From an uncultured Acidimicrobiaceae bacterium (GTDB taxonomy: Bacteria; Actinomycetota; Acidimicrobiia; Acidimicrobiales; Ilumatobacteraceae): 64,000 nt of DNA. Location: contig CAIXIJ010000001.1 in assembly GCA_903919455.1 (NCBI GenBank), forward strand, positions 1 through 64,000, in the 5' to 3' direction. Under the pieces are notes generated by a model. It saw only the letters and a list, made by a program, of their open reading frames with translations, was not told where the DNA came from and searched no databases. Numbering within the stretch: the first letter of the stretch is position 1; each line of letters begins with the position of its first letter. This document shows positions 1 to 64,000 of this stretch, piece by piece. Position numbers and translations under genes: made by a program.

Positions 1-2061
1 CGTGAAGAGAATGTCGATGTCGGTGGGCCGGTTCGCCGGGTCGTCGTAGGTGCCGTATCCGAACGTGATGCTGTTTGCCACGGCGTTCGGAGTGGCGGAC
101 GGAGCGGGGGCTCCGCTGAGCGCATGAAATGTGTCGTCGGGGCCGTAGCACCAGTGGCCGGTGGCCGGTGTGGTGCAGGCGCCAACGGTGGGCGACAGAG
201 CCTGCGCGGTGAGCACGGGCAGTGGCAGATAGTCGGCGATATCGAGTGTGTCGATGTCGCTGATGGGGAGGTGCAGTTGCAGGCGGTAGGTGATGGTGTC
301 GTTTGCGACGTACTGCGGCGGCGTTCCCACCGCACCACCCACCACACCGTTGCGCGCATAGACGGTCTTCGAAAGGGCGGTGTCCACGACGGTGGTGCTG
401 GCACTGCTGGTGTCGGACTCGAACTGCGGGGTGGCCTGGGGTAGTTGGGTGGCGTTGTCGTAGATCTCGCCGCTGACGGTTACGCCGTTCGTGACGACGT
501 CGTTCAGATCAAGGGGATCATTCGGTGCCGGCGAGCAGGTGTACGCGTGGTCGATTTCGGCGAGGAAGGTGATGGTGAAGGTGGCAGGGCCCGTTGATGC
601 AGCCACTTCGCCGCCGGTGAAGATGCCGTCGGCGCCGTTGGGAAGGCCGCTGTTGGCGTAGGCGTTGCTGACGTCGAAGAGCAGATGGGTGGTGCCGTCG
701 CCACAGGTCGCTCGGCGCGAGTCGTCGACACTGGTGTCGAACGAGAGGTCCACTGTCGAGCTGCTGCCAGCCTCGGTGACGCGCATCGTGGATGAACCGT
801 CGAGGAATGTCTGGCCGTCGCCCATCACATCGTCGAGCGTGATGCCGGCGAAGGTGAAGTAGTCGCTCACCTGTCCGCGCAGGGTGTAGCGCAGTACGTC
901 GCCCGGTGTCGCTCCGGGTGCCCCGTTGTCGGTGGCGATCGTGACGGTCTTCTGTACAGCGATGGACTTCGCCACCACCTGGGCATCGTCGGGGTACGGC
1001 GCGGCCAGCGTGTTCGGATCCAGTGTGAACGAGGTGGTGGGGTCGCGAGGGTCCTTCGGGGTTACGGTGCCGCTCACATGGCCGTCGTTGCGGGTGGTGA
1101 CGTCGTTCCCGGTGATGGGCGACAGCACGGGTGCTCCGCTGGCGTCGATGTCGGGAACGAAGAACTGCACGGTGACGATCGCGTCGCCACCGCTGGAGGT
1201 GCCGATGATGGGCCCAGCCCAGGTGCGTTCCACTTCGTTGTTCGGGGCGAGCGATGGAACACCCACCGGTGGGGTCTGTGCGGCGACCGAGCCAGCGGGG
1301 GAGACCCCGGTGACCGCCAGGAAGGCGTGTTGCGGCGACATCGTGTCGCCGACGGAGAGGTCGGTGATCACCTGGCCGGCAGCCAGGTCGGTGGTGAGTT
1401 GGAACGAGCGCGGATAGTTGGGGCCCGTGGCGGTTTCGCCCTCGGGGCCGAGGTACCGCTTCGTGAACTGCACCACTTGCGGCGTGATCGCTGCCGTCTG
1501 GGCACTGCCGACGATGGGTGTGCCGCCCACTGCTGCGTTGCCGTATGCGAAACCCGGTGTGGTCGACCACGACAGGGGGACCCCGATGTCGGCCAGGTCG
1601 CTGACGGCACCCACGATCTGCACGGTGGCGCTCGGCTGTGTGGGGGTGAACGATCCGAACGGCAGCTGCAGCACGATGAGTTGCTCGCCGAGCGGGCATT
1701 CGACGCTGAGGCCAGTGAGCGGGTGCACCACGGCGGCACCTGTGCAGGTGACCTTGGCCTTCGGAGCGATGTTGGTGCCCAGATAGGAGGCGGAGGTGAA
1801 CAACACACCGTCGTCGCCGTCGACGCCACCGATGGGAAGGCGTACATCGAGGTACGGGCCGAAACCGGCATCGGCCACGGATGCGTTGTCGAATGTTGCT
1901 TCCAGGGTGATGGCGGCGCCGAGCAGAGGATTGCTGGATGCCGGGCTCACTGCCACGCTGGCCACCGGCGCGGCGAACACGGCAGTGGTGGGAACCACCA
2001 CGACGATGCTGGTGACCAGCAATGCCGCGCCCGCGGCCCGACCGATTCGTACACGCCGCAT
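1..2061 (-). CDS. secreted repeat-domain surface protein, C-terminus cut by window edge
   Basis: The frame is open from an ATG at 2061 to base 1, so at least 687 residues are present and the C-terminus lies outside the window. Residues 1-31 form a Sec-type signal peptide: arginine-rich start, hydrophobic core and an AxA-like cleavage site before APVASVAVSP. The rest is Thr/Ser/Asp/Gly/Pro-rich and looks like serial beta-sandwich modules. Segments such as KTVTIATDNGAPGATPGDVL, followed by LRYTL, resemble DUF11 / isopeptide-forming 'conserved repeat' domains of surface proteins. No catalytic motif is visible. A weak ribosome-binding stretch (GGGGGAAC) precedes the ATG. The role (cell-wall or extracellular structural protein) is inferred from fold resemblance. 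Any sorting or anchor signal would be in the missing part. Confidence 0.72.
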   Translation of the reverse strand, partial: MRRVRIGRAAGAALLVTSIVVVVPTTAVFAAPVASVAVSPASSNPLLGAAITLEATFDNASVADAGFGPYLDVRLPIGGVDGDDGVLFTSASYLGTNIAPKAKVTCTGAAVVHPLTGLSVECPLGEQLIVLQLPFGSFTPTQPSATVQIVGAVSDLADIGVPLSWSTTPGFAYGNAAVGGTPIVGSAQTAAITPQVVQFTKRYLGPEGETATGPNYPRSFQLTTDLAAGQVITDLSVGDTMSPQHAFLAVTGVSPAGSVAAQTPPVGVPSLAPNNEVERTWAGPIIGTSSGGDAIVTVQFFVPDIDASGAPVLSPITGNDVTTRNDGHVSGTVTPKDPRDPTTSFTLDPNTLAAPYPDDAQVVAKSIAVQKTVTIATDNGAPGATPGDVLRYTLRGQVSDYFTFAGITLDDVMGDGQTFLDGSSTMRVTEAGSSSTVDLSFDTSVDDSRRATCGDGTTHLLFDVSNAYANSGLPNGADGIFTGGEVAASTGPATFTITFLAEIDHAYTCSPAPNDPLDLNDVVTNGVTVSGEIYDNATQLPQATPQFESDTSSASTTVVDTALSKTVYARNGVVGGAVGTPPQYVANDTITYRLQLHLPISDIDTLDIADYLPLPVLTAQALSPTVGACTTPATGHWCYGPDDTFHALSGAPAPSATPNAVANSITFGYGTYDDPANRPTDIDILFT

Positions 2062-2149
2062 GAAGTTCCCCCAGTGCAGTCGCCGACAGTGAGGACGGGC
2101 ACCCGCCGTCCCTCAGCCGGATTCAGTTTCGACCGAGGAGACTACCGTT

Positions 2150-2182
2150 TCAACGCGCTCGGTACAGGTACGACCGCGTTGA
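2150..2182. other. inverted repeat in intergenic gap
   Basis: TCAACGCG (2150-2157) and CGCGTTGA (2175-2182) are perfect inverted arms with a 17-nt loop. They lie just downstream of the minus-strand 2OG oxygenase (stop near 2201) and upstream of the minus-strand surface protein. There is no U-tract, so it could be a weak terminator or an operator. Confidence 0.35.
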
Positions 2183-2200
2183 GCGGAGCGTGTGTGCGGC

Positions 2201-3136
2201 TCAGTAGCCGTTCACCGTGGCGCGGAACTTCTGCATCAGATGCGGACCGGCCTCGATGGGCGGATATCGCGGAACCTCACCGTCGGCGAGGCAACTCGGA
2301 ATGCAATCGATGACGGCATCCCAGTTGGCATTGTGGAAGAACGCGATCGACTGGCGTCGGCGTTCGGGCACCACCACGCGATGCATGGTGCTGCGCCAGT
2401 GGTCGTTCGTCCAGCGCGCCATCGCGTCGCCGAGGTTCACCACGAGCGAGCCGGGCTCGGGGGTGGCGTCGAGCCACTCGCCGCCCGGCCCCTGCACTTG
2501 GAGGCCGCGCTGCGTCGTGTCGGCCTGCAGCACGGTGAGCGTGCCGTAGTCGGAATGCGCACTCGCGCCGAGTTGGCCCTCGAGTGCGCTCGCCACCGGC
2601 GGATAGTCGAGCGCCCGCATCGCGCTGGTGTGGCGGTGAATCATCGGTTCGAAGTGGTCGGCAGGAAGGGCGAGCGCCCGTGCCATCACGCTCAGCAGGC
2701 GGGCCGACAGGGCGGCCATCTCTCTGTAGTACGTCTCCCAGGCGGTACGCATGTGCGGCACGGCGGAGGACCACAGGTTCGGGGACCATGCGAACTCTTC
2801 GTCGGGGTCGGCGAAGGTGTGCGTGGCTGCATCGACGGGGCCGATGGCGAAACTCTGCTTCAGGTCGGGGTGGCTGCGGTTGCCGAGGCTGGCAGCCAGC
2901 GTTTCGCCAGCCAATGGCGAGTAGCCGTAGGGGTATCCGGGGCGCGGCATGGCCACCGCCATCTTCGCCTCCATCGGGAGGTTGAAGAACTGCTGCGCGG
3001 TGTTCCACGCACCGTCCAGTACGTCGAGATCGACTCCATGCCCCACCACCGTGAGAAAGCCGACGCGGCGGCAGGCATCGGCGACCGCGTCCACTGCGTC
3101 ACTGGCTTGGAGATCCACTACCGGCACCCAACTCAC
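2201..3136 (-). CDS. 2-oxoglutarate/Fe(II) oxygenase, isopenicillin-N-synthase-like family
   Basis: This 311-residue protein has the DIOX_N plus 2OG-FeII_Oxy layout of the isopenicillin N synthase/flavonol synthase superfamily. The iron ligands are visible as H194-x-D196 (in AHSDYGTL) and H252 (in STMHRVV). The 2-oxoglutarate-binding R-x-S is R261-Q-S263. Such enzymes hydroxylate, desaturate or cyclise small molecules using O2 and 2OG; the substrate cannot be read from sequence. The start is GTG at 3136, six bases after a TAGGTT hexamer, so a leaderless transcript is likely. The gene stands alone and diverges from the hydrolase at 3192. Confidence 0.85.
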   Translation of the reverse strand: MSWVPVVDLQASDAVDAVADACRRVGFLTVVGHGVDLDVLDGAWNTAQQFFNLPMEAKMAVAMPRPGYPYGYSPLAGETLAASLGNRSHPDLKQSFAIGPVDAATHTFADPDEEFAWSPNLWSSAVPHMRTAWETYYREMAALSARLLSVMARALALPADHFEPMIHRHTSAMRALDYPPVASALEGQLGASAHSDYGTLTVLQADTTQRGLQVQGPGGEWLDATPEPGSLVVNLGDAMARWTNDHWRSTMHRVVVPERRRQSIAFFHNANWDAVIDCIPSCLADGEVPRYPPIEAGPHLMQKFRATVNGY

Positions 3137-3142
3137 GCTGCC

Positions 3143-3148
3143 AACCTA
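3143..3148 (-). promoter_or_regulatory. predicted -10 (TAGGTT), 2OG oxygenase, leaderless
   Basis: On the minus strand TAGGTT is followed by six bases and then the GTG start at 3136, with no room for a Shine-Dalgarno site. The same TANNNT-to-start spacing recurs at many genes in the window. Confidence 0.5.
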
Positions 3149-3191
3149 GACCCACTTCCGCGTGCGCCCGGGTGTCGGCGAGACTGGGCAA

Positions 3192-4003
3192 ATGCCCACC
3201 GCAGCACTGAACGGAATCGACATCTACTTCGAGGTGCGAGGGAGTGGGCCGCGCCTTCTGGTGTTCAACGGATCCGGTGCTTCCATCGCGGGGCCGGAAT
3301 GCTGATCGATGCCCTTGCCGCCTCGTTCGAGGTGCTCGTTCACGATCAGCGCTGCTTGGGTCTCAGCACCGTCACCGACCAGGTGCCCTCCATGTCCGAC
3401 TACGCAGCCGATGCCGCGGCGTTGCTGGACCACGTGGGCTGGGACTCGGCGAACGTGTTCGGCGTGAGCTTCGGTGGCATGGTGGCGCAGGAGTTCGCTG
3501 TCACCTGGCCGGAGCGAGTGAATCGGTTAGCGCTGCTGTGCACGTCGGCCGGTGGGGAGGGCGGCAGCAGTTTTCCGTTGCACACCATCGCCGCCATGCC
3601 CGAGGCCGAGCAGGATCGACTTCGGCTTCATTTGCTCGACATGCGTTTCGACGACACCTTTCTCGCGGCGAATCCGCTCGACCAGATGCTGGTCGACTTC
3701 ACCACGGCGGCGCGGGCCACTCTGAAGAGCGAGCAGCAACTGCGCGGCGAAGCGTTCCAACTGCTGGCGCGCGCCGACCACGACGTGTGGGACCGACTGC
3801 ACCGCATCACGTGCCCCACGTTCATCGCGTGCGGTGAGTTCGATGCGCTCGCCCCAGCCTCGAACAGCGATGCCATCGCCACGCGCATCTCCAGCAGCGT
3901 CGTTCGTCGCTACGTAGGCGGTCACACGTTCCTGTTGCAGGACCGTTCGGCGATGCCCGACATCCTCGGATTTCTTGCTGATGGTGGCGTGGTAGACCGG
4001 TAG
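3192..4003 (+). pseudogene. alpha/beta hydrolase with a single-base frameshift near codon 33
   Basis: An ATG at 3192 opens a typical hydrolase N-terminus (NGIDIYFEVRGSGPRLLVFN) but hits TGA at 3303-3305 after 37 codons. The next frame continues the same fold as GMLIDALAASFEVLVHDQRC to a stop at 4003. Adding one G to the GGGG run at 3290-3293 restores one continuous protein of about 270 residues. The downstream part keeps the nucleophile elbow GVSFGGM, an acid in CGEFDALAP and the catalytic histidine in VGGHTF, so the shift looks recent or is a homopolymer sequencing error. An internal ATG at 3299 would give 234 residues without the first strands and oxyanion region. The family includes 3-oxoadipate enol-lactonase-like hydrolases; substrate unknown. 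pfkA starts 5 nt downstream. Confidence 0.8.
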
Positions 4004-4008
4004 GCACT

Positions 4009-5103
4009 ATGCGCATCGCACTTTCCACGGGTGGCGGCGACGCTCCCGGGCTGAACGCGGTCATCCGTGCCGCAACGTTCGCCGCCCGCCGCCGCGGATG
4101 GGATGTGGTGGGCATACGCGATGGCTTCAACGGCCTCCTCTTTCCCGATCAGTATCCCGAAGGTGGCGTGGTCAGGCTTGACGCGTCGAACGTGCGCGGT
4201 ATTGGCCATCTGGGTGGCACCATGCTCGGCTCAACGAGCCGTGGCAACCCGTGTCACTACCCGGTGAGGGCTGCCGACGGGGAGGTGACCTACGTGGATC
4301 GCTCGGTGGAGTTGGTGCAGCGGTTCCGCGACGAAGGCATCGACGCGCTCATCAGCATTGGTGGCGACGGTTCGCTCGCCATCGCCCAGCGCCTCTTCGA
4401 GGAGGGCATGCGAGTGATTGGAGTGCCCAAGACCATCGACAACGACCTCGACCGCACACTGGTCACCTTCGGGTTCGACACTGCCGTGGAGATCGCCACC
4501 GAATCCATCGATCGTCTATTCACCACTGCCGCTTCGCACAGCCGCATCTTCGTGGTGGAGGTGATGGGTCGCAACGCTGGCTGGATTGCGCTCTACTCGG
4601 GTGTCGCTAGTGGCGCTCACGTCATTCTCATCCCCGAGATTCCGTTCACGTACGCCTCGGTGGCTCGGGCCATCGAGCGTCGGGAAGCGGGTGGCGCGCA
4701 CTACACCATCGTGGTGGTGGCCGAAGGGGCTGCGCCGAAGGACGGCTCGCAGAGCGTCGTGGAACACGCCGTCGACCATGCCGAGCGTCTCGGCGGCATC
4801 GGCCACACGGTCGCAGAGGAACTCACGCATCTCACGGGCAAGGAAGCGCGCACGGTGGTGCTCGGTCATCTCGTGCGTGGCGGCACGCCGATGGCCGCCG
4901 ACCGTTTGCTCGGCAGTCGCTTCGGGGCCGCAGCGGTGCGTGCGCTCGACGAGGGTCAGAACGGTGTGATGGTGGCGTTGAACGAACCGAACGTGGAGTA
5001 CGTGAGCCTTGCGGATGCCGTGGGCCGATTGCGTACTGTTCCCATGGATTGCGACACGCTGTTGGCTGGCCGAGAACTCGGCACGTCGTTCGGCGACGAC
5101 TGA
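4009..5103 (+). CDS. pfkA: 6-phosphofructokinase
   Basis: This 364-residue protein phosphorylates fructose 6-phosphate to fructose 1,6-bisphosphate in glycolysis. Visible family motifs are the N-terminal glycine-rich STGGGDAPGLN loop, GGDGS (118-122), the catalytic PKTIDND (140-146, Asp base in the TIDND) and MGR (186-188). Glycine in GGDGS with lysine before TIDND is the combination of actinobacterial group III PFKs, which are mostly ATP-dependent; PPi enzymes usually have GGDD. ATP use is therefore the better guess but not certain. The ATG lies 5 nt after the hydrolase stop, so co-transcription is likely. The cupin gene follows 24 nt downstream. Confidence 0.93.
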   Translation: MRIALSTGGGDAPGLNAVIRAATFAARRRGWDVVGIRDGFNGLLFPDQYPEGGVVRLDASNVRGIGHLGGTMLGSTSRGNPCHYPVRAADGEVTYVDRSVELVQRFRDEGIDALISIGGDGSLAIAQRLFEEGMRVIGVPKTIDNDLDRTLVTFGFDTAVEIATESIDRLFTTAASHSRIFVVEVMGRNAGWIALYSGVASGAHVILIPEIPFTYASVARAIERREAGGAHYTIVVVAEGAAPKDGSQSVVEHAVDHAERLGGIGHTVAEELTHLTGKEARTVVLGHLVRGGTPMAADRLLGSRFGAAAVRALDEGQNGVMVALNEPNVEYVSLADAVGRLRTVPMDCDTLLAGRELGTSFGDD

Positions 5104-5127
5104 CCACACCCAGGAGCAACACACACC

Positions 5128-5793
5128 ATGTACGTGGAGAACATCCTCACCGCCGCGCTCGAGTCCATCGGCCCACGCACGTTCGACCTTCCGTTCGTCG
5201 ATGATGGCGAATTGCAGATCGGGATCTGGGAGTGCACGCCGGGCACACTCGACGAACCCACGACCGATTACGACGAGTCGATGTTCATGGTGTCGGGTCG
5301 GGTCAGTGTCGAAGGCCCTGGTGTTGCCTACGACATCTCGCCGGGCACGCTGTGGGCCACGCCTCGTCACTGGGCCGGCCACTGGAACGTGCACCAGACC
5401 GTACGCAAGGTGTACGTCATCGACAACCGCTCCGGTGGCCCGGCATCGCCGGGGTGCTGTGCGAACGCCTACACCCTTCCTCTCGGCGAGGCCGCGCCCC
5501 GGCCGGTGGTCATCGCGGGCGACCCACGCGAGCGTTCGCTCGACATTTGGGCGCACAACCGGTTGAACGTGGGTGTGTGGGAGTGCACCCCGGGCGAGTT
5601 CCCGTTCCGTCGTGATGGGTATGACGAGGTGTTCACGGTGTTGGCGGGTAGTGCCACGCTGTACTTCGACGACGGGCGCGACTTCCACGTGTCGGCCGGT
5701 TCGGTGCTGCTCACTCCGGCAGGCACCACGGGTCGCTGGGTGGTACACGAAACGGTGCGGAAGGCGTACACGATCATCAACGATCGGGACTGA
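5128..5793 (+). CDS. tandem cupin-domain protein (DUF861-like repeats)
   Basis: The 221-residue protein contains two similar cupin units, about residues 1-105 and 120-221. The duplicated landmarks are WECTPG in each half and VHQTVRKVYVI versus VHETVRKAYTI near each end. They match the cupin_3/DUF861 class (EutQ-like, ureidoglycolate-associated), small beta-barrels that often bind a metal or sugar-like ligand. The canonical histidine metal ligands are sparse, so a binding rather than catalytic role is possible. An upstream CAGGAG at 5111-5116 may serve as ribosome-binding site. The gene follows pfkA, but no specific link to glycolysis can be shown. Confidence 0.75.
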   Translation: MYVENILTAALESIGPRTFDLPFVDDGELQIGIWECTPGTLDEPTTDYDESMFMVSGRVSVEGPGVAYDISPGTLWATPRHWAGHWNVHQTVRKVYVIDNRSGGPASPGCCANAYTLPLGEAAPRPVVIAGDPRERSLDIWAHNRLNVGVWECTPGEFPFRRDGYDEVFTVLAGSATLYFDDGRDFHVSAGSVLLTPAGTTGRWVVHETVRKAYTIINDRD

Positions 5794-5795
5794 CG

Positions 5796-5801
5796 TACAC
5801 T
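5796..5801 (+). promoter_or_regulatory. predicted -10 (TACACT) for the SPFH gene
   Basis: TACACT starts right after the cupin stop codon. Transcription would begin near 5808, giving a short leader that carries the GGAGG ribosome-binding site at about 5819-5823 before the ATG at 5829. Confidence 0.45.
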
Positions 5802-5828
5802 GCGCTCAGTTCGACCTTGGAGGTCCTC

Positions 5829-6776
5829 ATGAGCGGAAGCGTTCTCGGCGTCATCATCGGCGCTGTGGTGATCCTGTTGCTGATCATCCTCAGCATCCGC
5901 ACGGTGCAGCAGGGCACGGTGGGTGTCACCACGGTGTTCGGAAAGTATCACCGCACGTTGCGGCCGGGCCTGAACTTCATCCTGCCGCTCATCGAGAAGA
6001 TCTATCGGCGCATCAGCGTGCAGAACCGTGCAGTGGAACTGCAGTTCCAGGCCATCTCGCAGGACCAGGCGAACATCTATTTCACGGCGATGATGGTGTA
6101 CTCGGCCATCAACGAGTCGGAGGAGACCATCAAGAACATCGCCTTCAAGTTCGTCTCCGAGAAAGACTTCCTCACCGCCCTCGTGCGCAGCGTGGAGGGC
6201 AGCACCCGCGGGTTCGTTGCCACCAAACGCCAGGCCGAGATCCTTGCCCTGCGCGGTGAGATCGTGGCGGAGGTGAAGGAGAACCTCGATCACGTCATCG
6301 AGACATGGGGTTTCCACCTCATCGACCTGCAACTCAACGACATCACCTTCGATCAGGCCATCACCACCTCGATGGCCCAGGTGGTGGCCAGCAACAACCT
6401 CAAGGCAGCAGCCACCAACGAGGGCGATGCGCTGCTCATTCGCAAGACCAAGGAGGCCGAGGCGCTGGGTACCGCCGTTCGCATCGAGGCCGAAGCCGAG
6501 CGCACCGCTGCGCAGTTGCGTGGTCAGGGCGTTGCGCTGTTCCGCGAGGAGGTAGCCCGCGGTCTCGCCCAGGCGGCTCGCGAGATGGATGCGAACAGCG
6601 TGGATTCGTCGCTCATTCTGTTCTCGATGTGGACCGAAGCCATCCGCCATATGGCCGAGAACGGCAAGGGCAACGTGCTCTTCCTCGACGGCTCACCCGA
6701 CGGAATGCAGAAGCAGATGCAGGATCTCATTGCGTTGCAACAGCTCAACGTGGTGCAGGACCGCTCGCCGCAATGA
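5829..6776 (+). CDS. SPFH (stomatin/prohibitin) domain membrane protein
   Basis: This 315-residue protein begins with one hydrophobic segment (about 5-22) followed by an SPFH/Band-7 domain (VQQGTVGVTTVFGKYHRTLR) and a long charged helical region rich in Glu/Ala that predicts coiled coil. Proteins of this class oligomerise on the membrane and organise microdomains or protease activity. The start is the ATG at 5829 because GGAGG lies 5 nt upstream; an in-frame TTG at 5817 overlaps that site. Its TGA overlaps the ATG of the Rieske oxygenase (ATGA), so translation of the pair is coupled. The family is secure; the function here is not known. Confidence 0.85.
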   Translation: MSGSVLGVIIGAVVILLLIILSIRTVQQGTVGVTTVFGKYHRTLRPGLNFILPLIEKIYRRISVQNRAVELQFQAISQDQANIYFTAMMVYSAINESEETIKNIAFKFVSEKDFLTALVRSVEGSTRGFVATKRQAEILALRGEIVAEVKENLDHVIETWGFHLIDLQLNDITFDQAITTSMAQVVASNNLKAAATNEGDALLIRKTKEAEALGTAVRIEAEAERTAAQLRGQGVALFREEVARGLAQAAREMDANSVDSSLILFSMWTEAIRHMAENGKGNVLFLDGSPDGMQKQMQDLIALQQLNVVQDRSPQ

Positions 6777-7837
6777 GCGATGCGGGAGGCGGCACCCCGT
6801 CGCAACAGATCGTCGGGGTAGCATCCCCGGCAGTGGAACTCGACCGCACATTGCCTGCCCGCTGGTACAACGACCCCGGAGTCTGGCAGCGAGAGCGCTG
6901 GCCGATCTTCGGGAGCAACTGGGTGCACGTCGCGTACGACCACCAGTTCCGTAACTCGGGCGACTATGTCACCGAGAACCTCGCCGGCTGGCCCATCTTC
7001 ATTCGTCGCAACGACGATGGTTCTTTGCGCGCCTTTTACAACCTGTGCCCGCATCGCGCCGGGCCACTGGTGTTCGAGGGCGAGGGTTGTACGAAGAACC
7101 TCGTGTGCAAGTACCACGGATGGGCCTTCAACTCCGAGGGCGGCCTGCTGAGTGCTCGCGACTTCGGTGCCGATGCCCCCGAGAACATGGACCTCACCGC
7201 GATCCAGGTGGGTTCGTGGCGCGGCATGGTGTTCGTGTGCCTGAACCCCGAGGTCGCACCACTCCACGAATGGCTGGGCGAGTTCCCGAACGAAGTGGCC
7301 GATGTGCCGCTGGAGACCTACCGCTTCCATAGCCGCAGCGTTCGCCATGTGGCCTGCAACTGGAAGACCTACGGCGACAACTTCCTGGAGGGTTACCACC
7401 TGCCCACCACGCACCCCGCCATGAGTCGTGATGCCGATGCGTTGAACTACAAGGTGGTCTACAAGGGCGACCCGCGCTGGAACATCCACACCATGCCGCC
7501 CCGCGATGCCAGCACCTTCAGCGTGTTCGGCTACTTCTGGCCGACCTTTGGGTTCGACATCTTCCCGGCCGGGTTCGCAGTCGAGCGTTGGCTGCCCCGC
7601 GGCCACACGCACAGCGACCTCATCTTCGAGTACTTCTTCGCCGACGATGCGCCGGGTGTGGAGGAGATCGTGAAGTTCAGCGAAGAGGTGGCCGACGAGG
7701 ACGCCCGCATGTGCGAGCACGTACAGCGCAACCTCGACGCCGGCCGTTACGACACGGGGGTGCTGAGCCCGAAGTGGGAGTACCCGCTCGCCGTGTTCCA
7801 CGGCATGGTGCGCGACGCCGTCGGCTCGCTCGACTGA
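6773..7837 (+). CDS. Rieske non-heme iron oxygenase, alpha subunit
   Basis: The 354-residue protein has an N-terminal Rieske [2Fe-2S] domain with C92-x-H94 (CPHRAG) and C112-x2-H115 (CKYHGW). A catalytic domain follows with the mononuclear iron motif NFLEGYHLPTTH (H209, H214) and a likely Asp ligand in VADEDARMCEHVQ. Family members oxygenate aromatic rings, quaternary amines or other small molecules, taking electrons from a separate reductase. No reductase or ferredoxin gene is next to it. The ATG overlaps the SPFH stop as ATGA. The SCO6745-type gene starts 2 nt after its stop, making a three-gene operon. Substrate unknown. Confidence 0.88.
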   Translation: MSDAGGGTPSQQIVGVASPAVELDRTLPARWYNDPGVWQRERWPIFGSNWVHVAYDHQFRNSGDYVTENLAGWPIFIRRNDDGSLRAFYNLCPHRAGPLVFEGEGCTKNLVCKYHGWAFNSEGGLLSARDFGADAPENMDLTAIQVGSWRGMVFVCLNPEVAPLHEWLGEFPNEVADVPLETYRFHSRSVRHVACNWKTYGDNFLEGYHLPTTHPAMSRDADALNYKVVYKGDPRWNIHTMPPRDASTFSVFGYFWPTFGFDIFPAGFAVERWLPRGHTHSDLIFEYFFADDAPGVEEIVKFSEEVADEDARMCEHVQRNLDAGRYDTGVLSPKWEYPLAVFHGMVRDAVGSLD

Positions 7838-7839
7838 CC

Positions 7840-8670
7840 ATGAAGAGCACCGCCAGATTCCTGTGGCAGCGTCTCGAGGCCTACCACGGCCTCATCTACT
7901 TCGTGCCCGAAGCTGATCGTGAGTATGTCGCCATTGGCCTGGAGCCCGGACGAATGGGCTACTTCGGATCGCGTTCTGCAGCTATGGGCGCGGTGACCGC
8001 GGATGTCGTGGTGGCGACGTTCTTCAACTTCGAGCCGTCGGTGGTGCATGCGGTGGTGCCCGAGGTGTGGAACCGGGCGACGCCAGCAGCGTTGTGGTCG
8101 GCCCGGTTGGCCGCAGTGGATGCGTCGTTGCGGCGCATCTTCGACGCTCGTCTCGATGCCGCCGACATCGGCCGTGCCGCAGAGATGCTGCGAGGCATCG
8201 TGCACGCATGTAAGCCGGAGGGCCGACCGTTGTTCGCCGGTCACCTCTCACAGGCGTGGCCCGACGAACCGCACCTCGCCCTGTGGTTCGGTATCACGTT
8301 GCTGCGCGAGTTCCGCGGTGATGGTCATGTGGCTGCGCTCACCGCCGAGGGTGTGTCCGGTGTAGAGGCGCTGGTGCTGCACGGTGCCACCGGTGCAGTG
8401 CCGCCGCAGGTGCTGAAGTCCACCCGCGAGTGGGGTGATGCGGCGTGGGACGACGCCGTTCGCGGGCTCGTTCGGCGCGGCTGGCTCGATACCAGCGGCG
8501 CACTTACCGCGGTGGGGCGAAGCCATCGCGATGAGTTGGAGCAACGCACCGACGACTTGGCGGCGGCACCCTGGAAGTTGCTCGACGACGACGACGTCAT
8601 CTGGCTTGCGGCGCTGGGCAAGGAGCTCAGCACCACCATCGTGTCGGCAGGCACGTTCCCTCACCGCTAA
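7840..8670 (+). CDS. SCO6745 family protein
   Basis: This 276-residue protein resembles the actinobacterial SCO6745 family: an N-terminal helical region (AYHGLIYFVPEADREYVAIG), a central all-helical part and a C-terminal segment with winged-helix character (WDDAVRGLVRRGWLDTSG, then ALTAVGRSHRDELEQRTD). The biochemical function of the family is not established. The gene begins 2 nt after the Rieske oxygenase stop and converges with the SGNH hydrolase, only 32 nt separating the two stops. Operon placement suggests a role near the Rieske/SPFH pair; this is inference. Confidence 0.72.
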   Translation: MKSTARFLWQRLEAYHGLIYFVPEADREYVAIGLEPGRMGYFGSRSAAMGAVTADVVVATFFNFEPSVVHAVVPEVWNRATPAALWSARLAAVDASLRRIFDARLDAADIGRAAEMLRGIVHACKPEGRPLFAGHLSQAWPDEPHLALWFGITLLREFRGDGHVAALTAEGVSGVEALVLHGATGAVPPQVLKSTREWGDAAWDDAVRGLVRRGWLDTSGALTAVGRSHRDELEQRTDDLAAAPWKLLDDDDVIWLAALGKELSTTIVSAGTFPHR

Positions 8671-8702
8671 CCGTTGCCGGGCGAGTCAGGGGCAGCGACG
8701 TG

Positions 8703-9506
8703 TTAGGGACAGGCGACGTTGACGCGCCCTGCGGCCACCGTGGCTCGAGCTGGTCTGGTGGGTAGGGGAGTGCGAACGATGGTGGTGGTGGGTGCCGTGG
8801 CGACCGTGCTGGTGGTGATGCGGCAGTCGGTATCGCCCAATTGGTCGTTGATGGCGTCGAGCGTGTCGCCAATGAGATCGGCCATCGCTCGCGTGGCCTC
8901 TGGGCCGAGGTGAATGCCGTCGCCCGAGAACCATGCCGTCGGTAGCCGGGCGCTCAACGTGGCCCAGTCGGCCACTACCAGCATCGGGTCGAGGGACGCG
9001 CGCTGACGCAGCAGTGCGTTGTGCGCGGCGAAACGGCGCGCCGAAGCCCCGGCCTGGCGGTAGGTGAGCCACACCACCCGGCGAACACCCTGCCGGTGGG
9101 CTTCAGCGAGGAACGTGGTGATGGCCAGGTCGAGGCCTTCGCTGCCGAAGGTGGGGTCGTTGTAACCAGCGGCCACCACGAGCTCGCGTCGGTACTGGCC
9201 GGCCATGGCGCGGAGCTCGGTGATGGCGTTGGTGGGCCGCGGTCGTCCGCCGATGGAGCAACTCGTACCCAGCAGCCGTCGGCAGCCCGCCGTGTCGAGA
9301 ATGAACGAGTGCCGTGCGGCGAGTTGCGTGCGTGCAGCGGTGCCGTAGCCCTGCGCCATCCCGTTCATCACCGAGTCGCCGATCAGGAGTGCCTCGGCGG
9401 GTGACGAGCTCGGGGCCGCCATGGTGGGCGCGCTCGAAGTGATGGCGACCTGCGCGAGTGCGGCGATCAGCGCGAGATGCACCATGCGCCGAGTCCGTCG
9501 CAACAT
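8703..9506 (-). CDS. secreted SGNH/GDSL-like hydrolase
   Basis: This protein of about 267 residues starts with a signal peptide (arginines, then VHLALIAALAQVAITSSAP). Block I is LLIGDSVM with the nucleophile Ser, and block V is GDGIHLGPEA with the Asp-x-x-His pair. A plausible Asn is in VVAAGYNDP. The family includes lipases, acetyl-esterases and peptidoglycan or polysaccharide O-deacetylases; the substrate is open. The tail (about the last 40 residues) is Thr/Arg/Ala-rich. I prefer ATG 9506 to ATG 9515 because TACGAT (9514-9519) sits 7 nt before it and overlaps the upstream ATG. The tRNA-Pro gene lies upstream on the same strand. Confidence 0.78.
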   Translation of the reverse strand: MLRRTRRMVHLALIAALAQVAITSSAPTMAAPSSSPAEALLIGDSVMNGMAQGYGTAARTQLAARHSFILDTAGCRRLLGTSCSIGGRPRPTNAITELRAMAGQYRRELVVAAGYNDPTFGSEGLDLAITTFLAEAHRQGVRRVVWLTYRQAGASARRFAAHNALLRQRASLDPMLVVADWATLSARLPTAWFSGDGIHLGPEATRAMADLIGDTLDAINDQLGDTDCRITTSTVATAPTTTIVRTPLPTRPARATVAAGRVNVACP

Positions 9507-9513
9507 GTGTCTC

Positions 9514-9519
9514 ATCGTA
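9514..9519 (-). promoter_or_regulatory. predicted -10 (TACGAT), SGNH hydrolase
   Basis: TACGAT on the minus strand is followed by 7 nt and ATG 9506, the spacing seen at other presumed leaderless starts in the window. It decides the start choice. Confidence 0.42.
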
Positions 9520-9636
9520 CGTAGATGGGCGTCGGAGCGGTTCGTGAGAACGCGCCGAGCGGCGTGGTGTTATCGCCCGGGCTCGACGCCAAGCACCGCC
9601 CAGGTGGGCCCGTCGCACCACTGAAACTGCGACTCG

Positions 9637-9708
9637 TCGGGGAGAGGAGATTCGAACTCCCGACCTCCTGCACCCAAAGCAGGAACGCTACCACTGCGCC
9701 ACTCCCCG
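9637..9708 (-). tRNA. tRNA-Pro (anticodon TGG)
   Basis: The minus strand folds into a full cloverleaf of 72 nt to the discriminator base. It has a 7-bp acceptor stem CGGGGAG/CTCCCCG, D arm GCGC-AGTGGTA-GCGT, anticodon stem CCTGC/GCAGG with loop TTTGGGT (anticodon TGG), and T arm GGGAG-TTCGAAT-CTCCT. The C1-G72 pair, A73 and G35/G36 are bacterial proline identity elements. CCA is not encoded. The gene begins 12 nt after the universal stress protein stop on the same strand, so it may be processed from that transcript. Confidence 0.93.
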
Positions 9709-9720
9709 GCGTCCGTGAGC

Positions 9721-10620
9721 CTAGCGGCGCTCAGCGGACTGATGTCGAACGACCACGACGGGCACCGTGGCATGCTGCAGCACGGTGCGGCTCACCGAGC
9801 CCAGGAGCAGTGCGGCAAACCCGCCGTGTCCGCGACACCCCACCACCAGCAGGTCTGCTTCCTTCCCGGCATCGATGATGGCTTTGGCGGGGCTGTCCTC
9901 GCTGATGATCGAATGAGACCGCAATGCTGGTGCCACGCTGTGCACCTTGTGTGCGCATGTCTCGAGCGTGCGCATCGCGTCGAGCTTCATGTCCTCGCGC
10001 GGCTCGGTGATGCCGGTACGTGGGCCTTGGTATGGGTAGGTCCAGCCGTGGATAAGGAGCAACTCTGCCCCGCAGAGGGTTGCTTCCTCGATGGCCCACA
10101 TGAGGGCCTGTTCGCCATACTCCGAACCGTCGACACCCACGGCTATCCGGCCCACGTTGGCGTCCTGACGGTAGGTGCCGTGCACCACCACCACAGGGCA
10201 GTGGGCGCGGTGCGTCACCACGGTGGCGACCGACCCGAGTATCTCCGTCCTGCGGCCCGGATGCGAGGTGGCCCCGACCACGATGGTGTCGTTGTCGTGT
10301 GATGCGCCGACCAGGGCGTAGCCGGGGGCTCCCAGCACGGTGTCGCCGGTGACCATGATGTCGAATCCGAGCGAGCGGGCGAGCGTGACGGCCCTCTGGT
10401 TCACCGCTTCGTGCTCGGCGACGATGTCGTCGAACGCCACGCCGGTCGTGATGCCACCGCCGATGAGGCCCGCCTCAATAGCGACAGGCAGTTCCGCACA
10501 GGTCATCACATGCAGCGAAGCGCCGCGGCGGGATGCTTCATGAGCAGCCCACCGCAGCGCTTCCACCGAACCTTCGGTGCCGTCCACGCCGACAAGAAGT
10601 CGCGGGGAGCGAGCCGTCAT
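9721..10620 (-). CDS. universal stress protein, tandem UspA domains
   Basis: The 299-residue protein has two UspA domains, about residues 6-148 and 156-294. Each begins with the usual strand plus acidic loop (LLVGVDGTEGS; IAVGVDGSEYG). Each ends with an ATP-binding-type loop: VGATSHPGRRTEILGSVA in domain 1, and GCRGHGGFAALLLGSVS, the better G-2x-G-9x-G(S/T) match, in domain 2. Actinobacterial tandem Usps bind ATP and accompany hypoxia, dormancy or stress responses. It starts 3 nt after the multicopper oxidase stop, so the two are one operon, which fits an oxidative or metal-stress context. The tRNA-Pro gene follows immediately. Confidence 0.9.
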   Translation of the reverse strand: MTARSPRLLVGVDGTEGSVEALRWAAHEASRRGASLHVMTCAELPVAIEAGLIGGGITTGVAFDDIVAEHEAVNQRAVTLARSLGFDIMVTGDTVLGAPGYALVGASHDNDTIVVGATSHPGRRTEILGSVATVVTHRAHCPVVVVHGTYRQDANVGRIAVGVDGSEYGEQALMWAIEEATLCGAELLLIHGWTYPYQGPRTGITEPREDMKLDAMRTLETCAHKVHSVAPALRSHSIISEDSPAKAIIDAGKEADLLVVGCRGHGGFAALLLGSVSRTVLQHATVPVVVVRHQSAERR

Positions 10621-10623
10621 GCG

Positions 10624-12000
10624 TCATCGCTCCACGATGAGCGCTGTCACCATGTAGCGCATACCGTCGGCGGTCTCGGCGTGAGTGAGGATGTGGCAGT
10701 GCCACGCCCACACGCCGGGCTCGACGCCCTTGTAGAGCACCGTGTAGCGCTCGCCTGGGGCGATGAGCAAGGTGTCGGTGGGCATCGGGGTGATCAGCGG
10801 CACGCCATCCTTGGCGATGATCCATCCGAGCGGCTGGTGCATGTGCATGGGGTGCACCAGCAGGCCCTCGTTCATGTAGTTCACCAGCATGGTCTGGCCG
10901 ACTCGGATGGTGTACGGCTCGGTGGCGGGGAAGCTCTTGCCGTTGAGGCTGAGGCCGATCACGCCGGCGTCGTTGAGCACCATGTTCACGCTCTTGGTGG
11001 GCTTCTCGGGATAGCCCTTGTCGATGAGCACCTGCGGGGTGGGGATCTCATCGATGGTGAGGGCGCCGAACATGCCGTTCGGGATCTGCTCCTGCGCATT
11101 GTGGTGCGAGTGGTAGATGCCCACGGCCGGGCCCTTTGCCGTGAACTCGTAGATGTGCTCGCCGCCCGGCGTGGTGGGGGCCTCGGTGTACGGGTCCACG
11201 CCGTCCATCACGTTCGGCACCTGAATGCCATGGAAGTGCAGCGAGGTGCTCTGGGGCAGGCTGTTCTTGAAGATGATGCGCACTTTGTCGCCCGAGGTCA
11301 CGTGAATCTCGGGTGCGGGCACCACGCCGTTGTACGTCCAGGCCTTCACGATCTTGCCCGGCTCCACTTCCCAGTCGACCACCTTGGCCTCAACGACGAA
11401 CTCCTTGTAGCCGTCGGCGGCGACGGTGTACTTGGCGAGGTCGCCACCGTGACCGGCGGTCTTTGCCGGGAACAGCTGAGCGGCGGCCAGCATGCGGGCA
11501 TCCATCGCCGAGTTCGACGAGGCGTCGTGTCCGGCTGTCGGGGGCGTCGTGGTGGGGGTTCCACCTGCGCTGCCACCGTCGCCGCTGGCCGAGTCGCTGA
11601 CCACCAGCGAACCCACCATGCCGGCGCCCTCATGGCCGGGCTGCGGACAGATCACCTTGTAGGTGCCAGCGGGTGTCGCCGGGATATTGAGGTCGTACGA
11701 GGCCCCGGCGCTGATGTCGATGCTGGTGATGCCGAGTTCGGCGACCTTGAAGTTGTGGGGCGCCTGGCCGCCGTTCATCAGGTGCAGCGTGGCGCCGCCC
11801 GTGGGAATGGTGATCGTGGCGGGTTCGAAAGCGAAGTCCTTCAGCGTCACGTTGACGGTGGGCTTGGCGCCTCCACCGCCACCAGCGGCGCTGCCGGACG
11901 AACTTCCGTTGTCCTTGAGGCCGAAAATCGCCACGCTCAGGGCAGCAAGTGCTGCCACGAACGCGAGCCAACTCAGTACTGACCGGTCATCCTTGCTCAT
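10624..12000 (-). CDS. membrane-anchored multicopper oxidase with N-terminal cupredoxin domain
   Basis: The 458-residue protein has an N-terminal transmembrane or signal anchor (about 9-27), a Gly/Ser linker and a small blue-copper domain with ligands H82, C118, H123 and M128. A Ser/Thr linker follows, then a laccase-type multicopper oxidase. All four copper motifs are visible: H255-F-H257, H297-S-H299, H383-x2-H386-x-H388 and H434-C435-H436 with H440. The enzyme would oxidise phenolics or metal ions outside the membrane and reduce O2; the extra cupredoxin could deliver electrons. Related fusions resemble copper-type nitrite reductases, but the trinuclear-cluster histidines favour an oxidase. 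The universal stress gene follows after 3 nt. Confidence 0.9.
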   Translation of the reverse strand: MSKDDRSVLSWLAFVAALAALSVAIFGLKDNGSSSGSAAGGGGGAKPTVNVTLKDFAFEPATITIPTGGATLHLMNGGQAPHNFKVAELGITSIDISAGASYDLNIPATPAGTYKVICPQPGHEGAGMVGSLVVSDSASGDGGSAGGTPTTTPPTAGHDASSNSAMDARMLAAAQLFPAKTAGHGGDLAKYTVAADGYKEFVVEAKVVDWEVEPGKIVKAWTYNGVVPAPEIHVTSGDKVRIIFKNSLPQSTSLHFHGIQVPNVMDGVDPYTEAPTTPGGEHIYEFTAKGPAVGIYHSHHNAQEQIPNGMFGALTIDEIPTPQVLIDKGYPEKPTKSVNMVLNDAGVIGLSLNGKSFPATEPYTIRVGQTMLVNYMNEGLLVHPMHMHQPLGWIIAKDGVPLITPMPTDTLLIAPGERYTVLYKGVEPGVWAWHCHILTHAETADGMRYMVTALIVER

Positions 12001-12085
12001 GGCTGCCAGCGTGCTGGCTGCGACTCGCAGTCAATAGGGCAGGAAGAGTGCGACCGCTAGGACCAAAGTCCCGACTCGGGGCGCT

Positions 12086-13255
12086 TCAGCGCGAGGCGAG
12101 GCCTTCCACCACGTTGAGCAGTCGGTTGACGTCGTCGGGCTCCAGGTAGCGGGAGATGCCGGCCCGCACCACGCCACCGGTGTCGGCGAGGCCGAGTTGC
12201 CCGACCACCTCGATGGCGTAGTTGTGGCCGTCCCAGACCGCCACCTTGGCGTTGGCCAACGCCTCGGCCACGGCTGCGGGCGTGTAGCCCTGCACCGTGA
12301 ACGCTGCGGTGGGGGTGCGGCCTTCGAGGCCCTGCACCCCGTAGACCTTCACGCCCGGCATCGACTGCAGGCCCTGCAGCAGGGGAGCGAACAGTTCGCG
12401 CTCGGCGGCCTCCACGTTGCCCATGCCTTCCTCCATAAGGAATCGGGCAGTGGCCTCGATGCCAGCAATGGCTTCGAAGTTGGGCATGCCGGTCTCGAAC
12501 CGCGACGGGCCCTCGTCGTGCGAAGGGCGCACCTTGAACACGGGCAGTGCCTGCAGCAGTTCGGGGCGGCACCACAGCATTCCCGAGTGCGGGGCGTACC
12601 ACTTGTAGGGCGAGCTGACCAGGGCGTCGCAGTCGAGTGCCGTGATGTCGATCTGCTGGTGCGGTGCCAGTGCAACTGCGTCGATGAACACCTTGGCGCC
12701 CGCCGCATGGGCGGCGTCGATGATCGGCTTCAGATCCGGGGCGGTACCCAGCAGGTTGCTGGCGCCCGGCAGGGTGACCCACTTGGTGCGCTCGTCAATG
12801 AGGGCGATGACGTTCTCGGGCGGCAGCATGCCGGTCTCGGGATCGAACGGGGCCAGCACGTGCTCTGCACCGGCGGTCTGAGCGGCGCGCATCCAGGTGC
12901 TCACGTTGGCGTCGTGGTCGAGGCGAGTGCCCACGATGCGATCGCCGGGCTGCAGGGTGGAGCCGATGGCGCGAGAGAAGGCGAAGGTGAGCGTGGTCAT
13001 GTTCGGACCGAACGTCACGCCGTTCGGATCGGCGTTGAACAGTCGGCCGACCGTCGCACGGGTGCGATCCACCAGTTCGTCGGCCTTGATCGCTGCGGAG
13101 AAATAGCCGCCACCGCAGCCATTGGATCCGTCGGTGAGCCATGTGGTCATCGCCGTGATGGCGGAGTCCACGACCTGGGTGCCTGCGGGGCCGTCGAAGC
13201 GGGCCCACCCGTCGGAGCAGCCGGGAAAACGATGACGCAGCGAGATGAAGGACAT
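12086..13255 (-). CDS. cysteine desulfurase-like PLP enzyme (class V aminotransferase, VC1184-like)
   Basis: This 389-residue PLP enzyme has the class V aminotransferase fold. The Schiff-base lysine is K218 in SSPYKWYAPHSG, preceded by the cofactor Asp in VFIDAVALAPHQ (D192, H199). It matches the SufS-like 'cysteine desulfurase-like' group (VC1184 type) rather than housekeeping IscS/SufS. No clear mobile-loop catalytic cysteine is seen in the C-terminal third, so true desulfurase activity is doubtful. The start is the ATG at 13255. The 107-nt upstream leader contains alternative hairpins (13299-13354) that could control expression. Confidence 0.83.
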   Translation of the reverse strand: MSFISLRHRFPGCSDGWARFDGPAGTQVVDSAITAMTTWLTDGSNGCGGGYFSAAIKADELVDRTRATVGRLFNADPNGVTFGPNMTTLTFAFSRAIGSTLQPGDRIVGTRLDHDANVSTWMRAAQTAGAEHVLAPFDPETGMLPPENVIALIDERTKWVTLPGASNLLGTAPDLKPIIDAAHAAGAKVFIDAVALAPHQQIDITALDCDALVSSPYKWYAPHSGMLWCRPELLQALPVFKVRPSHDEGPSRFETGMPNFEAIAGIEATARFLMEEGMGNVEAAERELFAPLLQGLQSMPGVKVYGVQGLEGRTPTAAFTVQGYTPAAVAEALANAKVAVWDGHNYAIEVVGQLGLADTGGVVRAGISRYLEPDDVNRLLNVVEGLASR

Positions 13256-13298
13256 GGCCGCAGAGCCTGCCACACTCCACCCCGAGCCGCCCACCCCG

Positions 13299-13354
13299 CA
13301 CGTGGGCAGGAAATCCTGCCCTGGGTGCACGAGTTCCTGCCCACGTGGGGCAGG
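13299..13354 (-). promoter_or_regulatory. alternative-hairpin element upstream of the PLP enzyme gene
   Basis: Four copies of a 7-mer or its complement occur: GGGCAGG (13304-13310), CCTGCCC (13315-13321), CCTGCCC (13336-13342) and GGGCAGG (13348-13354). They can form two short hairpins (1-2 and 3-4, loops of 4 and 5 nt), or one 14-bp stem between 13299-13312 and 13334-13347. The two arrangements exclude each other. The element sits in the 5' leader of the gene at 12086-13255 and after the small gene ending at 13363. It could be an attenuator, a terminator or a repeated operator. Confidence 0.5.
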
Positions 13355-13362
13355 GGAACGGG

Positions 13363-13629
13363 TTAGGGGCGCTTGGCGGCCTTGGCCAGGCGCTTGGCGG
13401 TGCGGCCCGATGGCTCGATGTTGCGGTGGTCGAGGTCGCCCATCTCCACACCGTTCACGAACAACACGCGGTAGCGCTGCCAGTTGAAGCCGTTTGCCAG
13501 CAGGATCTTGCCCTCGGTGCAGCAGGGGACGCCGTCGAGATCGACAGTGCTCCTCACCTTGTCGCCCATGCGCAGGTCGAGCTGGTTCGCATGGGGCTTT
13601 GCCAGGGCGTGCGGCTTCCAGAACGTCAT
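13363..13629 (-). CDS. conserved hypothetical small protein
   Basis: This is an 88-residue protein if started at ATG 13629 (MTFWKPHALAKPHANQLDLR); longer upstream starts are possible. The core (MGDKVRSTVDLDGVP, GKILLANGFNWQRYRVLFVN, EMGDLDHRNIEP) looks like a small beta-barrel of the KOW/SH3 kind, followed by a basic C-terminus (RTAKRLAKAAKRP) that could bind nucleic acid. A Cys-Cys pair lies mid-protein. It is divergent from tig, with 79 nt between the two starts. I do not recognise a named family. The codon use and clean reading frame support a real gene. Confidence 0.65.
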   Translation of the reverse strand: MTFWKPHALAKPHANQLDLRMGDKVRSTVDLDGVPCCTEGKILLANGFNWQRYRVLFVNGVEMGDLDHRNIEPSGRTAKRLAKAAKRP

Positions 13630-13693
13630 ACACACCATTCTGCCCGATGTGACTCCCAAGTTGGGCATTCGGCAGGTTTGGTGAGGTGCCCTG

Positions 13694-13699
13694 TAGAGT
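13694..13699 (+). promoter_or_regulatory. predicted -10 (TAGAGT) for tig-clpP
   Basis: TAGAGT is followed by 9 nt and the GTG start of tig. No ribosome-binding site fits between them, so the messenger is likely leaderless. Confidence 0.45.
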
Positions 13700-13708
13700 C
13701 GACGCTCT

Positions 13709-15205
13709 GTGAAAAGCACGATTGCACCGTTCGACGACACGCCCGCCTACGTCCTCGAGGAGATCGACGACGATGCTCCTGAGACCACCGAGGATGACGA
13801 CGCTGAGGCGTTCGACCTCGGCGACGCTGTTGCCCCCGCCCCCCGCCAACTCGTGAAGCTCGACGTCACGATCGACGAGGACGAGTTCGATCACGACATC
13901 GATCAGGCCTTCCGCAAGATCGGCAAAGAGGCCCGGCTGCCGGGCTTCCGTGCGGGCAAGGTGCCGCGCAAGGTGCTCGAGGCACGCATCGGTTTGGCCG
14001 CTGCGCGCGAAGAGGCACTGCGCGACTCGTTGCCGCTCTACCTCGCCAGGGCGGTGCGCGAGCACGATCTCGATCTCATCGCCGCCCCCGAACTCGACAT
14101 CACCGGTGGTACCGAGAGCGGCCCGGTTTCGTTCGAAGCCATCTGCGAAGTGCGCCCCGTCATCACCGTGCCCGGTTACGGCGGCCTCCGTGTCGAGCTG
14201 CCCAGTCCCGTGGCGTCGGAGGAAGAGATCGACGAAGCGGTGGATGCCGAGCGTCGTCGCCAAGGCAGCCTCGTCGATGTGGATCGCCCGGCCGTCGCTG
14301 GCGACCACGTCACCCTCACGCTTGCGGCCAGCCGCGAGGGCGAGCCGGTTCCCGGCCTCAACACCGAGGATTGGCTCTACGAAGTGGGCAAGGGTTGGGT
14401 CGCCGAAGGCTTCGACGATCACCTCACCGGTGCCAGCAAGGGCGCCGAGCTTGCGTTCACCGCAAACCCCAGCGGCACCGACGAGCCGGCCGACTTCGCC
14501 GTCACCCTCACCAACGTGCAGGAGATGCAACTCCCCGAGATCACCGATGAATGGGTCGGCGACAACCTCGGCGAGCACGACACGGTGGAAGCGTGGCGTG
14601 CTGCGCTTGCCGAGCGCATCGGCACTGCCAAGTTGAACCAGTCGCGCAACCTGTTCGTGGAGCGCACCACCTCGGCGCTGGCCGAATTGGTGGAAGACGC
14701 CGTGCCCGAGAGCATGGTGCAGGGCGACCTGCAGGCTCGCGTGCAGAACACGGTGCAACAGTTCCAGCAGCAGGGCATCAACATCGACCAGTGGCTGCAG
14801 GCCACGGGTCAGGATGCCAACTCGTTCGTGGGCGCGTTGCGCGTGCAGAGCGAGAAGGCCGTGCGGGTGGATCTCGCCCTGCGCGCCGTTGCCGCCGCCG
14901 AAGGCCTCGACGTGTCCGAGGACGATCTCGATCTCGAGTACGTCCGCATCGCCGTGCAGGTTCGCCAGAAGGCCAGCCAGGTGAAGAAGGCCTACGAAGA
15001 CAACGACGCAGTGGTCGATCTCGCTGCCCAGTTGAAGAAGACCAAGGCCCTCGACTGGCTGCTCGAGCATGTGGAAGTGGTCGACGACAAGGGTGCGGCT
15101 ATCGACCGTACGCTGCTGCTCGGCAACAACGACCATGATCACGATCACGATCACGATCACGATCACCAGCACGACCACGACCACGACCACGACCACCAGC
15201 ACTGA
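13709..15205 (+). CDS. tig: trigger factor with acidic N-terminal extension and His/Asp-rich tail
   Basis: The 498-residue ribosome-associated chaperone has the ribosome-binding signature GFRAGKVP (79-86), a central FKBP-type prolyl isomerase region and the helical C-terminal chaperone domain. Two parts are unusual. An acidic extension of about 45 residues ([20 protein letters not shown]) precedes the normal start of the family. The last 26 residues are almost only Asp and His in alternation with a few Gln, a likely Ni/Zn/Cu-binding tail like that of SlyD. GTG 13709 is chosen because no downstream start gives a better frame and a -10 lies 9 nt before it. clpP follows 10 nt after the stop. Confidence 0.93.
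15127..15202 (+). repeat. Asp-His codon repeat encoding the trigger factor tail
   Basis: Tandem GATCAC and GACCAC hexamers, interrupted by two CAG codons, encode alternating Asp-His at the C-terminus of tig. The two hexamer types are clustered, which fits two separate slippage expansions. Confidence 0.85.
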
Positions 15206-15215
15206 GGAGCGACGC

Positions 15216-15854
15216 GTGAACGATTTCCAGATGATGTCGGGCTACCAGATCCCGGGTGTGGTCGAGCAGACCAGCCGCGGCGAGCGCAGCTACGACCTCT
15301 ATAGCCGTCTCCTGCGCGACAACATCATCTGGCTCGACACGCCGATCGACGATGCGTCCGCCAGCCTCACCTGCGCCAAGTTGGTGTATCTCGAGAGCGA
15401 GAACCCCGACAAGGACATCAGCATCTACATCAACAGCCCCGGTGGCGACATCACCGCGCTGTTCGCGATCTACGACACCATCCAGTTCATCAAGAACGAC
15501 GTCGCCACCATCTGCCTCGGCCAGGCCGCCTCTGCGGCTGCGGTGCTGCTCGCCGCCGGCACCAAGGGCAAGCGGATGGCGCTGCCGCACAGCCGCATCC
15601 TCCTGCACCAGCCGTACGGTCAGGTGGGCTACGGCCAGGTCACCGATCTCGAGCTCGCAGCCAAGGAAATCCTGCGGATGCGCGATCTGCTCGAGGAGAT
15701 GTTGGCCGAGCACACCGGGCAGCCCATCGAGCGAATTCATGCCGACACCGACCGCGACTTCGTGATGGAAGCATCCGAGGCCCTCGCGTATGGCATCATC
15801 GATGATGTCATCACGTCGCGTGAAATGGTCGACCGCACCGGTCCGATCCGCTGA
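15216..15854 (+). CDS. clpP: ATP-dependent Clp protease proteolytic subunit
   Basis: This 212-residue subunit forms the tetradecameric serine protease barrel that degrades proteins unfolded by ClpX or ClpC. The catalytic triad is S106 ([11 protein letters not shown]), H131 ([10 protein letters not shown]) and D181 (TDRDFV). The start is GTG 15216, with GAGGAG 5 nt upstream at 15205-15210. It lies 10 nt after tig and 54 nt before clpX, the usual tig-clpP-clpX order. Only one clpP is here, whereas many actinobacteria have adjacent clpP1-clpP2. A partner subunit may be elsewhere in the genome. Confidence 0.95.
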
Positions 15855-15908
15855 TCGCCTCGATCTCGACATCAGTCCTCGTAGAGGCTTAGTTCTGAGG
15901 AGAACGCA

Positions 15909-17189
<1,281 letters not shown>

Positions 17190-17220
17190 TTCTGCGTCGC
17201 GCAGCGATGCAGCCATCGTG

Positions 17221-18516
17221 ATGACATACCAGAACGCACTCGACTACCTCGACGCGCACGCGAGCTACGAGACCACGGGCCGCATCGAGTCGCCCACCCT
17301 CGACCGCATGCGCACCCTCGTGGCCGCCATGGGCGATCCGCAGCTCTCGTACCCGGTCATCCACATCACCGGAACGAACGGCAAGGGTTCCACCACGCAG
17401 ATGATCACCCGGCTGCTGATGGCGCACGGCCTCACCGTCGGCACCTACACCAGCCCGCACCTCGAGCGCTTGAACGAGCGCATCAGCGTGAACTGCGAAC
17501 CCATCCCCGACGACGACTTCGCCGAGCAGATCGCTGCGATCGCCGATCTCGAGGTGCTCACCGGGGCCCGCCCTTCGTACTTCGAAGCGCTGACGGCCGC
17601 GGCCTATCGCTGGTTCGCCGATGTGGCGGTCGATGTGGCGGTCATCGAGGTGGGTTTGCTCGGTCGATGGGACGCCACGAACGTGTGCGAGTCGCAGGTG
17701 GCGGTGGTCACCAACATCGGTCTCGATCACACCGAGTTCGCGGGGCCCACGCGGGCGCACATCGCCGCGGAGAAGTCGGGCATCATCAAGCCCACCAGCG
17801 CGGTGGTGATTGGCGAGTCCGACCAAGAACTCGTGCAGGTGTTCCGCGACGCTGGCGGAGCCTCCTACTTCGTGCGCGGTGAAGAGTTCGATGTACTCGA
17901 ACAGCAACTCGCTCTCGGCGGTCGCCTCATCGACGTGCGTACGCCTACCACCGTGTACCCCGAGATCTTCGTGCCGTTGCACGGTCGGCACCAGGCCGAC
18001 AATGCCGCGGTGGCGCTCACTGCGGTGGAGGCGTTCTTTGCATCGCCGGTTCCAGGCGACATCGTGGCTGAGGGGTTCGCCGACGTGAAGATGGCGGGCC
18101 GGTTCGAGGTGATGGGTCATCAGCCCCTCGTCATCGTCGATGGGGCGCACAACCCGGCGGGTGCCGACTCGTGTGCGACGGTGTTCTTCGACGACTTCGA
18201 ACCTGAAGGCCGCCGTATCCTCGTGGTCGGATGCCTGCGCGGCCGCGACCCGCGCGAGATGTTGGCGGCGTTGCGCGCCGACGAATTCGACGTCGTCATC
18301 ACGTGCACTGCACCCAGTCCTCGTGGCTTGCCGGCCGAGGAACTATCGATCGCCGCCCGCGAGCTTGGATGCGACGACGTGGTGCAGGCTGAGACCGTGG
18401 AAGAAGCCATCGACATGGCGAGGGCCGACTCCATGGCCGAGGACGCCGTCGTCATCACCGGCTCGCTCTACATCGTGGGTGCTGCCCGCCCCTATCTCCG
18501 CAAGGTCATCAACTGA
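17221..18516 (+). CDS. folC: folylpolyglutamate synthase / dihydrofolate synthase
   Basis: The 431-residue Mur-ligase-family enzyme adds glutamate to folates (and possibly to dihydropteroate) using ATP. The P-loop GTNGKGS is at 51-57, followed by TSPHLERLNERI. The central-domain motif IEVGLLGRWDATN and the C-terminal VDGAHNPAG are also present. ATG 17221 is preferred; a GTG directly before it (17218) would add one residue. It follows clpX by 31 nt, a common actinobacterial arrangement, and precedes ndk by 73 nt. Confidence 0.93.
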   Translation: MTYQNALDYLDAHASYETTGRIESPTLDRMRTLVAAMGDPQLSYPVIHITGTNGKGSTTQMITRLLMAHGLTVGTYTSPHLERLNERISVNCEPIPDDDFAEQIAAIADLEVLTGARPSYFEALTAAAYRWFADVAVDVAVIEVGLLGRWDATNVCESQVAVVTNIGLDHTEFAGPTRAHIAAEKSGIIKPTSAVVIGESDQELVQVFRDAGGASYFVRGEEFDVLEQQLALGGRLIDVRTPTTVYPEIFVPLHGRHQADNAAVALTAVEAFFASPVPGDIVAEGFADVKMAGRFEVMGHQPLVIVDGAHNPAGADSCATVFFDDFEPEGRRILVVGCLRGRDPREMLAALRADEFDVVITCTAPSPRGLPAEELSIAARELGCDDVVQAETVEEAIDMARADSMAEDAVVITGSLYIVGAARPYLRKVIN

Positions 18517-18575
18517 TCACCTTGCCGTGAACGGAAGTTCGCGCGGGATCGAGGCGGTGAGCGACGAAGGGTCGG

Positions 18576-18581
18576 TAGCCT
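18576..18581 (+). promoter_or_regulatory. predicted -10 (TAGCCT) for ndk, leaderless
   Basis: TAGCCT is followed by 8 nt and the ATG of ndk with no Shine-Dalgarno sequence. Confidence 0.45.
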
Positions 18582-18589
18582 TGCTCGCC

Positions 18590-19000
18590 ATGTCCGACCG
18601 TACCCTCGTTCTTCTCAAGCCCGATGCCGTCCAGCGCAAGCTCGCCGGCCAGATCATCGCCCGCATCGAGGCCAAGGGTCTCGACATCGTGGCCCTGGAC
18701 CTTCGTCAGCTCGACGAGGCAACCCTGTCGCAGCACTACGCCGAGCACGTCGGCAAGGGCTTCTACGCCGACCTCGTGGCCTTCATGAGCAGCGGCCCCG
18801 TCGTGGCCATGGTGGTCGAGGGCCCGGAAGACACGTGGGAAGTGATGCGCACGCTCATGGGCGCCACCAACTCGCGTAAGGCCGCAGGCGGCACCATCCG
18901 TGGCGACCTCAGCGCCTCGTTCACCGAGAACCTCATCCACGGCAGCGACTCGCTGGAGTCCGCGCAGCGTGAAATCGGGATCTTCTTCCCGAATCTGTAA
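18590..19000 (+). CDS. ndk: nucleoside diphosphate kinase
   Basis: This 136-residue enzyme transfers the gamma-phosphate between nucleoside tri- and diphosphates. It has the KPDAVQR start motif, the active-site phosphohistidine H117 in NLIHGSDS, and the standard length. ATG 18590 is in the expected place for the family. It lies between folC and the mre cluster on the same strand, probably with its own promoter. Confidence 0.96.
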   Translation: MSDRTLVLLKPDAVQRKLAGQIIARIEAKGLDIVALDLRQLDEATLSQHYAEHVGKGFYADLVAFMSSGPVVAMVVEGPEDTWEVMRTLMGATNSRKAAGGTIRGDLSASFTENLIHGSDSLESAQREIGIFFPNL

Positions 19001-19016
19001 CAATCGGATGGGCGGC

Positions 19017-19022
19017 TACACT
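19017..19022 (+). promoter_or_regulatory. predicted -10 (TACACT) for the mre cluster
   Basis: TACACT lies 16 nt after the ndk stop. Eight nt downstream is the ATG of a nine-codon ORF (19031-19060) that overlaps mreB, so the transcript would start at or just before that ATG. Confidence 0.45.
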
Positions 19023-19030
19023 GGCCCGTC

Positions 19031-19060
19031 ATGTTCACGCCGAGTCGAGGAGGCCACTAA
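19031..19060 (+). CDS. predicted nine-codon leader peptide overlapping mreB (MFTPSRGGH)
   Basis: ATG 19031 opens a nine-codon frame ending in TAA at 19058-19060, which overlaps the mreB ATG as TAATG. The start is 8 nt after TACACT, the spacing of leaderless starts here. The codons for Arg-Gly-Gly also contain the GAGGAGG ribosome-binding site of mreB, so ribosomes translating the leader would cover and then release that site. This suggests translational coupling of the elongation cluster. It is a prediction from layout only. Confidence 0.4.
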   Translation: MFTPSRGGH

Positions 19061-20094
19061 TGGCCCGTAGCAATCCGCTGGCCCTGGGCCGCGATCTTGC
19101 GATCGACCTCGGAACCGCCAACACCCTTATCTATGCCCGCGGCCAGGGCGTCGTCTTGAACGAGCCCTCGGTCGTGGCCATCGACATCACCGACGGCCGG
19201 CCGGTCGCCGTGGGGTTGGAAGCGAAGCGGATGATGGGCCGCACCCCCGGCCGGATCAAGACCATCCGGCCCCTCAAGGACGGCGTCATCGCCGACTTCG
19301 AGGTCTGCGAAAAGATGCTGCGCTACTTCATCCAGAAGGTGCACGCCAGTCGCTGGAGCAAGCCGCGCATGGTCATCTGCGTGCCGTCCGGCATCACCGG
19401 TGTGGAACAACGCGCCGTGCAAGACGCTGCCGAGTATGCGGGTGCTCGCAAGCCGGTGCACATCATCGAAGAGCCCATGGCGGCCGCCATCGGCGCCGAC
19501 ATGCCGGTGCACGAGCCCAGCGGCAACATGATCGTCGACATCGGCGGTGGCACCACCGAGGTGGCCGTCATCTCGCTCGGCGGCATCGTGACGGCGCAGT
19601 CGGTGCGAGTGGCCGGCGACGAGCTCGACGATGCCGTGATGCAGTACGTGAAGAAGGAATTCTCGCTGGCCATCGGCGACCGCACCGCCGAAGAAATCAA
19701 GATCCACATGGGTTCGGCGTGGCCGCTCGACGAAGAACTCACCGCCGACATTCGTGGTCGCGACCTCATCTCCGGCCTGCCCCGCACCATTCCTCTCACC
19801 ACCGAACAGGTGCGCGAGGCCCTTGCCGAGCCGGTTTCTGCCATTGTCGATGCCGTGAAGACCACGCTCGACCGCACGCCGCCGGAACTCGCGGCCGACA
19901 TCATGGAACAGGGCATCATGATCACCGGTGGTGGCGCCCTGCTCGCCGGCCTCGACCGCCGCCTGTCGCACGAGACCGGTATGCCCATCAACATCGCGCG
20001 CGACCCGCTGTTCAGCGTGGTCATCGGCTCTGGCCGTGCGCTCGAGAACATCGATGCGATGCGGGGGCTCATGTCGCTCGGTGGCGACGAATAA
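19060..20094 (+). CDS. mreB: rod shape-determining protein MreB
   Basis: This 344-residue bacterial actin polymerises on the inner membrane and guides the elongasome. Actin-fold phosphate loops are visible as IDLGTANTLIYARG and IVDIGGGTTEVAV, with the adenosine motif ITGGGALLAGL. ATG 19060 has GAGGAGG about 6 nt upstream. It heads mreBCD-PBP2-rodA, so the organism is expected to be rod-shaped or to grow by lateral wall insertion, unlike polar-growing actinobacteria without MreB. Confidence 0.97.
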   Translation: MARSNPLALGRDLAIDLGTANTLIYARGQGVVLNEPSVVAIDITDGRPVAVGLEAKRMMGRTPGRIKTIRPLKDGVIADFEVCEKMLRYFIQKVHASRWSKPRMVICVPSGITGVEQRAVQDAAEYAGARKPVHIIEEPMAAAIGADMPVHEPSGNMIVDIGGGTTEVAVISLGGIVTAQSVRVAGDELDDAVMQYVKKEFSLAIGDRTAEEIKIHMGSAWPLDEELTADIRGRDLISGLPRTIPLTTEQVREALAEPVSAIVDAVKTTLDRTPPELAADIMEQGIMITGGGALLAGLDRRLSHETGMPINIARDPLFSVVIGSGRALENIDAMRGLMSLGGDE

Positions 20095-20112
20095 GCCACG
20101 GCCGGACCCACC

Positions 20113-21195
20113 ATGTTCTCGGGCCTCAGCCGCCGCAGAGTCCTTCTGCTCGTGGTGCTCACGTGTGTGCTGCTCATCACGCTGGATAAGCGCGGTAACG
20201 CCGTCATCGATCGTGCGCGCAGCCTCTTCGCCCGTGTGGTCCAGCCCATCGACACCGCCACCCAGGCGTTGATGCTGCCCGTCGAGCGAGCATGGAACGG
20301 CATCGTTCACTTCGATGATCTGCAGAGCGAGAACGAGGCGCTGCGCGACCAGCTCGAGCACATGCGCGGCAACGATGTGGAGGCCCGCTCCGCTGTGCTG
20401 CAGTACCGAGAGTTGCTGAAGATCAGCCAGCTCACATCGAAGTTCCAGTTCGACACCGTGAAGGCGCAGGTGGTTGGTGAATCGCCGAGCAACTTCCAGA
20501 ACACAGTGGAGATCAACGTCGGCGGCCGCCAGGGTGTGGCGGTCGGCATGCCCGTCACCGACGGTGCAGGTCTGATCGGTCGCATCACGAAGGTGTTCGC
20601 CGACCGCAGCATCGTGCTGCTGGTCACCGACCCGGGCTATTCCATCGCGGCACAGGTGCTGTCGTCGTCCGATTCGCCCGGCACCGGCACCACCACGCCC
20701 ACCGAGAGCACGTTGCTGAACGGCCAGCCGGTGAGCGACCTCACCAGCAGCACCACCTCCACCACCACGACCACCACTACCCAGCCGTTGCCGCCCGAGC
20801 TGCAGCCGCTGAACACCACCACCACGGCGGCGGCCGTGACGCCGGGTGTCACCACCTCCACCGCGGTCGCCGTGCCCACCTCCACCACGTTGCCGCCGGT
20901 GGTGCGCGAGACCGGCACGCTGCAGGGCCAGGGTGCGGATCAGCCGATGTTGCTGCGCTTCGTCGACACCACCTCGGCTGTCACCAGTGTGAAGGTGGGT
21001 GCAGTGGTCGACACCGCTGGCGGCACCAGCAGCAACGCACCGCAAGGCATCCCCATCGGCATCATCACTCATATCGAACGGCAGACCGGCAGCAGCAGCG
21101 CCCTCGTGGAGGTCACCCCGAACGCGAACCTGAAGAGTCTGAACTTCGTGGCCGTGGTGCTGTACGTCTCCAACCAGGACGCCATCGGTAAGTAG
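20113..21195 (+). CDS. mreC: rod shape-determining protein MreC with Thr-rich insertion
   Basis: The 360-residue bitopic membrane protein has a transmembrane helix at about 9-25, a coiled coil (about 70-110, LQSENEALRDQLEHM) and the periplasmic beta domain (SPSNFQNTVEINVGGRQGV). It links MreB to PBP2. From about residue 190 to 265 the beta domain is interrupted by a low-complexity insert rich in Thr, Ser and Pro ([19 protein letters not shown]), after which the fold resumes (MLLRFVDTTSAVTSVKVG). The insert is much longer than the usual loop. It starts 18 nt after mreB. Confidence 0.93.
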   Translation: MFSGLSRRRVLLLVVLTCVLLITLDKRGNAVIDRARSLFARVVQPIDTATQALMLPVERAWNGIVHFDDLQSENEALRDQLEHMRGNDVEARSAVLQYRELLKISQLTSKFQFDTVKAQVVGESPSNFQNTVEINVGGRQGVAVGMPVTDGAGLIGRITKVFADRSIVLLVTDPGYSIAAQVLSSSDSPGTGTTTPTESTLLNGQPVSDLTSSTTSTTTTTTTQPLPPELQPLNTTTTAAAVTPGVTTSTAVAVPTSTTLPPVVRETGTLQGQGADQPMLLRFVDTTSAVTSVKVGAVVDTAGGTSSNAPQGIPIGIITHIERQTGSSSALVEVTPNANLKSLNFVAVVLYVSNQDAIGK

Positions 21196-21197
21196 CC

Positions 21198-21722
21198 GTG
21201 CGAAACATCATTCTCGGCCCACTGCTCCGGCTCGTCCCTGTCGGTCTGGTCGCGTTGTCCATCCAGCGTGTGATTTTCGGGGCCCACCCGATCTACGGCG
21301 TGAAGTTGCAGTTTGTCCTCGCGCTCGTGGTGGCAGCCGGAGCGGGGGGTGGCGCCGATCGAGGCGCGGTGGCGGGGTTCGTGTTGGGTCTCCTCTACGA
21401 CGTCAGTGGCAACACCCCGCTCGGTCTGATGGCCCTTGCGTACGGCTTGGCCGGGATGACTGCGGGCTATGTGCACAGCTTCACCCCAGATCCTCAGTGG
21501 TGGCTGGCGTCGATCTTCGCGTTCGTGGGTGCGGCAGTGGGGGAGATCGCCATTCCCGTGGCGGAGGTCATCACCGGTCAAAGCGGCTGGATCACCTCCG
21601 ATGCACGCATCACGATTCCAGTGGTGGCAGGCTTCGCTGCGCTGATGTGTCCGGCGCTGATGCCGGTGGGTCGGTGGATGATGGGTGTGAAACGCAAGAA
21701 GTGGAAGGCGATGCTCGAATGA
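21198..21722 (+). CDS. mreD: rod shape-determining protein MreD
   Basis: The 174-residue, very hydrophobic protein has about five membrane segments, as expected for MreD. The start is GTG 21198, two bases after the mreC stop, and length and position fit. MreD completes the membrane part of the elongasome between MreC and PBP2/RodA. A short basic tail (MGVKRKKWKAMLE) is cytoplasmic by charge. Confidence 0.9.
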   Translation: MRNIILGPLLRLVPVGLVALSIQRVIFGAHPIYGVKLQFVLALVVAAGAGGGADRGAVAGFVLGLLYDVSGNTPLGLMALAYGLAGMTAGYVHSFTPDPQWWLASIFAFVGAAVGEIAIPVAEVITGQSGWITSDARITIPVVAGFAALMCPALMPVGRWMMGVKRKKWKAMLE

Positions 21723-21797
21723 TTGCTTGTTTCATTCGGGTCGCCGCCCGTTGCCCCGCGCGGCCACTTTCGTCATCTGATCGACAAGAATGTCGCG

Positions 21798-24110
21798 ATG
21801 GCCGTTGACAAGCGCTCCGCCCGGCTGGGCGTCCTCGCCACGGTCTCGTTGCTGCTCATCGGCCTCCTCGGCGCGCGCCTGTGGTTCTTGCAGGGTGTGA
21901 AGAGCGCCGACTACCAGGCCACTGTCGAAGCAGCCAAGGTGCGCGAGGTGTTCGTGGCGCCCGAGCGCGGCCGCATCTTCGATGCCAAGGGTCGAGTGGT
22001 GGCCGACAACCAGCGCATCCTCACGGTCACGGTCGACTGGAACGTGCTGCGCAAGGCGAAGAACCGGTTGGCGTTGTTCGAACGTCTGTCGGGGCCACTG
22101 AAGACCCCGGTCGACGATCTCATGCGTCGCTTCGAGCCGTGCTACCCGGCCAAGGCAGGTTCGTGCGGCAAGAGCCAACGCTTCGATTCGTTGTTGCCGC
22201 TGCCGTTGAAAGAAGACGTCGACGAGTCGGTGGTGAACTTCCTCAAGGAGCGCAGCGAGGACTACCCGGGCGTGGATGTGGTGGAGCAATGGCGGCGGGT
22301 GTATCCCTTCGCGCCGTTGGCCTCGCACGTGGTGGGCTTCATGGGTTCCATCAACGCCGACAATTTGAAGAGCTATCTCGCCCAGGGCTACAAGCGCAAC
22401 GAACGCGTTGGCCAGTTCGGTGTGGAGAGCAGCATGGAACGTGAGCTCCACGGCCAGTGGGGCAAGCGGGTGTACGAGGTGGATGCCTCGGGCGCCATCG
22501 TGCGTGAACTGATCGATCAGCGTGTCGAGCCGGTAGCCGGCTTCGATGTGCAGTTGAGCATCGACCTCGACATGCAGCAGTACGCGGAGCAGGCGCTCCA
22601 GACCGAACTGCGCAACCGTCGCAACCTGGCCACCGATATCGACCAGCGCGACTCGGCGCCGCATAACCCGTGCGATCTGAAGACCAACTGCAAGACCCGC
22701 GTCTACCGTCGAACGCTGCCCGACGGGAGCAAGGAGGACTACCCGGAGTGGGTCCAGCACAAGGCGCCCGCAGGCTCGGTGGTGGTGATGAATCACGACA
22801 ACGGCCAGATCATCGCGATGGCCAGCTATCCCACCTTCGACAACCGTTGGATGGAAAGCGGCATCGGGATCGACAAGTACCGCCAGTTGTTCCCCAGCGT
22901 GCAGGCCGATGGCGTGACCCCCATCGACCCCGACCAGTCGATCCTGGTGAACCGGGCGGTGCAGGGCAACTACAACCTCGGCTCCACCATCAAACCGTTC
23001 GTGGCGTGGGCGGCAATGCATTCGGGCCTCATCGATGCCAACACCGTGTGGCGGGACCAGGGCACCTACACCCTGCAAGCCATCGACCCCAGCGATTGCC
23101 AGCAGAACGGCGGTATTGCTCGGTGCATCTTCAAGAACGCCACCAGCAAGGCCACCCAGTTGCCGGCTGTCTACGGCCCGCTCACGGTGAGCGATGCGCT
23201 GGCAGTGAGCAGCGACACGTTCTTCTACCACTTGGGTGAACAGTTCTGGCAGCTCAGTGAGAACCTGCCCGATCAGAAGAGCCTGCTGAAAGAAGACCTG
23301 CAGCGATTCGGCTTCGGCACCAAGACGGGCGTTCAGTTGCCGTTCGAATGGAAGGGCCGTGTGCCCGACGACGCGGTGAAGAAGGCGCTGGTCGACAAGG
23401 GTGTGCTGGCGAAGGGTGAGGTGCCGCGCCTGGTGGTGGGCGACAACGTGCAGGTTGCTATCGGCCAAGGGCTCATGGCTGCAACGCCCTTGCAGATCAC
23501 CGATGCCTACGCCACGATCGCCAACGGCGGCTTTCGCCTGCAGCCCAGCATTGTGAAGGCCATCTACGCACCACTCACGCCTGATGCCAGCCCTGGCGTG
23601 GCCGACCTGAAGGCCGGCGAAGTCCGCCAGTCGTTCGACGGTCCGGTGGTGAAGGACATTCTGGAGATGCCGCCGGAGATCCTCGGGCCCATCAAGGCCG
23701 GTCTGCATCGGGTGGTTCACGGTAGGGGCGTGGACTTCGGCATCTATCACGCCACCACCGGCGAGATTCTGTTCAAGGGCTTCCCCGTGAACATCTCGGG
23801 CAAGACCGGCACTGCGCAGGGCGCTGCAACGCTGCCGTGGAACGACTCGTCCGCGTTCGGCGCCTACAGCGAGCAGCCCGAACTGCCGTACACGGTGGTC
23901 AGCTATCTGGAGAAGAGCGGGTACGGCTCGAAGGCCGCGGCTCCCGTCGCCAAGTGCATGTTCCTGGCACTCGCCGGCCAAGCAACCACCGACCCGGTGT
24001 TCGCCAGCGACCCACTCGATCTGAACTCCACCGTGGCTGCTCAACCGCAGGCCCTCACGGACTCCACGTGCCTTGGTGTCTCTGGCGGCGGCGACCTCGG
24101 TCGAGGGTGA
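21798..24110 (+). CDS. mrdA: penicillin-binding protein 2, elongasome transpeptidase
   Basis: The 770-residue class B PBP has a transmembrane anchor (about 10-30), a dimerisation/pedestal domain with the ERGRIFDAKG motif, and a transpeptidase domain. The active-site Ser is in STIK (GSTIKPF); the second motif is SSD (VSSDTFFYH); the third is KTG (SGKTGTAQG). It cross-links lateral-wall peptidoglycan with RodA. ATG 21798 is chosen; an in-frame TTG at 21723 next to the mreD stop would add 25 residues that look non-coding. rodA begins 4 nt after the stop. A Cys pair (CDLKTNCKTR) sits in an insertion of the transpeptidase domain. Confidence 0.93.
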   Translation: MAVDKRSARLGVLATVSLLLIGLLGARLWFLQGVKSADYQATVEAAKVREVFVAPERGRIFDAKGRVVADNQRILTVTVDWNVLRKAKNRLALFERLSGPLKTPVDDLMRRFEPCYPAKAGSCGKSQRFDSLLPLPLKEDVDESVVNFLKERSEDYPGVDVVEQWRRVYPFAPLASHVVGFMGSINADNLKSYLAQGYKRNERVGQFGVESSMERELHGQWGKRVYEVDASGAIVRELIDQRVEPVAGFDVQLSIDLDMQQYAEQALQTELRNRRNLATDIDQRDSAPHNPCDLKTNCKTRVYRRTLPDGSKEDYPEWVQHKAPAGSVVVMNHDNGQIIAMASYPTFDNRWMESGIGIDKYRQLFPSVQADGVTPIDPDQSILVNRAVQGNYNLGSTIKPFVAWAAMHSGLIDANTVWRDQGTYTLQAIDPSDCQQNGGIARCIFKNATSKATQLPAVYGPLTVSDALAVSSDTFFYHLGEQFWQLSENLPDQKSLLKEDLQRFGFGTKTGVQLPFEWKGRVPDDAVKKALVDKGVLAKGEVPRLVVGDNVQVAIGQGLMAATPLQITDAYATIANGGFRLQPSIVKAIYAPLTPDASPGVADLKAGEVRQSFDGPVVKDILEMPPEILGPIKAGLHRVVHGRGVDFGIYHATTGEILFKGFPVNISGKTGTAQGAATLPWNDSSAFGAYSEQPELPYTVVSYLEKSGYGSKAAAPVAKCMFLALAGQATTDPVFASDPLDLNSTVAAQPQALTDSTCLGVSGGGDLGRG

Positions 24111-24114
24111 TCAC

Positions 24115-25287
24115 ATGGCACTGAGTTTCATGCATCGCAAGCCCGACTCCGGTCTCGGCAACATCCATGCCAGCCCATCAGCGCCTGGCCGCAACATCGA
24201 CTACGTGCTCCTGTTCGCCCAGGGTGCTCTGGCAATCGTCGGCTTGCTGGTGATCTTCTCTGCCTCGCACACGAAGTTTTCCGACCCGTTCTTGTTCGTC
24301 ACCCGCCAGGAGGTCTTCCTCATCGGTGCGGTGGTCACGATGGTGATCGTGATGTCGGTCGATTACGACTGGTGGAAGGACCACGCCAGGTTCCTCTACG
24401 GCGTTGCGCTGATGCTGCTGACGCTGATCACTTTGATGAACCTGCTGCATGTACGCGGGAACGCCACCGTGCTGAGCTTCGACCTCGGCCCGCTGAACCT
24501 GCAGCCCGCTGAGTTTGCCAAGTTCACGACGCTGCTGATGGTGGCGTCGTACCTTGCCGAAGATCGCTCCGACGACCTGCCCTATCACCGGTTCATTGTG
24601 GGTCTGATGATCGTCGGTGCCCCAACGGCGCTCATCATCATCCAGCCCGACCTTGGCTCTGCGAGCGTGCTGGTGGCGATGGCCATGGGCATCATGCTGG
24701 TGGCGGGCGCGAAGGCGCGCTACATCGTGATGATTACGGTCTTGTCGCTGGCCACCGTGGGTGCAGCCGTGGTGACGCGACTGGTGAACGAGTACCAACT
24801 CCGACGGTTCACGGCGTTCTTCAACCAAAACTCCAAGGACGTGAACCTGAAGGACGTGCTGTACCAGGGCCGTAACGCCATTCGGGCCCTCGCCACGGGG
24901 GGGATCACCGGTAAGGGTTGGCTGCAGGGGCCCATCACCAACGCGAAGAACGACATTCCGGTGCAGTGGGCCGACTTCCCCTTCTCGGCGGTGGGCGAGC
25001 AGTTTGGTCTGATCGGCTGTGCCCTCGTCGTGGGTCTGTACGCGTTGGTGCTGTTGAGGGTGTGGCGCATCGCCCACCTGTCGCGCGACCTGCTCGGCAC
25101 GTACTTGTGCGTCGGCGTGTTCTCGATGCTGCTGTGGCAGGCGTTCCAGAACATCGCCATGACCCTGGGCATCATGCCCATCACCGGTCTGCCGTTGCCG
25201 TTCATCAGTTACGGCGGTTCGGGCATCGTGACGTTCTTCGCCCTCCTGGGCCTCGTCCAGAACGTGCACATGCGCAGATACCGCTGA
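24115..25287 (+). CDS. rodA: peptidoglycan glycosyltransferase RodA (SEDS family)
   Basis: The 390-residue polytopic membrane protein has about ten hydrophobic segments and the SEDS landmarks: LNLQPAEFAKF, the PDLGSA loop, and the C-terminal TGLPLPFISYGGSG. It polymerises glycan strands from lipid II together with the upstream PBP2. The start ATG 24115 lies 4 nt after the PBP2 stop, with GAGGGTGAT just upstream. It closes the elongation cluster. Confidence 0.95.
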   Translation: MALSFMHRKPDSGLGNIHASPSAPGRNIDYVLLFAQGALAIVGLLVIFSASHTKFSDPFLFVTRQEVFLIGAVVTMVIVMSVDYDWWKDHARFLYGVALMLLTLITLMNLLHVRGNATVLSFDLGPLNLQPAEFAKFTTLLMVASYLAEDRSDDLPYHRFIVGLMIVGAPTALIIIQPDLGSASVLVAMAMGIMLVAGAKARYIVMITVLSLATVGAAVVTRLVNEYQLRRFTAFFNQNSKDVNLKDVLYQGRNAIRALATGGITGKGWLQGPITNAKNDIPVQWADFPFSAVGEQFGLIGCALVVGLYALVLLRVWRIAHLSRDLLGTYLCVGVFSMLLWQAFQNIAMTLGIMPITGLPLPFISYGGSGIVTFFALLGLVQNVHMRRYR

Positions 25288-25334
25288 ACCGACCACTGTT
25301 CGCGCGCATCCCGTAACTCGACGGCAATCTCTTG

Positions 25335-25340
25335 TACACT
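25335..25340 (+). promoter_or_regulatory. predicted -10 (TACACT), radical SAM operon, leaderless
   Basis: TACACT is followed by 8 nt and ATG 25349. No ribosome-binding site is visible in the 61-nt gap after rodA. Confidence 0.5.
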
Positions 25341-25348
25341 GCAGCAAC

Positions 25349-27367
25349 ATGACTTCTCTCTGGGCGCGGGTCGAACCGCTCCTGGCCCGGGTACAAAAAC
25401 CAGCCCGTTACATCGGGTGCGAGGACGGCGCCATCACCCCCCGGCATGGGCCCGGCAAGGTGTCCTGGCTGCTCGCCTACCCCGATACGTACGAAATTGG
25501 CTTGCCCAACCAGGGGCTCCAGATCCTCAACGAAATTCTGAACGAGCGCGACGATGCCGTCGCAGAGCGCACCTACGCGCCCTGGCACGATCTCGAAACC
25601 TTGATGCGTGAGCGCAACGTGCCGCTGTTCTCGGTGGATACACACCGTGCCGCGGGCGATTTCGACCTGTTCGCGTTCAGCCTGGCGGCCGAATTGGTCT
25701 ACACGAACGTGATCAACATGATCGATCTCGCCGGTGTGGCCGTGAGGTCGGCGCACCGCGAGACCACCGACCCGCTCATCGTGCTCGGCGGTCACTGCGC
25801 GTTCAACCCCGAGCCCTTGGCCGACTACGTCGACCTGGTGGTGCTGGGTGAGGGCGAAGAGGTCATCGGCGACATCACCGAGGTGGTGCGCGAATGGAAG
25901 GCGTCGGGGCAGACGCCAGGCAGCCGCGAGGGCGTGCTCCGTGAGCTCTCCAAGATTCCCGGTGTGTATGCGCCAGCGATGTACGACGTGGAGTACGACG
26001 GGCCGGCGCTCCGTGCGGTCACGCCGAAGTACGCCGATGTGCCAGCCGTAGTGCACAAGCGCACGGTGGCCGACCTGGGGCAGTGGCCGTACCCGAAGAG
26101 CCCGTTGGCCCCGCTCACCGAAGTGGTTCACGACCGCCTCGCAGTGGAGGTGTTCCGTGGTTGCACCCGGGGCTGCCGTTTCTGCCAGGCGGGGATGATC
26201 ACCCGACCCGTGCGCGAACGTCCGGCGGATCAGGTGCGCACCATGATTCAGAACGGCCTGCGCCGCACCGGATACGACGAAGTGAGCCTCACGTCGCTCA
26301 GCACGGCCGACTTCAGCGGTATCGAGCAGGTCACTCAGGCCATCAACCCGGCCGGCTGTGGCACCTCGGAGACCATCTCCATCTCACTGCCGTCGTTGCG
26401 GGTGGACGCCTTCACCGTGGGGCTTGCCGGCCAGGTGGCGGGCGGTCGCCGCAGTGGCCTCACGTTCGCCCCGGAGGCTGGCAGTTGGCGCCTTCGCCAG
26501 GTGATCAACAAGCTCATCACCGAAGAAGACCTGTACGGCGCGGTGGAGAGCGCGTTCTCACAGGGCTGGCATCGGGCGAAGTTGTACTTTCTCACGGGCC
26601 TGCCCACCGAGACCGACGCCGACACGCTGGGTATCGTCGACCTCGCCCGCAACTGCGTGCAGATCGGGCGCAAGCACACCAACCGCGCCAGCGTCACCGT
26701 CAGCCTTGGTGGGTTCGTACCCAAGCCGCACACGCCGTTCCAGTGGTTCGGTCAGAACACCAACGACGAACTGCGCCGCAAGGTGCAACTGGTGCGCGAG
26801 GCCAGCGGGCGCGCCAAGGGCGTGAACGTGAAGTGGCACGACCCATCCGCCACGCTGGCCGAAGGCATCTCGGCCCGCGGCGACCGGCGCATCGGGGCCG
26901 TGATGGAGCGGGTCTGGCGAGCCGGTGGCATCTTCCAGGAGTGGAGCGAGTTCTTCCGACTGGGCCGCTGGGAAGAGGCGATGGCCGCCGAGGGCTTGTC
27001 GATCGATTGGTATGTGCATCGCCACCGCGACGAACACGAAGTGCTTCCGTGGGATCACCTGTCGGCTGGTCTGCACAAGGACTTCCTGTGGCTCGACTGG
27101 AAAGAGGCGCTCGCCGAGCATGGCCTGCCCGATTGCCGATGGACCCCCTGCTACGACTGCGGTGTGTGCACCGGATACGGCATCGAGCACATCGTGGCCT
27201 CGCCCGTTCCTCCTGCCGGTGGCAGCCAGGGGACCGGCCAAGACCTGAGCCGCGGTGGGGAAGTGCCCGTGGAACTGCTGCCGCGCCGGCGGGAGCACGT
27301 CCCCGTGCCTGCCACCGCCACCGAGTCGGCCACTGAGTCGGCGTCCGACAGCGAGGCCGTGTCGTGA
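25349..27367 (+). CDS. B12-binding-type radical SAM protein (TIGR03960-like)
   Basis: The 672-residue protein has an N-terminal cobalamin-binding-like Rossmann region (LIVLGGHCAFNPEP, VVLGEGEEV) and a radical SAM core with CTRGCRFC binding the 4Fe-4S cluster. A C-terminal domain follows with extra cysteines (CRWTPCYDCGVCTG). This matches the TIGR03960 family, which is almost always followed by a DUF2344/TIGR03936 protein, as here (GTGA overlap). The reaction is unknown; proximity to RNase E/G and L21/L27 suggests RNA or ribosome modification, which is inference. The last 30 residues are a Ser/Ala/Glu low-complexity tail. Confidence 0.9.
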   Translation: MTSLWARVEPLLARVQKPARYIGCEDGAITPRHGPGKVSWLLAYPDTYEIGLPNQGLQILNEILNERDDAVAERTYAPWHDLETLMRERNVPLFSVDTHRAAGDFDLFAFSLAAELVYTNVINMIDLAGVAVRSAHRETTDPLIVLGGHCAFNPEPLADYVDLVVLGEGEEVIGDITEVVREWKASGQTPGSREGVLRELSKIPGVYAPAMYDVEYDGPALRAVTPKYADVPAVVHKRTVADLGQWPYPKSPLAPLTEVVHDRLAVEVFRGCTRGCRFCQAGMITRPVRERPADQVRTMIQNGLRRTGYDEVSLTSLSTADFSGIEQVTQAINPAGCGTSETISISLPSLRVDAFTVGLAGQVAGGRRSGLTFAPEAGSWRLRQVINKLITEEDLYGAVESAFSQGWHRAKLYFLTGLPTETDADTLGIVDLARNCVQIGRKHTNRASVTVSLGGFVPKPHTPFQWFGQNTNDELRRKVQLVREASGRAKGVNVKWHDPSATLAEGISARGDRRIGAVMERVWRAGGIFQEWSEFFRLGRWEEAMAAEGLSIDWYVHRHRDEHEVLPWDHLSAGLHKDFLWLDWKEALAEHGLPDCRWTPCYDCGVCTGYGIEHIVASPVPPAGGSQGTGQDLSRGGEVPVELLPRRREHVPVPATATESATESASDSEAVS

Positions 27368-28095
27368 AGTTGCGCCTGCGCCACACGAAGCTCGGCAAGA
27401 TCCGCTTCACCAGTCACCGCGACACGGCTCGCCACTGGGAGCGCGCGGTGCGCAAGGCGCAGGTGCCGTTGGCGTACTCGGCCGGGTTCACTCCGCGGCC
27501 GCGGATGTCGTTCGGTCTGGCGTTGCCCACGGGCGCCGAGAGCCTGGCCGAGTATCTCGACATGGAGCTGGCCCCCGAGGCTGGTCCCGACATCGATCTC
27601 GCCGATCTGGCCGTGCGCTTCAGCGCCGAGCTGCCGGTCGGCTACGAGGTCACCCACGTGGTGGCCCGCGACGCCGACAGCGTGCCCTCGCTGCAGGAAG
27701 ATGTCGTGGCCTGCACCTGGGTCCTCACCCTCGAGGGCATCGATGCCCACGAACTGCGAGACACCATCGAGCGCACGCTGGCCGTGCCCTCGCTGATGGT
27801 GGATCGCGAACGCAAGGGGCAGCGCAGCACCGACGACGTGCGGCCTGCCATCTTGGACCTGTCGGTGGCACCCGCCACCGACGACCCCCGGCAGCATCTC
27901 TGCGCGATGTTGGCCACCAACGGACGGGGACTTCGGCCGGTCGAACTGCTGGCCGCCATGTTCCCTGCACTCGACCCGGTCGACACGGCCGCGAAGGTGT
28001 TGCGCACGCAGCAATGGATCGAGCGCGATGGCATGCGCCGGGAAATCATCCCCGCCGTGCCGTTCGCGACGCGCACCCCAGTGGAGTGCGCATGA
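27364..28095 (+). CDS. DUF2344 protein, radical-SAM-associated (TIGR03936-like)
   Basis: This 243-residue protein shows the DUF2344 start (KLRLRHTKLGKIRFTSHRD) and the conserved PRPRMSFGLALPTGAESL. It is the constant partner of TIGR03960 radical SAM proteins and in some bacteria is fused to them. Its GTG start overlaps the radical SAM stop as GTGA, so the two are translationally coupled. The biochemical role is not known; it may bind the substrate RNA or protein. Confidence 0.87.
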   Translation: MKLRLRHTKLGKIRFTSHRDTARHWERAVRKAQVPLAYSAGFTPRPRMSFGLALPTGAESLAEYLDMELAPEAGPDIDLADLAVRFSAELPVGYEVTHVVARDADSVPSLQEDVVACTWVLTLEGIDAHELRDTIERTLAVPSLMVDRERKGQRSTDDVRPAILDLSVAPATDDPRQHLCAMLATNGRGLRPVELLAAMFPALDPVDTAAKVLRTQQWIERDGMRREIIPAVPFATRTPVECA

Positions 28096-28110
28096 GAAGG
28101 GACCCCACCC

Positions 28111-30339
<2,229 letters not shown>

Positions 30340-30376
30340 TCCCCATCTCGGGGTGGGACCACGGCGGTCGAGCCGT

Positions 30377-30382
30377 TAGGAT
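30377..30382 (+). promoter_or_regulatory. predicted -10 (TAGGAT) for rplU-rpmA
   Basis: TAGGAT is followed by 9 nt and ATG of rplU. Directly upstream lies a small dyad ACGGC-N6-GCCGT (30361-30376) that abuts the hexamer and could modulate this ribosomal promoter. Confidence 0.45.
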
Positions 30383-30391
30383 CGAAGGGCT

Positions 30392-30703
30392 ATGTACGCA
30401 GTGATCGCTTCCGGTGGGAAACAAGCACGAGTCGAGGAAGGTCAGCAGATCCATGTGGAACTGCTGAACGCCGAACAGGGCTCCGATGTTTCCCTCACCC
30501 CCGTCCTCTTGGTCGACGGCGAGTCCGTGCTCGCCACGCCCGACCAACTGAAGGGCGCCACCGTCACCGCCAAGGTGGTGGGCTGGGCCAAGGGCCCCAA
30601 GATCGATGGTTTCACCTACAAGCGTCGCACCAACCAGCGTCGCCGTTACGGTCACCGTCAGAAGTACCACGTCGTCGAGATCACCTCCATCAAGAAGGGC
30701 TGA
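30392..30703 (+). CDS. rplU: 50S ribosomal protein L21
   Basis: The 103-residue L21 protein begins MYAVIASGGKQARVEEGQ and contains the conserved FTYKRRTNQRRRYGHRQ basic segment that contacts 23S rRNA. Length is normal. It is followed 6 nt later by rpmA, the universal L21-L27 pair, then obgE after the dgt interruption. Confidence 0.97.
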   Translation: MYAVIASGGKQARVEEGQQIHVELLNAEQGSDVSLTPVLLVDGESVLATPDQLKGATVTAKVVGWAKGPKIDGFTYKRRTNQRRRYGHRQKYHVVEITSIKKG

Positions 30704-30709
30704 CCGAAA

Positions 30710-30964
30710 ATGTCGAAGACTAAGGGCGGCGGCTCAACTCGTAACGGCCGCGACAGCAACGCACAGCGCCTCGGCGTGAAGGCCTTCGGTGGCACCACTG
30801 TCACCGCCGGCGCCATCCTCGTCCGCCAGCGCGGCACCCGGTTCCACCCGGGTCGCAACGTCGGCATCGGTGGCGACGACACCCTGTTCGCACTCACCGA
30901 CGGTCAGGTGAAGTTCGGCGAGCGCAAGGGTCGCCGCGTCATCGACATCGAACCCGTCGCCTGA
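30710..30964 (+). CDS. rpmA: 50S ribosomal protein L27
   Basis: The 84-residue L27 protein begins [20 protein letters not shown] and contains the [19 protein letters not shown] core. Its N-terminus reaches the peptidyl transferase centre. There is no long cleavable N-terminal extension like that of Firmicutes L27. A strong intrinsic terminator follows 16 nt after the stop. Confidence 0.97.
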
Positions 30965-30980
30965 CGAACCCAGATCTGCA

Positions 30981-31019
30981 CGAAGGCCCGGTCCGCACGG
31001 ACCGGGCCTTCGTCGTTTT
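30981..31019 (+). terminator. intrinsic terminator after rpmA
   Basis: A perfect 15-bp stem (30981-30995 with 30998-31012) with a two-base CA turn (effectively a shorter stem with a larger loop) is followed by TCGTTTT. This ends the radical SAM/RNase/L21/L27 transcripts. Confidence 0.9.
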
Positions 31020-31089
31020 CTGCCACCGAGCCCGCCGATGCCCGCGTCGGTTCGCCATGGCTTCTCGGCGTGATGCTTCCCAAATGTGC

Positions 31090-31136
31090 TTCTGGGTGGT
31101 GTGTTTCCCGTAAACGGGTAATCACACCACCCGGAA
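31090..31136. terminator. large hairpin between convergent rpmA and dgt
   Basis: Outer arms of 14 bp (31090-31103 with 31123-31136, one G-T pair) enclose an internal loop and an inner CCCG/CGGG stem. It lies 19 nt past the dgt stop on the minus strand. With no U-tract it may act as a dgt terminator or mRNA-end stabiliser. Confidence 0.55.
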
Positions 31137-31154
31137 CCGATGCCAGCGGTCGGG

Positions 31155-32279
31155 TCAGACGGGGGTGTCGATGCCGCGGGGCAATTGGTCGAGCGACCAG
31201 CCGAGCAGCGCCACGGCCTGGCGGCAGGCGAACCGGTCGGTCATGCCGCCCACGTAGGCGACCGCTTCGTGAAGGGCCTGGGGATCGCCGGGATCGGCCG
31301 ACACCGCGTCGGGCAGGTCGGCCGGGTGCTGCGCGAAGTGCTCCACCAGGGCGCGCAGCAGGCTGATGACGGAGCTGGCCTGGGCCCGGCTCTCGGCGCG
31401 CAGGTAGATGTTCTCGTAGTTGAACTTGCGGAATGCCGCCAACGCTTCGGCCTGGCGGGCCGTCATGCCAATGCGGCCGGTCTCGGCGGCGGCGTCGATC
31501 ATGCCGTAGATGAAGGCACCGAGCTGCTCTCGGCGAGTGGTGCCGCAGCGGTCGCGGACCAATTCGGGTAACTGCTCTTCGCTGACCACGCCGGAGGCGA
31601 CGGCATCTTCGAAGTCGTGGCACACGTAGGCGATGCGGTCGGCCCAGCTCACTACCTCACCCTCGGGTGTGCCGGGTGCGGGCCGGCTCCAGCTGTGGTT
31701 GCGAATGCCATCGAGCGTCTCGTTGCACAGGTTGAGCGAGGTAAGGGTGACGTCGGCGCCCCAGGTGGCGTGGTCGAAGCCGCCGGGCACGTAGGGGCTG
31801 AGGGCGTCCTCGCTGGCGTGGCCGCCGGGGCCATGCCCGCAGTCGTGCCCCAGTGCGATTGCCTCGGTGAGCGCGATGTTCAGGCCGAGCGCTCGCGCCA
31901 CGCTCACTGCCACTTGAGCCACCTCGAGAGCGTGGGTGAGGCGGGTGCGCTGGTGGTCGTCGGGGAACACGAACACCTGCGTCTTGCCCGCGAGTCGGCG
32001 GAACGCAGCGGCGTGCAGGATGCGGTCGCGGTCGCGTTCGAAGCAGGTTCGCCACGGGTCTGCGGCTTCCTCGACGACGCGGTTGCCGCCGCCGAAGCTG
32101 CGCGTTGCGAGGGTGGCGAGGTGCCCAGCCTCGCGTTCCTCGCGGGCCAAGCGGGGGAGCAACAGGTTGCTGCCGCTGCCGGCCCACGAGTCGGCATGCG
32201 CCAGATGAATACCGGCGGGCGCGGCATGGCCGGCCATCGTGGATGCCCACTTTTCGGCTCGCTCGTCCATTCCGCTCAT
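31155..32279 (-). CDS. dgt: deoxyguanosinetriphosphate triphosphohydrolase-like protein
   Basis: The 374-residue HD-domain enzyme hydrolyses dNTPs to deoxynucleoside and triphosphate, or acts as a dNTP-sensing homologue. The metal site is visible as TRLTHALEV (His), GHDCGHGPGGH (His-Asp) and SWADRIAYVCHD (Asp), and RDRILHAAAFRRLAGKTQVF is the typical family segment. The start is ATG 32279 (MSGMDERAEKW), 8 nt after TAGGGT; an upstream in-frame ATG at 32327 would run through the promoter. It is divergent from obgE, with only 56 nt between the starts. Confidence 0.9.
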   Translation of the reverse strand: MSGMDERAEKWASTMAGHAAPAGIHLAHADSWAGSGSNLLLPRLAREEREAGHLATLATRSFGGGNRVVEEAADPWRTCFERDRDRILHAAAFRRLAGKTQVFVFPDDHQRTRLTHALEVAQVAVSVARALGLNIALTEAIALGHDCGHGPGGHASEDALSPYVPGGFDHATWGADVTLTSLNLCNETLDGIRNHSWSRPAPGTPEGEVVSWADRIAYVCHDFEDAVASGVVSEEQLPELVRDRCGTTRREQLGAFIYGMIDAAAETGRIGMTARQAEALAAFRKFNYENIYLRAESRAQASSVISLLRALVEHFAQHPADLPDAVSADPGDPQALHEAVAYVGGMTDRFACRQAVALLGWSLDQLPRGIDTPV

Positions 32280-32287
32280 CGTTGATA

Positions 32288-32293
32288 ACCCTA
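32288..32293 (-). promoter_or_regulatory. predicted -10 (TAGGGT) for dgt, leaderless
   Basis: Minus-strand TAGGGT followed by 8 nt and ATG 32279. The -35 zone of this promoter coincides with the -10 of obgE on the other strand. Confidence 0.48.
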
Positions 32294-32318
32294 CCGACCC
32301 CCACTGCCCCTGTGCCGG

Positions 32319-32324
32319 TAGCCT
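32319..32324 (+). promoter_or_regulatory. predicted -10 (TAGCCT) for obgE
   Basis: TAGCCT with 11 nt to ATG 32336. It overlaps the upstream promoter region of divergent dgt, so the two polymerases cannot bind at the same time. Confidence 0.42.
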
Positions 32325-32335
32325 CATGGGGTCCT

Positions 32336-33577
32336 ATGAGCAGCGGATTTGTCGACGAAGCGCAACTGAACGTTCAAGCCGGTGATGGTGGTGCCGGCTG
32401 TGTGTCGTTCCGTCGCGAGGGTCCGGTGGCCTTCGGTGGTCCGAACGGTGGCGACGGCGGCAAAGGTGGCGACATCTGGCTGATTGCCGACCGCAACGTC
32501 GCGTCGCTGCTCGCCTTCAAGGACCACCCGCACCGCAAGGCCGAGAGTGGCGTGCACGGGCAGGGCAAAGACATGCACGGTCGCCGTGGCAAGGACCTCG
32601 AGGTTCATGTGCCCGAAGGCACCGTGGTCACCGATCTGTACACCGGTGAACTGCTGGCCGACCTGGCCAACCATGGCGACCGCTGGATGTGCGCCGGTGG
32701 TGGCCGCGGTGGCCGCGGCAACGCCAAGTTCGCCTCGAACCGCCGTCGCGCCCCAACGTTCGCCGAGCAGGGCGAGCACGGCGAAGAGAACTGGCTGAAG
32801 CTGGAACTGAAGCTGATGGCCGACGTGGCGCTTGTCGGGTTTCCGAACGTGGGTAAGAGCACGCTCATCAGCGTCATCAGCGCAGCGAAACCGAAGATCG
32901 CCAACTACCCATTCACCACGCTCGAACCCAACCTCGGTGTGGTGCGCTACCCGGGCCTCACCGAGTTCGTGGTGGCCGACATCCCCGGTCTCATCGAAGG
33001 CGCCAGTGAGGGCAAGGGCTTGGGCCACCAGTTCCTCAAGCACATCGAACGCGCCCGCGTGCTGTGCATCATGGTCGACCTCGAAGACATCGAGGGTCCT
33101 CCGCCGGAAGAGCAGGTGCGCATTCTGCTGCACGAGCTCGGCGAGTATCAGCCCGAGCTGCTCGAGCGTCCGCGCCTGGTGGTGGGCACCAAGAGCGACT
33201 CCGCCATCTTCGACTGGGACGGCGAGATGATCTCGTCGATCACCCAGCAGGGCATCCGCGACCTGGTGTCGAAGCTCTCGGAGTTGGTGTTCGAGGCGCG
33301 TCAATCGCAGCCTGCGAACGACGGCATCGTCATCATCCGTCCGGAACAAGAGGGCGCCATGGTCGAGCGCCTTGGCGACAACGAATTCCGCCTTCAGGGT
33401 CGTCAGGTCGAACGCATCGTCGCGTTGAACGACGTCACCACACCCGAGGCACTCACCTACATCGACTATGCGTTGAAGCGGCTTGGCGTGCCCCGCATGC
33501 TGTCCCGTGCCGGAGCGCGCGACGGCGACATCGTCTGGATCGCCAGCTTCAGTTTCGAGTACCAGGAAGAAGCCTGA
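32336..33577 (+). CDS. obgE: GTPase Obg/CgtA
   Basis: The 413-residue ribosome-assembly GTPase has the glycine-rich Obg fold (GGDGGKGGDIWLIAD, CAGGGRGGRGN), the GTPase domain with P-loop GFPNVGKST, switch II DIPGLIEGASEGKGLGHQFL and TKSD, and a C-terminal OCT domain. It functions in 50S maturation and stress control. L21-L27-Obg is a classic order, here interrupted by an inverted dgt gene. proB begins 2 nt after the stop. Confidence 0.95.
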   Translation: MSSGFVDEAQLNVQAGDGGAGCVSFRREGPVAFGGPNGGDGGKGGDIWLIADRNVASLLAFKDHPHRKAESGVHGQGKDMHGRRGKDLEVHVPEGTVVTDLYTGELLADLANHGDRWMCAGGGRGGRGNAKFASNRRRAPTFAEQGEHGEENWLKLELKLMADVALVGFPNVGKSTLISVISAAKPKIANYPFTTLEPNLGVVRYPGLTEFVVADIPGLIEGASEGKGLGHQFLKHIERARVLCIMVDLEDIEGPPPEEQVRILLHELGEYQPELLERPRLVVGTKSDSAIFDWDGEMISSITQQGIRDLVSKLSELVFEARQSQPANDGIVIIRPEQEGAMVERLGDNEFRLQGRQVERIVALNDVTTPEALTYIDYALKRLGVPRMLSRAGARDGDIVWIASFSFEYQEEA

Positions 33578-33579
33578 CC

Positions 33580-34665
33580 GTGCGGGTCGTCGCGAAGATC
33601 GGCACGTCGTCGATCACCGACCACTTGGGTGTGATCTCCACCGCGGTGATCGATGCGATGTGCGATCAGTTGGCAGCGCTGCGCGCCGCCGGACACGAGG
33701 TGGTCTTGGTCAGCTCCGGCGCAGTGTCGGCTGGTGTGTCGGCCCTTGGCCTTGGCTCGCGGCCTACCGACATGCCCACGCTGCAGGCCATCTCCGCGGC
33801 CGGGCAGAGTCGGTTGATGGAGACCTACAACCGTTCGCTTGATCGGCACGGTCTCGTGGCTGCACAGGTGTTGCTGGTGCCGCACGACTTCGTCGACCGT
33901 CGCCAGTACCTCCATGCCCGACAGACGCTGCTGCGCCTGATGGAACTGGGCTGCGTGCCCATCGTGAACGAGAACGACGCCATTGCCGCCGACGAACTTC
34001 GCTTCGGCGACAACGACCGCATCGCCACCCTGGTTGCGCACAACGTGGCTGCCGATCTGCTGGTGCTGCTCACCGACATGCCGGGCCTGTACACCTCCGA
34101 TCCGCGCACTGATGCCACCGCCACGCTGATCGACACGGTGGATGCCGACGACCCGTTGCTGTCGGTGGCCGCCACCGCCAGTGGCAGCACCAGAGGTAGC
34201 GGCGGCATGGCGTCGAAGTTGTCGGCGGCGCGGATGGCCTCGTGGGCTGGCGTGCGTGCAGTCATCGCCAGTTCCGCCAGGCCCAATGTGCTCGTCGATG
34301 CCGTGAATGGCGCCAGCGTGGGCACCACGTTCCTACCCAGCGACCGCAACTTGCCTGCTCGCAAACTCTGGATCGGCTTCGCCACGAACGTGGAAGGCGC
34401 CGTGGTGGTCGACGATGGTGCCCGGCGAGCATTGCTCGAGCGGGGTACGTCGTTGCTGCCGGCAGGTGTCACCGAGGTGATCGGCCAGTTCGATGTGGGC
34501 GATGTCGTGGAAGTGCGCGACCTACAGGGCATGGTCATCGCTCGTGGCATGGTGCTCGCCGATGCCGACACGATGCGCGAAGTGAAGGGCCGGCGCACCA
34601 CCGACCTGCCGCCGACCGTGGCGCACGAGGCCATTCATCGCGACGACCTGATGGTGCTGGTCTAA
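33580..34665 (+). CDS. proB: glutamate 5-kinase with PUA domain
   Basis: This 361-residue enzyme makes glutamyl 5-phosphate, the first step of proline synthesis. The amino-acid-kinase domain shows VAKIGTSSITD, LVSSGAVSAG and IVNENDAIAADELRFGDND. The C-terminal PUA domain spans about 270-350. GTG 33580 is 2 nt after obgE, so the obgE-proB operon common in actinobacteria is kept. proA is not in the window. It converges with murJ, 11 nt between the two stops. Confidence 0.94.
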   Translation: MRVVAKIGTSSITDHLGVISTAVIDAMCDQLAALRAAGHEVVLVSSGAVSAGVSALGLGSRPTDMPTLQAISAAGQSRLMETYNRSLDRHGLVAAQVLLVPHDFVDRRQYLHARQTLLRLMELGCVPIVNENDAIAADELRFGDNDRIATLVAHNVAADLLVLLTDMPGLYTSDPRTDATATLIDTVDADDPLLSVAATASGSTRGSGGMASKLSAARMASWAGVRAVIASSARPNVLVDAVNGASVGTTFLPSDRNLPARKLWIGFATNVEGAVVVDDGARRALLERGTSLLPAGVTEVIGQFDVGDVVEVRDLQGMVIARGMVLADADTMREVKGRRTTDLPPTVAHEAIHRDDLMVLV

Positions 34666-34676
34666 CCCTCGCCGGG

Positions 34677-36260
34677 CTAGGCGGCCGAACGACGGCTGAA
34701 CCGTGCCCGCAGCTGGTCGAGTTCGGGCGCCCGCAGCACCAGCAGCATCGCGAGGTACACGACCGTGCCCACGGTCGTGCCGGCGACGACCCGAACGACC
34801 GCAGCGGCGCCGACGTTGCCGCCCACGGATCGGGCCACGATCCATACCGCTTCGGCCATCACCACCGAGGCCAGCAACATTCGGCTGAGTGCGAGCAGGA
34901 TGCCGCGCAGTTCGAACCCGGGCACCTTGTAGCTCGCCACCTGCATCGCCCACACTGCGCTGAGCAGGTAGGCGACTGCGAAGGAGATGCCCAGGCCAAG
35001 TAGCCCGTAGCGCGCCACGAGGAACAGTGCCACCACGATGTTGATGGCGTTCTCGAAGAGGTTGATGACGAATGGCGTGCGGGCGTCGCGATGTGCATAA
35101 AAAACACGCAGGACGAACAGGTAGATCGAGAAGCCCACAAGGCCCAACGCAAACCCGCCGAGGGCTCGGGAGGTGTTCAGGGCATCTTGCGCGGTCACGT
35201 TGCCGTGCTGAAATGCGGCGCCGATGATCGAGCGGCGCAACACGAACAGCCCGAACCCGGCGGGCAGCGTGACCAAGGCGATGAGCCGGATGCCGAGGGA
35301 CGCGCGATCGATCAGGCGATCGCGATCGCCTCGGTTGATAGCACTGCTCATCTCGGGCAGGAACGTGGTGGCGATACTCACCGCAAGCAAGCCGTGGGGG
35401 AGCACGAACCACAGGTAGGCGCGTGAGTACGCGAACTGGGCGCCGTCGCCGCCGCGCAAGAGGTTGCGAATCACCACCACCGCAACCTGGTTGGCCACCA
35501 CGTAACCCAGCGCCCAGCCCGACAGGTTGCGCAGCGTGCGCACGGCCGGATGATGGAAGTCGGGTCGGAACTTCACACGCACCTTTGCCGCCGCCAATGC
35601 GGGCAGCAACGCGAGCGCCATCACTGCGATGCCGAGTGTGGCGCCACCACCGAGCAACCACTTCAGTTGCGCGTTGTTCAGTACGTCGTCGAGGGTGGGC
35701 ACCTTGCCGTCGGCAACGGTAGGCACCAGCAGCAGTGAGGCGATGATGACGATGTTCGAGAGCACGGGTACCCAGGCGGCGGCGAAGAAGCGGCGGCGAG
35801 CATTCAGCAACGCGGATGCGAGCGCATTGAGCCCGTAGAAGAAGATTTGCACCAGGAAGATGCGGGCCAGCACCGTGCCCACCTGGCGATACCGATCGGC
35901 GTCCACATTCGCCGATGTGAGCATCGAATAGAGGTGGAAGATCAGCGGCGCCAGGATCACGGCGGCGAGCGTGATCACCACCATCGCGATGGCGGCAACG
36001 GTGATCACCGCGCTGGTGCCTTCTTCGTCGTCATCCTCGTGCAGACGAGTGAAGAGTGGAACGAGCGAACTGCTGAGCACGCCGCCGATGAGCAACTCGT
36101 AGATCATGTTCGGCGTGCCATTCGCCAGGTCGTAGGCGTCGGCAACGGCGCTGGGGGTGCCGAGCACCGCACCCAGCACGGCCACGCGAGCGAGGCCGGT
36201 GACTCTGGAGAGCGCCGTGCCGGTGGCAACCGCCACGTTCGACTTCAGCAGGCTGCTCAC
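34677..36260 (-). CDS. murJ: lipid II flippase MurJ (MviN)
   Basis: The 527-residue polytopic membrane protein has about 14 hydrophobic segments and the MurJ/MviN pattern (GTALSRVTGLARVAVLGAVL, YDLANGTPNMIYELLIGGVL, then SSSLVPLF). It moves lipid II across the membrane for wall synthesis. I chose GTG 36260 (VSSLLKSNVAVATG), 7 nt after TACCCT; the longer in-frame start at 36320 would read through the hairpin 36278-36321. There is no C-terminal kinase-like extension of the mycobacterial type. Confidence 0.92.
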   Translation of the reverse strand: MSSLLKSNVAVATGTALSRVTGLARVAVLGAVLGTPSAVADAYDLANGTPNMIYELLIGGVLSSSLVPLFTRLHEDDDEEGTSAVITVAAIAMVVITLAAVILAPLIFHLYSMLTSANVDADRYRQVGTVLARIFLVQIFFYGLNALASALLNARRRFFAAAWVPVLSNIVIIASLLLVPTVADGKVPTLDDVLNNAQLKWLLGGGATLGIAVMALALLPALAAAKVRVKFRPDFHHPAVRTLRNLSGWALGYVVANQVAVVVIRNLLRGGDGAQFAYSRAYLWFVLPHGLLAVSIATTFLPEMSSAINRGDRDRLIDRASLGIRLIALVTLPAGFGLFVLRRSIIGAAFQHGNVTAQDALNTSRALGGFALGLVGFSIYLFVLRVFYAHRDARTPFVINLFENAINIVVALFLVARYGLLGLGISFAVAYLLSAVWAMQVASYKVPGFELRGILLALSRMLLASVVMAEAVWIVARSVGGNVGAAAVVRVVAGTTVGTVVYLAMLLVLRAPELDQLRARFSRRSAA

Positions 36261-36267
36261 GTGCGAA

Positions 36268-36273
36268 AGGGTA
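36268..36273 (-). promoter_or_regulatory. predicted -10 (TACCCT) for murJ, leaderless
   Basis: Minus-strand TACCCT, 7 nt before GTG 36260, directly following the 17-bp hairpin of the upstream gene. Confidence 0.48.
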
Positions 36274-36277
36274 GTCG

Positions 36278-36321
36278 GATGGTGCCGTCCGGCGAGGTTG
36301 CCCACGCCGGACGGCACCATC
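36278..36321 (-). terminator. 17-bp perfect hairpin between subtilase gene and murJ
   Basis: Arms 36278-36294 and 36305-36321 are exact complements with a 10-nt loop. It starts 14 nt after the subtilase stop on the same strand and ends 4 nt before the murJ -10. It lacks a clear U-tract but is strong enough to separate the two transcripts. Confidence 0.7.
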
Positions 36322-36335
36322 GACTCATTGCTGCG

Positions 36336-39300
36336 TCAGTCGCGCACGGGGTGCAGCGGCACCCGGTCGGCTTCCCGCGAGCCGGCGGCATCATCCACCG
36401 ACACGACCAGCCAACCGAGGGCACCCTGCTGGGCGGCAGCCTCGGCATCCACCGAGGTGGGCAGGTTCGCCGAAGCCAGCGGGGCGAGCGCGAAGAAGTC
36501 GGCGTTGCTCACGGCGGGGCGGGTGGGGTCGTAGTAACCCGTCGCCACGTCGTCGCTCATTGCGAGCTCCATCACCGTGTTCGTGCTCACCGAGATGCCC
36601 ATCGGGCCGGTGGCGCCGAGCACCGAGGCGAGAGCGGGCACTGCCACGACGCTGCCGTTGTTCGGTGCGAAGACGCTCTCCACATCAACGATGTCGAACG
36701 TCGCCAGATCGATGGTGAATGCCGCGATGTCGCCCGTGGGGTCTCCGAAGGCGACCAGTCCGAAGTCGGCAGCGAGGATCCAGAAGTCGGGATCGCCGTC
36801 GTTGTTGGTGTCGATGAACACGTCGTACTCGGCGGTCGCTGCACTCGTGACCCGGTTGTTCGAGCTGATGGCGAATACCAGCAGGTCGTCGCCGCCGATG
36901 TCGAACTGCTGCACACCCACGTCGCGGACGTCGGGCACCAACGGCGACGTGGTGTCGCCGGCGGCGTCGGTGGCGATCCACTGATAGGTATCCACGGTGC
37001 CGGTGTGCACCCCGCGGTTGGCCAGCGCAATGCTGCTGGTGGTGCCAGCCGTGGCCTTGGCGCGAGCGCGGATGTCGCTGGCGCCGTAGGGCACGAGCAC
37101 CAACGGTGCCCGCAGAGTGTGCACGCCGGCGGAGGTGCCGCGAGGCGTGGCGACGAGCAGACCATTGATGCTCAGCTGGGTGCCCACCGTGTTGTTCGAC
37201 GCCTCAGGAAGGTTCTGCGGATCGCGGATCTTCAGCGTGACGGTGATGACCTTGCTGCTGCGAGCGTTCACCTTCGTGCTGCTCGGGTTCACCGTGGCGC
37301 TGAACCGGGTGAGGCCAAGGCTGTCGAGTTCGGTCGCAAGGTCGTAGGTGACGGCCTTGCTCGAGGTGTTCGTCAGCGTGATGGTGCGGCTCGCTTCGTA
37401 GTTCTCGGTGATGTCCTTGAAGCCGAATGCAAGATGGTTGGCGCCGTTCGCCGTGGAGAGGTAGGTGACGGCATCGACGGCCGCAGGTGCGGTCACCATG
37501 CCCGTGCCGCCACGAACGACGTTCCAGTTGCCCACCCGAGACGGGTCGGCGGTGCTCATGAGAGCACCCTTCACCGCGATCGGGCCCCAGGCGGGGTGAG
37601 CCTGGCGCACGAGCAGGGCGATACCCGACGCATGCGGGGTGGCCATGGAGGTGCCCGAGAGCGGCACACCCTGGTCGCCACTGCCCGCGAACGCCGACAG
37701 GATGTTCACGCCGGGTGCCGTGATGTCGGGCTTGGGTGCGTTGTCGAGGCGGAGGCCGGTGGAGGTGAAGCTGGCGAAGTTGGTGAACGCAGGGTTCGGG
37801 ATGCCGGCACCGGCAGCCAACGTGAGGTTGGTGCCGTTGGCGATGTTCACCGACTTGGGCACGCCCACGAACGGCACCGTCGCGCCGGGGATGGCACCCT
37901 CCACCGGCGGGAATCCATCGGCGTTGTTCACGAAGATCACGGCGGCGACACCGGCGGCCGAGCCGAGGATGGCTCGAGTGACGCGGTCGCAGACGCCGCG
38001 ATGGGCGACCGCGATCATGCCGGCGAGGCCGTCGTAGTCGGCGGCGTCGCAGCCGAGGCCAACGTCCACCGTGGTACCCGACACCGAGCCACCGGCGAAG
38101 TCGAACAGGTTCGAGTTCTGACCCGACAGCGCGAGATCGCCGGTGATGGCCACCTCGGGCAGGGTCGGTTCCGACGTGTCGGCAGCGGCGACGGAGAGCA
38201 CGCTGTTGGCGGTGGACGGCGAACCGACCAGGTAGGCGTTGGGGCCAGAGTTGCCGGCGGCCACCACGCTGAGCACGCCGAGCTTGGTGGCGTTGTCGAG
38301 GGCGAGTTCCTCCACGCCCGTGCCGGTGCCCCAGGTGCTGCCGAGCGACATGCTGATAACGCTCACGCCGTCGGCGACGGCCTTGTCGATAGCGGCGAGG
38401 ATGATGTCGTCGTTCACGCTGCCATCGCAGCCGAACACCTTGTACATGCGGATCGATGCGTCGGGAGCGCTGCCGGGTGCCACCGAGAACGAGTGGTCGG
38501 TGAGCGTGGTGGCGTTGTAGGGGCCGGTGAAGGCGGTGCCGTCGGCCAGCACGCCGGCGCCAGCAGCGGTGCCCGACACGTGGGTGCCGTGCTCGCCGCA
38601 GGCGAGCGGGTCGGCGTCGGGTGCGGGCACGTCGGTCTCGCCCGGACCCGGGTCTGCGTCGTAGGCGTCGCCCACGAAGTCGTAACCGCCCACGACCTTG
38701 GCGGTGGGGAATGTGCCGGGCTCGATGATGGCGGGATCGTCGGCGGCGTACTTGGCCGCGCCGTCGGTGCCACCGAAGTCGGCGTGGTAATAGTCGATGC
38801 CGTCATCGATGATGCCGATGGTCATGCCCTTACCGGTGAGGCCGAGGGCCTGCCACGCCTGGGGCACGCCGGTGTAGGCGTTCGAGTGGGCGTTGTCGCG
38901 AGTGATGGGACGCGACACATGCACGCCCGACACGCCAGCGATCGACGCGATGGCCCGAAGGTCCTTCACTGTGGCTCGGACGGTGACGGCGTTGAGCACG
39001 GTGTAGGTGGAGGTGCCCACCTTGGCGCCAGCGGCGCGCAATGCCGGGAGCACCGAGGCCTGCGACGCGCGCACTTGGCGCTCGGCGGCCTTGCGGTCGA
39101 AGGCCGCGCCTGCCTGGTCGGCCTGCTCCTTCTTCCCGCTCACCGAATCGGCGCTCAGCATCACGACTGCCGAGACCACCTTGTTCGGATCTGCCTGGCT
39201 GGGCAGGTTCGAAAGGTCGAACTCCTTGGGGATGGGCCGTTGGGTGAATCGAGCGTGCCCCGAAGCCGGTGCCTGCGCCGCGGTGGAAGCCGCGAAGCCG

Positions 39301-39344
39301 ACAGCAGTGAGCAACGCGACGCCGGTGGCAATGGCGCGTTTCAT
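36336..39344 (-). CDS. secreted subtilisin-like serine protease (S8) with PA domain
   Basis: The 1002-residue protein has a signal peptide (1-24), an inhibitor-I9-like propeptide (about 55-145), and a subtilase catalytic domain with D180 (GIIDDGID), H252 (GEHGTHVSGT) and S566 (GTSMATPHASG). Between His and Ser lies an inserted PA domain (VAHRGVCDRVTRAILGSAAG), as in C5a-peptidase-like and plant-type subtilases. After 600 come Fn3-like beta domains and a region with DVFIDTNNDGDPDFWI, which resembles a calcium-binding Asp-rich loop. No LPXTG or C-terminal helix is seen, so it is probably released. ATG 39344 has GGAGG 9 nt upstream. Confidence 0.92.
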   Translation of the reverse strand: MKRAIATGVALLTAVGFAASTAAQAPASGHARFTQRPIPKEFDLSNLPSQADPNKVVSAVVMLSADSVSGKKEQADQAGAAFDRKAAERQVRASQASVLPALRAAGAKVGTSTYTVLNAVTVRATVKDLRAIASIAGVSGVHVSRPITRDNAHSNAYTGVPQAWQALGLTGKGMTIGIIDDGIDYYHADFGGTDGAAKYAADDPAIIEPGTFPTAKVVGGYDFVGDAYDADPGPGETDVPAPDADPLACGEHGTHVSGTAAGAGVLADGTAFTGPYNATTLTDHSFSVAPGSAPDASIRMYKVFGCDGSVNDDIILAAIDKAVADGVSVISMSLGSTWGTGTGVEELALDNATKLGVLSVVAAGNSGPNAYLVGSPSTANSVLSVAAADTSEPTLPEVAITGDLALSGQNSNLFDFAGGSVSGTTVDVGLGCDAADYDGLAGMIAVAHRGVCDRVTRAILGSAAGVAAVIFVNNADGFPPVEGAIPGATVPFVGVPKSVNIANGTNLTLAAGAGIPNPAFTNFASFTSTGLRLDNAPKPDITAPGVNILSAFAGSGDQGVPLSGTSMATPHASGIALLVRQAHPAWGPIAVKGALMSTADPSRVGNWNVVRGGTGMVTAPAAVDAVTYLSTANGANHLAFGFKDITENYEASRTITLTNTSSKAVTYDLATELDSLGLTRFSATVNPSSTKVNARSSKVITVTLKIRDPQNLPEASNNTVGTQLSINGLLVATPRGTSAGVHTLRAPLVLVPYGASDIRARAKATAGTTSSIALANRGVHTGTVDTYQWIATDAAGDTTSPLVPDVRDVGVQQFDIGGDDLLVFAISSNNRVTSAATAEYDVFIDTNNDGDPDFWILAADFGLVAFGDPTGDIAAFTIDLATFDIVDVESVFAPNNGSVVAVPALASVLGATGPMGISVSTNTVMELAMSDDVATGYYDPTRPAVSNADFFALAPLASANLPTSVDAEAAAQQGALGWLVVSVDDAAGSREADRVPLHPVRD

Positions 39345-39391
39345 TCGTGGAATCCTCCGTCTGAAACCGCCCCCGTAGAGCGGATTGCGGC

Positions 39392-39397
39392 ACCCTA
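39392..39397 (-). promoter_or_regulatory. predicted -10 (TAGGGT) for the subtilase gene
   Basis: Minus-strand TAGGGT would give a leader of about 40 nt carrying GGAGG before ATG 39344. A 12-bp dyad TCAAT-GG-ATTGA (39406-39417) lies in the expected -35 area and may be an operator. Confidence 0.4.
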
Positions 39398-39474
39398 GAT
39401 CAGTCTCAATGGATTGAAAACAGGCACTACGGAGCGTGTTGAGGCGACCGCGAGACGGTGCCGGTGGCGTCCAA

Positions 39475-39505
39475 TTGACCTCCCGGTCAAGACGGCCAGT
39501 AGGGT
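39475..39505 (+). promoter_or_regulatory. moxR promoter with palindromic operator-like site
   Basis: TTGACC (39475-39480) and TAGGGT (39500-39505) are 19 nt apart, and ATG 39512 follows 6 nt after the -10. TTGACC is also the left arm of a perfect dyad TTGACC-TCCC-GGTCAA (39475-39490), so a regulator bound here would block the -35. Confidence 0.5.
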
Positions 39506-39511
39506 GCCCGT

Positions 39512-40378
39512 ATGGCTCATCGCTTCGAGAGCGTCGCACAGGTCCGCCAGGGCTTGAAGGACGTCAACTACCTCGCCGACGACGGTATCGCCGGCGTCGC
39601 CTACCTTGCCGATCGCCTCGGTAAGCCTGTTCTGGTGGAGGGTCCGGCCGGTACCGGCAAGACCCAGCTCGCCAAGAGCATCGCCGAGATCACCGGCAGT
39701 CGCCTCATTCGTCTGCAGTGCTACGAAGGCCTCGACGAGAGCAAAGCGCTGTACGAGTGGAACTACAAGAAGCAGCTGCTGCGCATCCAGGCCGACAAGA
39801 ACAGCGACAGCTGGAGCGATGTGCACGACGACATCTTCAGCGACGAGTTCCTGCTCACCCGCCCGCTGCTCGAGGCAATCAGCGCCCCCGACCCCGTGGT
39901 GCTGCTGATCGACGAAGTCGACCGCGTGGAAGTGGAGACCGAGGCGCTGCTGCTCGAGATCCTGTCGGAGTATCAGGTGTCCATCCCCGAGCTCGGCACC
40001 ATCACGGCCAAGCAGATCCCGATGGTGTTCCTCACCTCCAACAACACCCGCGAGCTCAGCGAGGCGCTGAAGCGCCGCTGCCTCTACTTGCACGTCGACT
40101 ACCCGAGCATGGACCGCGAGAAGGAAATCGTGCTCGCTCGCGTGCCCGAGGTGAGCGACAATCTCGCCGACCAGATCGCTCGCATCGTGCGCAGCATCCG
40201 CCAGCTCGATCTGAAGAAGTCGCCGAGCGTCAGCGAGACCATCGACTGGGCTCGTACCCTCGTGCTGCTCGGCATCGAGAGCATCGATGCGCAGCAGGCC
40301 AAGGAGACCCTCCACGTCCTTCTGAAGTATCAGACCGACATCGCCAAGGCCGCGAAGGAACTGAGCGTCGACAAGTAG
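39512..40378 (+). CDS. MoxR-family AAA+ ATPase
   Basis: The 288-residue ATPase has Walker A GPAGTGKT (44-51), Walker B LLIDEVDR, and a sensor region with FLTSNNTRELSEALKRRCL. MoxR ATPases act as chaperones inserting cofactors or maturing partner complexes, usually with a VWA protein. The VWA gene follows 13 nt downstream. In CO-dehydrogenase systems the pair is CoxD/CoxE, but no cox structural genes are here, so the client is unknown. Confidence 0.9.
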   Translation: MAHRFESVAQVRQGLKDVNYLADDGIAGVAYLADRLGKPVLVEGPAGTGKTQLAKSIAEITGSRLIRLQCYEGLDESKALYEWNYKKQLLRIQADKNSDSWSDVHDDIFSDEFLLTRPLLEAISAPDPVVLLIDEVDRVEVETEALLLEILSEYQVSIPELGTITAKQIPMVFLTSNNTRELSEALKRRCLYLHVDYPSMDREKEIVLARVPEVSDNLADQIARIVRSIRQLDLKKSPSVSETIDWARTLVLLGIESIDAQQAKETLHVLLKYQTDIAKAAKELSVDK

Positions 40379-40391
40379 TCGGCCACCGCTC

Positions 40392-41828
40392 ATGCTCGAC
40401 CTGCTTGCCGGTTTCGTGACCGAACTCCGCAACGCGGGGCTCCCGGTGTCGCTCACCGAGAACCTCGACGCCATGGAGGCGGTGCAACACATCCCCATCG
40501 AGGACCGCGACGCGTTCAAGTACGCGCTCGGCGCAACGATGGTGAAGAACAACGCGCACTGGCGGGCGTTCGAGACCGTGTTCGAGGTGTACTTCTCGAT
40601 GCGCGGCCCCGAGTACAACATCGCCGACGGCGACACGGATCTCGACGAGATGTGGCGCGAGATGCAAGAGCAGCTGCGCGAGGGCGACAACCGAGGCGCG
40701 CAGGGCGGGTCGATGGATCAGCTCACGCCCGAAGAGCTCGCTCAGATGCTGATGTCGGCGCTGATGAACGGCGACCAGGCGATGATGCGCGCGCTGGCCC
40801 GTCAGGCCGTGCAGCGGTTCGCCGGTATGGAACCCGGTCGCCCGGTGGGTGGCACGTACTACCTGTATCGCACGCTTCGGAACCTCGATCTCGACAGCAT
40901 GCTCGACAAGCTGATGGAGAAGAGCCGCGAGGAAGTGGGCGGCGAGCTCACCCCCCTCGAGGAACGCCTCGAGCACGACGAGTACAACGATCGCATCGAG
41001 CAGTTCAAGAAGGAGATCGAGGCCGAGATTCGTCGTCGCCTCGTCGCCGACCGCGGTGCCGAGGCCATGGCCAAGACGCTCCGCAAGCCGCTGCCCGAAG
41101 ACGTGGAGTTCATGCACGCGTCGCGCGACGAGATGCAGAACCTGAAGAAGGCGCTGCAGCCGCTCACGCGCAAGCTCGCCGCTCGTTTGGCCCGCAAGCG
41201 CCGTCATGGTCGCAAGGGTCCGCTCGACTTCCGCAACACCGTGCGTCACAGCCTCAGCTACGGCGGCGTGCCGGCCGAGCCCAAGTTCAAGTACCCGCGC
41301 CCGGCCAAGCCCGAACTGATGGTCATCGCCGACATCTCCGGCTCGGTAGCTGCGTTCGCTCGCTTCACTCTGATGCTGGTGTATGCCATCCAGGGGCAGT
41401 TCTCGAAGGTGCGCTCGTTCGTGTTCATCGACGGCCTCGACGAGGTCACCGACTACTTCCGTGGCGAGGAAGACATCGCCAACGCCATCCATCGGGTGAA
41501 CACCGAAGCCGACGTGGTGTGGGTGGACGGGCACAGCGACTACGGCCATGCGTTTGAGGTGTTCTGGGAGCGTTACGGCAAGGACGTGGGTCCGAAGACC
41601 ACCGTGCTGTTGCTCGGCGATGCGCGCAACAACTACCACGCCAGCCAGGCATGGGTGATCAAGGAGATCCGCCAGAAGGCACGGCACGTGTACTGGCTGA
41701 ACCCCGAGCCGAAGAGCTACTGGAACACCGGCGACTCCATCGTGGGCGACTACGGCACCCACACCGACGGCGTCTACGAATGCCGCAACCTGCGCCAACT
41801 CGAAGGCTTCGTCGAGAAGCTCGCCTGA
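40392..41828 (+). CDS. VWA domain-containing CoxE-like protein
   Basis: The 478-residue protein has a helical N-terminal half with charged coiled-coil segments and a C-terminal von Willebrand A domain. Its metal-ion-dependent adhesion site begins D314-x-S316-x-S318 (DISGSV), with a later TDYFRGEEDI and VDGHSDYGHAF. It matches the CoxE/DUF444-like VWA partners of MoxR ATPases. The pair probably forms a maturation chaperone; the substrate complex is not evident from neighbours. It converges with guaB. Confidence 0.88.
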   Translation: MLDLLAGFVTELRNAGLPVSLTENLDAMEAVQHIPIEDRDAFKYALGATMVKNNAHWRAFETVFEVYFSMRGPEYNIADGDTDLDEMWREMQEQLREGDNRGAQGGSMDQLTPEELAQMLMSALMNGDQAMMRALARQAVQRFAGMEPGRPVGGTYYLYRTLRNLDLDSMLDKLMEKSREEVGGELTPLEERLEHDEYNDRIEQFKKEIEAEIRRRLVADRGAEAMAKTLRKPLPEDVEFMHASRDEMQNLKKALQPLTRKLAARLARKRRHGRKGPLDFRNTVRHSLSYGGVPAEPKFKYPRPAKPELMVIADISGSVAAFARFTLMLVYAIQGQFSKVRSFVFIDGLDEVTDYFRGEEDIANAIHRVNTEADVVWVDGHSDYGHAFEVFWERYGKDVGPKTTVLLLGDARNNYHASQAWVIKEIRQKARHVYWLNPEPKSYWNTGDSIVGDYGTHTDGVYECRNLRQLEGFVEKLA

Positions 41829-41843
41829 CCCGCCGCCCCGCTT

Positions 41844-41859
41844 GGGCGCGAAGGCGCCC
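41844..41859. terminator. short GC hairpin between VWA gene and guaB
   Basis: GGGCGC-GAAG-GCGCCC forms a 6-bp stem with a GNRA-like tetraloop between two convergent stops. Without a U-tract it is at most a weak bidirectional terminator. Confidence 0.4.
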
Positions 41860-41876
41860 GTAGGGGGCCGAGGGAG

Positions 41877-43382
41877 TCAGGTGCGTTGGTAGTTGGGGGC
41901 TTCTTTGGTGATGGTGACGTCGTGGGGGTGGCTCTCGTTGCGGCCGGCCGTGGTGACCCGCATGAACCTGGCGCCGCTGCGCAACGCCGGCAGCGTGGCC
42001 GCACCCGCGTATCCCATGCCGCTGCGCAGGCCACCCACGAGCTGGTAGACCACATCGCCCAGCGTGCCCGCGTACGGCACTCGGCCTTCGATGCCCTCGG
42101 GTACCAGCTTGCGCGACTGCCCGGCCACCTGGCTCTGTGAACCGCTGGACTGCGCGGTGGCGTAGCGGTCGGCGCCCAAGCCCTGCATGGCGCCCATCGA
42201 GCCCATGCCGCGGTAGCTCTTGTAGCGGCGACCTTCGAACAGTTCCAGCTCGCCAGGGGCTTCGTCGGTGCCGGCCAGCAGCGACCCCAGCATCACGCAG
42301 TCGGCACCTGCGGCAATGGCCTTCACCACGTCGCCCGAATAGGTGATGCCACCGTCGCCGATGATGGGAATGCCTCGGCGCCGAGCGTGCTGGGCAGCGA
42401 AATAGATGGCCGACAGCTGCGGCATTCCCGCACCGCTGACCACGCGAGTGGTGCAGATGGACCCGGCGCCCACGCCCACCTTCACGGCAGCGGCGCCGGC
42501 CTTGTGGAGCGCCTCCACGCCGTCCTCGGTGACCACGTTGCCGGCCACGATCGGCAGATCGGGCCACGAGCCACGAATGCGTTCGATGGCCTTGATCACA
42601 CCGGCGGAGTGACCGTGCGCCGTGTCGAGTGCGACGGCGTCGACGCCCATGGCGACCAATGCCTCCACACGCTCCTCGAGTTCGGCGCCCACCCCGACGG
42701 CGGCGGCGCAGCGCAGTCGCCCGCCGCTGTCCTGCGTGGCGTTCGGGAACTCCTGGCTCTTCTGGATGTCTTTCACCGTGATCAGGCCGGTGAGGTGATC
42801 GTCGTCGTCCACCAGGGGCAGCTTCTCGATGCGGTACTTCTGCAGGATGGCCTTGGCCTCGTGCAGGGTGGTGCCGAGCTTGGCGGTGATGAGACGCTCG
42901 CTGGTCATGAACTCGGTGACCAGTCGCTGATAGTCGGAGGGCTCGCAGAAGCGCATGTCGCGGTTGGTGAGGATGCCCACCAGACGGTTGTCGGCATCGG
43001 TGATGGGCATACCGCTGAACTTGAAGCGGCTCATCAATTCTTCGGCATCGGCCAGGGTGGCGGTGGGCGGAAGGGTGACAGGGTCGGTGATCATGCCGCT
43101 CTGACTGCGCTTCACCTTCTGCACTTCGGCGGCCTGGTCGGCGATGGACAGGTTGCGGTGGATCACGCCGATACCGCCCTCACGGGCCATGGCGATGGCC
43201 ATGCGGGCCTCGGTCACCTTGTCCATCGCGGCACTCACGATGGGCACCTGCAGCACGATGTCGGCGGCGAAGGTGGCGGCGGTGTCCACGGTGTCGGGCA
43301 GCACATCGCTGTAACCGGGCACGATCACCACGTCGTCGAAGGTGAGTGCTTCGAAGCGGTCGAACAGGTCGTCGTTGCTCAT
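41877..43382 (-). CDS. guaB: inosine-5'-monophosphate dehydrogenase
   Basis: The 501-residue enzyme oxidises IMP to XMP with NAD+, the first step to GMP. It has the (beta/alpha)8 barrel with catalytic C310 in [11 protein letters not shown], a CBS-domain pair inserted at about 101-210, the [10 protein letters not shown] loop and the flap. ATG 43382 overlaps the purN stop as ATGA, so it is the last gene of the purine operon. A separate upstream start in the same frame would extend into purN and is not needed. Confidence 0.96.
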
Positions 43383-43990
43383 GCGGTTGCTCCGTGGGTG
43401 ATGGGGTGGATCTGGCTGCACAGTGCATGCAAGACCGACACGAGCAGGGCGTGCTCCGCGGTGTGCATTCTGGTCTCGAAGTCGTCGACCGTGTCGGTGG
43501 CGAGGATCGGCACTGCGGCGGTGGCCAAGACCGGGCCGTCGTCCACGCCCTCATCGGCGACGAGATGCACCATCACGCCGGACGACGTGCGCGTGCCGCT
43601 GCGTGACTCGTCGAACGCTCGCTCGATGGCGTGGGTGCCGGGCAGTTCGCCGGGGAGTGCCGGATGGAGGTTCACCACCATGCCCGGGAACCAGCCCAGG
43701 AAGTTCATCGTGAGCAGCCGCATCCATCCGGCCAGCACCACCCAGTCGGGATCGAAGCCGCTCACGAGGTCGGCCAGTCGGGCGTCGTAGTCGGCGCGGC
43801 TCTCGCCAGGGCGTCGGCCGATGTGGACGGCGGGAATGCCAGCTGCGTCGGCGCGGCGGAGGGCGAAGGCGTCGCTGTTGTCGCTGACGACCGCCGTGAC
43901 CACCGCAGGGATACGACCTTCGGCGCAGGCATCGATGATCGCCTGAAGGTTCGAGCCGTTGCCGGATGCCATCACCACAAGACGCTTCAT
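43379..43990 (-). CDS. purN: phosphoribosylglycinamide formyltransferase
   Basis: The 203-residue GAR transformylase uses 10-formyl-tetrahydrofolate. It begins [16 protein letters not shown] (phosphate loop) and has [13 protein letters not shown] and [20 protein letters not shown] with catalytic His. The active-site N-H-D set is N..H108-like within VNLHPA and an Asp near [10 protein letters not shown]. Its ATG overlaps the purDM stop (ATGA) and its stop overlaps the guaB start (ATGA). Confidence 0.95.
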
Positions 43991-46155
43991 CCGAGGTGCA
44001 CCTTCCGGCCTTCGCCGGGCGCGGCCACGAGTTCGCCGATTCGCCAGGTGGGCTCGTCGATCAGTGCCTGCACGCCATCGGCGTGCTCCGGACTGCACAC
44101 GATGACCATGCCGATGCCCATGTTGAGGGTGCGATACAACTCCTCGGTGGGCATACCGGGTGTGAGCTCGCGCACCAGTCGGAACAGCGGCGGCACCGGC
44201 CACGAGGTGAGATCGATGTGCGCATCGATGCCATCGGGCAGCACGCGGGGCAGGTTCTCGGGCAGACCACCGCCGGTGATGTGGGCCAGTGCCTTCACCT
44301 GCCGGTGCTGCAGCGCTGCGTCGAGCACCGGAAGGTAGTTGCGGTGCGGGCGCAACAGGGTGTCGCCGAGCGTGGCGTCGAACCCTGGAGGGGTGCTGTC
44401 CATTGGCAGCCAATCGAACACCTTGCGCAACAGCGAGTAGCCGTTGGTGTGCGGTCCGTTGCTGGCGACGCCGATCAACACGTCGCCCGCCTGCAATACA
44501 CCGGCAGGCAGCAGTTCGGCGCGATCCACTACGCCCACCAACGTGCCGGCGATGTCGAACGCTCCTTCGGCATAGACGCCCGGCATTTCGGCGGTCTCGC
44601 CGCCGAGCAGTGCGCAACCCGACACCTCGCAGGCTTCGGCCATGCCGGTGACCACCTCGGCCACATGCTCGGCGTGCAGTTTGCTACTGGCCACGTAGTC
44701 GAGAAAGAACAGCGGATGAGCGCCCTGCACCAGCACGTCGTCGATGCAGTGATTCACGATGTCCATGCCCACACCGCGGTACTTGCCGAGGCGAGCAGCC
44801 AGTTCCACCTTCGTGCCCACGCCGTCGGTGCTGGCCACCAGGAGCGGGTCGTCCATGTTCTTGATGGCGGCCAGGCTGAACACGCCTCCGAAACTGCCGA
44901 CGCCGCGCAGGACGGCGTCGCCATGTGTGCGTTCGACGGCGGCCTTCATCTGTTCCACTGCACGGGTGCCTTCGTCGATGTCGACACCTGCGGCGGCGTA
45001 TGAGGTGAGCTGCGCACCGATGCTGCGCCAGCCGATGTCGCGGCGAATCTGGCGGCCATCGAACGCAACCGATGCCATCCGCTCGTAGGCGTGGGATCGG
45101 GCGGTAGCCAGGTCGGCGCCGAGGCCGGTGACAGCCAGCACTCGGCCGCCGGTGACCACGTTGCCGTCGGTGCCGGCACGGAACAGCAGTGCGTCGGCGC
45201 TGTCGTTGCCGAAGTCGATGGTCGCACCCGTGATCGGCGCTGCCGGGTAGCCCGGAGCCGCAGCCACGACGGTGCAAGCGGCACCTTCGTATGCGATGTG
45301 TCGTTCGCCGAGCGAGCCGTTGCAGCAGGCCAGTGCCAACTCGGCGAGGTCGTCGGTGACCAGTGGCAGCACCGTCTGCGCTTCGGGGTCGCCGAAGCGG
45401 CAGTTGAACTCCAGCAACTTCGGGCCATCGGCGGTGCACATCAACCCGGCGTAGAGCACGCCGATGTAGGGGGCGCCCACCTCGGCCAGATAGTCGATGA
45501 CGGGCTGGATGAAGGTGGCGGTGAGTTCGTCGGGGTCGTAGGGCACCGGTGCCGGGGCGTAAGCGCCCATGCCGCCCGTGTTCGGGCCGGTGTCGCCCTC
45601 GCCGATGCGCTTGTGGTCTTGGGCGATGGGCAGGGGGCGGGCCACGGTGCCATCGCACATGGCCATCAGGCTGCACTCCGGGCCGATGAGGCGTTCTTCC
45701 AGCACGATGGGGCCCTGCTCGAGCAGTTCGCGAATGGCAGCCTCAGTGGCCTCGGCACCATCGGGCACGATCACGCCCTTGCCGGCAGCGAGACCGTCGA
45801 GCTTCACCACAACGGGTCGCCCGAACGCCCTCCACCACGCCAGTGCGTCGTCGGCCGACGACGACAGGTGGAAGGCCGGCGACGGAAGTGCGAGGCTGTG
45901 CGCCAGCGTGCGGGTGAAACCCTTGCTGCTCTCCAACTTGGCGAGTCCGGCAGTGGGGCCGAAGCACGGCACACCGGCGTCGGCGCAGCGGTCGGCCACA
46001 CCGGCCACGAGGGCTGCCTCGGGGCCGACGATCACCAGGTGGGCATCGATGGGCGTGGGCAGATCGGCAGCGATCCGCACCGCGTGCCCATGCCGCTCGC
46101 ATGCCCACGCAATGGCGGCCTCGCGCCCACCCGACCCGATGACGAGCACGTTCAT
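43987..46155 (-). CDS. purD-purM: bifunctional PurD-PurM: GAR synthetase / AIR synthetase fusion
   Basis: One 722-residue frame contains two complete enzymes. Residues 1-380 are phosphoribosylamine-glycine ligase: ATP-grasp fold starting MNVLVIGSGGREAAIAWAC, with KLDGLAAGKGV and LEFNCRFGDPEAQ. Residues 386-722 are FGAM cyclo-ligase: SYAAAGVDIDEGTRAVEQMK, TDGVGTKVELA, LLGGETAEMPG and THITGGGLPEN-like ITGGGLPENL. Only about five residues link them, and there is no stop or credible internal start. The enzymes catalyse the second and fifth steps of IMP synthesis. Covalent PurD-PurM is known from yeast Ade5,7 and, with GART, from animals, but is unusual in bacteria. purN (GART) follows with an ATGA overlap. 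Confidence 0.93.
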   Translation of the reverse strand: MNVLVIGSGGREAAIAWACERHGHAVRIAADLPTPIDAHLVIVGPEAALVAGVADRCADAGVPCFGPTAGLAKLESSKGFTRTLAHSLALPSPAFHLSSSADDALAWWRAFGRPVVVKLDGLAAGKGVIVPDGAEATEAAIRELLEQGPIVLEERLIGPECSLMAMCDGTVARPLPIAQDHKRIGEGDTGPNTGGMGAYAPAPVPYDPDELTATFIQPVIDYLAEVGAPYIGVLYAGLMCTADGPKLLEFNCRFGDPEAQTVLPLVTDDLAELALACCNGSLGERHIAYEGAACTVVAAAPGYPAAPITGATIDFGNDSADALLFRAGTDGNVVTGGRVLAVTGLGADLATARSHAYERMASVAFDGRQIRRDIGWRSIGAQLTSYAAAGVDIDEGTRAVEQMKAAVERTHGDAVLRGVGSFGGVFSLAAIKNMDDPLLVASTDGVGTKVELAARLGKYRGVGMDIVNHCIDDVLVQGAHPLFFLDYVASSKLHAEHVAEVVTGMAEACEVSGCALLGGETAEMPGVYAEGAFDIAGTLVGVVDRAELLPAGVLQAGDVLIGVASNGPHTNGYSLLRKVFDWLPMDSTPPGFDATLGDTLLRPHRNYLPVLDAALQHRQVKALAHITGGGLPENLPRVLPDGIDAHIDLTSWPVPPLFRLVRELTPGMPTEELYRTLNMGIGMVIVCSPEHADGVQALIDEPTWRIGELVAAPGEGRKVHLG

Positions 46156-46172
46156 GCCAATGCTCCGTTCAT
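46152..46172 (-). CDS. six-codon mini-ORF 2 (MNGALA) coupled to purD
   Basis: ATG 46172 to TGA 46152 encodes MNGALA. Its stop overlaps the purD ATG as ATGA and its ATG overlaps the stop of mini-ORF 1. It arises from a 17-bp tandem repeat of the purF-purD junction and would let a terminating ribosome re-initiate stepwise. Confidence 0.4.
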   Translation of the reverse strand: MNGALA

Positions 46173-46203
46173 GCCAATGCGCCGTTCATGCCAAGGCTCC
46201 TTC
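46153..46203 (-). repeat. three-copy 17-bp repeat at the purF/purD junction
   Basis: Units of the form GGAGCATTGGCATGAAC, with single-base differences, occur three times. Each contains a TGA stop overlapping an ATG, so the stop-start junction itself has been triplicated. Confidence 0.85.
46169..46189 (-). CDS. six-codon mini-ORF 1 (MNGALA) coupled to purF stop
   Basis: ATG 46189 overlaps the purF TGA (46186-46188). The frame reads MNGALA, echoing the last purF residues (EGALA), and stops at 46169 overlapping the next mini-ORF start. Expression is unproven. Confidence 0.4.
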   Translation of the reverse strand: MNGALA

Positions 46204-47670
46204 GAAGCGCAGCTTGGGCGGGGCTTCGTCGACGGGCATGGGGTACTGGCCGGTGAAGCAGCCGTTGCAATAGCCGGTGCTGGCTCCTCCGCTGGCCGGC
46301 TCGATGGCGGTCATCATTCCTTCCAGCGAGAGGAAGTGCAGCGAGTCGGCGCCGATGAGTTCGCGCATCTCCTCCACGGTGAGGCGAGCCGCCATCAGGT
46401 CGCCGTCGTGGCCCATGTCGACACCGAAGTGGCACGCATCGGTGATGGGTGGGCAGGTGATGCGAAGGTGCACCTCGGTGGCACCCGCATCGCGAAGCAA
46501 CTTCACGAGCGGCCCGGCGGTGGTGCCACGCACCAGCGAGTCGTCGATCATCACCACTCGTTTGCCGGCCAGGTTCTCGCTGAGCGCGTTGAACTTCAAC
46601 GCCACGCCGCGCTCGCGTAGGTCTTGGGTGGGTTCGATGAATGTGCGGCCGATGTAGCGGTTCTTGATCAGACCATCGTTGTGGGGGATACCGCTCTGGC
46701 GGCTGTAGCCGATGGCCGCAGGGATGGAACTGTCGGGCACCGGAATCACCACGTCGGCATCCACGCCGCTCTCCATCGCCAACTGCTCGCCGAGGCGCTG
46801 ACGAACGTGGTGCACGTTGTGGCCCGCCCAGTTGCTGTCGGGGCGACTGAAGTAGACGAACTCGAACGTGCATCGCGCCGGGGTGGCTGCCGGCGTGAGG
46901 GCCTGGCGCCGATGCATCTCTGCGCCTTGCAGCGTGACGATTTCGCCGGGTCGTACCTCGTCGATCTCGAGGCAGCCCAAGGTGTTCAGCGCACAGGTCT
47001 CGGAGGCGACGGCGTAGCCACCGTGCGGCAGACGGCCGACGTGCATCGGCCGGAAGCCCCACGGGTCGCGCACGGCGATGACCCGATCGTTCACCAGCAT
47101 CACCAATGAGAAGGCGCCCTTCCACGCAGGCAGGGTGCGCTCCACACGGTCTTCCCACGTGCGGCCACCGGCAGCCGCCAGCATCAGCGTGATCACCTCG
47201 GTGTCGCTGGTGGCGGTGAGTCCGAAGCCTCGCGACAGCAGTTCGTCGCGCAGCGCTGCGGCGTTCACCAGGTTGCCGTTGTGTGCCACGGCCAATGGGC
47301 CATGCATGGTCTCCACCACGAACGGCTGGATGTTCTTGTGTGAGTTGCCGCCGGTGGTGCTGTAGCGAGTGTGGCCAATGGCGTGATAGCCGGTGAGACC
47401 AGCCATCGTGGCCGGCGTGAACACGTTGCTCACCAGGCCGGAGTCCTTGTGCACACGCACTCGCGAGCCGTCGCTGATGGCGATGCCGGCGGCTTCCTGG
47501 CCGCGATGTTGCAACGCGAACAGGCCGAAGAAGGCAAGCTGCCCGAGGCCTTCGCCCAGTGGAGTTGATGCACCGAACACACCGCATTCCTCATGTGGTT
47601 TGTCGTCGTAGCACTCGTGGTCGGCGGCAGACGACGAGTCGGCGTGCCAGATTTCTTCAGAGGGAAACAT
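46186..47670 (-). CDS. purF: amidophosphoribosyltransferase
   Basis: The 494-residue enzyme makes phosphoribosylamine from PRPP and glutamine, the committed purine step. The N-terminal nucleophile is C29 in EECGVFG after a 28-residue propeptide. The PRPP loop is RVVMIDDSLVRGTT. Cysteines in ARCTFEF, ITCPP and YCNGCF match the 4Fe-4S ligands of Bacillus-type PurF, so a maturing, oxygen-sensitive enzyme is expected. Its ATG lies 14 nt inside purC. Its stop begins the chained mini-ORFs leading to purD. Confidence 0.95.
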   Translation of the reverse strand: MFPSEEIWHADSSSAADHECYDDKPHEECGVFGASTPLGEGLGQLAFFGLFALQHRGQEAAGIAISDGSRVRVHKDSGLVSNVFTPATMAGLTGYHAIGHTRYSTTGGNSHKNIQPFVVETMHGPLAVAHNGNLVNAAALRDELLSRGFGLTATSDTEVITLMLAAAGGRTWEDRVERTLPAWKGAFSLVMLVNDRVIAVRDPWGFRPMHVGRLPHGGYAVASETCALNTLGCLEIDEVRPGEIVTLQGAEMHRRQALTPAATPARCTFEFVYFSRPDSNWAGHNVHHVRQRLGEQLAMESGVDADVVIPVPDSSIPAAIGYSRQSGIPHNDGLIKNRYIGRTFIEPTQDLRERGVALKFNALSENLAGKRVVMIDDSLVRGTTAGPLVKLLRDAGATEVHLRITCPPITDACHFGVDMGHDGDLMAARLTVEEMRELIGADSLHFLSLEGMMTAIEPASGGASTGYCNGCFTGQYPMPVDEAPPKLRFEGALA

Positions 47671-48619
47671 CGCGCAGTTGCTCCTGGATGCGGGGCGGCA
47701 CGGGATAGGCGCCGGGTTCGAACGTGGTGCCCGTGAGGCGTTCGAAGGCGTGGATGTAGCGACGCGTGGTCTCGGCCCACACGTCGTCGGGCAGCGTGGG
47801 TGGTTCGCCGTCGCCGCGGTACCCAGCGGCGAGGAGGGCGCGTCGCACCACTTCTTTGTCGAGGCTCTCGGGTTCGTCGCCAGCAGCGAGGCGTTGCTCG
47901 TAGCTCGCCGCCACCCAGTAGCGCGACGAGTCGGGGGTGTGCATCTCGTCGATCAGCAGCAGGCTGCCGTCGGCGGCGGTGCCGAACTCGTACTTCGTGT
48001 CGGCCAGGATGAGGCCCGCTTCGGCGGCCTTCTGCTGGCCGCGGCGGAACAGCAGGAGGGCCGCCTCCACCACCTCGCCCCAGCGGCGGTGCTCCACCAG
48101 GCCGCGCTGCGCCACCTCGGCCACGGTGAGGGGTACGTCGTGCACGCCTTCGGTGCCTTTGGTGGTGGGGGTGACCAAGGCAGCCGGAAGCTCGGTGTTC
48201 TTCAGCAGCCCATCGGGGAAGCGGTGGCCGTAGATCTCGCGAGCCCCGTCGGCGTACTGCTGCCATAGCGAGGTGGAGGTGACGCCGGTGATGTAGCCAC
48301 GCACGATTACTTCTACGGGCAGCGGTGTGGCGGAGCGGGCGACGAGCAGGTTCGGATCGGGTACCGACAGCACGTGGTTGGGCACGATGTCGGCGGTCTC
48401 GGCGAACCACCATGCCGCCAACTGGTTCAGCACCTGCCCCTTGTAGGGCACTCCAGCAATGATGCGGTCGAACGCCGACAGGCGATCGGTGGTGACGAAC
48501 AGACGGCGTCCTTCGCCGTCGTTGCCGGGTGGCAGTTCGTAGGAGACACGTACCTTCCCATCGCGCCGGTCCGGCAACGGCAGGTCGATGTCGAGGAACG
48601 GAGCAATCGGGGTGGTCAT
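47657..48619 (-). CDS. purC: SAICAR synthetase
   Basis: The 320-residue enzyme couples CAIR with aspartate using ATP. It shows GKVRVSYEL, FVTTDRLSAFDRIIAGVPYKG, VEVIVRGYITGVTSTS and DTKYEFG. It is the longer SAICAR synthetase type, similar to yeast Ade1 and many actinobacteria, not the short 237-residue E. coli form. The ATG is 8 nt after purQ, and its 3' end overlaps purF by 14 nt. Confidence 0.94.
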   Translation of the reverse strand: MTTPIAPFLDIDLPLPDRRDGKVRVSYELPPGNDGEGRRLFVTTDRLSAFDRIIAGVPYKGQVLNQLAAWWFAETADIVPNHVLSVPDPNLLVARSATPLPVEVIVRGYITGVTSTSLWQQYADGAREIYGHRFPDGLLKNTELPAALVTPTTKGTEGVHDVPLTVAEVAQRGLVEHRRWGEVVEAALLLFRRGQQKAAEAGLILADTKYEFGTAADGSLLLIDEMHTPDSSRYWVAASYEQRLAAGDEPESLDKEVVRRALLAAGYRGDGEPPTLPDDVWAETTRRYIHAFERLTGTTFEPGAYPVPPRIQEQLRDVSL

Positions 48620-48627
48620 CTGGTGTC

Positions 48628-49338
48628 TCACATCCCCCGGGCGTGTCGTACGCCCTGTTCGAACAAGTGCAGACCGAGGCCGTGCTGTGTGCCCCGCGTG
48701 CGGCGCGGGTGCTGGCGAGCCAGCACGTGGTTCTCTGGGTGTGGCATGAGGCCCAGCACCACGCCGCTCTCGTCGCACACACCCGCTATGGCATCGAGCG
48801 AGCCGTTGGGGTTCGTGCCGCTGTAGCGCAGCGCTACCTGGCCGGCGGCGGTGAGCGCGGCCACGTCGGGGTGCACGTAGCGGCCTTCGCCGTGGGCGAT
48901 GGGGCACTCGATGGGCTCGAGTCCGGCGGTCCAGATGCTCTTGCTCGGTGGCGCCTCGAGGCGCACCCATTCGCACTGGAAGTGACCGCTCTCGTTGTGG
49001 CCGAGCGAGCCGGGCAACAGGCCGGTGCGGGTGAGCACCTGAAAGCCGTTACAGATACCAATGACCGGCTTGCCCGCCGAGACGAACCCGGTGAGGGCGT
49101 CGCCCACGCCGTGCGAAAGCTCCAGGCTCCACATGCGACCGGCGCCGAGTGCATCGGCGTAACTGAAGCCGCCAGCCACCACCAGCATCTGTGCCGCGCC
49201 GAGCACCGACGGGTCGGCAAGTAACTCGGCCAGCAGCACGATGCGCGGCGAGGCACCTGCGAGTTCCAGTGCGAACGACACGTCGAGGTCGCGGTTGGTG
49301 CCGGGTGCGGCGAGCACGATGGCGGTGGGACTGCTCAT
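48628..49338 (-). CDS. purQ: FGAM synthase glutaminase subunit
   Basis: The 236-residue class I glutamine amidotransferase has the nucleophile Cys in VIGICNGFQVL, and the catalytic His/Glu in LGLMPHPENH. It supplies ammonia to PurL. Its ATG overlaps the purL stop as ATGA, so the two subunits are made together. Confidence 0.95.
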   Translation of the reverse strand: MSSPTAIVLAAPGTNRDLDVSFALELAGASPRIVLLAELLADPSVLGAAQMLVVAGGFSYADALGAGRMWSLELSHGVGDALTGFVSAGKPVIGICNGFQVLTRTGLLPGSLGHNESGHFQCEWVRLEAPPSKSIWTAGLEPIECPIAHGEGRYVHPDVAALTAAGQVALRYSGTNPNGSLDAIAGVCDESGVVLGLMPHPENHVLARQHPRRTRGTQHGLGLHLFEQGVRHARGM

Positions 49339-52118
49339 AGCGCTCCCTCCTGGCGGAATGCGGCCACGAGTTGCTCCACCGATGCGGAAATTCCGGGCGC
49401 CTCGAACGCGCCATGGGTGGTGGTCTCGCCGAGCACGTGGATGGGGCCGCCCACCAGTTCGGTGAACCATGTGAGATCTCGGGGCCGAAGTTCCACCACG
49501 AACCTTCCGTTGCTCTCGCTGAACCATGCGGTGGTGGCGTCGGCATGCGGGAGGGTGTGGATGCGCACACCCAGGCGGCCCGCGATGGCCATCTCGGCCA
49601 GGGCCACGGCGAGCCCACCCTCGCTGAGGTCGTGGCATGCCAGCACTCGGCCGCTGGCGAGCGCGCGGTGCAGGCGGCGGTAGCGATCGTGGGCGTCGGC
49701 CACCGGTGCCGGCACCACTGCCGGGCCCACCGGGTGCAGTTTGGCGAAGTGACTACCGGCGAACTCCACGTCGGTGCTACCCACCTGAACCAACACATTG
49801 CCGGCGTGCTTCAGATCGGGGGTGACGGTGGCATCGGCGTTCGGTACGTGGGCCATTGCGGTGATCACCAGCGTGGGCGGCACCGCGTGTCGCTGACCGT
49901 CGCTGCCGAGGTACTCGTTGTTCAACGAATCCTTGCCGCTCACGAATGGTGCACCGTGATGTTCGGCAGCGTCGCAGCAACCCTGCACGGCCATCACCAG
50001 GTCGCCCAGAGTGGTCTCGCGTCGCGGGTCGCCCCAGCTGAAGTTGTCGAGTAGCACCACCATGTCGGGGTCGGCCCCCACGGCCACCACGTTGCGGATG
50101 GCTTCGTCGATGACGGCGTGGGCCATGCGCTCCGGGTCGGCCAGGCCGAACCACGGGTTCACGCCGATGCCCACGGCGAAACCGTGCGTGTCGGTGGGCT
50201 CGGCCAGCACCACACCATCGGCGTGGCCATCGTGGTGCGCACCAACGAGTGGGCGCACTGCCGTGGCACCGCGGATCTCGTGGTCGTAGCGGCGGATCAC
50301 GCGCTCCTTGGAGGCGATGTTGGGGTGTGCCAACAACGCCAGCAGCGTGGCGGTTGGGTCCGCACATTCGGGAGCGGCAGCATCACCGCGGTGGGGCGTT
50401 GGCAGGGTGGCCACCATCGACCGCTGGGGCCGCCCGTCGTGCAGGAAGTGGGTGTCGAGTTCCAGCACGGTGAGGTCGCCGGCGCGCACGCGCAGCACGC
50501 CGTCGCCGGTGAAGGTGCCCAGGCTCACGGCCTCCACACCGTGCCGTGCGCAGACGGCCTGCATCGAGGGCCAGTGTGCGGGCGGCACGGCGAACACCAT
50601 GCGCTCCTGTGCCTCGCTGAGCCAGATCTCCCACGGGCGTAGGCCCGGATACTTCAGCGGCGCCAGCGTCACATCGACATCGGCCCCGACACCCTCGGCC
50701 ATCTCGCCGACGGCGCTCGACAGGCCGCCGGCGCCGCAGTCGGTGACGGCGCTGTAGAGACCGTGGCATTCGGCCATTGCGTCAATGACCAGTTTCTCCA
50801 CGATCGGGTCGCCGATCTGCACGCTGGCGCCTGCCACGTCGCCGGTGGTGGCATCCATCGTGGCGCTGCTGAACGTGGCACCACGTAATCCGTCGCGACC
50901 TGTGCGTCCGCCGATCACCGCCACAAGATCGCCGGGTTGCGGGCCGGGCAGTTCGGGTGCGTCGGCGGCTATGCCGATGCAGCCGGCGTACACCAGCGGG
51001 TTGGCGATGTAGCCGGGGTCGTACAGCACCGCACCGGCCACGTTGGGCAGACCGATCTTGTTGCCGTAGTCGGCAACACCGGCGATGACGCCGCTCTCGA
51101 TGAGGCGAGGGTGCAGCACGCCTTCGGGTAGTTGATCGGCCGGCAGGTCGGTGGGGCCGAAGCAGAGAATGTCGGTGACGGCGATGGGGTGGTGCGCCGC
51201 ACCCATCACGTCGCGGATGACACCACCCACGCCGGTGTTCGCACCGCCGAAGGGTTCGATGGCCGACGGATGGTTGTGGGTCTCGGCCTTCACCGCCAGC
51301 GTGACGCCGGGGGAGTAGCGCACGATGCCCGCGTTGCCCACGAACGAGCTCACCACAAATGGTGCATCGATGCGGTCGGTGCAGTTACGCAACTGCTTCA
51401 GCAGCGGCGTGATCTCGGTGCCGTCGGCTGTGGTGATGCGCGCCCGGAACGTCTTGTGGCTGCAGTGCTCGCTCCAGGTCTGCGCCAGTGTCTCAAGTTC
51501 CACATCGGTGGGCTCGCGGCCCACGCCGCGGTAATGGGTGGCAATGGCGCGCAGTTCGGCGAGGTCGAGGCTGAGACCTCGTTCGCGGCTCAACGCCTGT
51601 AGTTCATCGTCGGTGAGGTTGGTGACGGCCACGTGGTCCACGGTGCGGTCTGCGGTGGCCGTGGCATCGATGAAGTGCGGTTCGATGGGCGCGGGCGCCC
51701 AGCGCTCGATCACCTGGTTGGCCAACAGTCGTCGGGCGATGGCAGCGTGCTCGGTTGGCGACAGATCGCCATCGATCTGGAACAGGCGGCCGGTGGCCAC
51801 CTCTACGTGCGGCAGACCCACGGTGGCCATTGCCAACTGGATGGCGGTGGCGGCGGGGTCGGTGACGCCGGGTAGCAAGGCGGTCTCGATGCCGTCGGTG
51901 GGTACGTCCCAGGTGCCGGTTTGCAGCATGGGGTCGATGAGCACGGCTTCGAGTTCGGCGAGGTGATCGTGCGGGAGGTCGGCAGCGAAGAAGACCACGT
52001 CGGCCACGTGGATGGAGGTCACGGCCGTGAGGCCGAGCGCGTGCGCATCGGCCACCAGTCCGCCAGAACGCGGGTCGTCACCACTACTGCGAATGGTGAG
52101 ACGCACTCCGGAGGCCAC
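49335..52118 (-). CDS. purL: FGAM synthase PurL with N-terminal PurS-like domain
   Basis: This protein of about 927 residues converts FGAR to FGAM with PurQ. From about residue 175 it matches small PurL (TWSEHCSHKTFRARI, KAETHNHPSAIEPFGGANTG, GATFSSATMD, SEAQERMVFAV, DLSEGGLAVAL). The first 170 residues are a duplicated PurS-like region, as in the N-terminus of large PurL, which explains the lack of a purS gene. It has no C-terminal glutaminase, so it is intermediate between the small (PurS+PurQ+PurL) and large (all fused) forms. GTG 52118 is 7 nt after TAGGTT; GTG 52106 is an alternative. It heads the purine operon. Confidence 0.93.
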   Translation of the reverse strand: MASGVRLTIRSSGDDPRSGGLVADAHALGLTAVTSIHVADVVFFAADLPHDHLAELEAVLIDPMLQTGTWDVPTDGIETALLPGVTDPAATAIQLAMATVGLPHVEVATGRLFQIDGDLSPTEHAAIARRLLANQVIERWAPAPIEPHFIDATATADRTVDHVAVTNLTDDELQALSRERGLSLDLAELRAIATHYRGVGREPTDVELETLAQTWSEHCSHKTFRARITTADGTEITPLLKQLRNCTDRIDAPFVVSSFVGNAGIVRYSPGVTLAVKAETHNHPSAIEPFGGANTGVGGVIRDVMGAAHHPIAVTDILCFGPTDLPADQLPEGVLHPRLIESGVIAGVADYGNKIGLPNVAGAVLYDPGYIANPLVYAGCIGIAADAPELPGPQPGDLVAVIGGRTGRDGLRGATFSSATMDATTGDVAGASVQIGDPIVEKLVIDAMAECHGLYSAVTDCGAGGLSSAVGEMAEGVGADVDVTLAPLKYPGLRPWEIWLSEAQERMVFAVPPAHWPSMQAVCARHGVEAVSLGTFTGDGVLRVRAGDLTVLELDTHFLHDGRPQRSMVATLPTPHRGDAAAPECADPTATLLALLAHPNIASKERVIRRYDHEIRGATAVRPLVGAHHDGHADGVVLAEPTDTHGFAVGIGVNPWFGLADPERMAHAVIDEAIRNVVAVGADPDMVVLLDNFSWGDPRRETTLGDLVMAVQGCCDAAEHHGAPFVSGKDSLNNEYLGSDGQRHAVPPTLVITAMAHVPNADATVTPDLKHAGNVLVQVGSTDVEFAGSHFAKLHPVGPAVVPAPVADAHDRYRRLHRALASGRVLACHDLSEGGLAVALAEMAIAGRLGVRIHTLPHADATTAWFSESNGRFVVELRPRDLTWFTELVGGPIHVLGETTTHGAFEAPGISASVEQLVAAFRQEGAL

Positions 52119-52125
52119 CGCGATG

Positions 52126-52131
52126 AACCTA
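52126..52131 (-). promoter_or_regulatory. predicted -10 (TAGGTT) of the purine operon
   Basis: Minus-strand TAGGTT 7 nt before GTG 52118. No ribosome-binding site is present, so the operon likely begins leaderless. Confidence 0.45.
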
Positions 52132-52153
52132 GGCGCGCGCGACGAGCGGGTTT

Positions 52154-52165
52154 TTCGCGCGCGAA
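52154..52165. promoter_or_regulatory. 12-bp palindrome between purL and the phosphatase gene
   Basis: TTCGCGCGCGAA is a perfect palindrome near the middle of the 96-nt divergent promoter region, upstream of both -10 hexamers. It could be an operator for purine control; this is positional inference only. Confidence 0.35.
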
Positions 52166-52202
52166 CGAAAAGTAAGATCGGAGGCCGCGAGAGGGTGCGC
52201 AG

Positions 52203-52208
52203 TAGGGT
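52203..52208 (+). promoter_or_regulatory. predicted -10 (TAGGGT) for the histidine phosphatase, leaderless
   Basis: TAGGGT then 6 nt then GTG 52215. Confidence 0.48.
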
Positions 52209-52214
52209 CGAGTT

Positions 52215-52871
52215 GTGACCCGTCTCGTTCTTGTCCGTCATGGTGAATCGAACGTCACGGTCAACCGCATCATCGGTGGACCGCGCACGTGTAACGGCTT
52301 GTCCGACCTCGGTCGGCGTCAGGCTTCCGCGCTGCTGGACCGCTGGACGGCGCACCGCGAGATCGAACCCGACGTGCTGATCGCAAGCCAATACCCTCGG
52401 GCGTTCGAAACCATGCAGATCATCGCCCCGGCCCTGGGCGACCTGCCCATCGACCGCGATGCCGGGTACGGCGAGCACGACCCGGGCCCTGAGTGCGACG
52501 GCATGTCGTACAAGGACTTCGTTGCTCGCTTTCCCGAGGTGTCGGCCAACTGGGATGCACACGACCCGTTCGCCATCACCTTCCCCGGCGGCGAGACCAT
52601 CGCTACGTTCCAGTATCGGGTGGGCCAGGCAGTGCGTCGCACTATCGAGGTGCACACTGGCAAGACCGTGGTGGTGGCCTGCCACGGTGGTGTGGTTGAT
52701 GCCGTGCTGCGGTTTGCGCTGCGCGCACCGGCGATGGGTTCGTTCGAGATCCACACGGTGAACACCTCGATCACCGAGTTGGTACTCACCGAGAGGAACC
52801 GTTGGAAACTGGTGCGCTACAACGACAGCGCCCATCTGGCCGGACTCCCGGCAACCACCAACGCTGGTTGA
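52215..52871 (+). CDS. histidine phosphatase family protein
   Basis: The 218-residue protein belongs to the phosphoglycerate mutase-like superfamily: the phospho-accepting His is in LVLVRHGESN (H9), Arg partners follow, and the second His is in VVACHGGVVDAVL. The central part (YGEHDPGPECDGMSYKDFV) is not that of classical phosphoglycerate mutase, so a small-molecule phosphatase (for example CobC-, Gpm2- or phosphoserine-phosphatase-like) is more likely. It begins with GTG 52215, divergent from purL. The GMC gene follows after 3 nt. Confidence 0.88.
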   Translation: MTRLVLVRHGESNVTVNRIIGGPRTCNGLSDLGRRQASALLDRWTAHREIEPDVLIASQYPRAFETMQIIAPALGDLPIDRDAGYGEHDPGPECDGMSYKDFVARFPEVSANWDAHDPFAITFPGGETIATFQYRVGQAVRRTIEVHTGKTVVVACHGGVVDAVLRFALRAPAMGSFEIHTVNTSITELVLTERNRWKLVRYNDSAHLAGLPATTNAG

Positions 52872-52874
52872 GCC

Positions 52875-54233
52875 ATGACCGGCCGGTTCGATGTCGTCGT
52901 CATCGGCGCCGGATCTGCGGGCGCGGTGCTGGCGGCTCGGCTGAGCGAAGACCGTCATCGATCGGTGTTGTTGCTCGACGCCGGGCCCGACCACGTGGTG
53001 GCCGACATGCCCGATGCGGTCAGCGGCCCATCATTCCTCGACGCGCTGAGCGTGGAGGGGTTGCAATGGCCGCATCTCGATGCGGTTCGAACTGCTGGTC
53101 AGCAGCCGCGCCTCTACCGACGCGGTCGCGGTGTGGGCGGGTCGTCGTTGGTGAACGCGATGGTGGCCCTGCCCGGCGAGCCGGGCGACTACGACGAATG
53201 GGAGCGACGAGGTGCCGCCGGGTGGGGGTGGCGCGACGTGGCGCCGTGGTTCCCTCGCGTGCCGTTGCCGCTACGCAAGGTGCAACCTGCCGAGCTCGGC
53301 TCGGTGGGCGCTGCACTCATGGCCGCCGAACCGTACGCCGAAGCAGCGACGCTCACTCGCGACGAAGCCGGTCGCAGGGCGTCGGTGAACGTGGTGTATC
53401 TGGAGGCGGCACGCCGCCGGCCGAACCTCACGGTGCAGGGCAATGCCCTGGTGCACCGGGTGCTGTTCGACGGCCGCCGCGCCACCGGCGTGTTGCTGGC
53501 CGATGGCACCGAGATCGAGGCCGGTGTGGTCATCGTGAGCGCCGGCGCCATCCATTCGCCCGCAGTGCTGCTGCGCAGCGGTGTGCAGCGTGAGGGCATC
53601 GGCCTCGGTCTGCAGGACCATCCGTCGTTCCCCATCACGCTGCAACTGTCGCAGGGCTTCGCTGCAGCCCCGCATTCTCTGGTGGTGACGGCGTTGCTGC
53701 GTGCCACCCATCGCCACACCAACGATCTGCAGGTGCTCGCATTGGAAGAGGCCGACCCCTCCGTGCCCGGGTTGGGCGTGCTACTCGGGGCACTGATGAT
53801 GGTGCATTCCACGGGCACCGTCAGGCTGGCAAGCGACGATCCGACAGTCGACCCACTGGTGGACTTTGCGATGCTCAGCGACGAGCGAGATTTGCCCGGC
53901 ATGCGCGCCGCGGTGGAGTTGGTGGAGCGGGTGGCGCACAGCGCGGCGATGGCTCGCATCGGCGAGGTGCTGCCGTACGACGCATCCGACGACGGTGTGC
54001 GTCGAGCGCTCGGCGATTACGTGCACGCAGCCGGCACCTGCCGAATGGGCGCCACCGACGACGAGGTCGCGGTGGTGGACCCCACGTGCGCCGTCATCGG
54101 TTACGAAGGGTTGTGGGTGTGCGATGCCTCGGTGATGCCCGCGGTGCCGCGGGCCAACACGCACCTACCCACCGTGATGCTGGCCGAGCGTGTGGCAGCG
54201 ATGCTCAGCGCTTCGCTGCCGTCGCCTTCCTGA
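52875..54233 (+). CDS. GMC family FAD oxidoreductase
   Basis: The 452-residue flavoprotein has the N-terminal FAD motif VVVIGAGSAGAVLAARLSE, the GMC signature RGRGVGGSSLVNAMV and the C-terminal HAAGTCRMG and PRANTHLPTVMLAERVA region with the active-site His. It oxidises an alcohol-type substrate, possibly with a quinone or mycofactocin-type acceptor, since short GMCs like this include MftG. No other mycofactocin gene is here, so that is only a possibility. Its 3' end overlaps the convergent WS/DGAT gene by 29 nt. Confidence 0.87.
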   Translation: MTGRFDVVVIGAGSAGAVLAARLSEDRHRSVLLLDAGPDHVVADMPDAVSGPSFLDALSVEGLQWPHLDAVRTAGQQPRLYRRGRGVGGSSLVNAMVALPGEPGDYDEWERRGAAGWGWRDVAPWFPRVPLPLRKVQPAELGSVGAALMAAEPYAEAATLTRDEAGRRASVNVVYLEAARRRPNLTVQGNALVHRVLFDGRRATGVLLADGTEIEAGVVIVSAGAIHSPAVLLRSGVQREGIGLGLQDHPSFPITLQLSQGFAAAPHSLVVTALLRATHRHTNDLQVLALEEADPSVPGLGVLLGALMMVHSTGTVRLASDDPTVDPLVDFAMLSDERDLPGMRAAVELVERVAHSAAMARIGEVLPYDASDDGVRRALGDYVHAAGTCRMGATDDEVAVVDPTCAVIGYEGLWVCDASVMPAVPRANTHLPTVMLAERVAAMLSASLPSPS

Positions 54234-55785
54234 CGGGCAGCTTCGGCGCAGCTTGCCTCGGCGCGGCTTTCTTCGGCGCGGCTGCTGCGGCGCTCATCTT
54301 CGTGGCCACCTTCACCAGGTCCGCCATCTCGTCGTGCAGCAGGTCGGTCATCACCCACAGGTCGGGCACCAGATCGCGATCGCTCACGAACCCGAAGTCG
54401 AGGTTGCCGTTGTAGCTCTGCACCGTCATGTTCAGCCCCTGGCCATCCACCAGGGTGCTGACCGGATAGAAGTGCTGCAGTTTCGCCCCAGCCGAATACA
54501 GCGGTACCTGTGGGCCGGGCACGTTGCTGATGACCAGATTGAACGGCGGGTTCATTCGATCGGCGATCTTCAGTCGGCTGTACATGCGCATTGCTCGAGC
54601 CGCGACGGCTGGCGGGGCGAACTGCGTGAAGTCCTGCAGCGCCTCGGCCGGAATGGCAGCGAACTGATCCTTCGCTGCGGTCATGGCCTGCTGCACCCGA
54701 CGAAGTCGTTTCACCGGGTCGGCCTCGTTGGTGGCGAGGTCGGAGAACAGCGCCGACACGCGGTTCTGGAAGCTGTCGTCCTCCATGCCGCTGCGCACGC
54801 TCACCGGCACCATCGCCACCAGGCTCTCCTCCGGCAGGCAGTCGTGCAGCTGCAGATAGCGGCGCAACGTGCCCGAGCAGACGGCCATCACTACGTCGTT
54901 GAACGTGCAACCAAAGGCTCGACGCACGGTCTTGGCATCGTCGAGCGGCACGGAGGTGTAGGCGAAGCGACGGTGTGGCGAAATGGCTTGGTTCCAGGGG
55001 GTGCGCGGCGCTTGCGTGGGTGGCAGGGCCGGCGGATGGTCCACATCGGTGCCGCTCTGGGATCGCAGACGCTCGCGCATCAACCTTCCCATTGGGCCGG
55101 GCATCGGCTGGGCAATGAGATCGGCGAGGGCATGCATGCCACCGCTACGTGTTGCGGCGGCGAGTTCGCGGGTGGTGCGAACACTGAGGCGCACCATCTT
55201 CTCGGGCCGGCGCAGGTACTCGCGAGCGGTGATCCGCAGCAGTTCCTCGTCGGTGGGCACGGCCTCGGGAGTCCATTCCAGCGGGCGTCCGGTTGGGCGC
55301 GCCGCAGGGTCGAGATCCAGCAGAGCGGCCAGCATCATGGCGCCGGCCGCACCGTCGACCGCAGCGTGGTGCACCTTGGTGAGTTGGGCGATGAGGCGGC
55401 CGTTGTCGACGCCTTCGATGACGTACAGCTCCCACAGCGGCCGGGTGCGGTCGAGCGGTCGAGCGATGATGCGAGCCACAGCCTCGGCCAACTGCTGTGG
55501 GGTGCCCGGCGGCGGCACGGCGTGGTGGCGCACATGGAAGTCGATGTCGAAGTCGGGGTCTTCGATCCAGTACGGCAGGTCGAGGCCCAACGGCACCTCC
55601 ACCAATCGCCGCCGGAACGGGGTGAGCTGGTCGATGCGCTCGAGGATGATCTCCTTCGTCGCCTCCAAGCCGGCGCCCCCTGGCGCGTCGGTGGGGTCGT
55701 AGATCGTCACCGAGCTGACGTGGCCGAACGTGGTGGGCGTCTCGAGGTTCAGAAAGCTGGCATCGATGCCATTGAGCTGCCGCAT
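54205..55785 (-). CDS. WS/DGAT family wax ester synthase / diacylglycerol acyltransferase
   Basis: The 526-residue acyltransferase has the catalytic HHAAVDG motif (H139, H140, D144), the PLW segment (RPLWELYVIEG) and the C-terminal NLVISNVPGPQVPLY. It makes triacylglycerol or wax esters from acyl-CoA, so storage lipid is likely. The last 30 residues are an Ala/Lys/Pro tail (KKAAPRQAAPKLPVRKATAA), basic and repetitive, which might bind membranes or nucleic acid. It starts 3 nt after the aldo/keto reductase stop, forming an operon, and overlaps the GMC gene tail-to-tail. Confidence 0.92.
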   Translation of the reverse strand: MRQLNGIDASFLNLETPTTFGHVSSVTIYDPTDAPGGAGLEATKEIILERIDQLTPFRRRLVEVPLGLDLPYWIEDPDFDIDFHVRHHAVPPPGTPQQLAEAVARIIARPLDRTRPLWELYVIEGVDNGRLIAQLTKVHHAAVDGAAGAMMLAALLDLDPAARPTGRPLEWTPEAVPTDEELLRITAREYLRRPEKMVRLSVRTTRELAAATRSGGMHALADLIAQPMPGPMGRLMRERLRSQSGTDVDHPPALPPTQAPRTPWNQAISPHRRFAYTSVPLDDAKTVRRAFGCTFNDVVMAVCSGTLRRYLQLHDCLPEESLVAMVPVSVRSGMEDDSFQNRVSALFSDLATNEADPVKRLRRVQQAMTAAKDQFAAIPAEALQDFTQFAPPAVAARAMRMYSRLKIADRMNPPFNLVISNVPGPQVPLYSAGAKLQHFYPVSTLVDGQGLNMTVQSYNGNLDFGFVSDRDLVPDLWVMTDLLHDEMADLVKVATKMSAAAAAPKKAAPRQAAPKLPVRKATAAKR

Positions 55786-55788
55786 GAT

Positions 55789-56667
55789 CTACAGCTTCGC
55801 GTGTTCCATGAGCGGGAAGATCGTGGGCCACTCGGCCGCTTCGAGCAGCAGACCATCGCGCTCAGCGGGTGTCATTGGTGTGTGGTCGCGGGCCGCTTGC
55901 AACAACGTGGGGATGAGGTGCAGATCGCCGGTGGTGGCGAATACGTGCACCCCGGGCGTGGAGAGGGTGAAGCGCACGCCCCGGGCCAGCAGTTCGGGTT
56001 CGGTGAACGGTTCGTACCAGCACGAGTGGGTGGGCACCTGGTCGCCCCACGGCCGGTGGGCCCCCACTTTGATGGCCTGCACGCCGAGGTCGCGGCGAGC
56101 CGCTTCGTCGAGCAATGCTGCGAGATCAGCGGCGTACTGGGGATGCGCGAGTGCTCCGGCGTACACCGGCAACATCACGGTGTCGAGGTCGTATCGGCGC
56201 ACCGCTTCCAGTTGTGCGGCCGGGGTGCCGAAGTCGTGCCCGGTCACTCCGACGAATCGGGTGAGGCCTTCGTCGCGAGCTTGCAGGATGGCTCGGAACG
56301 CGCCGTCGCGTTGGTCGAGATCGTCGAGCGATGTCACTCCGTGCGCCTGGTATAGGTCGACATGGTCGGTCTGCAGGCGTTCCAGCGTGCGTTCCAGTTG
56401 GCGGCGAAGGTCGTCGGCGGTGGTCTTGCCCGACTTGGACCCGATGAAGATGCGGTTGCGCACGGCGGGAATGAGCGGACCCACCAGTCGTTCGGCGAGG
56501 CCGTAGCCCGGCGCAATGTCGATGTGGTTCACCCCGCCGTCGAGTGCGGCGTGGAAGCTCGCGGCCGCGGTGTCGGCGTCGGATCGTCCGTATGCGGCGG
56601 TTCCGAGAATGGCCACGCTGGACATGTGATCGGTGCGGCCGAGTCGGCGGGTAGGAAGTTCGCTCAC
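55789..56667 (-). CDS. aldo/keto reductase
   Basis: This NADPH-type (beta/alpha)8 oxidoreductase of about 292 residues has GGVNHIDIAPGYG (the Asp/Tyr pair), IFIGSKSGKTT (Lys), and HVDLYQAHGV (His). The C-terminal cofactor region (GVHVFATTGDLHLIP) is divergent from typical members. GTG 56667 (VSELPTRRLGRTD) is preferred because TACAGT lies 7 nt upstream and overlaps the next in-frame GTG (56676). It is the first gene of an operon with the acyltransferase and is divergent from the metallo-hydrolase. Confidence 0.85.
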   Translation of the reverse strand: MSELPTRRLGRTDHMSSVAILGTAAYGRSDADTAAASFHAALDGGVNHIDIAPGYGLAERLVGPLIPAVRNRIFIGSKSGKTTADDLRRQLERTLERLQTDHVDLYQAHGVTSLDDLDQRDGAFRAILQARDEGLTRFVGVTGHDFGTPAAQLEAVRRYDLDTVMLPVYAGALAHPQYAADLAALLDEAARRDLGVQAIKVGAHRPWGDQVPTHSCWYEPFTEPELLARGVRFTLSTPGVHVFATTGDLHLIPTLLQAARDHTPMTPAERDGLLLEAAEWPTIFPLMEHAKL

Positions 56668-56674
56668 AGGGGTC

Positions 56675-56680
56675 ACTGTA
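56675..56680 (-). promoter_or_regulatory. predicted -10 (TACAGT) for the aldo/keto reductase
   Basis: Minus-strand TACAGT overlaps the alternative GTG 56676, and GTG 56667 follows 7 nt later. Confidence 0.42.
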
Positions 56681-56700
56681 GGGCGTGTCAGAGTAGGAGG

Positions 56701-57651
56701 ATGCCGTACGACAAAGGCCTCTTCGAACTCGGTGACGCGTGCTACGCCTACCTGCAGCCGGATGGCAGTTGGGGTTGGAGCAACGCCGGTCTGGTGATGG
56801 GCGATGGAGTGTCGCTATTGGTCGACACCCTGTTCGATCTCAAGCTCACTGCCGAGATGCTCACGGCCATGCAACCCGTCACTCGCGTGTCGCCCATCGG
56901 CACCTTGGTGAACACGCACGCCAACGGCGATCACTGCTACGGCAACGAGTTGGTGGAGGGTGCAGAGATCATCGCCAGTGCCGCCACGGCGCACGAGATG
57001 AACGAGGTGCCGCCCGCGATGCTGGCCGCGTTGAACAAGGCTGATGGGGAAGTGGGCGAGCTCTTCCGTCACTTCTTCGGTGCGTTCGAATTCGACGGGA
57101 TCAACGTCAGCATGCCCACCCGTACCTTCGAGGGCCGGTTGGAGGTCGACGTGGCCGGTCGGATGGTGGAACTCATCGAGGTCGGCCCGGCGCATACCCG
57201 AGGCGACACCATCGTCTACGTGCCCGACGCGCGCACCGTCTACACGGGCGACATCCTGTTCATCGGTGGCACGCCCATCGTGTGGGCGGGCCCGCTCGGC
57301 AACTGGGTGGCGGCCTGCGACCTGATGCTGGGCATGGATGTCGACACCGTGGTGCCGGGTCACGGCCCCATCACCGACAAGGCGGGCATTGTTGCGGTGC
57401 GCGATTACCTCGCGTTTGTGGATGCCGAGGCCACCGCCCGCCATGCGGCAGGTGTGGATGCGTGGGAGGCCGCCCGCCAGATCGCGGCCGAGATCGGCGC
57501 CAAGGAAGACTTCCGTGGATGGAGCGAGTTCGGCCGGATCAGCGTGAACGTGGACACGGCCTATCGCAGCCTCGACCCCGCCTATGTCACGCCCAACATC
57601 GTGGAGCAGTTCCGCCGCATGGCCGAACTCGAAGGCTTCCTGCCTGCCTGA
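56701..57651 (+). CDS. MBL-fold metallo-hydrolase
   Basis: The 316-residue protein has the metallo-beta-lactamase fold with the first metal motif as H73-A-N75-G-D77-H78 (NTHANGDHCYGN), where the usual second His is Asn. Later ligands are PAHTRGD, YTGDILF and VVPGHGP. Enzymes with this HxNxDH site include lactonases, alkylsulfatases and other hydrolases with altered metal use. The substrate is unknown. The ATG 56701 is directly preceded by AGGAGG, too close to work as a normal ribosome-binding site. SURF1 converges 3 nt after the stop. Confidence 0.87.
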   Translation: MPYDKGLFELGDACYAYLQPDGSWGWSNAGLVMGDGVSLLVDTLFDLKLTAEMLTAMQPVTRVSPIGTLVNTHANGDHCYGNELVEGAEIIASAATAHEMNEVPPAMLAALNKADGEVGELFRHFFGAFEFDGINVSMPTRTFEGRLEVDVAGRMVELIEVGPAHTRGDTIVYVPDARTVYTGDILFIGGTPIVWAGPLGNWVAACDLMLGMDVDTVVPGHGPITDKAGIVAVRDYLAFVDAEATARHAAGVDAWEAARQIAAEIGAKEDFRGWSEFGRISVNVDTAYRSLDPAYVTPNIVEQFRRMAELEGFLPA

Positions 57652-57654
57652 GGG

Positions 57655-58425
57655 TCAGCCGCCGCTGGCGTAATGCTCGGCGATCGGTGGGACCTTCTTC
57701 TTCTTGGGCTTCCCGCTGCGCTCATTGGCCGCGTTGCGCACTGCCAGTAGCCAGCCGGCAATGACGGCCAGGCTGAAGATGAACCACTGGATGGTGTAGC
57801 TCAGGTGCGGTGGGCCGCCATCGAGATCGGGAAACACCACCGGCTCCAGGGCGGCTGCCTCGGGCTGCATGTCGAGTTGATCGAGGTATACGGGCTGCAC
57901 GGTCTGGGTGAACTGCTGCGACAACGCGTCGAGGTCCATGCGACGAATCTGAGTGAGCTGCTCGGCGCCGTTGTCGCTGGCCTGCCCGGTGCCTGCGCTC
58001 TGGCTCTGGCGAATGCGTCCGGTGACGGTGACAGTGCCGCTCGGAGCTGCGGGAAGGGTGACGGTGCCGACGGCAAAGCCGCGGTTCACCATCAGCACGG
58101 TGCCATCGGCGAGCTGCAGGCCACTCACCGCATCATGGCCGCTGGCTCCCGACTGGCTGACGTTCACGATCTCGAAGTCCTTGCCGTTCACGTAGGAGCC
58201 GGTCGCAGTGACGCGACGCCACTCGATGTCGGCCGGTGGCTGGCTCGCAAGTGTCTCGAAGGGCACGATGTCGGCTGCGGTGCGCGAGTTCACCTCCGAC
58301 TTGAAGTCCTGGCGATCCTGGTAGCGACCGAGTTGCCACATGCCCGCCGTGACCATCAGCCCGATGGTGAGCAGGCAGACGACGTGCAGCGCGATCCACT
58401 TCGGCGTGAGCAGGAACTTGTACAT
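57655..58425 (-). CDS. SURF1 family cytochrome oxidase assembly protein
   Basis: The 256-residue protein has a transmembrane helix near each end (about 9-27 and 207-228) with a soluble domain between, the SURF1 layout. MWQLGRYQDRQ after the first helix and PHLSYTIQWFIFSLAVIAGW before the tail are family signatures. It helps assemble heme-copper oxidase; the cytochrome oxidase genes are not in the window. A basic tail (KPKKKKVPP) faces the cytoplasm. Confidence 0.9.
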   Translation of the reverse strand: MYKFLLTPKWIALHVVCLLTIGLMVTAGMWQLGRYQDRQDFKSEVNSRTAADIVPFETLASQPPADIEWRRVTATGSYVNGKDFEIVNVSQSGASGHDAVSGLQLADGTVLMVNRGFAVGTVTLPAAPSGTVTVTGRIRQSQSAGTGQASDNGAEQLTQIRRMDLDALSQQFTQTVQPVYLDQLDMQPEAAALEPVVFPDLDGGPPHLSYTIQWFIFSLAVIAGWLLAVRNAANERSGKPKKKKVPPIAEHYASGG

Positions 58426-58435
58426 GACCCACTTG

Positions 58436-58441
58436 ACGGTA
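58436..58441 (-). promoter_or_regulatory. possible -10 (TACCGT) for the SURF1 gene
   Basis: Minus-strand TACCGT 10 nt before ATG 58425. Weaker than the others. Confidence 0.3.
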
Positions 58442-58480
58442 GCCGCAGTGGGCGCTGCTCACCCATCGCGCCGGGATGGG

Positions 58481-59287
58481 TCAGGTGCGGTCCCAGAGCA
58501 TGCCGCTGGGGCTTTCCGGGTCGAGGAGACGCTGGGAGGGGGATTGGCGGTCGATGTGGCCGATGAGTCCCTTGTACACGCCGAAGCCGCACAGGTCCTG
58601 CAGTTCGGGCGAGAAGCGACGCGCGGTGTCGAGTGGGATTCCCAGCTGCTGGTTTTCCTGTTGCCGAATGAAGCCGGAGCAATAGTTCATGGCGACGCCT
58701 CGTCGCTTGGCGTCGGTGGTGTTGGCGCCGCCTCCGTGCCACAGGCCGCCGTCCCACACCAGAATGCTGCCGCGGGTCATCTCGGCGCACACACTGTCGT
58801 AGTGCTGGCCGTAGACGGGCGACGACGCCGCCCGATGCGTGCCGGGAATGATGCGCGTCGCGCCGTTGGCCTCGGTGAAGTCGGTGATGGCCCACATGCT
58901 GTTCGCGGTGACCGGTGCGTGCGGCTTGGGGATGGGGATCACCTGATCGTCAGCGTGAATGGGTTGCGCCACCTCGCCGGGATGAATGGTGATGGCGCTG
59001 AGGCTGCTGACCAGACACGCCTGCCCGAGCATGTGGTGCATCAGCGACAGCACCACCGGGTGCACCGGAATCTGCTCGTACATCTCGCCGAGTGCCAGCA
59101 GGTTGTAGACACGTGTCGTGGCGCGTCCTTCGAACCCGTTGCCGCCGGTGCTGATGTTCAGTTCGCGCTCCAACCGATCGATGTCGGCGTGCAGCGCGTC
59201 GGCGGTGGCAACATCGAATGCGTCGCGCACGATGGTGCAGCCGTCGCGTTCCAGTCGCTCGATGTGAGGGCTCAGCTCATCGCTCAT
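58481..59287 (-). CDS. phytanoyl-CoA dioxygenase family protein
   Basis: The 268-residue Fe(II)/2-oxoglutarate enzyme has H111-x-D113 (PIHADDQVIP) and distal H184 (GGLWHGGGANTT), with an Arg further on for 2OG. Family members hydroxylate acyl-CoAs or small molecules such as ectoine or halogenated substrates. TRVYNLLALG and the TRGSILVWDGGLWHGGGA region are well kept. ATG 59287 is used; GTG 59296 would add three residues. It is divergent from the phosphotransferase, whose proposed start (59337) lies 49 nt away. Confidence 0.87.
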   Translation of the reverse strand: MSDELSPHIERLERDGCTIVRDAFDVATADALHADIDRLERELNISTGGNGFEGRATTRVYNLLALGEMYEQIPVHPVVLSLMHHMLGQACLVSSLSAITIHPGEVAQPIHADDQVIPIPKPHAPVTANSMWAITDFTEANGATRIIPGTHRAASSPVYGQHYDSVCAEMTRGSILVWDGGLWHGGGANTTDAKRRGVAMNYCSGFIRQQENQQLGIPLDTARRFSPELQDLCGFGVYKGLIGHIDRQSPSQRLLDPESPSGMLWDRT

Positions 59288-59321
59288 GACGTTCACTGTG
59301 CCAGACGGTGCGGCGCAGGGC

Positions 59322-59327
59322 TACGGT
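59322..59327 (+). promoter_or_regulatory. predicted -10 (TACGGT) for the phosphotransferase, leaderless
   Basis: TACGGT followed by 9 nt and ATG 59337. It supports this start over the one at 59286, which would overlap the divergent gene. Confidence 0.42.
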
Positions 59328-59336
59328 CAGCAGTTG

Positions 59337-60371
59337 ATGGACCCGCAATTGATCACTTCCGAATGGCTCAGCGGCGTGCTCGGCGCGCCGGTCACCATCA
59401 CTGCCGAGAAGCGAATCGGCGATGGGCTGGTGGGCATGAACATGCGCTACGCGCTGGAAGTGCCGGAAGGCTCGGGCTTGCCTTCGAGCATCATCGCCAA
59501 GTTGCCGTCGCCCGACGACACCAGCCGTGCCACGGGTGTGGCGTTGCGCAACTACGAGCGCGAAGTGAAGTTCTACGAGGAGATCGCTCCCACCGTCGAC
59601 ATCCGCGCAGCGAAGTGCTGGTTCTCCGAGTGGGACGAAGCCACCGGCGACTTCATCCTGCTGATGGAAGACCTCTCGCCGTGCGAGCAGGGCAACCAGA
59701 TCACGGGGTGTTCGGTGGAGTTGGCCCGCCGATCCGTGGTGGAACTGGCCCGCCTTCACGGTCCGCGTTGGGGCGACTCGTCGCTCGACGACATCGAGTT
59801 CCTTCAGCGTCGCACCGCCGCCGATGCCGATCAGTTGACGATGCTCTACGGCATGTTTCTGCCGGGCTTCCTCGGCATCTTCGGGAAGTACCTCGACACG
59901 GAAGGCATCGCGCTGATCGAGCGTTTCGCAGCGCGCATTCCGGAATGGATCGAAGGCCGCGACCTGCCGAACACCGTCACGCACGGCGACTACCGCCTCG
60001 ACAACCTGATGTTCGCCAGCGAACAGGGCGGGTACCCGGTGGCGACGGTGGATTGGCAGACCCCCGGGCAGGGGCCCGGCAGCTCCGATGTGAGTTACTT
60101 CCTGGGTGCCGGCCCGTTGCCCGACGACCGTCGGGCGATCGAGCGGCAACTCATCGGCGAGTACCTCGCCGCCTTGGAGGGTTACGGCGTGGTCCAGGAC
60201 GAAGCATCCTTCTGGCGGCACTACGCCCGAGACGCATTCGGGGGCATCATCATGTCGGTGGTTGCGTCGCAGATCGTCGGTGTGAGCGACCGCAGCGAGG
60301 CGATGTTCGCCGCCATGGCCACTCGCCACACCATTCACGCGCTCGACCTCCACAGCGAAAGCCTGATCTGA
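59337..60371 (+). CDS. aminoglycoside-phosphotransferase/EcK-like kinase family protein
   Basis: The 344-residue protein kinase-like phosphotransferase has the catalytic loop VTHGDYRLDNLMF (Asp/Asn) and the metal DW motif VDWQTPGQG, with an N-terminal lobe carrying AKLPSPDD. It is related to the APH/ecdysteroid-kinase-like family (DUF1679-type), which phosphorylates small alcohols or is found with acyl-CoA dehydrogenases. The specific substrate is unknown. ATG 59337 is chosen on promoter spacing. The DUF4262 gene starts 2 nt after its stop. Confidence 0.85.
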   Translation: MDPQLITSEWLSGVLGAPVTITAEKRIGDGLVGMNMRYALEVPEGSGLPSSIIAKLPSPDDTSRATGVALRNYEREVKFYEEIAPTVDIRAAKCWFSEWDEATGDFILLMEDLSPCEQGNQITGCSVELARRSVVELARLHGPRWGDSSLDDIEFLQRRTAADADQLTMLYGMFLPGFLGIFGKYLDTEGIALIERFAARIPEWIEGRDLPNTVTHGDYRLDNLMFASEQGGYPVATVDWQTPGQGPGSSDVSYFLGAGPLPDDRRAIERQLIGEYLAALEGYGVVQDEASFWRHYARDAFGGIIMSVVASQIVGVSDRSEAMFAAMATRHTIHALDLHSESLI

Positions 60372-60373
60372 CA

Positions 60374-60856
60374 GTGGAACTGCCCGACTTCCACATTCCA
60401 CATGCGGAGAAGATCGAGTGGATGATCGAGACGCATGGTTGGGCGATGGAACCCGTGGCGGCGCGCACCGACACCGACCCGCCGCTGGCCGGCTACGTGT
60501 ACACCATCGGGTACCCGGAGGCGTTCGGCTTTCCCGAGGTGGTGGTGTTCGGGCTGACGCCCGCCACCGCACGCGGTCTGTTCGACATGATCGCCGACAT
60601 GCTCCGTGGCGGCACCGAGATACCGGTGGATGCCGAGCTGGTGGGTCTATTCGACAACGACCTGCGCTGCGTGTTCGCCCCGCTCGGCAACGACGTGGTC
60701 GCCGAGTTGCTCGGCACGGCCGTGGCGTGGCGTAAGGGTGCTCCGTTCAACGCAGTGCAGTTGCTGTGGCCCGACCGCAATGGGTTCCTGCCCACGGAAC
60801 CTGGCTTCGATCGCCGAATGTCGTTGGCCCAACCGGTGGTGGCCGACGTACGCTGA
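60374..60856 (+). CDS. DUF4262 domain-containing protein
   Basis: The 160-residue protein matches the DUF4262 pattern: LAGYVYTIGYPEAFGFPEVVVFG near residue 40 and RKGAPFNAVQLLWPDRNGFLP near the end. The function of the family is unknown. It begins at GTG 60374, 2 nt after the phosphotransferase stop, and is followed 4 nt later by the DCC gene, so three genes form an operon. Confidence 0.82.
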   Translation: MELPDFHIPHAEKIEWMIETHGWAMEPVAARTDTDPPLAGYVYTIGYPEAFGFPEVVVFGLTPATARGLFDMIADMLRGGTEIPVDAELVGLFDNDLRCVFAPLGNDVVAELLGTAVAWRKGAPFNAVQLLWPDRNGFLPTEPGFDRRMSLAQPVVADVR

Positions 60857-60860
60857 CGGC

Positions 60861-61247
60861 ATGGCAACTGCGCTCGTGCCGCCAACGTTGATCTTCGACG
60901 GCGACTGTGCGTTCTGCAGCTCCTCGGTGCGGGCAGGCAAGCGGTGGATGCGGCGGATGCCCGCTGCTGTGCCGTACCAGACCGCCGACCTGTCGGCGGT
61001 GGGCCTCACCGAGCAGCAATGCTCGGAGTCGGTGCGTTACGTGGACGCCAACGGCACGCTGTTCGCCGCGCACGACGCGGTAGGGGCGCTACTGCGCGAC
61101 GCCGGCCGCGGGTGGTGGCTCCTCGGCTCGCTGGAGCGGGTGCCCGGCATTCACTGGCTGAGCGGTGTGACGTATCGCTGGATCGCGAAGAACCGCTACC
61201 GGTTGCCGGGCGGTACACCGGCCTGCAACCTCAGCGACCGCCACTGA
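60861..61247 (+). CDS. DCC-family thiol-disulfide oxidoreductase-like protein
   Basis: The 128-residue protein has the DCC (DUF393) motif DGDCAFCSSSV with C16-x2-C19, a thioredoxin-like fold, and the later WLSGVTYRWIAKNRYRLPG. Such proteins are predicted thiol oxidoreductases; the physiological partner is not known. ATG 60861 is 4 nt after the DUF4262 stop. Its 3' end overlaps the convergent small gene by 17 nt. Confidence 0.87.
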   Translation: MATALVPPTLIFDGDCAFCSSSVRAGKRWMRRMPAAVPYQTADLSAVGLTEQQCSESVRYVDANGTLFAAHDAVGALLRDAGRGWWLLGSLERVPGIHWLSGVTYRWIAKNRYRLPGGTPACNLSDRH

Positions 61248-61476
61248 CCGTTCGCAACTCGTTCAACTCGGCCACCAATTCGTCCATGGCGGCGGTCTCG
61301 TGCGCTTGCAGCCGAATGCGGCGCGCGCAGTCGAATCCGGCGAGTTTCACCAGCGCCGTGAAGTCGAGATCGGGTTGGTCGAGCGTGGTGCGCAGCGCCG
61401 TGGTGAGCGCCGCAACCGGGTCGAGGTCGTACTGCTGTAGCAGTGCTTCCACATCGCGTTTGCGAAGCTTGGTCAC
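61231..61476 (-). CDS. small conserved hypothetical coupled to the helicase
   Basis: The 81-residue protein (VTKLRKRDVEALLQQYDLDP) is mostly helical and amphipathic with a C-terminal Glu/Leu stretch (MDELVAELNELRTV). Its GTG at 61476 overlaps the helicase TGA as GTGA, so the two are translated together. I do not recognise the family. The coupling suggests a helicase partner; this is inference. Confidence 0.6.
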   Translation of the reverse strand: MTKLRKRDVEALLQQYDLDPVAALTTALRTTLDQPDLDFTALVKLAGFDCARRIRLQAHETAAMDELVAELNELRTVSGGR

Positions 61477-63989
61477 GGAGCCGAGCCCAATGAGCCGAGC
61501 GATTCCAGGACCAGCGTGGGAGCGCCGTCGGCGAGGGCGGCCTCGATGTCGACGGTGGCGGTGAAGCGCCACTCGCCGTCGCCGGCCGGGTCGACGATCT
61601 GCTGCTCGATGCGCCACGTGCCGGCCTCTTCCGTGAGCCGGAAGTACTGCGCGTTGCGAGCATCGCCGTCGATGCCGATGGTGTCGTACTCACGCCAGTA
61701 GGGGGCGATGGTGTCGCGAATGCGCCAGTCTTCCCAGCCCCAGCGTTCGGCCAGAGCCGGATAGGCGCGGCGGGCCAGCAGTTCCACCCATGCGAAGGCC
61801 GTGGTGCGTACGGCGGTGCGCCACGAGGCGGGCGGGCCCGACTGCAGCGACGTGAGCGCCTCGGGTGCCTCGTGGCCGTGCACCGGCTGGCCGGCGAGGC
61901 GGGCCCACTCGTCGAGCAGGGTGGCGTCGGTGGCGCGGATGAGTGCGCCCAGCCAGTCGACGATGTCTTCGAGGTCGTCGTTGTACACGTCGTCGGGCAG
62001 CGATCGGTCGAGCGTTCGCCACGCGTCGGTGAGGTATCGCAGCAGCAGGCCTTCGCTGCGGTCCAGCCGATATCGACGAATGAACGACGCGAAGGTGTCG
62101 CCGGTCTCGAGCATCTCGCGCAGAATGCTCTTCGGTGAAGGGCCCTCGGCCACCCAGGGGTGACGTTCGCGGTAGGGCTGGATGCACGACTCGAGCAGTT
62201 CCTTCAGCGGCATCGGCCACGTGACGGTTTCGAGGCGCTCCATGCGCTCCTCGTACTCGATGCCTTCGCTCTTCATGCGCGCCACCTCGGCGCCCTTCGC
62301 AGCGTGCTGCTGGGCGTACAGGATCTGGCGCGGGTCGTCGAGCACAGCTTCCACGACGCTCACCACGTCGAGCACGTAGCCGGGATCGTCGCGATCGAAC
62401 GACGCCACCAACTCGATGGCGAAGGGCATGAGCGGTGCCGAGAAGCGCAGGGCAGCTCGCTCGTCGCTTCCCTCCACCAACGACCCCACGCGCACACCGG
62501 CGCAGCGGCCGTGTTCGTCGCGCCGTCGTTCGGCCACGCCTGCGGCCTCCAGACTGCGATAGAGCGCGATGGCACGCTTCTTATGCAGGCGACGCCGGGG
62601 CGGCGCGTCGTGGTTGGTGTTCAACAGGCGCTTCAACGCGCTGGGGCCATCGGATCGCCCGAGCACGTTGGCCACCATGTCGGCCGTCACCTTGAAGCGC
62701 GACACCAGCGCCTCGGGCTGTGCGGTCATCAACCGCTGCATCGTGGCTTCGTCGTAGTGCACGGCACCCTCGGGCGGTTTCGCCTTCGTGGCCTTCTTGC
62801 GCGCCTTGGGGTCGTCGCCTGCCCGGCTGAGGGCTTTGGCGTTCTCGATGACGTGCTCGGGCGCCTGCACCCACACGTGGCCATCGGGATCGAAGCCGGG
62901 GCGTCCGGCGCGACCGGAGAGTTGGCGGAACTCGCGCACGGTGAACACGCGCACCTTGGACCCGTCGAACTTGGTGAGCGCCGTCATCAACACCGTTCGG
63001 ATGGGAATGTTCACGCCTACGCCGAGCGTGTCGGTACCGCAGATCACCGGCAGGAGGCCGGCGCCAGCGAGGCGTTCCACGAGTCGTCGGTGCCGGGGGA
63101 GCATGCCCGCATGGTGCACGCCAACGCCGTTGCGCAACAGACGGTCGAGTGTCTCACCGAAGCCCTTCGTGGTCTTCTCGGCCTTCAATGCTTCGGCGAT
63201 GGCCTCGCGCTGTGCGCGGGTGGTGACGGCGAGGCTCACCAACCCCTGGGCCCGTTCGATGGCGTTGTTCTGTGTGGCGTGCACGACGTACACGGGGGTG
63301 AGGCCGTCGCGGACGGCATCGAGCACGCTGTCGGCCACATGGGTCATGCGCCACTGGTGGTGCAGCGGGGTGGGCCGGTCGACGGAGGTGACGGCGGTGA
63401 CCGAACGCCCCGACCGTTCGGCGAGGTCGGTGGTGATGGCGGTCATGTCGCCGAGCGTGGCTGAGGCCAGCAGCATCTGGCACCCGGTCAGTTCCAACAG
63501 CGGAATCTGCCAGGCCCACCCGCGGTCGCGTTCGGCGTAGTAGTGGAACTCGTCGAGACAGGCGAACCCGTACTCGCTGGCATCACCGGTGGTAAGGGCG
63601 TGGTTTGCCAGCACCTCGGCCGTACACACCAACACCGGCGCGTCGGGATTGATGGATGCATCACCGGTGGCCAAGCCCACGTGCTCGGCGCCGAGCAGGT
63701 CGACGAGGTCGAAGAACTTCTCGGCCACCAATGCCTTGATCGGCGCAGTCCACACCGCTCGCTTCCCGGCGTTCAACGCCAGCGCGATGCCGGCCATCGC
63801 CACCAGGCTCTTGCCCGACCCTGTGGGAGTGGCGAGCACCACATGGTCACCCAACGCCAGCGACAGGATGGCGTCCTCTTGATGTGGGTACAGCGGTCGA
63901 CCGCCCTCGGCTGCCCACGCGCTGAATGCGTCGGCCACCTCGGTGGGGTCGGATCCCGTCGCCGGGAGGAAGTCGCGCAGCGCAGCCAT
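61473..63989 (-). CDS. DEAD/DEAH-box helicase with DUF3516-like C-terminus
   Basis: The 838-residue superfamily 2 helicase of the Ski2-like type has motif I TPTGSGKS (54-61), motif II D146-E147-F148-H149 (LDEFHYY), motif III SATLGD, and motif VI RQLSGRAGRPGFD. The C-terminal half (about 430-838) is helical and matches the actinobacterial DUF3516 helicase architecture. It likely unwinds RNA or RNA/DNA hybrids; the target is unknown. The full reading frame, including ATG 63989, is inside the window with 11 bases to the right edge, so its promoter is not seen. The small 81-residue gene overlaps its 3' end. Confidence 0.9.
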   Translation of the reverse strand: MAALRDFLPATGSDPTEVADAFSAWAAEGGRPLYPHQEDAILSLALGDHVVLATPTGSGKSLVAMAGIALALNAGKRAVWTAPIKALVAEKFFDLVDLLGAEHVGLATGDASINPDAPVLVCTAEVLANHALTTGDASEYGFACLDEFHYYAERDRGWAWQIPLLELTGCQMLLASATLGDMTAITTDLAERSGRSVTAVTSVDRPTPLHHQWRMTHVADSVLDAVRDGLTPVYVVHATQNNAIERAQGLVSLAVTTRAQREAIAEALKAEKTTKGFGETLDRLLRNGVGVHHAGMLPRHRRLVERLAGAGLLPVICGTDTLGVGVNIPIRTVLMTALTKFDGSKVRVFTVREFRQLSGRAGRPGFDPDGHVWVQAPEHVIENAKALSRAGDDPKARKKATKAKPPEGAVHYDEATMQRLMTAQPEALVSRFKVTADMVANVLGRSDGPSALKRLLNTNHDAPPRRRLHKKRAIALYRSLEAAGVAERRRDEHGRCAGVRVGSLVEGSDERAALRFSAPLMPFAIELVASFDRDDPGYVLDVVSVVEAVLDDPRQILYAQQHAAKGAEVARMKSEGIEYEERMERLETVTWPMPLKELLESCIQPYRERHPWVAEGPSPKSILREMLETGDTFASFIRRYRLDRSEGLLLRYLTDAWRTLDRSLPDDVYNDDLEDIVDWLGALIRATDATLLDEWARLAGQPVHGHEAPEALTSLQSGPPASWRTAVRTTAFAWVELLARRAYPALAERWGWEDWRIRDTIAPYWREYDTIGIDGDARNAQYFRLTEEAGTWRIEQQIVDPAGDGEWRFTATVDIEAALADGAPTLVLESLGSLGSAP

Positions 63990-64000
63990 GTGGGCACCAG

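Follow-up and report, generated by a model that had tools for sequence, protein, structure and literature searches.

Does the nine-codon reading frame that ends on the first base of mreB, in the 64,000-nucleotide stretch of DNA analysed here (the window), feed ribosomes into this core cell-shape gene from the extreme 5' end of its mRNA, and if so, does mreB depend on it? The original prediction held that transcription starts at or just before the ATG of the frame (about 19029-19031), that translation of this leaderless frame controls access to the mreB ribosome-binding site, and that elongasome expression is thereby coupled to initiation on leaderless RNA. The features involved are collected in Table 1.

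Table 1. Features of the ndk-mreB region, with positions in the window and the evidence for each.
Feature	Position	Strand	Evidence
ndk (nucleoside-diphosphate kinase), upstream neighbour	18590..19000	+	NF001908, 179.7 bits, cut-off 155; stop TAA 18998-19000
TACACT, predicted -10 element of the mreB promoter	19017..19022	+	TANNNT here in 13/13 readable genus genomes
Predicted region of transcription initiation, at A19031 (N8) or G19028 (N5)	19028..19031	+	inferred from own-genome TANNNT-to-RTG spacing
Nine-codon leader frame, MFTPSRGGH-stop	19031..19060	+	sequence; equal length and one-base overlap in G109, G120, G087
Shine-Dalgarno (SD) GAGGAGG of mreB, within leader codons 6-8	19047..19053	+	sequence; GGAGG at 6-nt spacing in 13/13 readable genus genomes
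mreB	19060..20094	+	NF010539, 519 bits (cut-off 293); TIGR00904, 483 bits (cut-off 366)

The geometry on which the original prediction was built is exact throughout 19017-19062. TACACT is separated from the leader ATG (19031-19033) by the 8-nt spacer GGCCCGTC (19023-19030), and the frame reads ATG TTC ACG CCG AGT CGA GGA GGC CAC TAA. Its TAA (19058-19060) and the mreB ATG (19060-19062) have A19060 in common, giving a TAATG with a 1-nt overlap, and the GAGGAGG inside the leader codons ends 6 nt before the mreB ATG. The gap between ndk and mreB, which run in the same direction, is 59 nt; of the other genes, mreC passed TIGR00219, and a RodA-like gene passed the subfamily cut-off of NF037961 and missed the equivalog cut-off of TIGR02210. 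No Rfam match was found in 18400-19500 up to an E value of 1, no terminator-like site in a scan of 18400-19300 and no tRNA in 17000-22000. Elsewhere in the same genome lies another MreB-like gene (L002; G000:C127:12426-13412), whose product shares 53% identity with the MreB of the window, and many relatives carry paralogues similar to it, some of which have an in-frame stop inside the match.

Fifteen genomes of the genus to which the window belongs (g1) are present in our collection, and the mreB leader is readable in 13 of them, the window included. First, second and sixth positions of the box are kept in all 13 (TACACT in ten, TAGACT in two and TAGCAT in one), while the bases around it vary. 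We infer that TACACT belongs to the mreB promoter, as originally proposed, and take it for a -10 box of housekeeping type. The frame that follows is patchier. Seven of the 13 have a leader ATG at 7 to 9 nucleotides from the box (N7-9), and in six of these seven the stop codon overlaps the mreB start by one base, although the frames are 9, 21 or 25 codons long and encode differing peptides. The window genome (G000), G109, G120 and G087 have an ATG at N8, nine codons and the one-base overlap; their peptides are MFTPSRGGH (twice), MFMPSSGGH and MFGRRRGGV, and the window uses TAA as the stop codon, the other three TGA. The overlap is also formed by a 21-codon frame with its ATG at N9 (G098) and by a 25-codon frame with its ATG at N7 (G033), whereas the 15-codon frame of G124 (ATG at N9) ends 11 bases before mreB. 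Among the seven genomes that lack an ATG frame with the one-base overlap, one (G125) has a GTG frame of eight codons at N10 that is coupled by overlap, plus an uncoupled TTG at N8. A leader starting with ATG or GTG at N4-12 is absent from five of the 13: G063 has only an uncoupled TTG at N7, and G122, G010, G049 and G075 have no TTG there either, G049 carrying a GTG at N1. TGATG often precedes mreB in this genus, whether the frame is present or absent. Conservation upstream of mreB, which had been expected, is found for the box in every genome and for the overlap in six, with frames of different lengths; part of the genus keeps the mreB upstream sequence and lacks the short frame, an outcome that the original prediction had itself counted against the idea. 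We propose that the leader frame has been gained or lost several times. A role for the peptide itself was considered and rejected, as most codons that differ between G000, G120 and G087 also encode a different amino acid.

Whether an ATG at N8 would be used as a 5'-terminal start was approached through the own genome of the window, an assembly of 3.55 Mb in 150 contigs from which 686,564 bases (687 kb) were sampled and 524 genes predicted with a home-made gene caller. In this sample candidate ATG or GTG starts lie at N6, N7, N8 and N9 after TANNNT in 45, 52, 24 and 15 cases, respectively, a sum of 136 compared with 4.3 on average for each offset of N10-40, and 134 of the 524 genes have such a candidate start at N6-9. 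From this excess leaderless mRNAs look common in the genome. Transcription that begins on the start codon itself should give a spacing of N6-9, which makes leaderless initiation at TACACT-N8-ATG plausible. To this extent the predicted leaderless character of the leader gains support, with N8 inside the peak; it is qualified by G19028 at N5, a possible rival to A19031 at N8 as the predicted start, which would leave a three-base leader.

The arrangement at mreB is real, yet by itself it is no rarer than chance would allow over a genome. TACACT-N4..12-ATG occurs twice in the 64-kb window where 0.64 would be expected, and 15 of 100 shuffles reach two. The other TACACT-N8-ATG (25335-25351) opens a 672-codon gene at 25349 that is predicted to be leaderless, with box and spacing as at the mreB leader; this gene lies just after the RodA-like gene and belongs to the TIGR03960 B12-binding radical SAM family (685 bits, cut-off 462). 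Short frames were defined as those of 3-60 codons ahead of a gene that start at N6-9 after TANNNT, and were taken as coupled if their stop shares 1 or 4 bases with a candidate gene start. Eight short frames were seen in the own-genome sample and about nine were expected from N10-40, a baseline of 73 short frames, 31 of them overlapping, over 31 offsets. For coupled frames there was likewise no excess in the sample, with four seen and about four expected. It follows that the single case at mreB carries little weight alone, and that the weight rests on the relatives. Two leaderless-type frames elsewhere in the own genome, MRRMWACA (L191, position 6625) and MSHEAPAR (L156, position 12950), share 4 nt with a candidate GTG that follows.

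The best reading of these data, one that we hold tentatively while considering that it may well be right, is an optional, cis-acting, coupled leaderless upstream frame at mreB of the kind known in mycobacteria. According to this model, transcription of mreB from TACACT would begin on the ATG at 19031 or no more than a few bases from it. The message would offer two entries: 30S subunits would bind at GAGGAGG, and 70S ribosomes would load on the AUG at the 5' terminus. In the second case the ribosome would read nine codons and stop at the UAA with the mreB SD under its anti-SD, from where it could restart on the overlapping mreB AUG. The leader peptide would have no role, the act of translation serving as a cis-acting auxiliary ribosome-loading device, and loading through the leader would supplement direct initiation from the SD at mreB and might compete with it. 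Promoter, 5' end, leader translation and re-initiation are the four elements that we infer, starting from what can be read directly in the sequence, namely the geometry, a frame that is present in only part of the genus, an SD that stays constant and a genome with a leaderless signature.

This optional upstream frame ranks first as an explanation, with an incidental 5'-terminal AUG a close second and somewhat less plausible. In that account the promoter is real and produces an SD-led mRNA whose leader measures about 29 nt, the SD is the sole route to mreB initiation, and the ATG, the frame and the overlap are by-products of base composition. It accords with the patchiness of the frame in the genus and with the lack of a genome-wide excess of coupled frames at N6-9. 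It also accords with the mreB SD itself: GGAGG-N6-ATG is found in all 13 readable genomes, frame or no frame, so that mreB should be startable without a leader. The distribution of starts within the genus argues the other way. Over the 13 loci, scored with the main mreB start, six coupled frames lie at N6-9 and three over the other 27 offsets (P 0.0003 unclustered, P 0.03 when merged as one cluster). The frame is moreover kept in both G098 and G033, whose leaders differ in length by 12 nt and whose fourfold-site identity is only 0.47; both retain ATG-TGG-GCC and a frame that runs into the overlap.

How far shared descent and composition account for this pattern was estimated on a tree built from ndk, mreB and part of mreC and pruned to 20 loci. 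By parsimony the state 'ATG or GTG at N6-9' requires four changes on this tree; two changes suffice for the coupled state, and counting G125 makes it three. Of 336 fourfold sites, 170 do not vary within the four-genome clade, and the cube of this fraction puts the neutral retention of the ATG there at about 0.13. When each genus genome was shuffled for composition, an RTG appeared at N6-9 with a frequency of 0.04-0.21 and a coupled RTG with a frequency of 0-0.06. Taking eight lineages, counted by hand and on the same loci from which the hypothesis was formed, the probability of at least three ATG carriers at a rate of 0.10 is 0.04, and that of at least two coupled lineages at a rate of 0.03 is 0.02.

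The order-wide excess, which is weak without the genus of the window, also accords with an incidental AUG. Our order-wide set comprises 180 unique mreB upstream regions from 203 loci and is non-random, as 60 stretches were hand-picked from the listed order-wide matches and the rest were taken as they came, with membership of the order presumed. Coupled frames after any TANNNT number 12 at N6-9 compared with 12-13, according to the exclusions made, over the other 27 offsets. Loci were then merged by single linkage at 88%, 84% and 80% (116, 39 and 12 clusters), and cluster-offset pairs were counted. With 116 clusters there are 11 pairs at N6-9 against 13 at other offsets if any candidate mreB start is allowed (P 8e-5), and 8 against 10 with the main start (P 0.001). 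The corresponding P values are 0.03 and 0.10 with 39 clusters, and 0.17 and 0.23 with 12. If every short frame at N6-9 is counted, coupled or not, the P values are 0.025, 0.38 and 0.34 at 116, 39 and 12 clusters. Removal of the genus of the window leaves 167 loci, with counts of five at N6-9 against nine elsewhere for any candidate start (P 0.026) and three against seven for the main start (P 0.13). These counts indicate that the order-wide signal is carried mainly by the genus in which the arrangement was discovered, and the claim of order-wide recurrence is weakened accordingly. The coupled frames at N6-9 outside the genus are 32-codon ATG frames after TAGCCT in L098 and L102 (at N9 and N8, respectively), a 22-codon GTG frame at N7 in L202, and frames in L017 and L100 that are coupled with an alternative mreB start only. 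The peptides of L098 and L102 look alike (MPAAPIYQRSG... and MPAASTYQRSG...), and by eye a CTTGTGC that is common to several neighbours can be seen before their TAGCCT as a candidate -35 box.

Twenty-eight loci were anchored by eye on a visible box, for which they had been chosen, so that its presence in them is by construction. They contain 22 RTGs at N0-30, ten of which lie at N6-9, a concentration that speaks against an incidental AUG even though one of the ten is the mreB start of G008 and four come from one clade. In the sister genus g9 (G008; L013) the TACACT lies 7 nt before the mreB ATG itself, and the TACACT-N7-ATG of G008 leads us to predict that mreB is directly leaderless there, without an SD. 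Genus g18 has a GTG at N6 in one of five loci, in a frame that ends 29 bases before the main start, and genus g21 has no RTG at N6-9 in any of eight loci. Frames anchored on TAACAT at N7-9 in genera g12, g19 and g26 were not counted as support, as they extend 22-70 nt into mreB in a different frame; after TAACAT these genera have 15 RTGs at N10-30 and five, of which one is a duplicate, at N6-9.

It is unlikely that the mreB message comes mainly from a start further upstream, at ndk or folC, with the TACACT start minor or unused. The short distance to ndk, in the same direction, would suit such a read-through message, and a simple scan of 18400-19300 for two-hexamer sigma-70 promoters found none. 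In 23 of 85 scanned loci, duplicates included (L028-L063), the ndk stop codon forms part of a -10-like box, TGTAACAT or TGTAATAT (TAACAT or TAATAT), that would also fit this account. On the other hand, TANNNT is held at one place in all 13 genus genomes amid variable bases, and TACACT directly precedes mreB at N7 in G008. The box at the ndk stop lies about 19 nt upstream of the place of the TACACT of the window, and possibly reflects promoter turnover.

An equally improbable extension of the optional upstream frame is that a leaderless, stop-start-coupled micro-ORF has been invented repeatedly at the mreB promoter, within the genus and also in a handful of lineages elsewhere in the order, alongside the predicted directly leaderless mreB of one genus. 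Part of elongasome synthesis would then be fed by 70S loading on 5'-terminal AUGs and would track the capacity for leaderless initiation.

A stronger, regulatory form, in which leader translation gates mreB and elongasome output follows the capacity for leaderless (70S) initiation, is the most doubtful of these alternatives. This is the form in which the original prediction was cast, and the position of the SD inside the leader, together with the one-base overlap of stop and start, speaks for it. In coupling by RNA unfolding, structure hides the SD or start codon of the second gene until the first is translated. A small hairpin of five pairs can also be predicted to form from GGCCACUAAUGGCC around the leader stop and the mreB start; this sequence is absent in G087, and folding of the leader RNA of the window is no stronger than that of shuffles (z 0.16). 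Mean unpaired probabilities of the SD, under a uniform GGAGG definition and with the GTG frame of G125 counted among the carriers, are 0.43, 0.38 and 0.39 at three fold lengths in the eight carriers and 0.53, 0.41 and 0.45 in the five non-carriers. Accessibility is thus slightly lower in carriers at each length, but the differences are not significant either for the SD (Mann-Whitney P 0.24, 0.46 and 0.51) or for the mreB AUG (P 0.61, 1.0 and 0.27). An earlier hint of lower SD accessibility in carriers had arisen with a loosely chosen SD match and is not significant under the uniform definition. As five of the 13 genomes retain the SD and its 6-nt spacing without an ATG or GTG leader, the proposal that mreB requires translation of the leader, or is controlled by it, finds no support; control of the elongasome by the leader is not supported yet. 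Leader peptides of amino-acid attenuation systems contain a run of regulatory codons and are followed by terminator and antiterminator hairpins. Such a role is rejected for MFTPSRGGH, which has no regulatory codon run, is variable among relatives and is accompanied by neither a terminator-like site in 18400-19300 nor an Rfam match up to an E value of 1 in 18400-19500.

The closest parallel to the optional upstream frame is found in mycobacteria, where, in the sections available to us, leaderless small ORFs coupled by RTGA tetramers are described as over-represented, and the linkage sometimes persists where the peptide sequence has changed (Shell et al., 2015; PMC4633059). The mreB leader resembles these in its predicted leaderless RTG, in being a short frame directly ahead of an annotated gene, at nine codons within their range of 5-50 residues, and in its stop overlapping the next start. 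It differs in that the overlap is 1 nt (TAATG or TGATG) rather than an RTGA link, in the strong SD of the downstream gene, in the lack of a genome-wide excess in our own-genome sample, and in that the mycobacterial 5' ends were measured while ours are predicted from TANNNT spacing. The mreB leader may nevertheless work like a coupled pair, though not an RTGA-coupled one.

A second parallel is provided by E. coli, in which 5'-terminal AUGs on SD-led mRNAs are translatable and can raise, lower or hardly change downstream expression (Beck et al., 2016; PMC4965119, from the part available). There, loss of the 5'-uAUG reduced ptrB expression to less than 8%, a precedent for the regulatory form, whereas 'many' 5'-uAUG mutants were minimally affected, as an incidental AUG would imply. 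As in ptrB, the predicted 5'-end AUG here stands on an mRNA in which the main gene is served by a separate SD and start codon, for mreB the GGAGG and ATG kept in all 13 readable genomes of the genus. The E. coli cases were tested by lacZ fusions and toeprints, and in the same part of the text a stop/start overlap is not a defining feature of them. Termination-reinitiation from a short frame that overlaps the start of the main gene, a further similarity, is described in the available text for uPPE2 and ppe2 of M. tuberculosis (Kipkorir et al., 2024; PMC11260477). In that system, however, uPPE2 lies behind a B12 riboswitch, is started from an SD and overlaps ppe2 through AUGA, and ppe2 has no SD and depends on uPPE2 for its translation; mreB keeps its SD, and a dependence on the leader would be hypothetical. 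In the portion available, a review of translational coupling sets out two models, RNA unfolding and ribosome scanning.

Among the literature matches listed, judged by title and the start of the abstract, none concerned a leaderless frame at mreB, and no match was found for leaderless initiation in Ilumatobacter. The available part of PMC4282423 treats leaderless sspA and contains neither 'mreB promoter' nor 'mreB transcript', and that of PMC5243855 gives an mreB distance of 84-86 nt in Leptospira.

If the optional upstream frame at mreB is real, it would extend coupled leaderless frames from mycobacteria to a distant and mostly uncultured group of actinobacteria, and would bring them to a core cell-shape gene. 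The genus and its relatives would then offer a natural series on one promoter, comprising no frame, coupled frames of several lengths and a predicted directly leaderless gene, with which leaderless loading could be measured. If the frame is incidental, it shows instead how readily such frames arise in genomes with many leaderless promoters.
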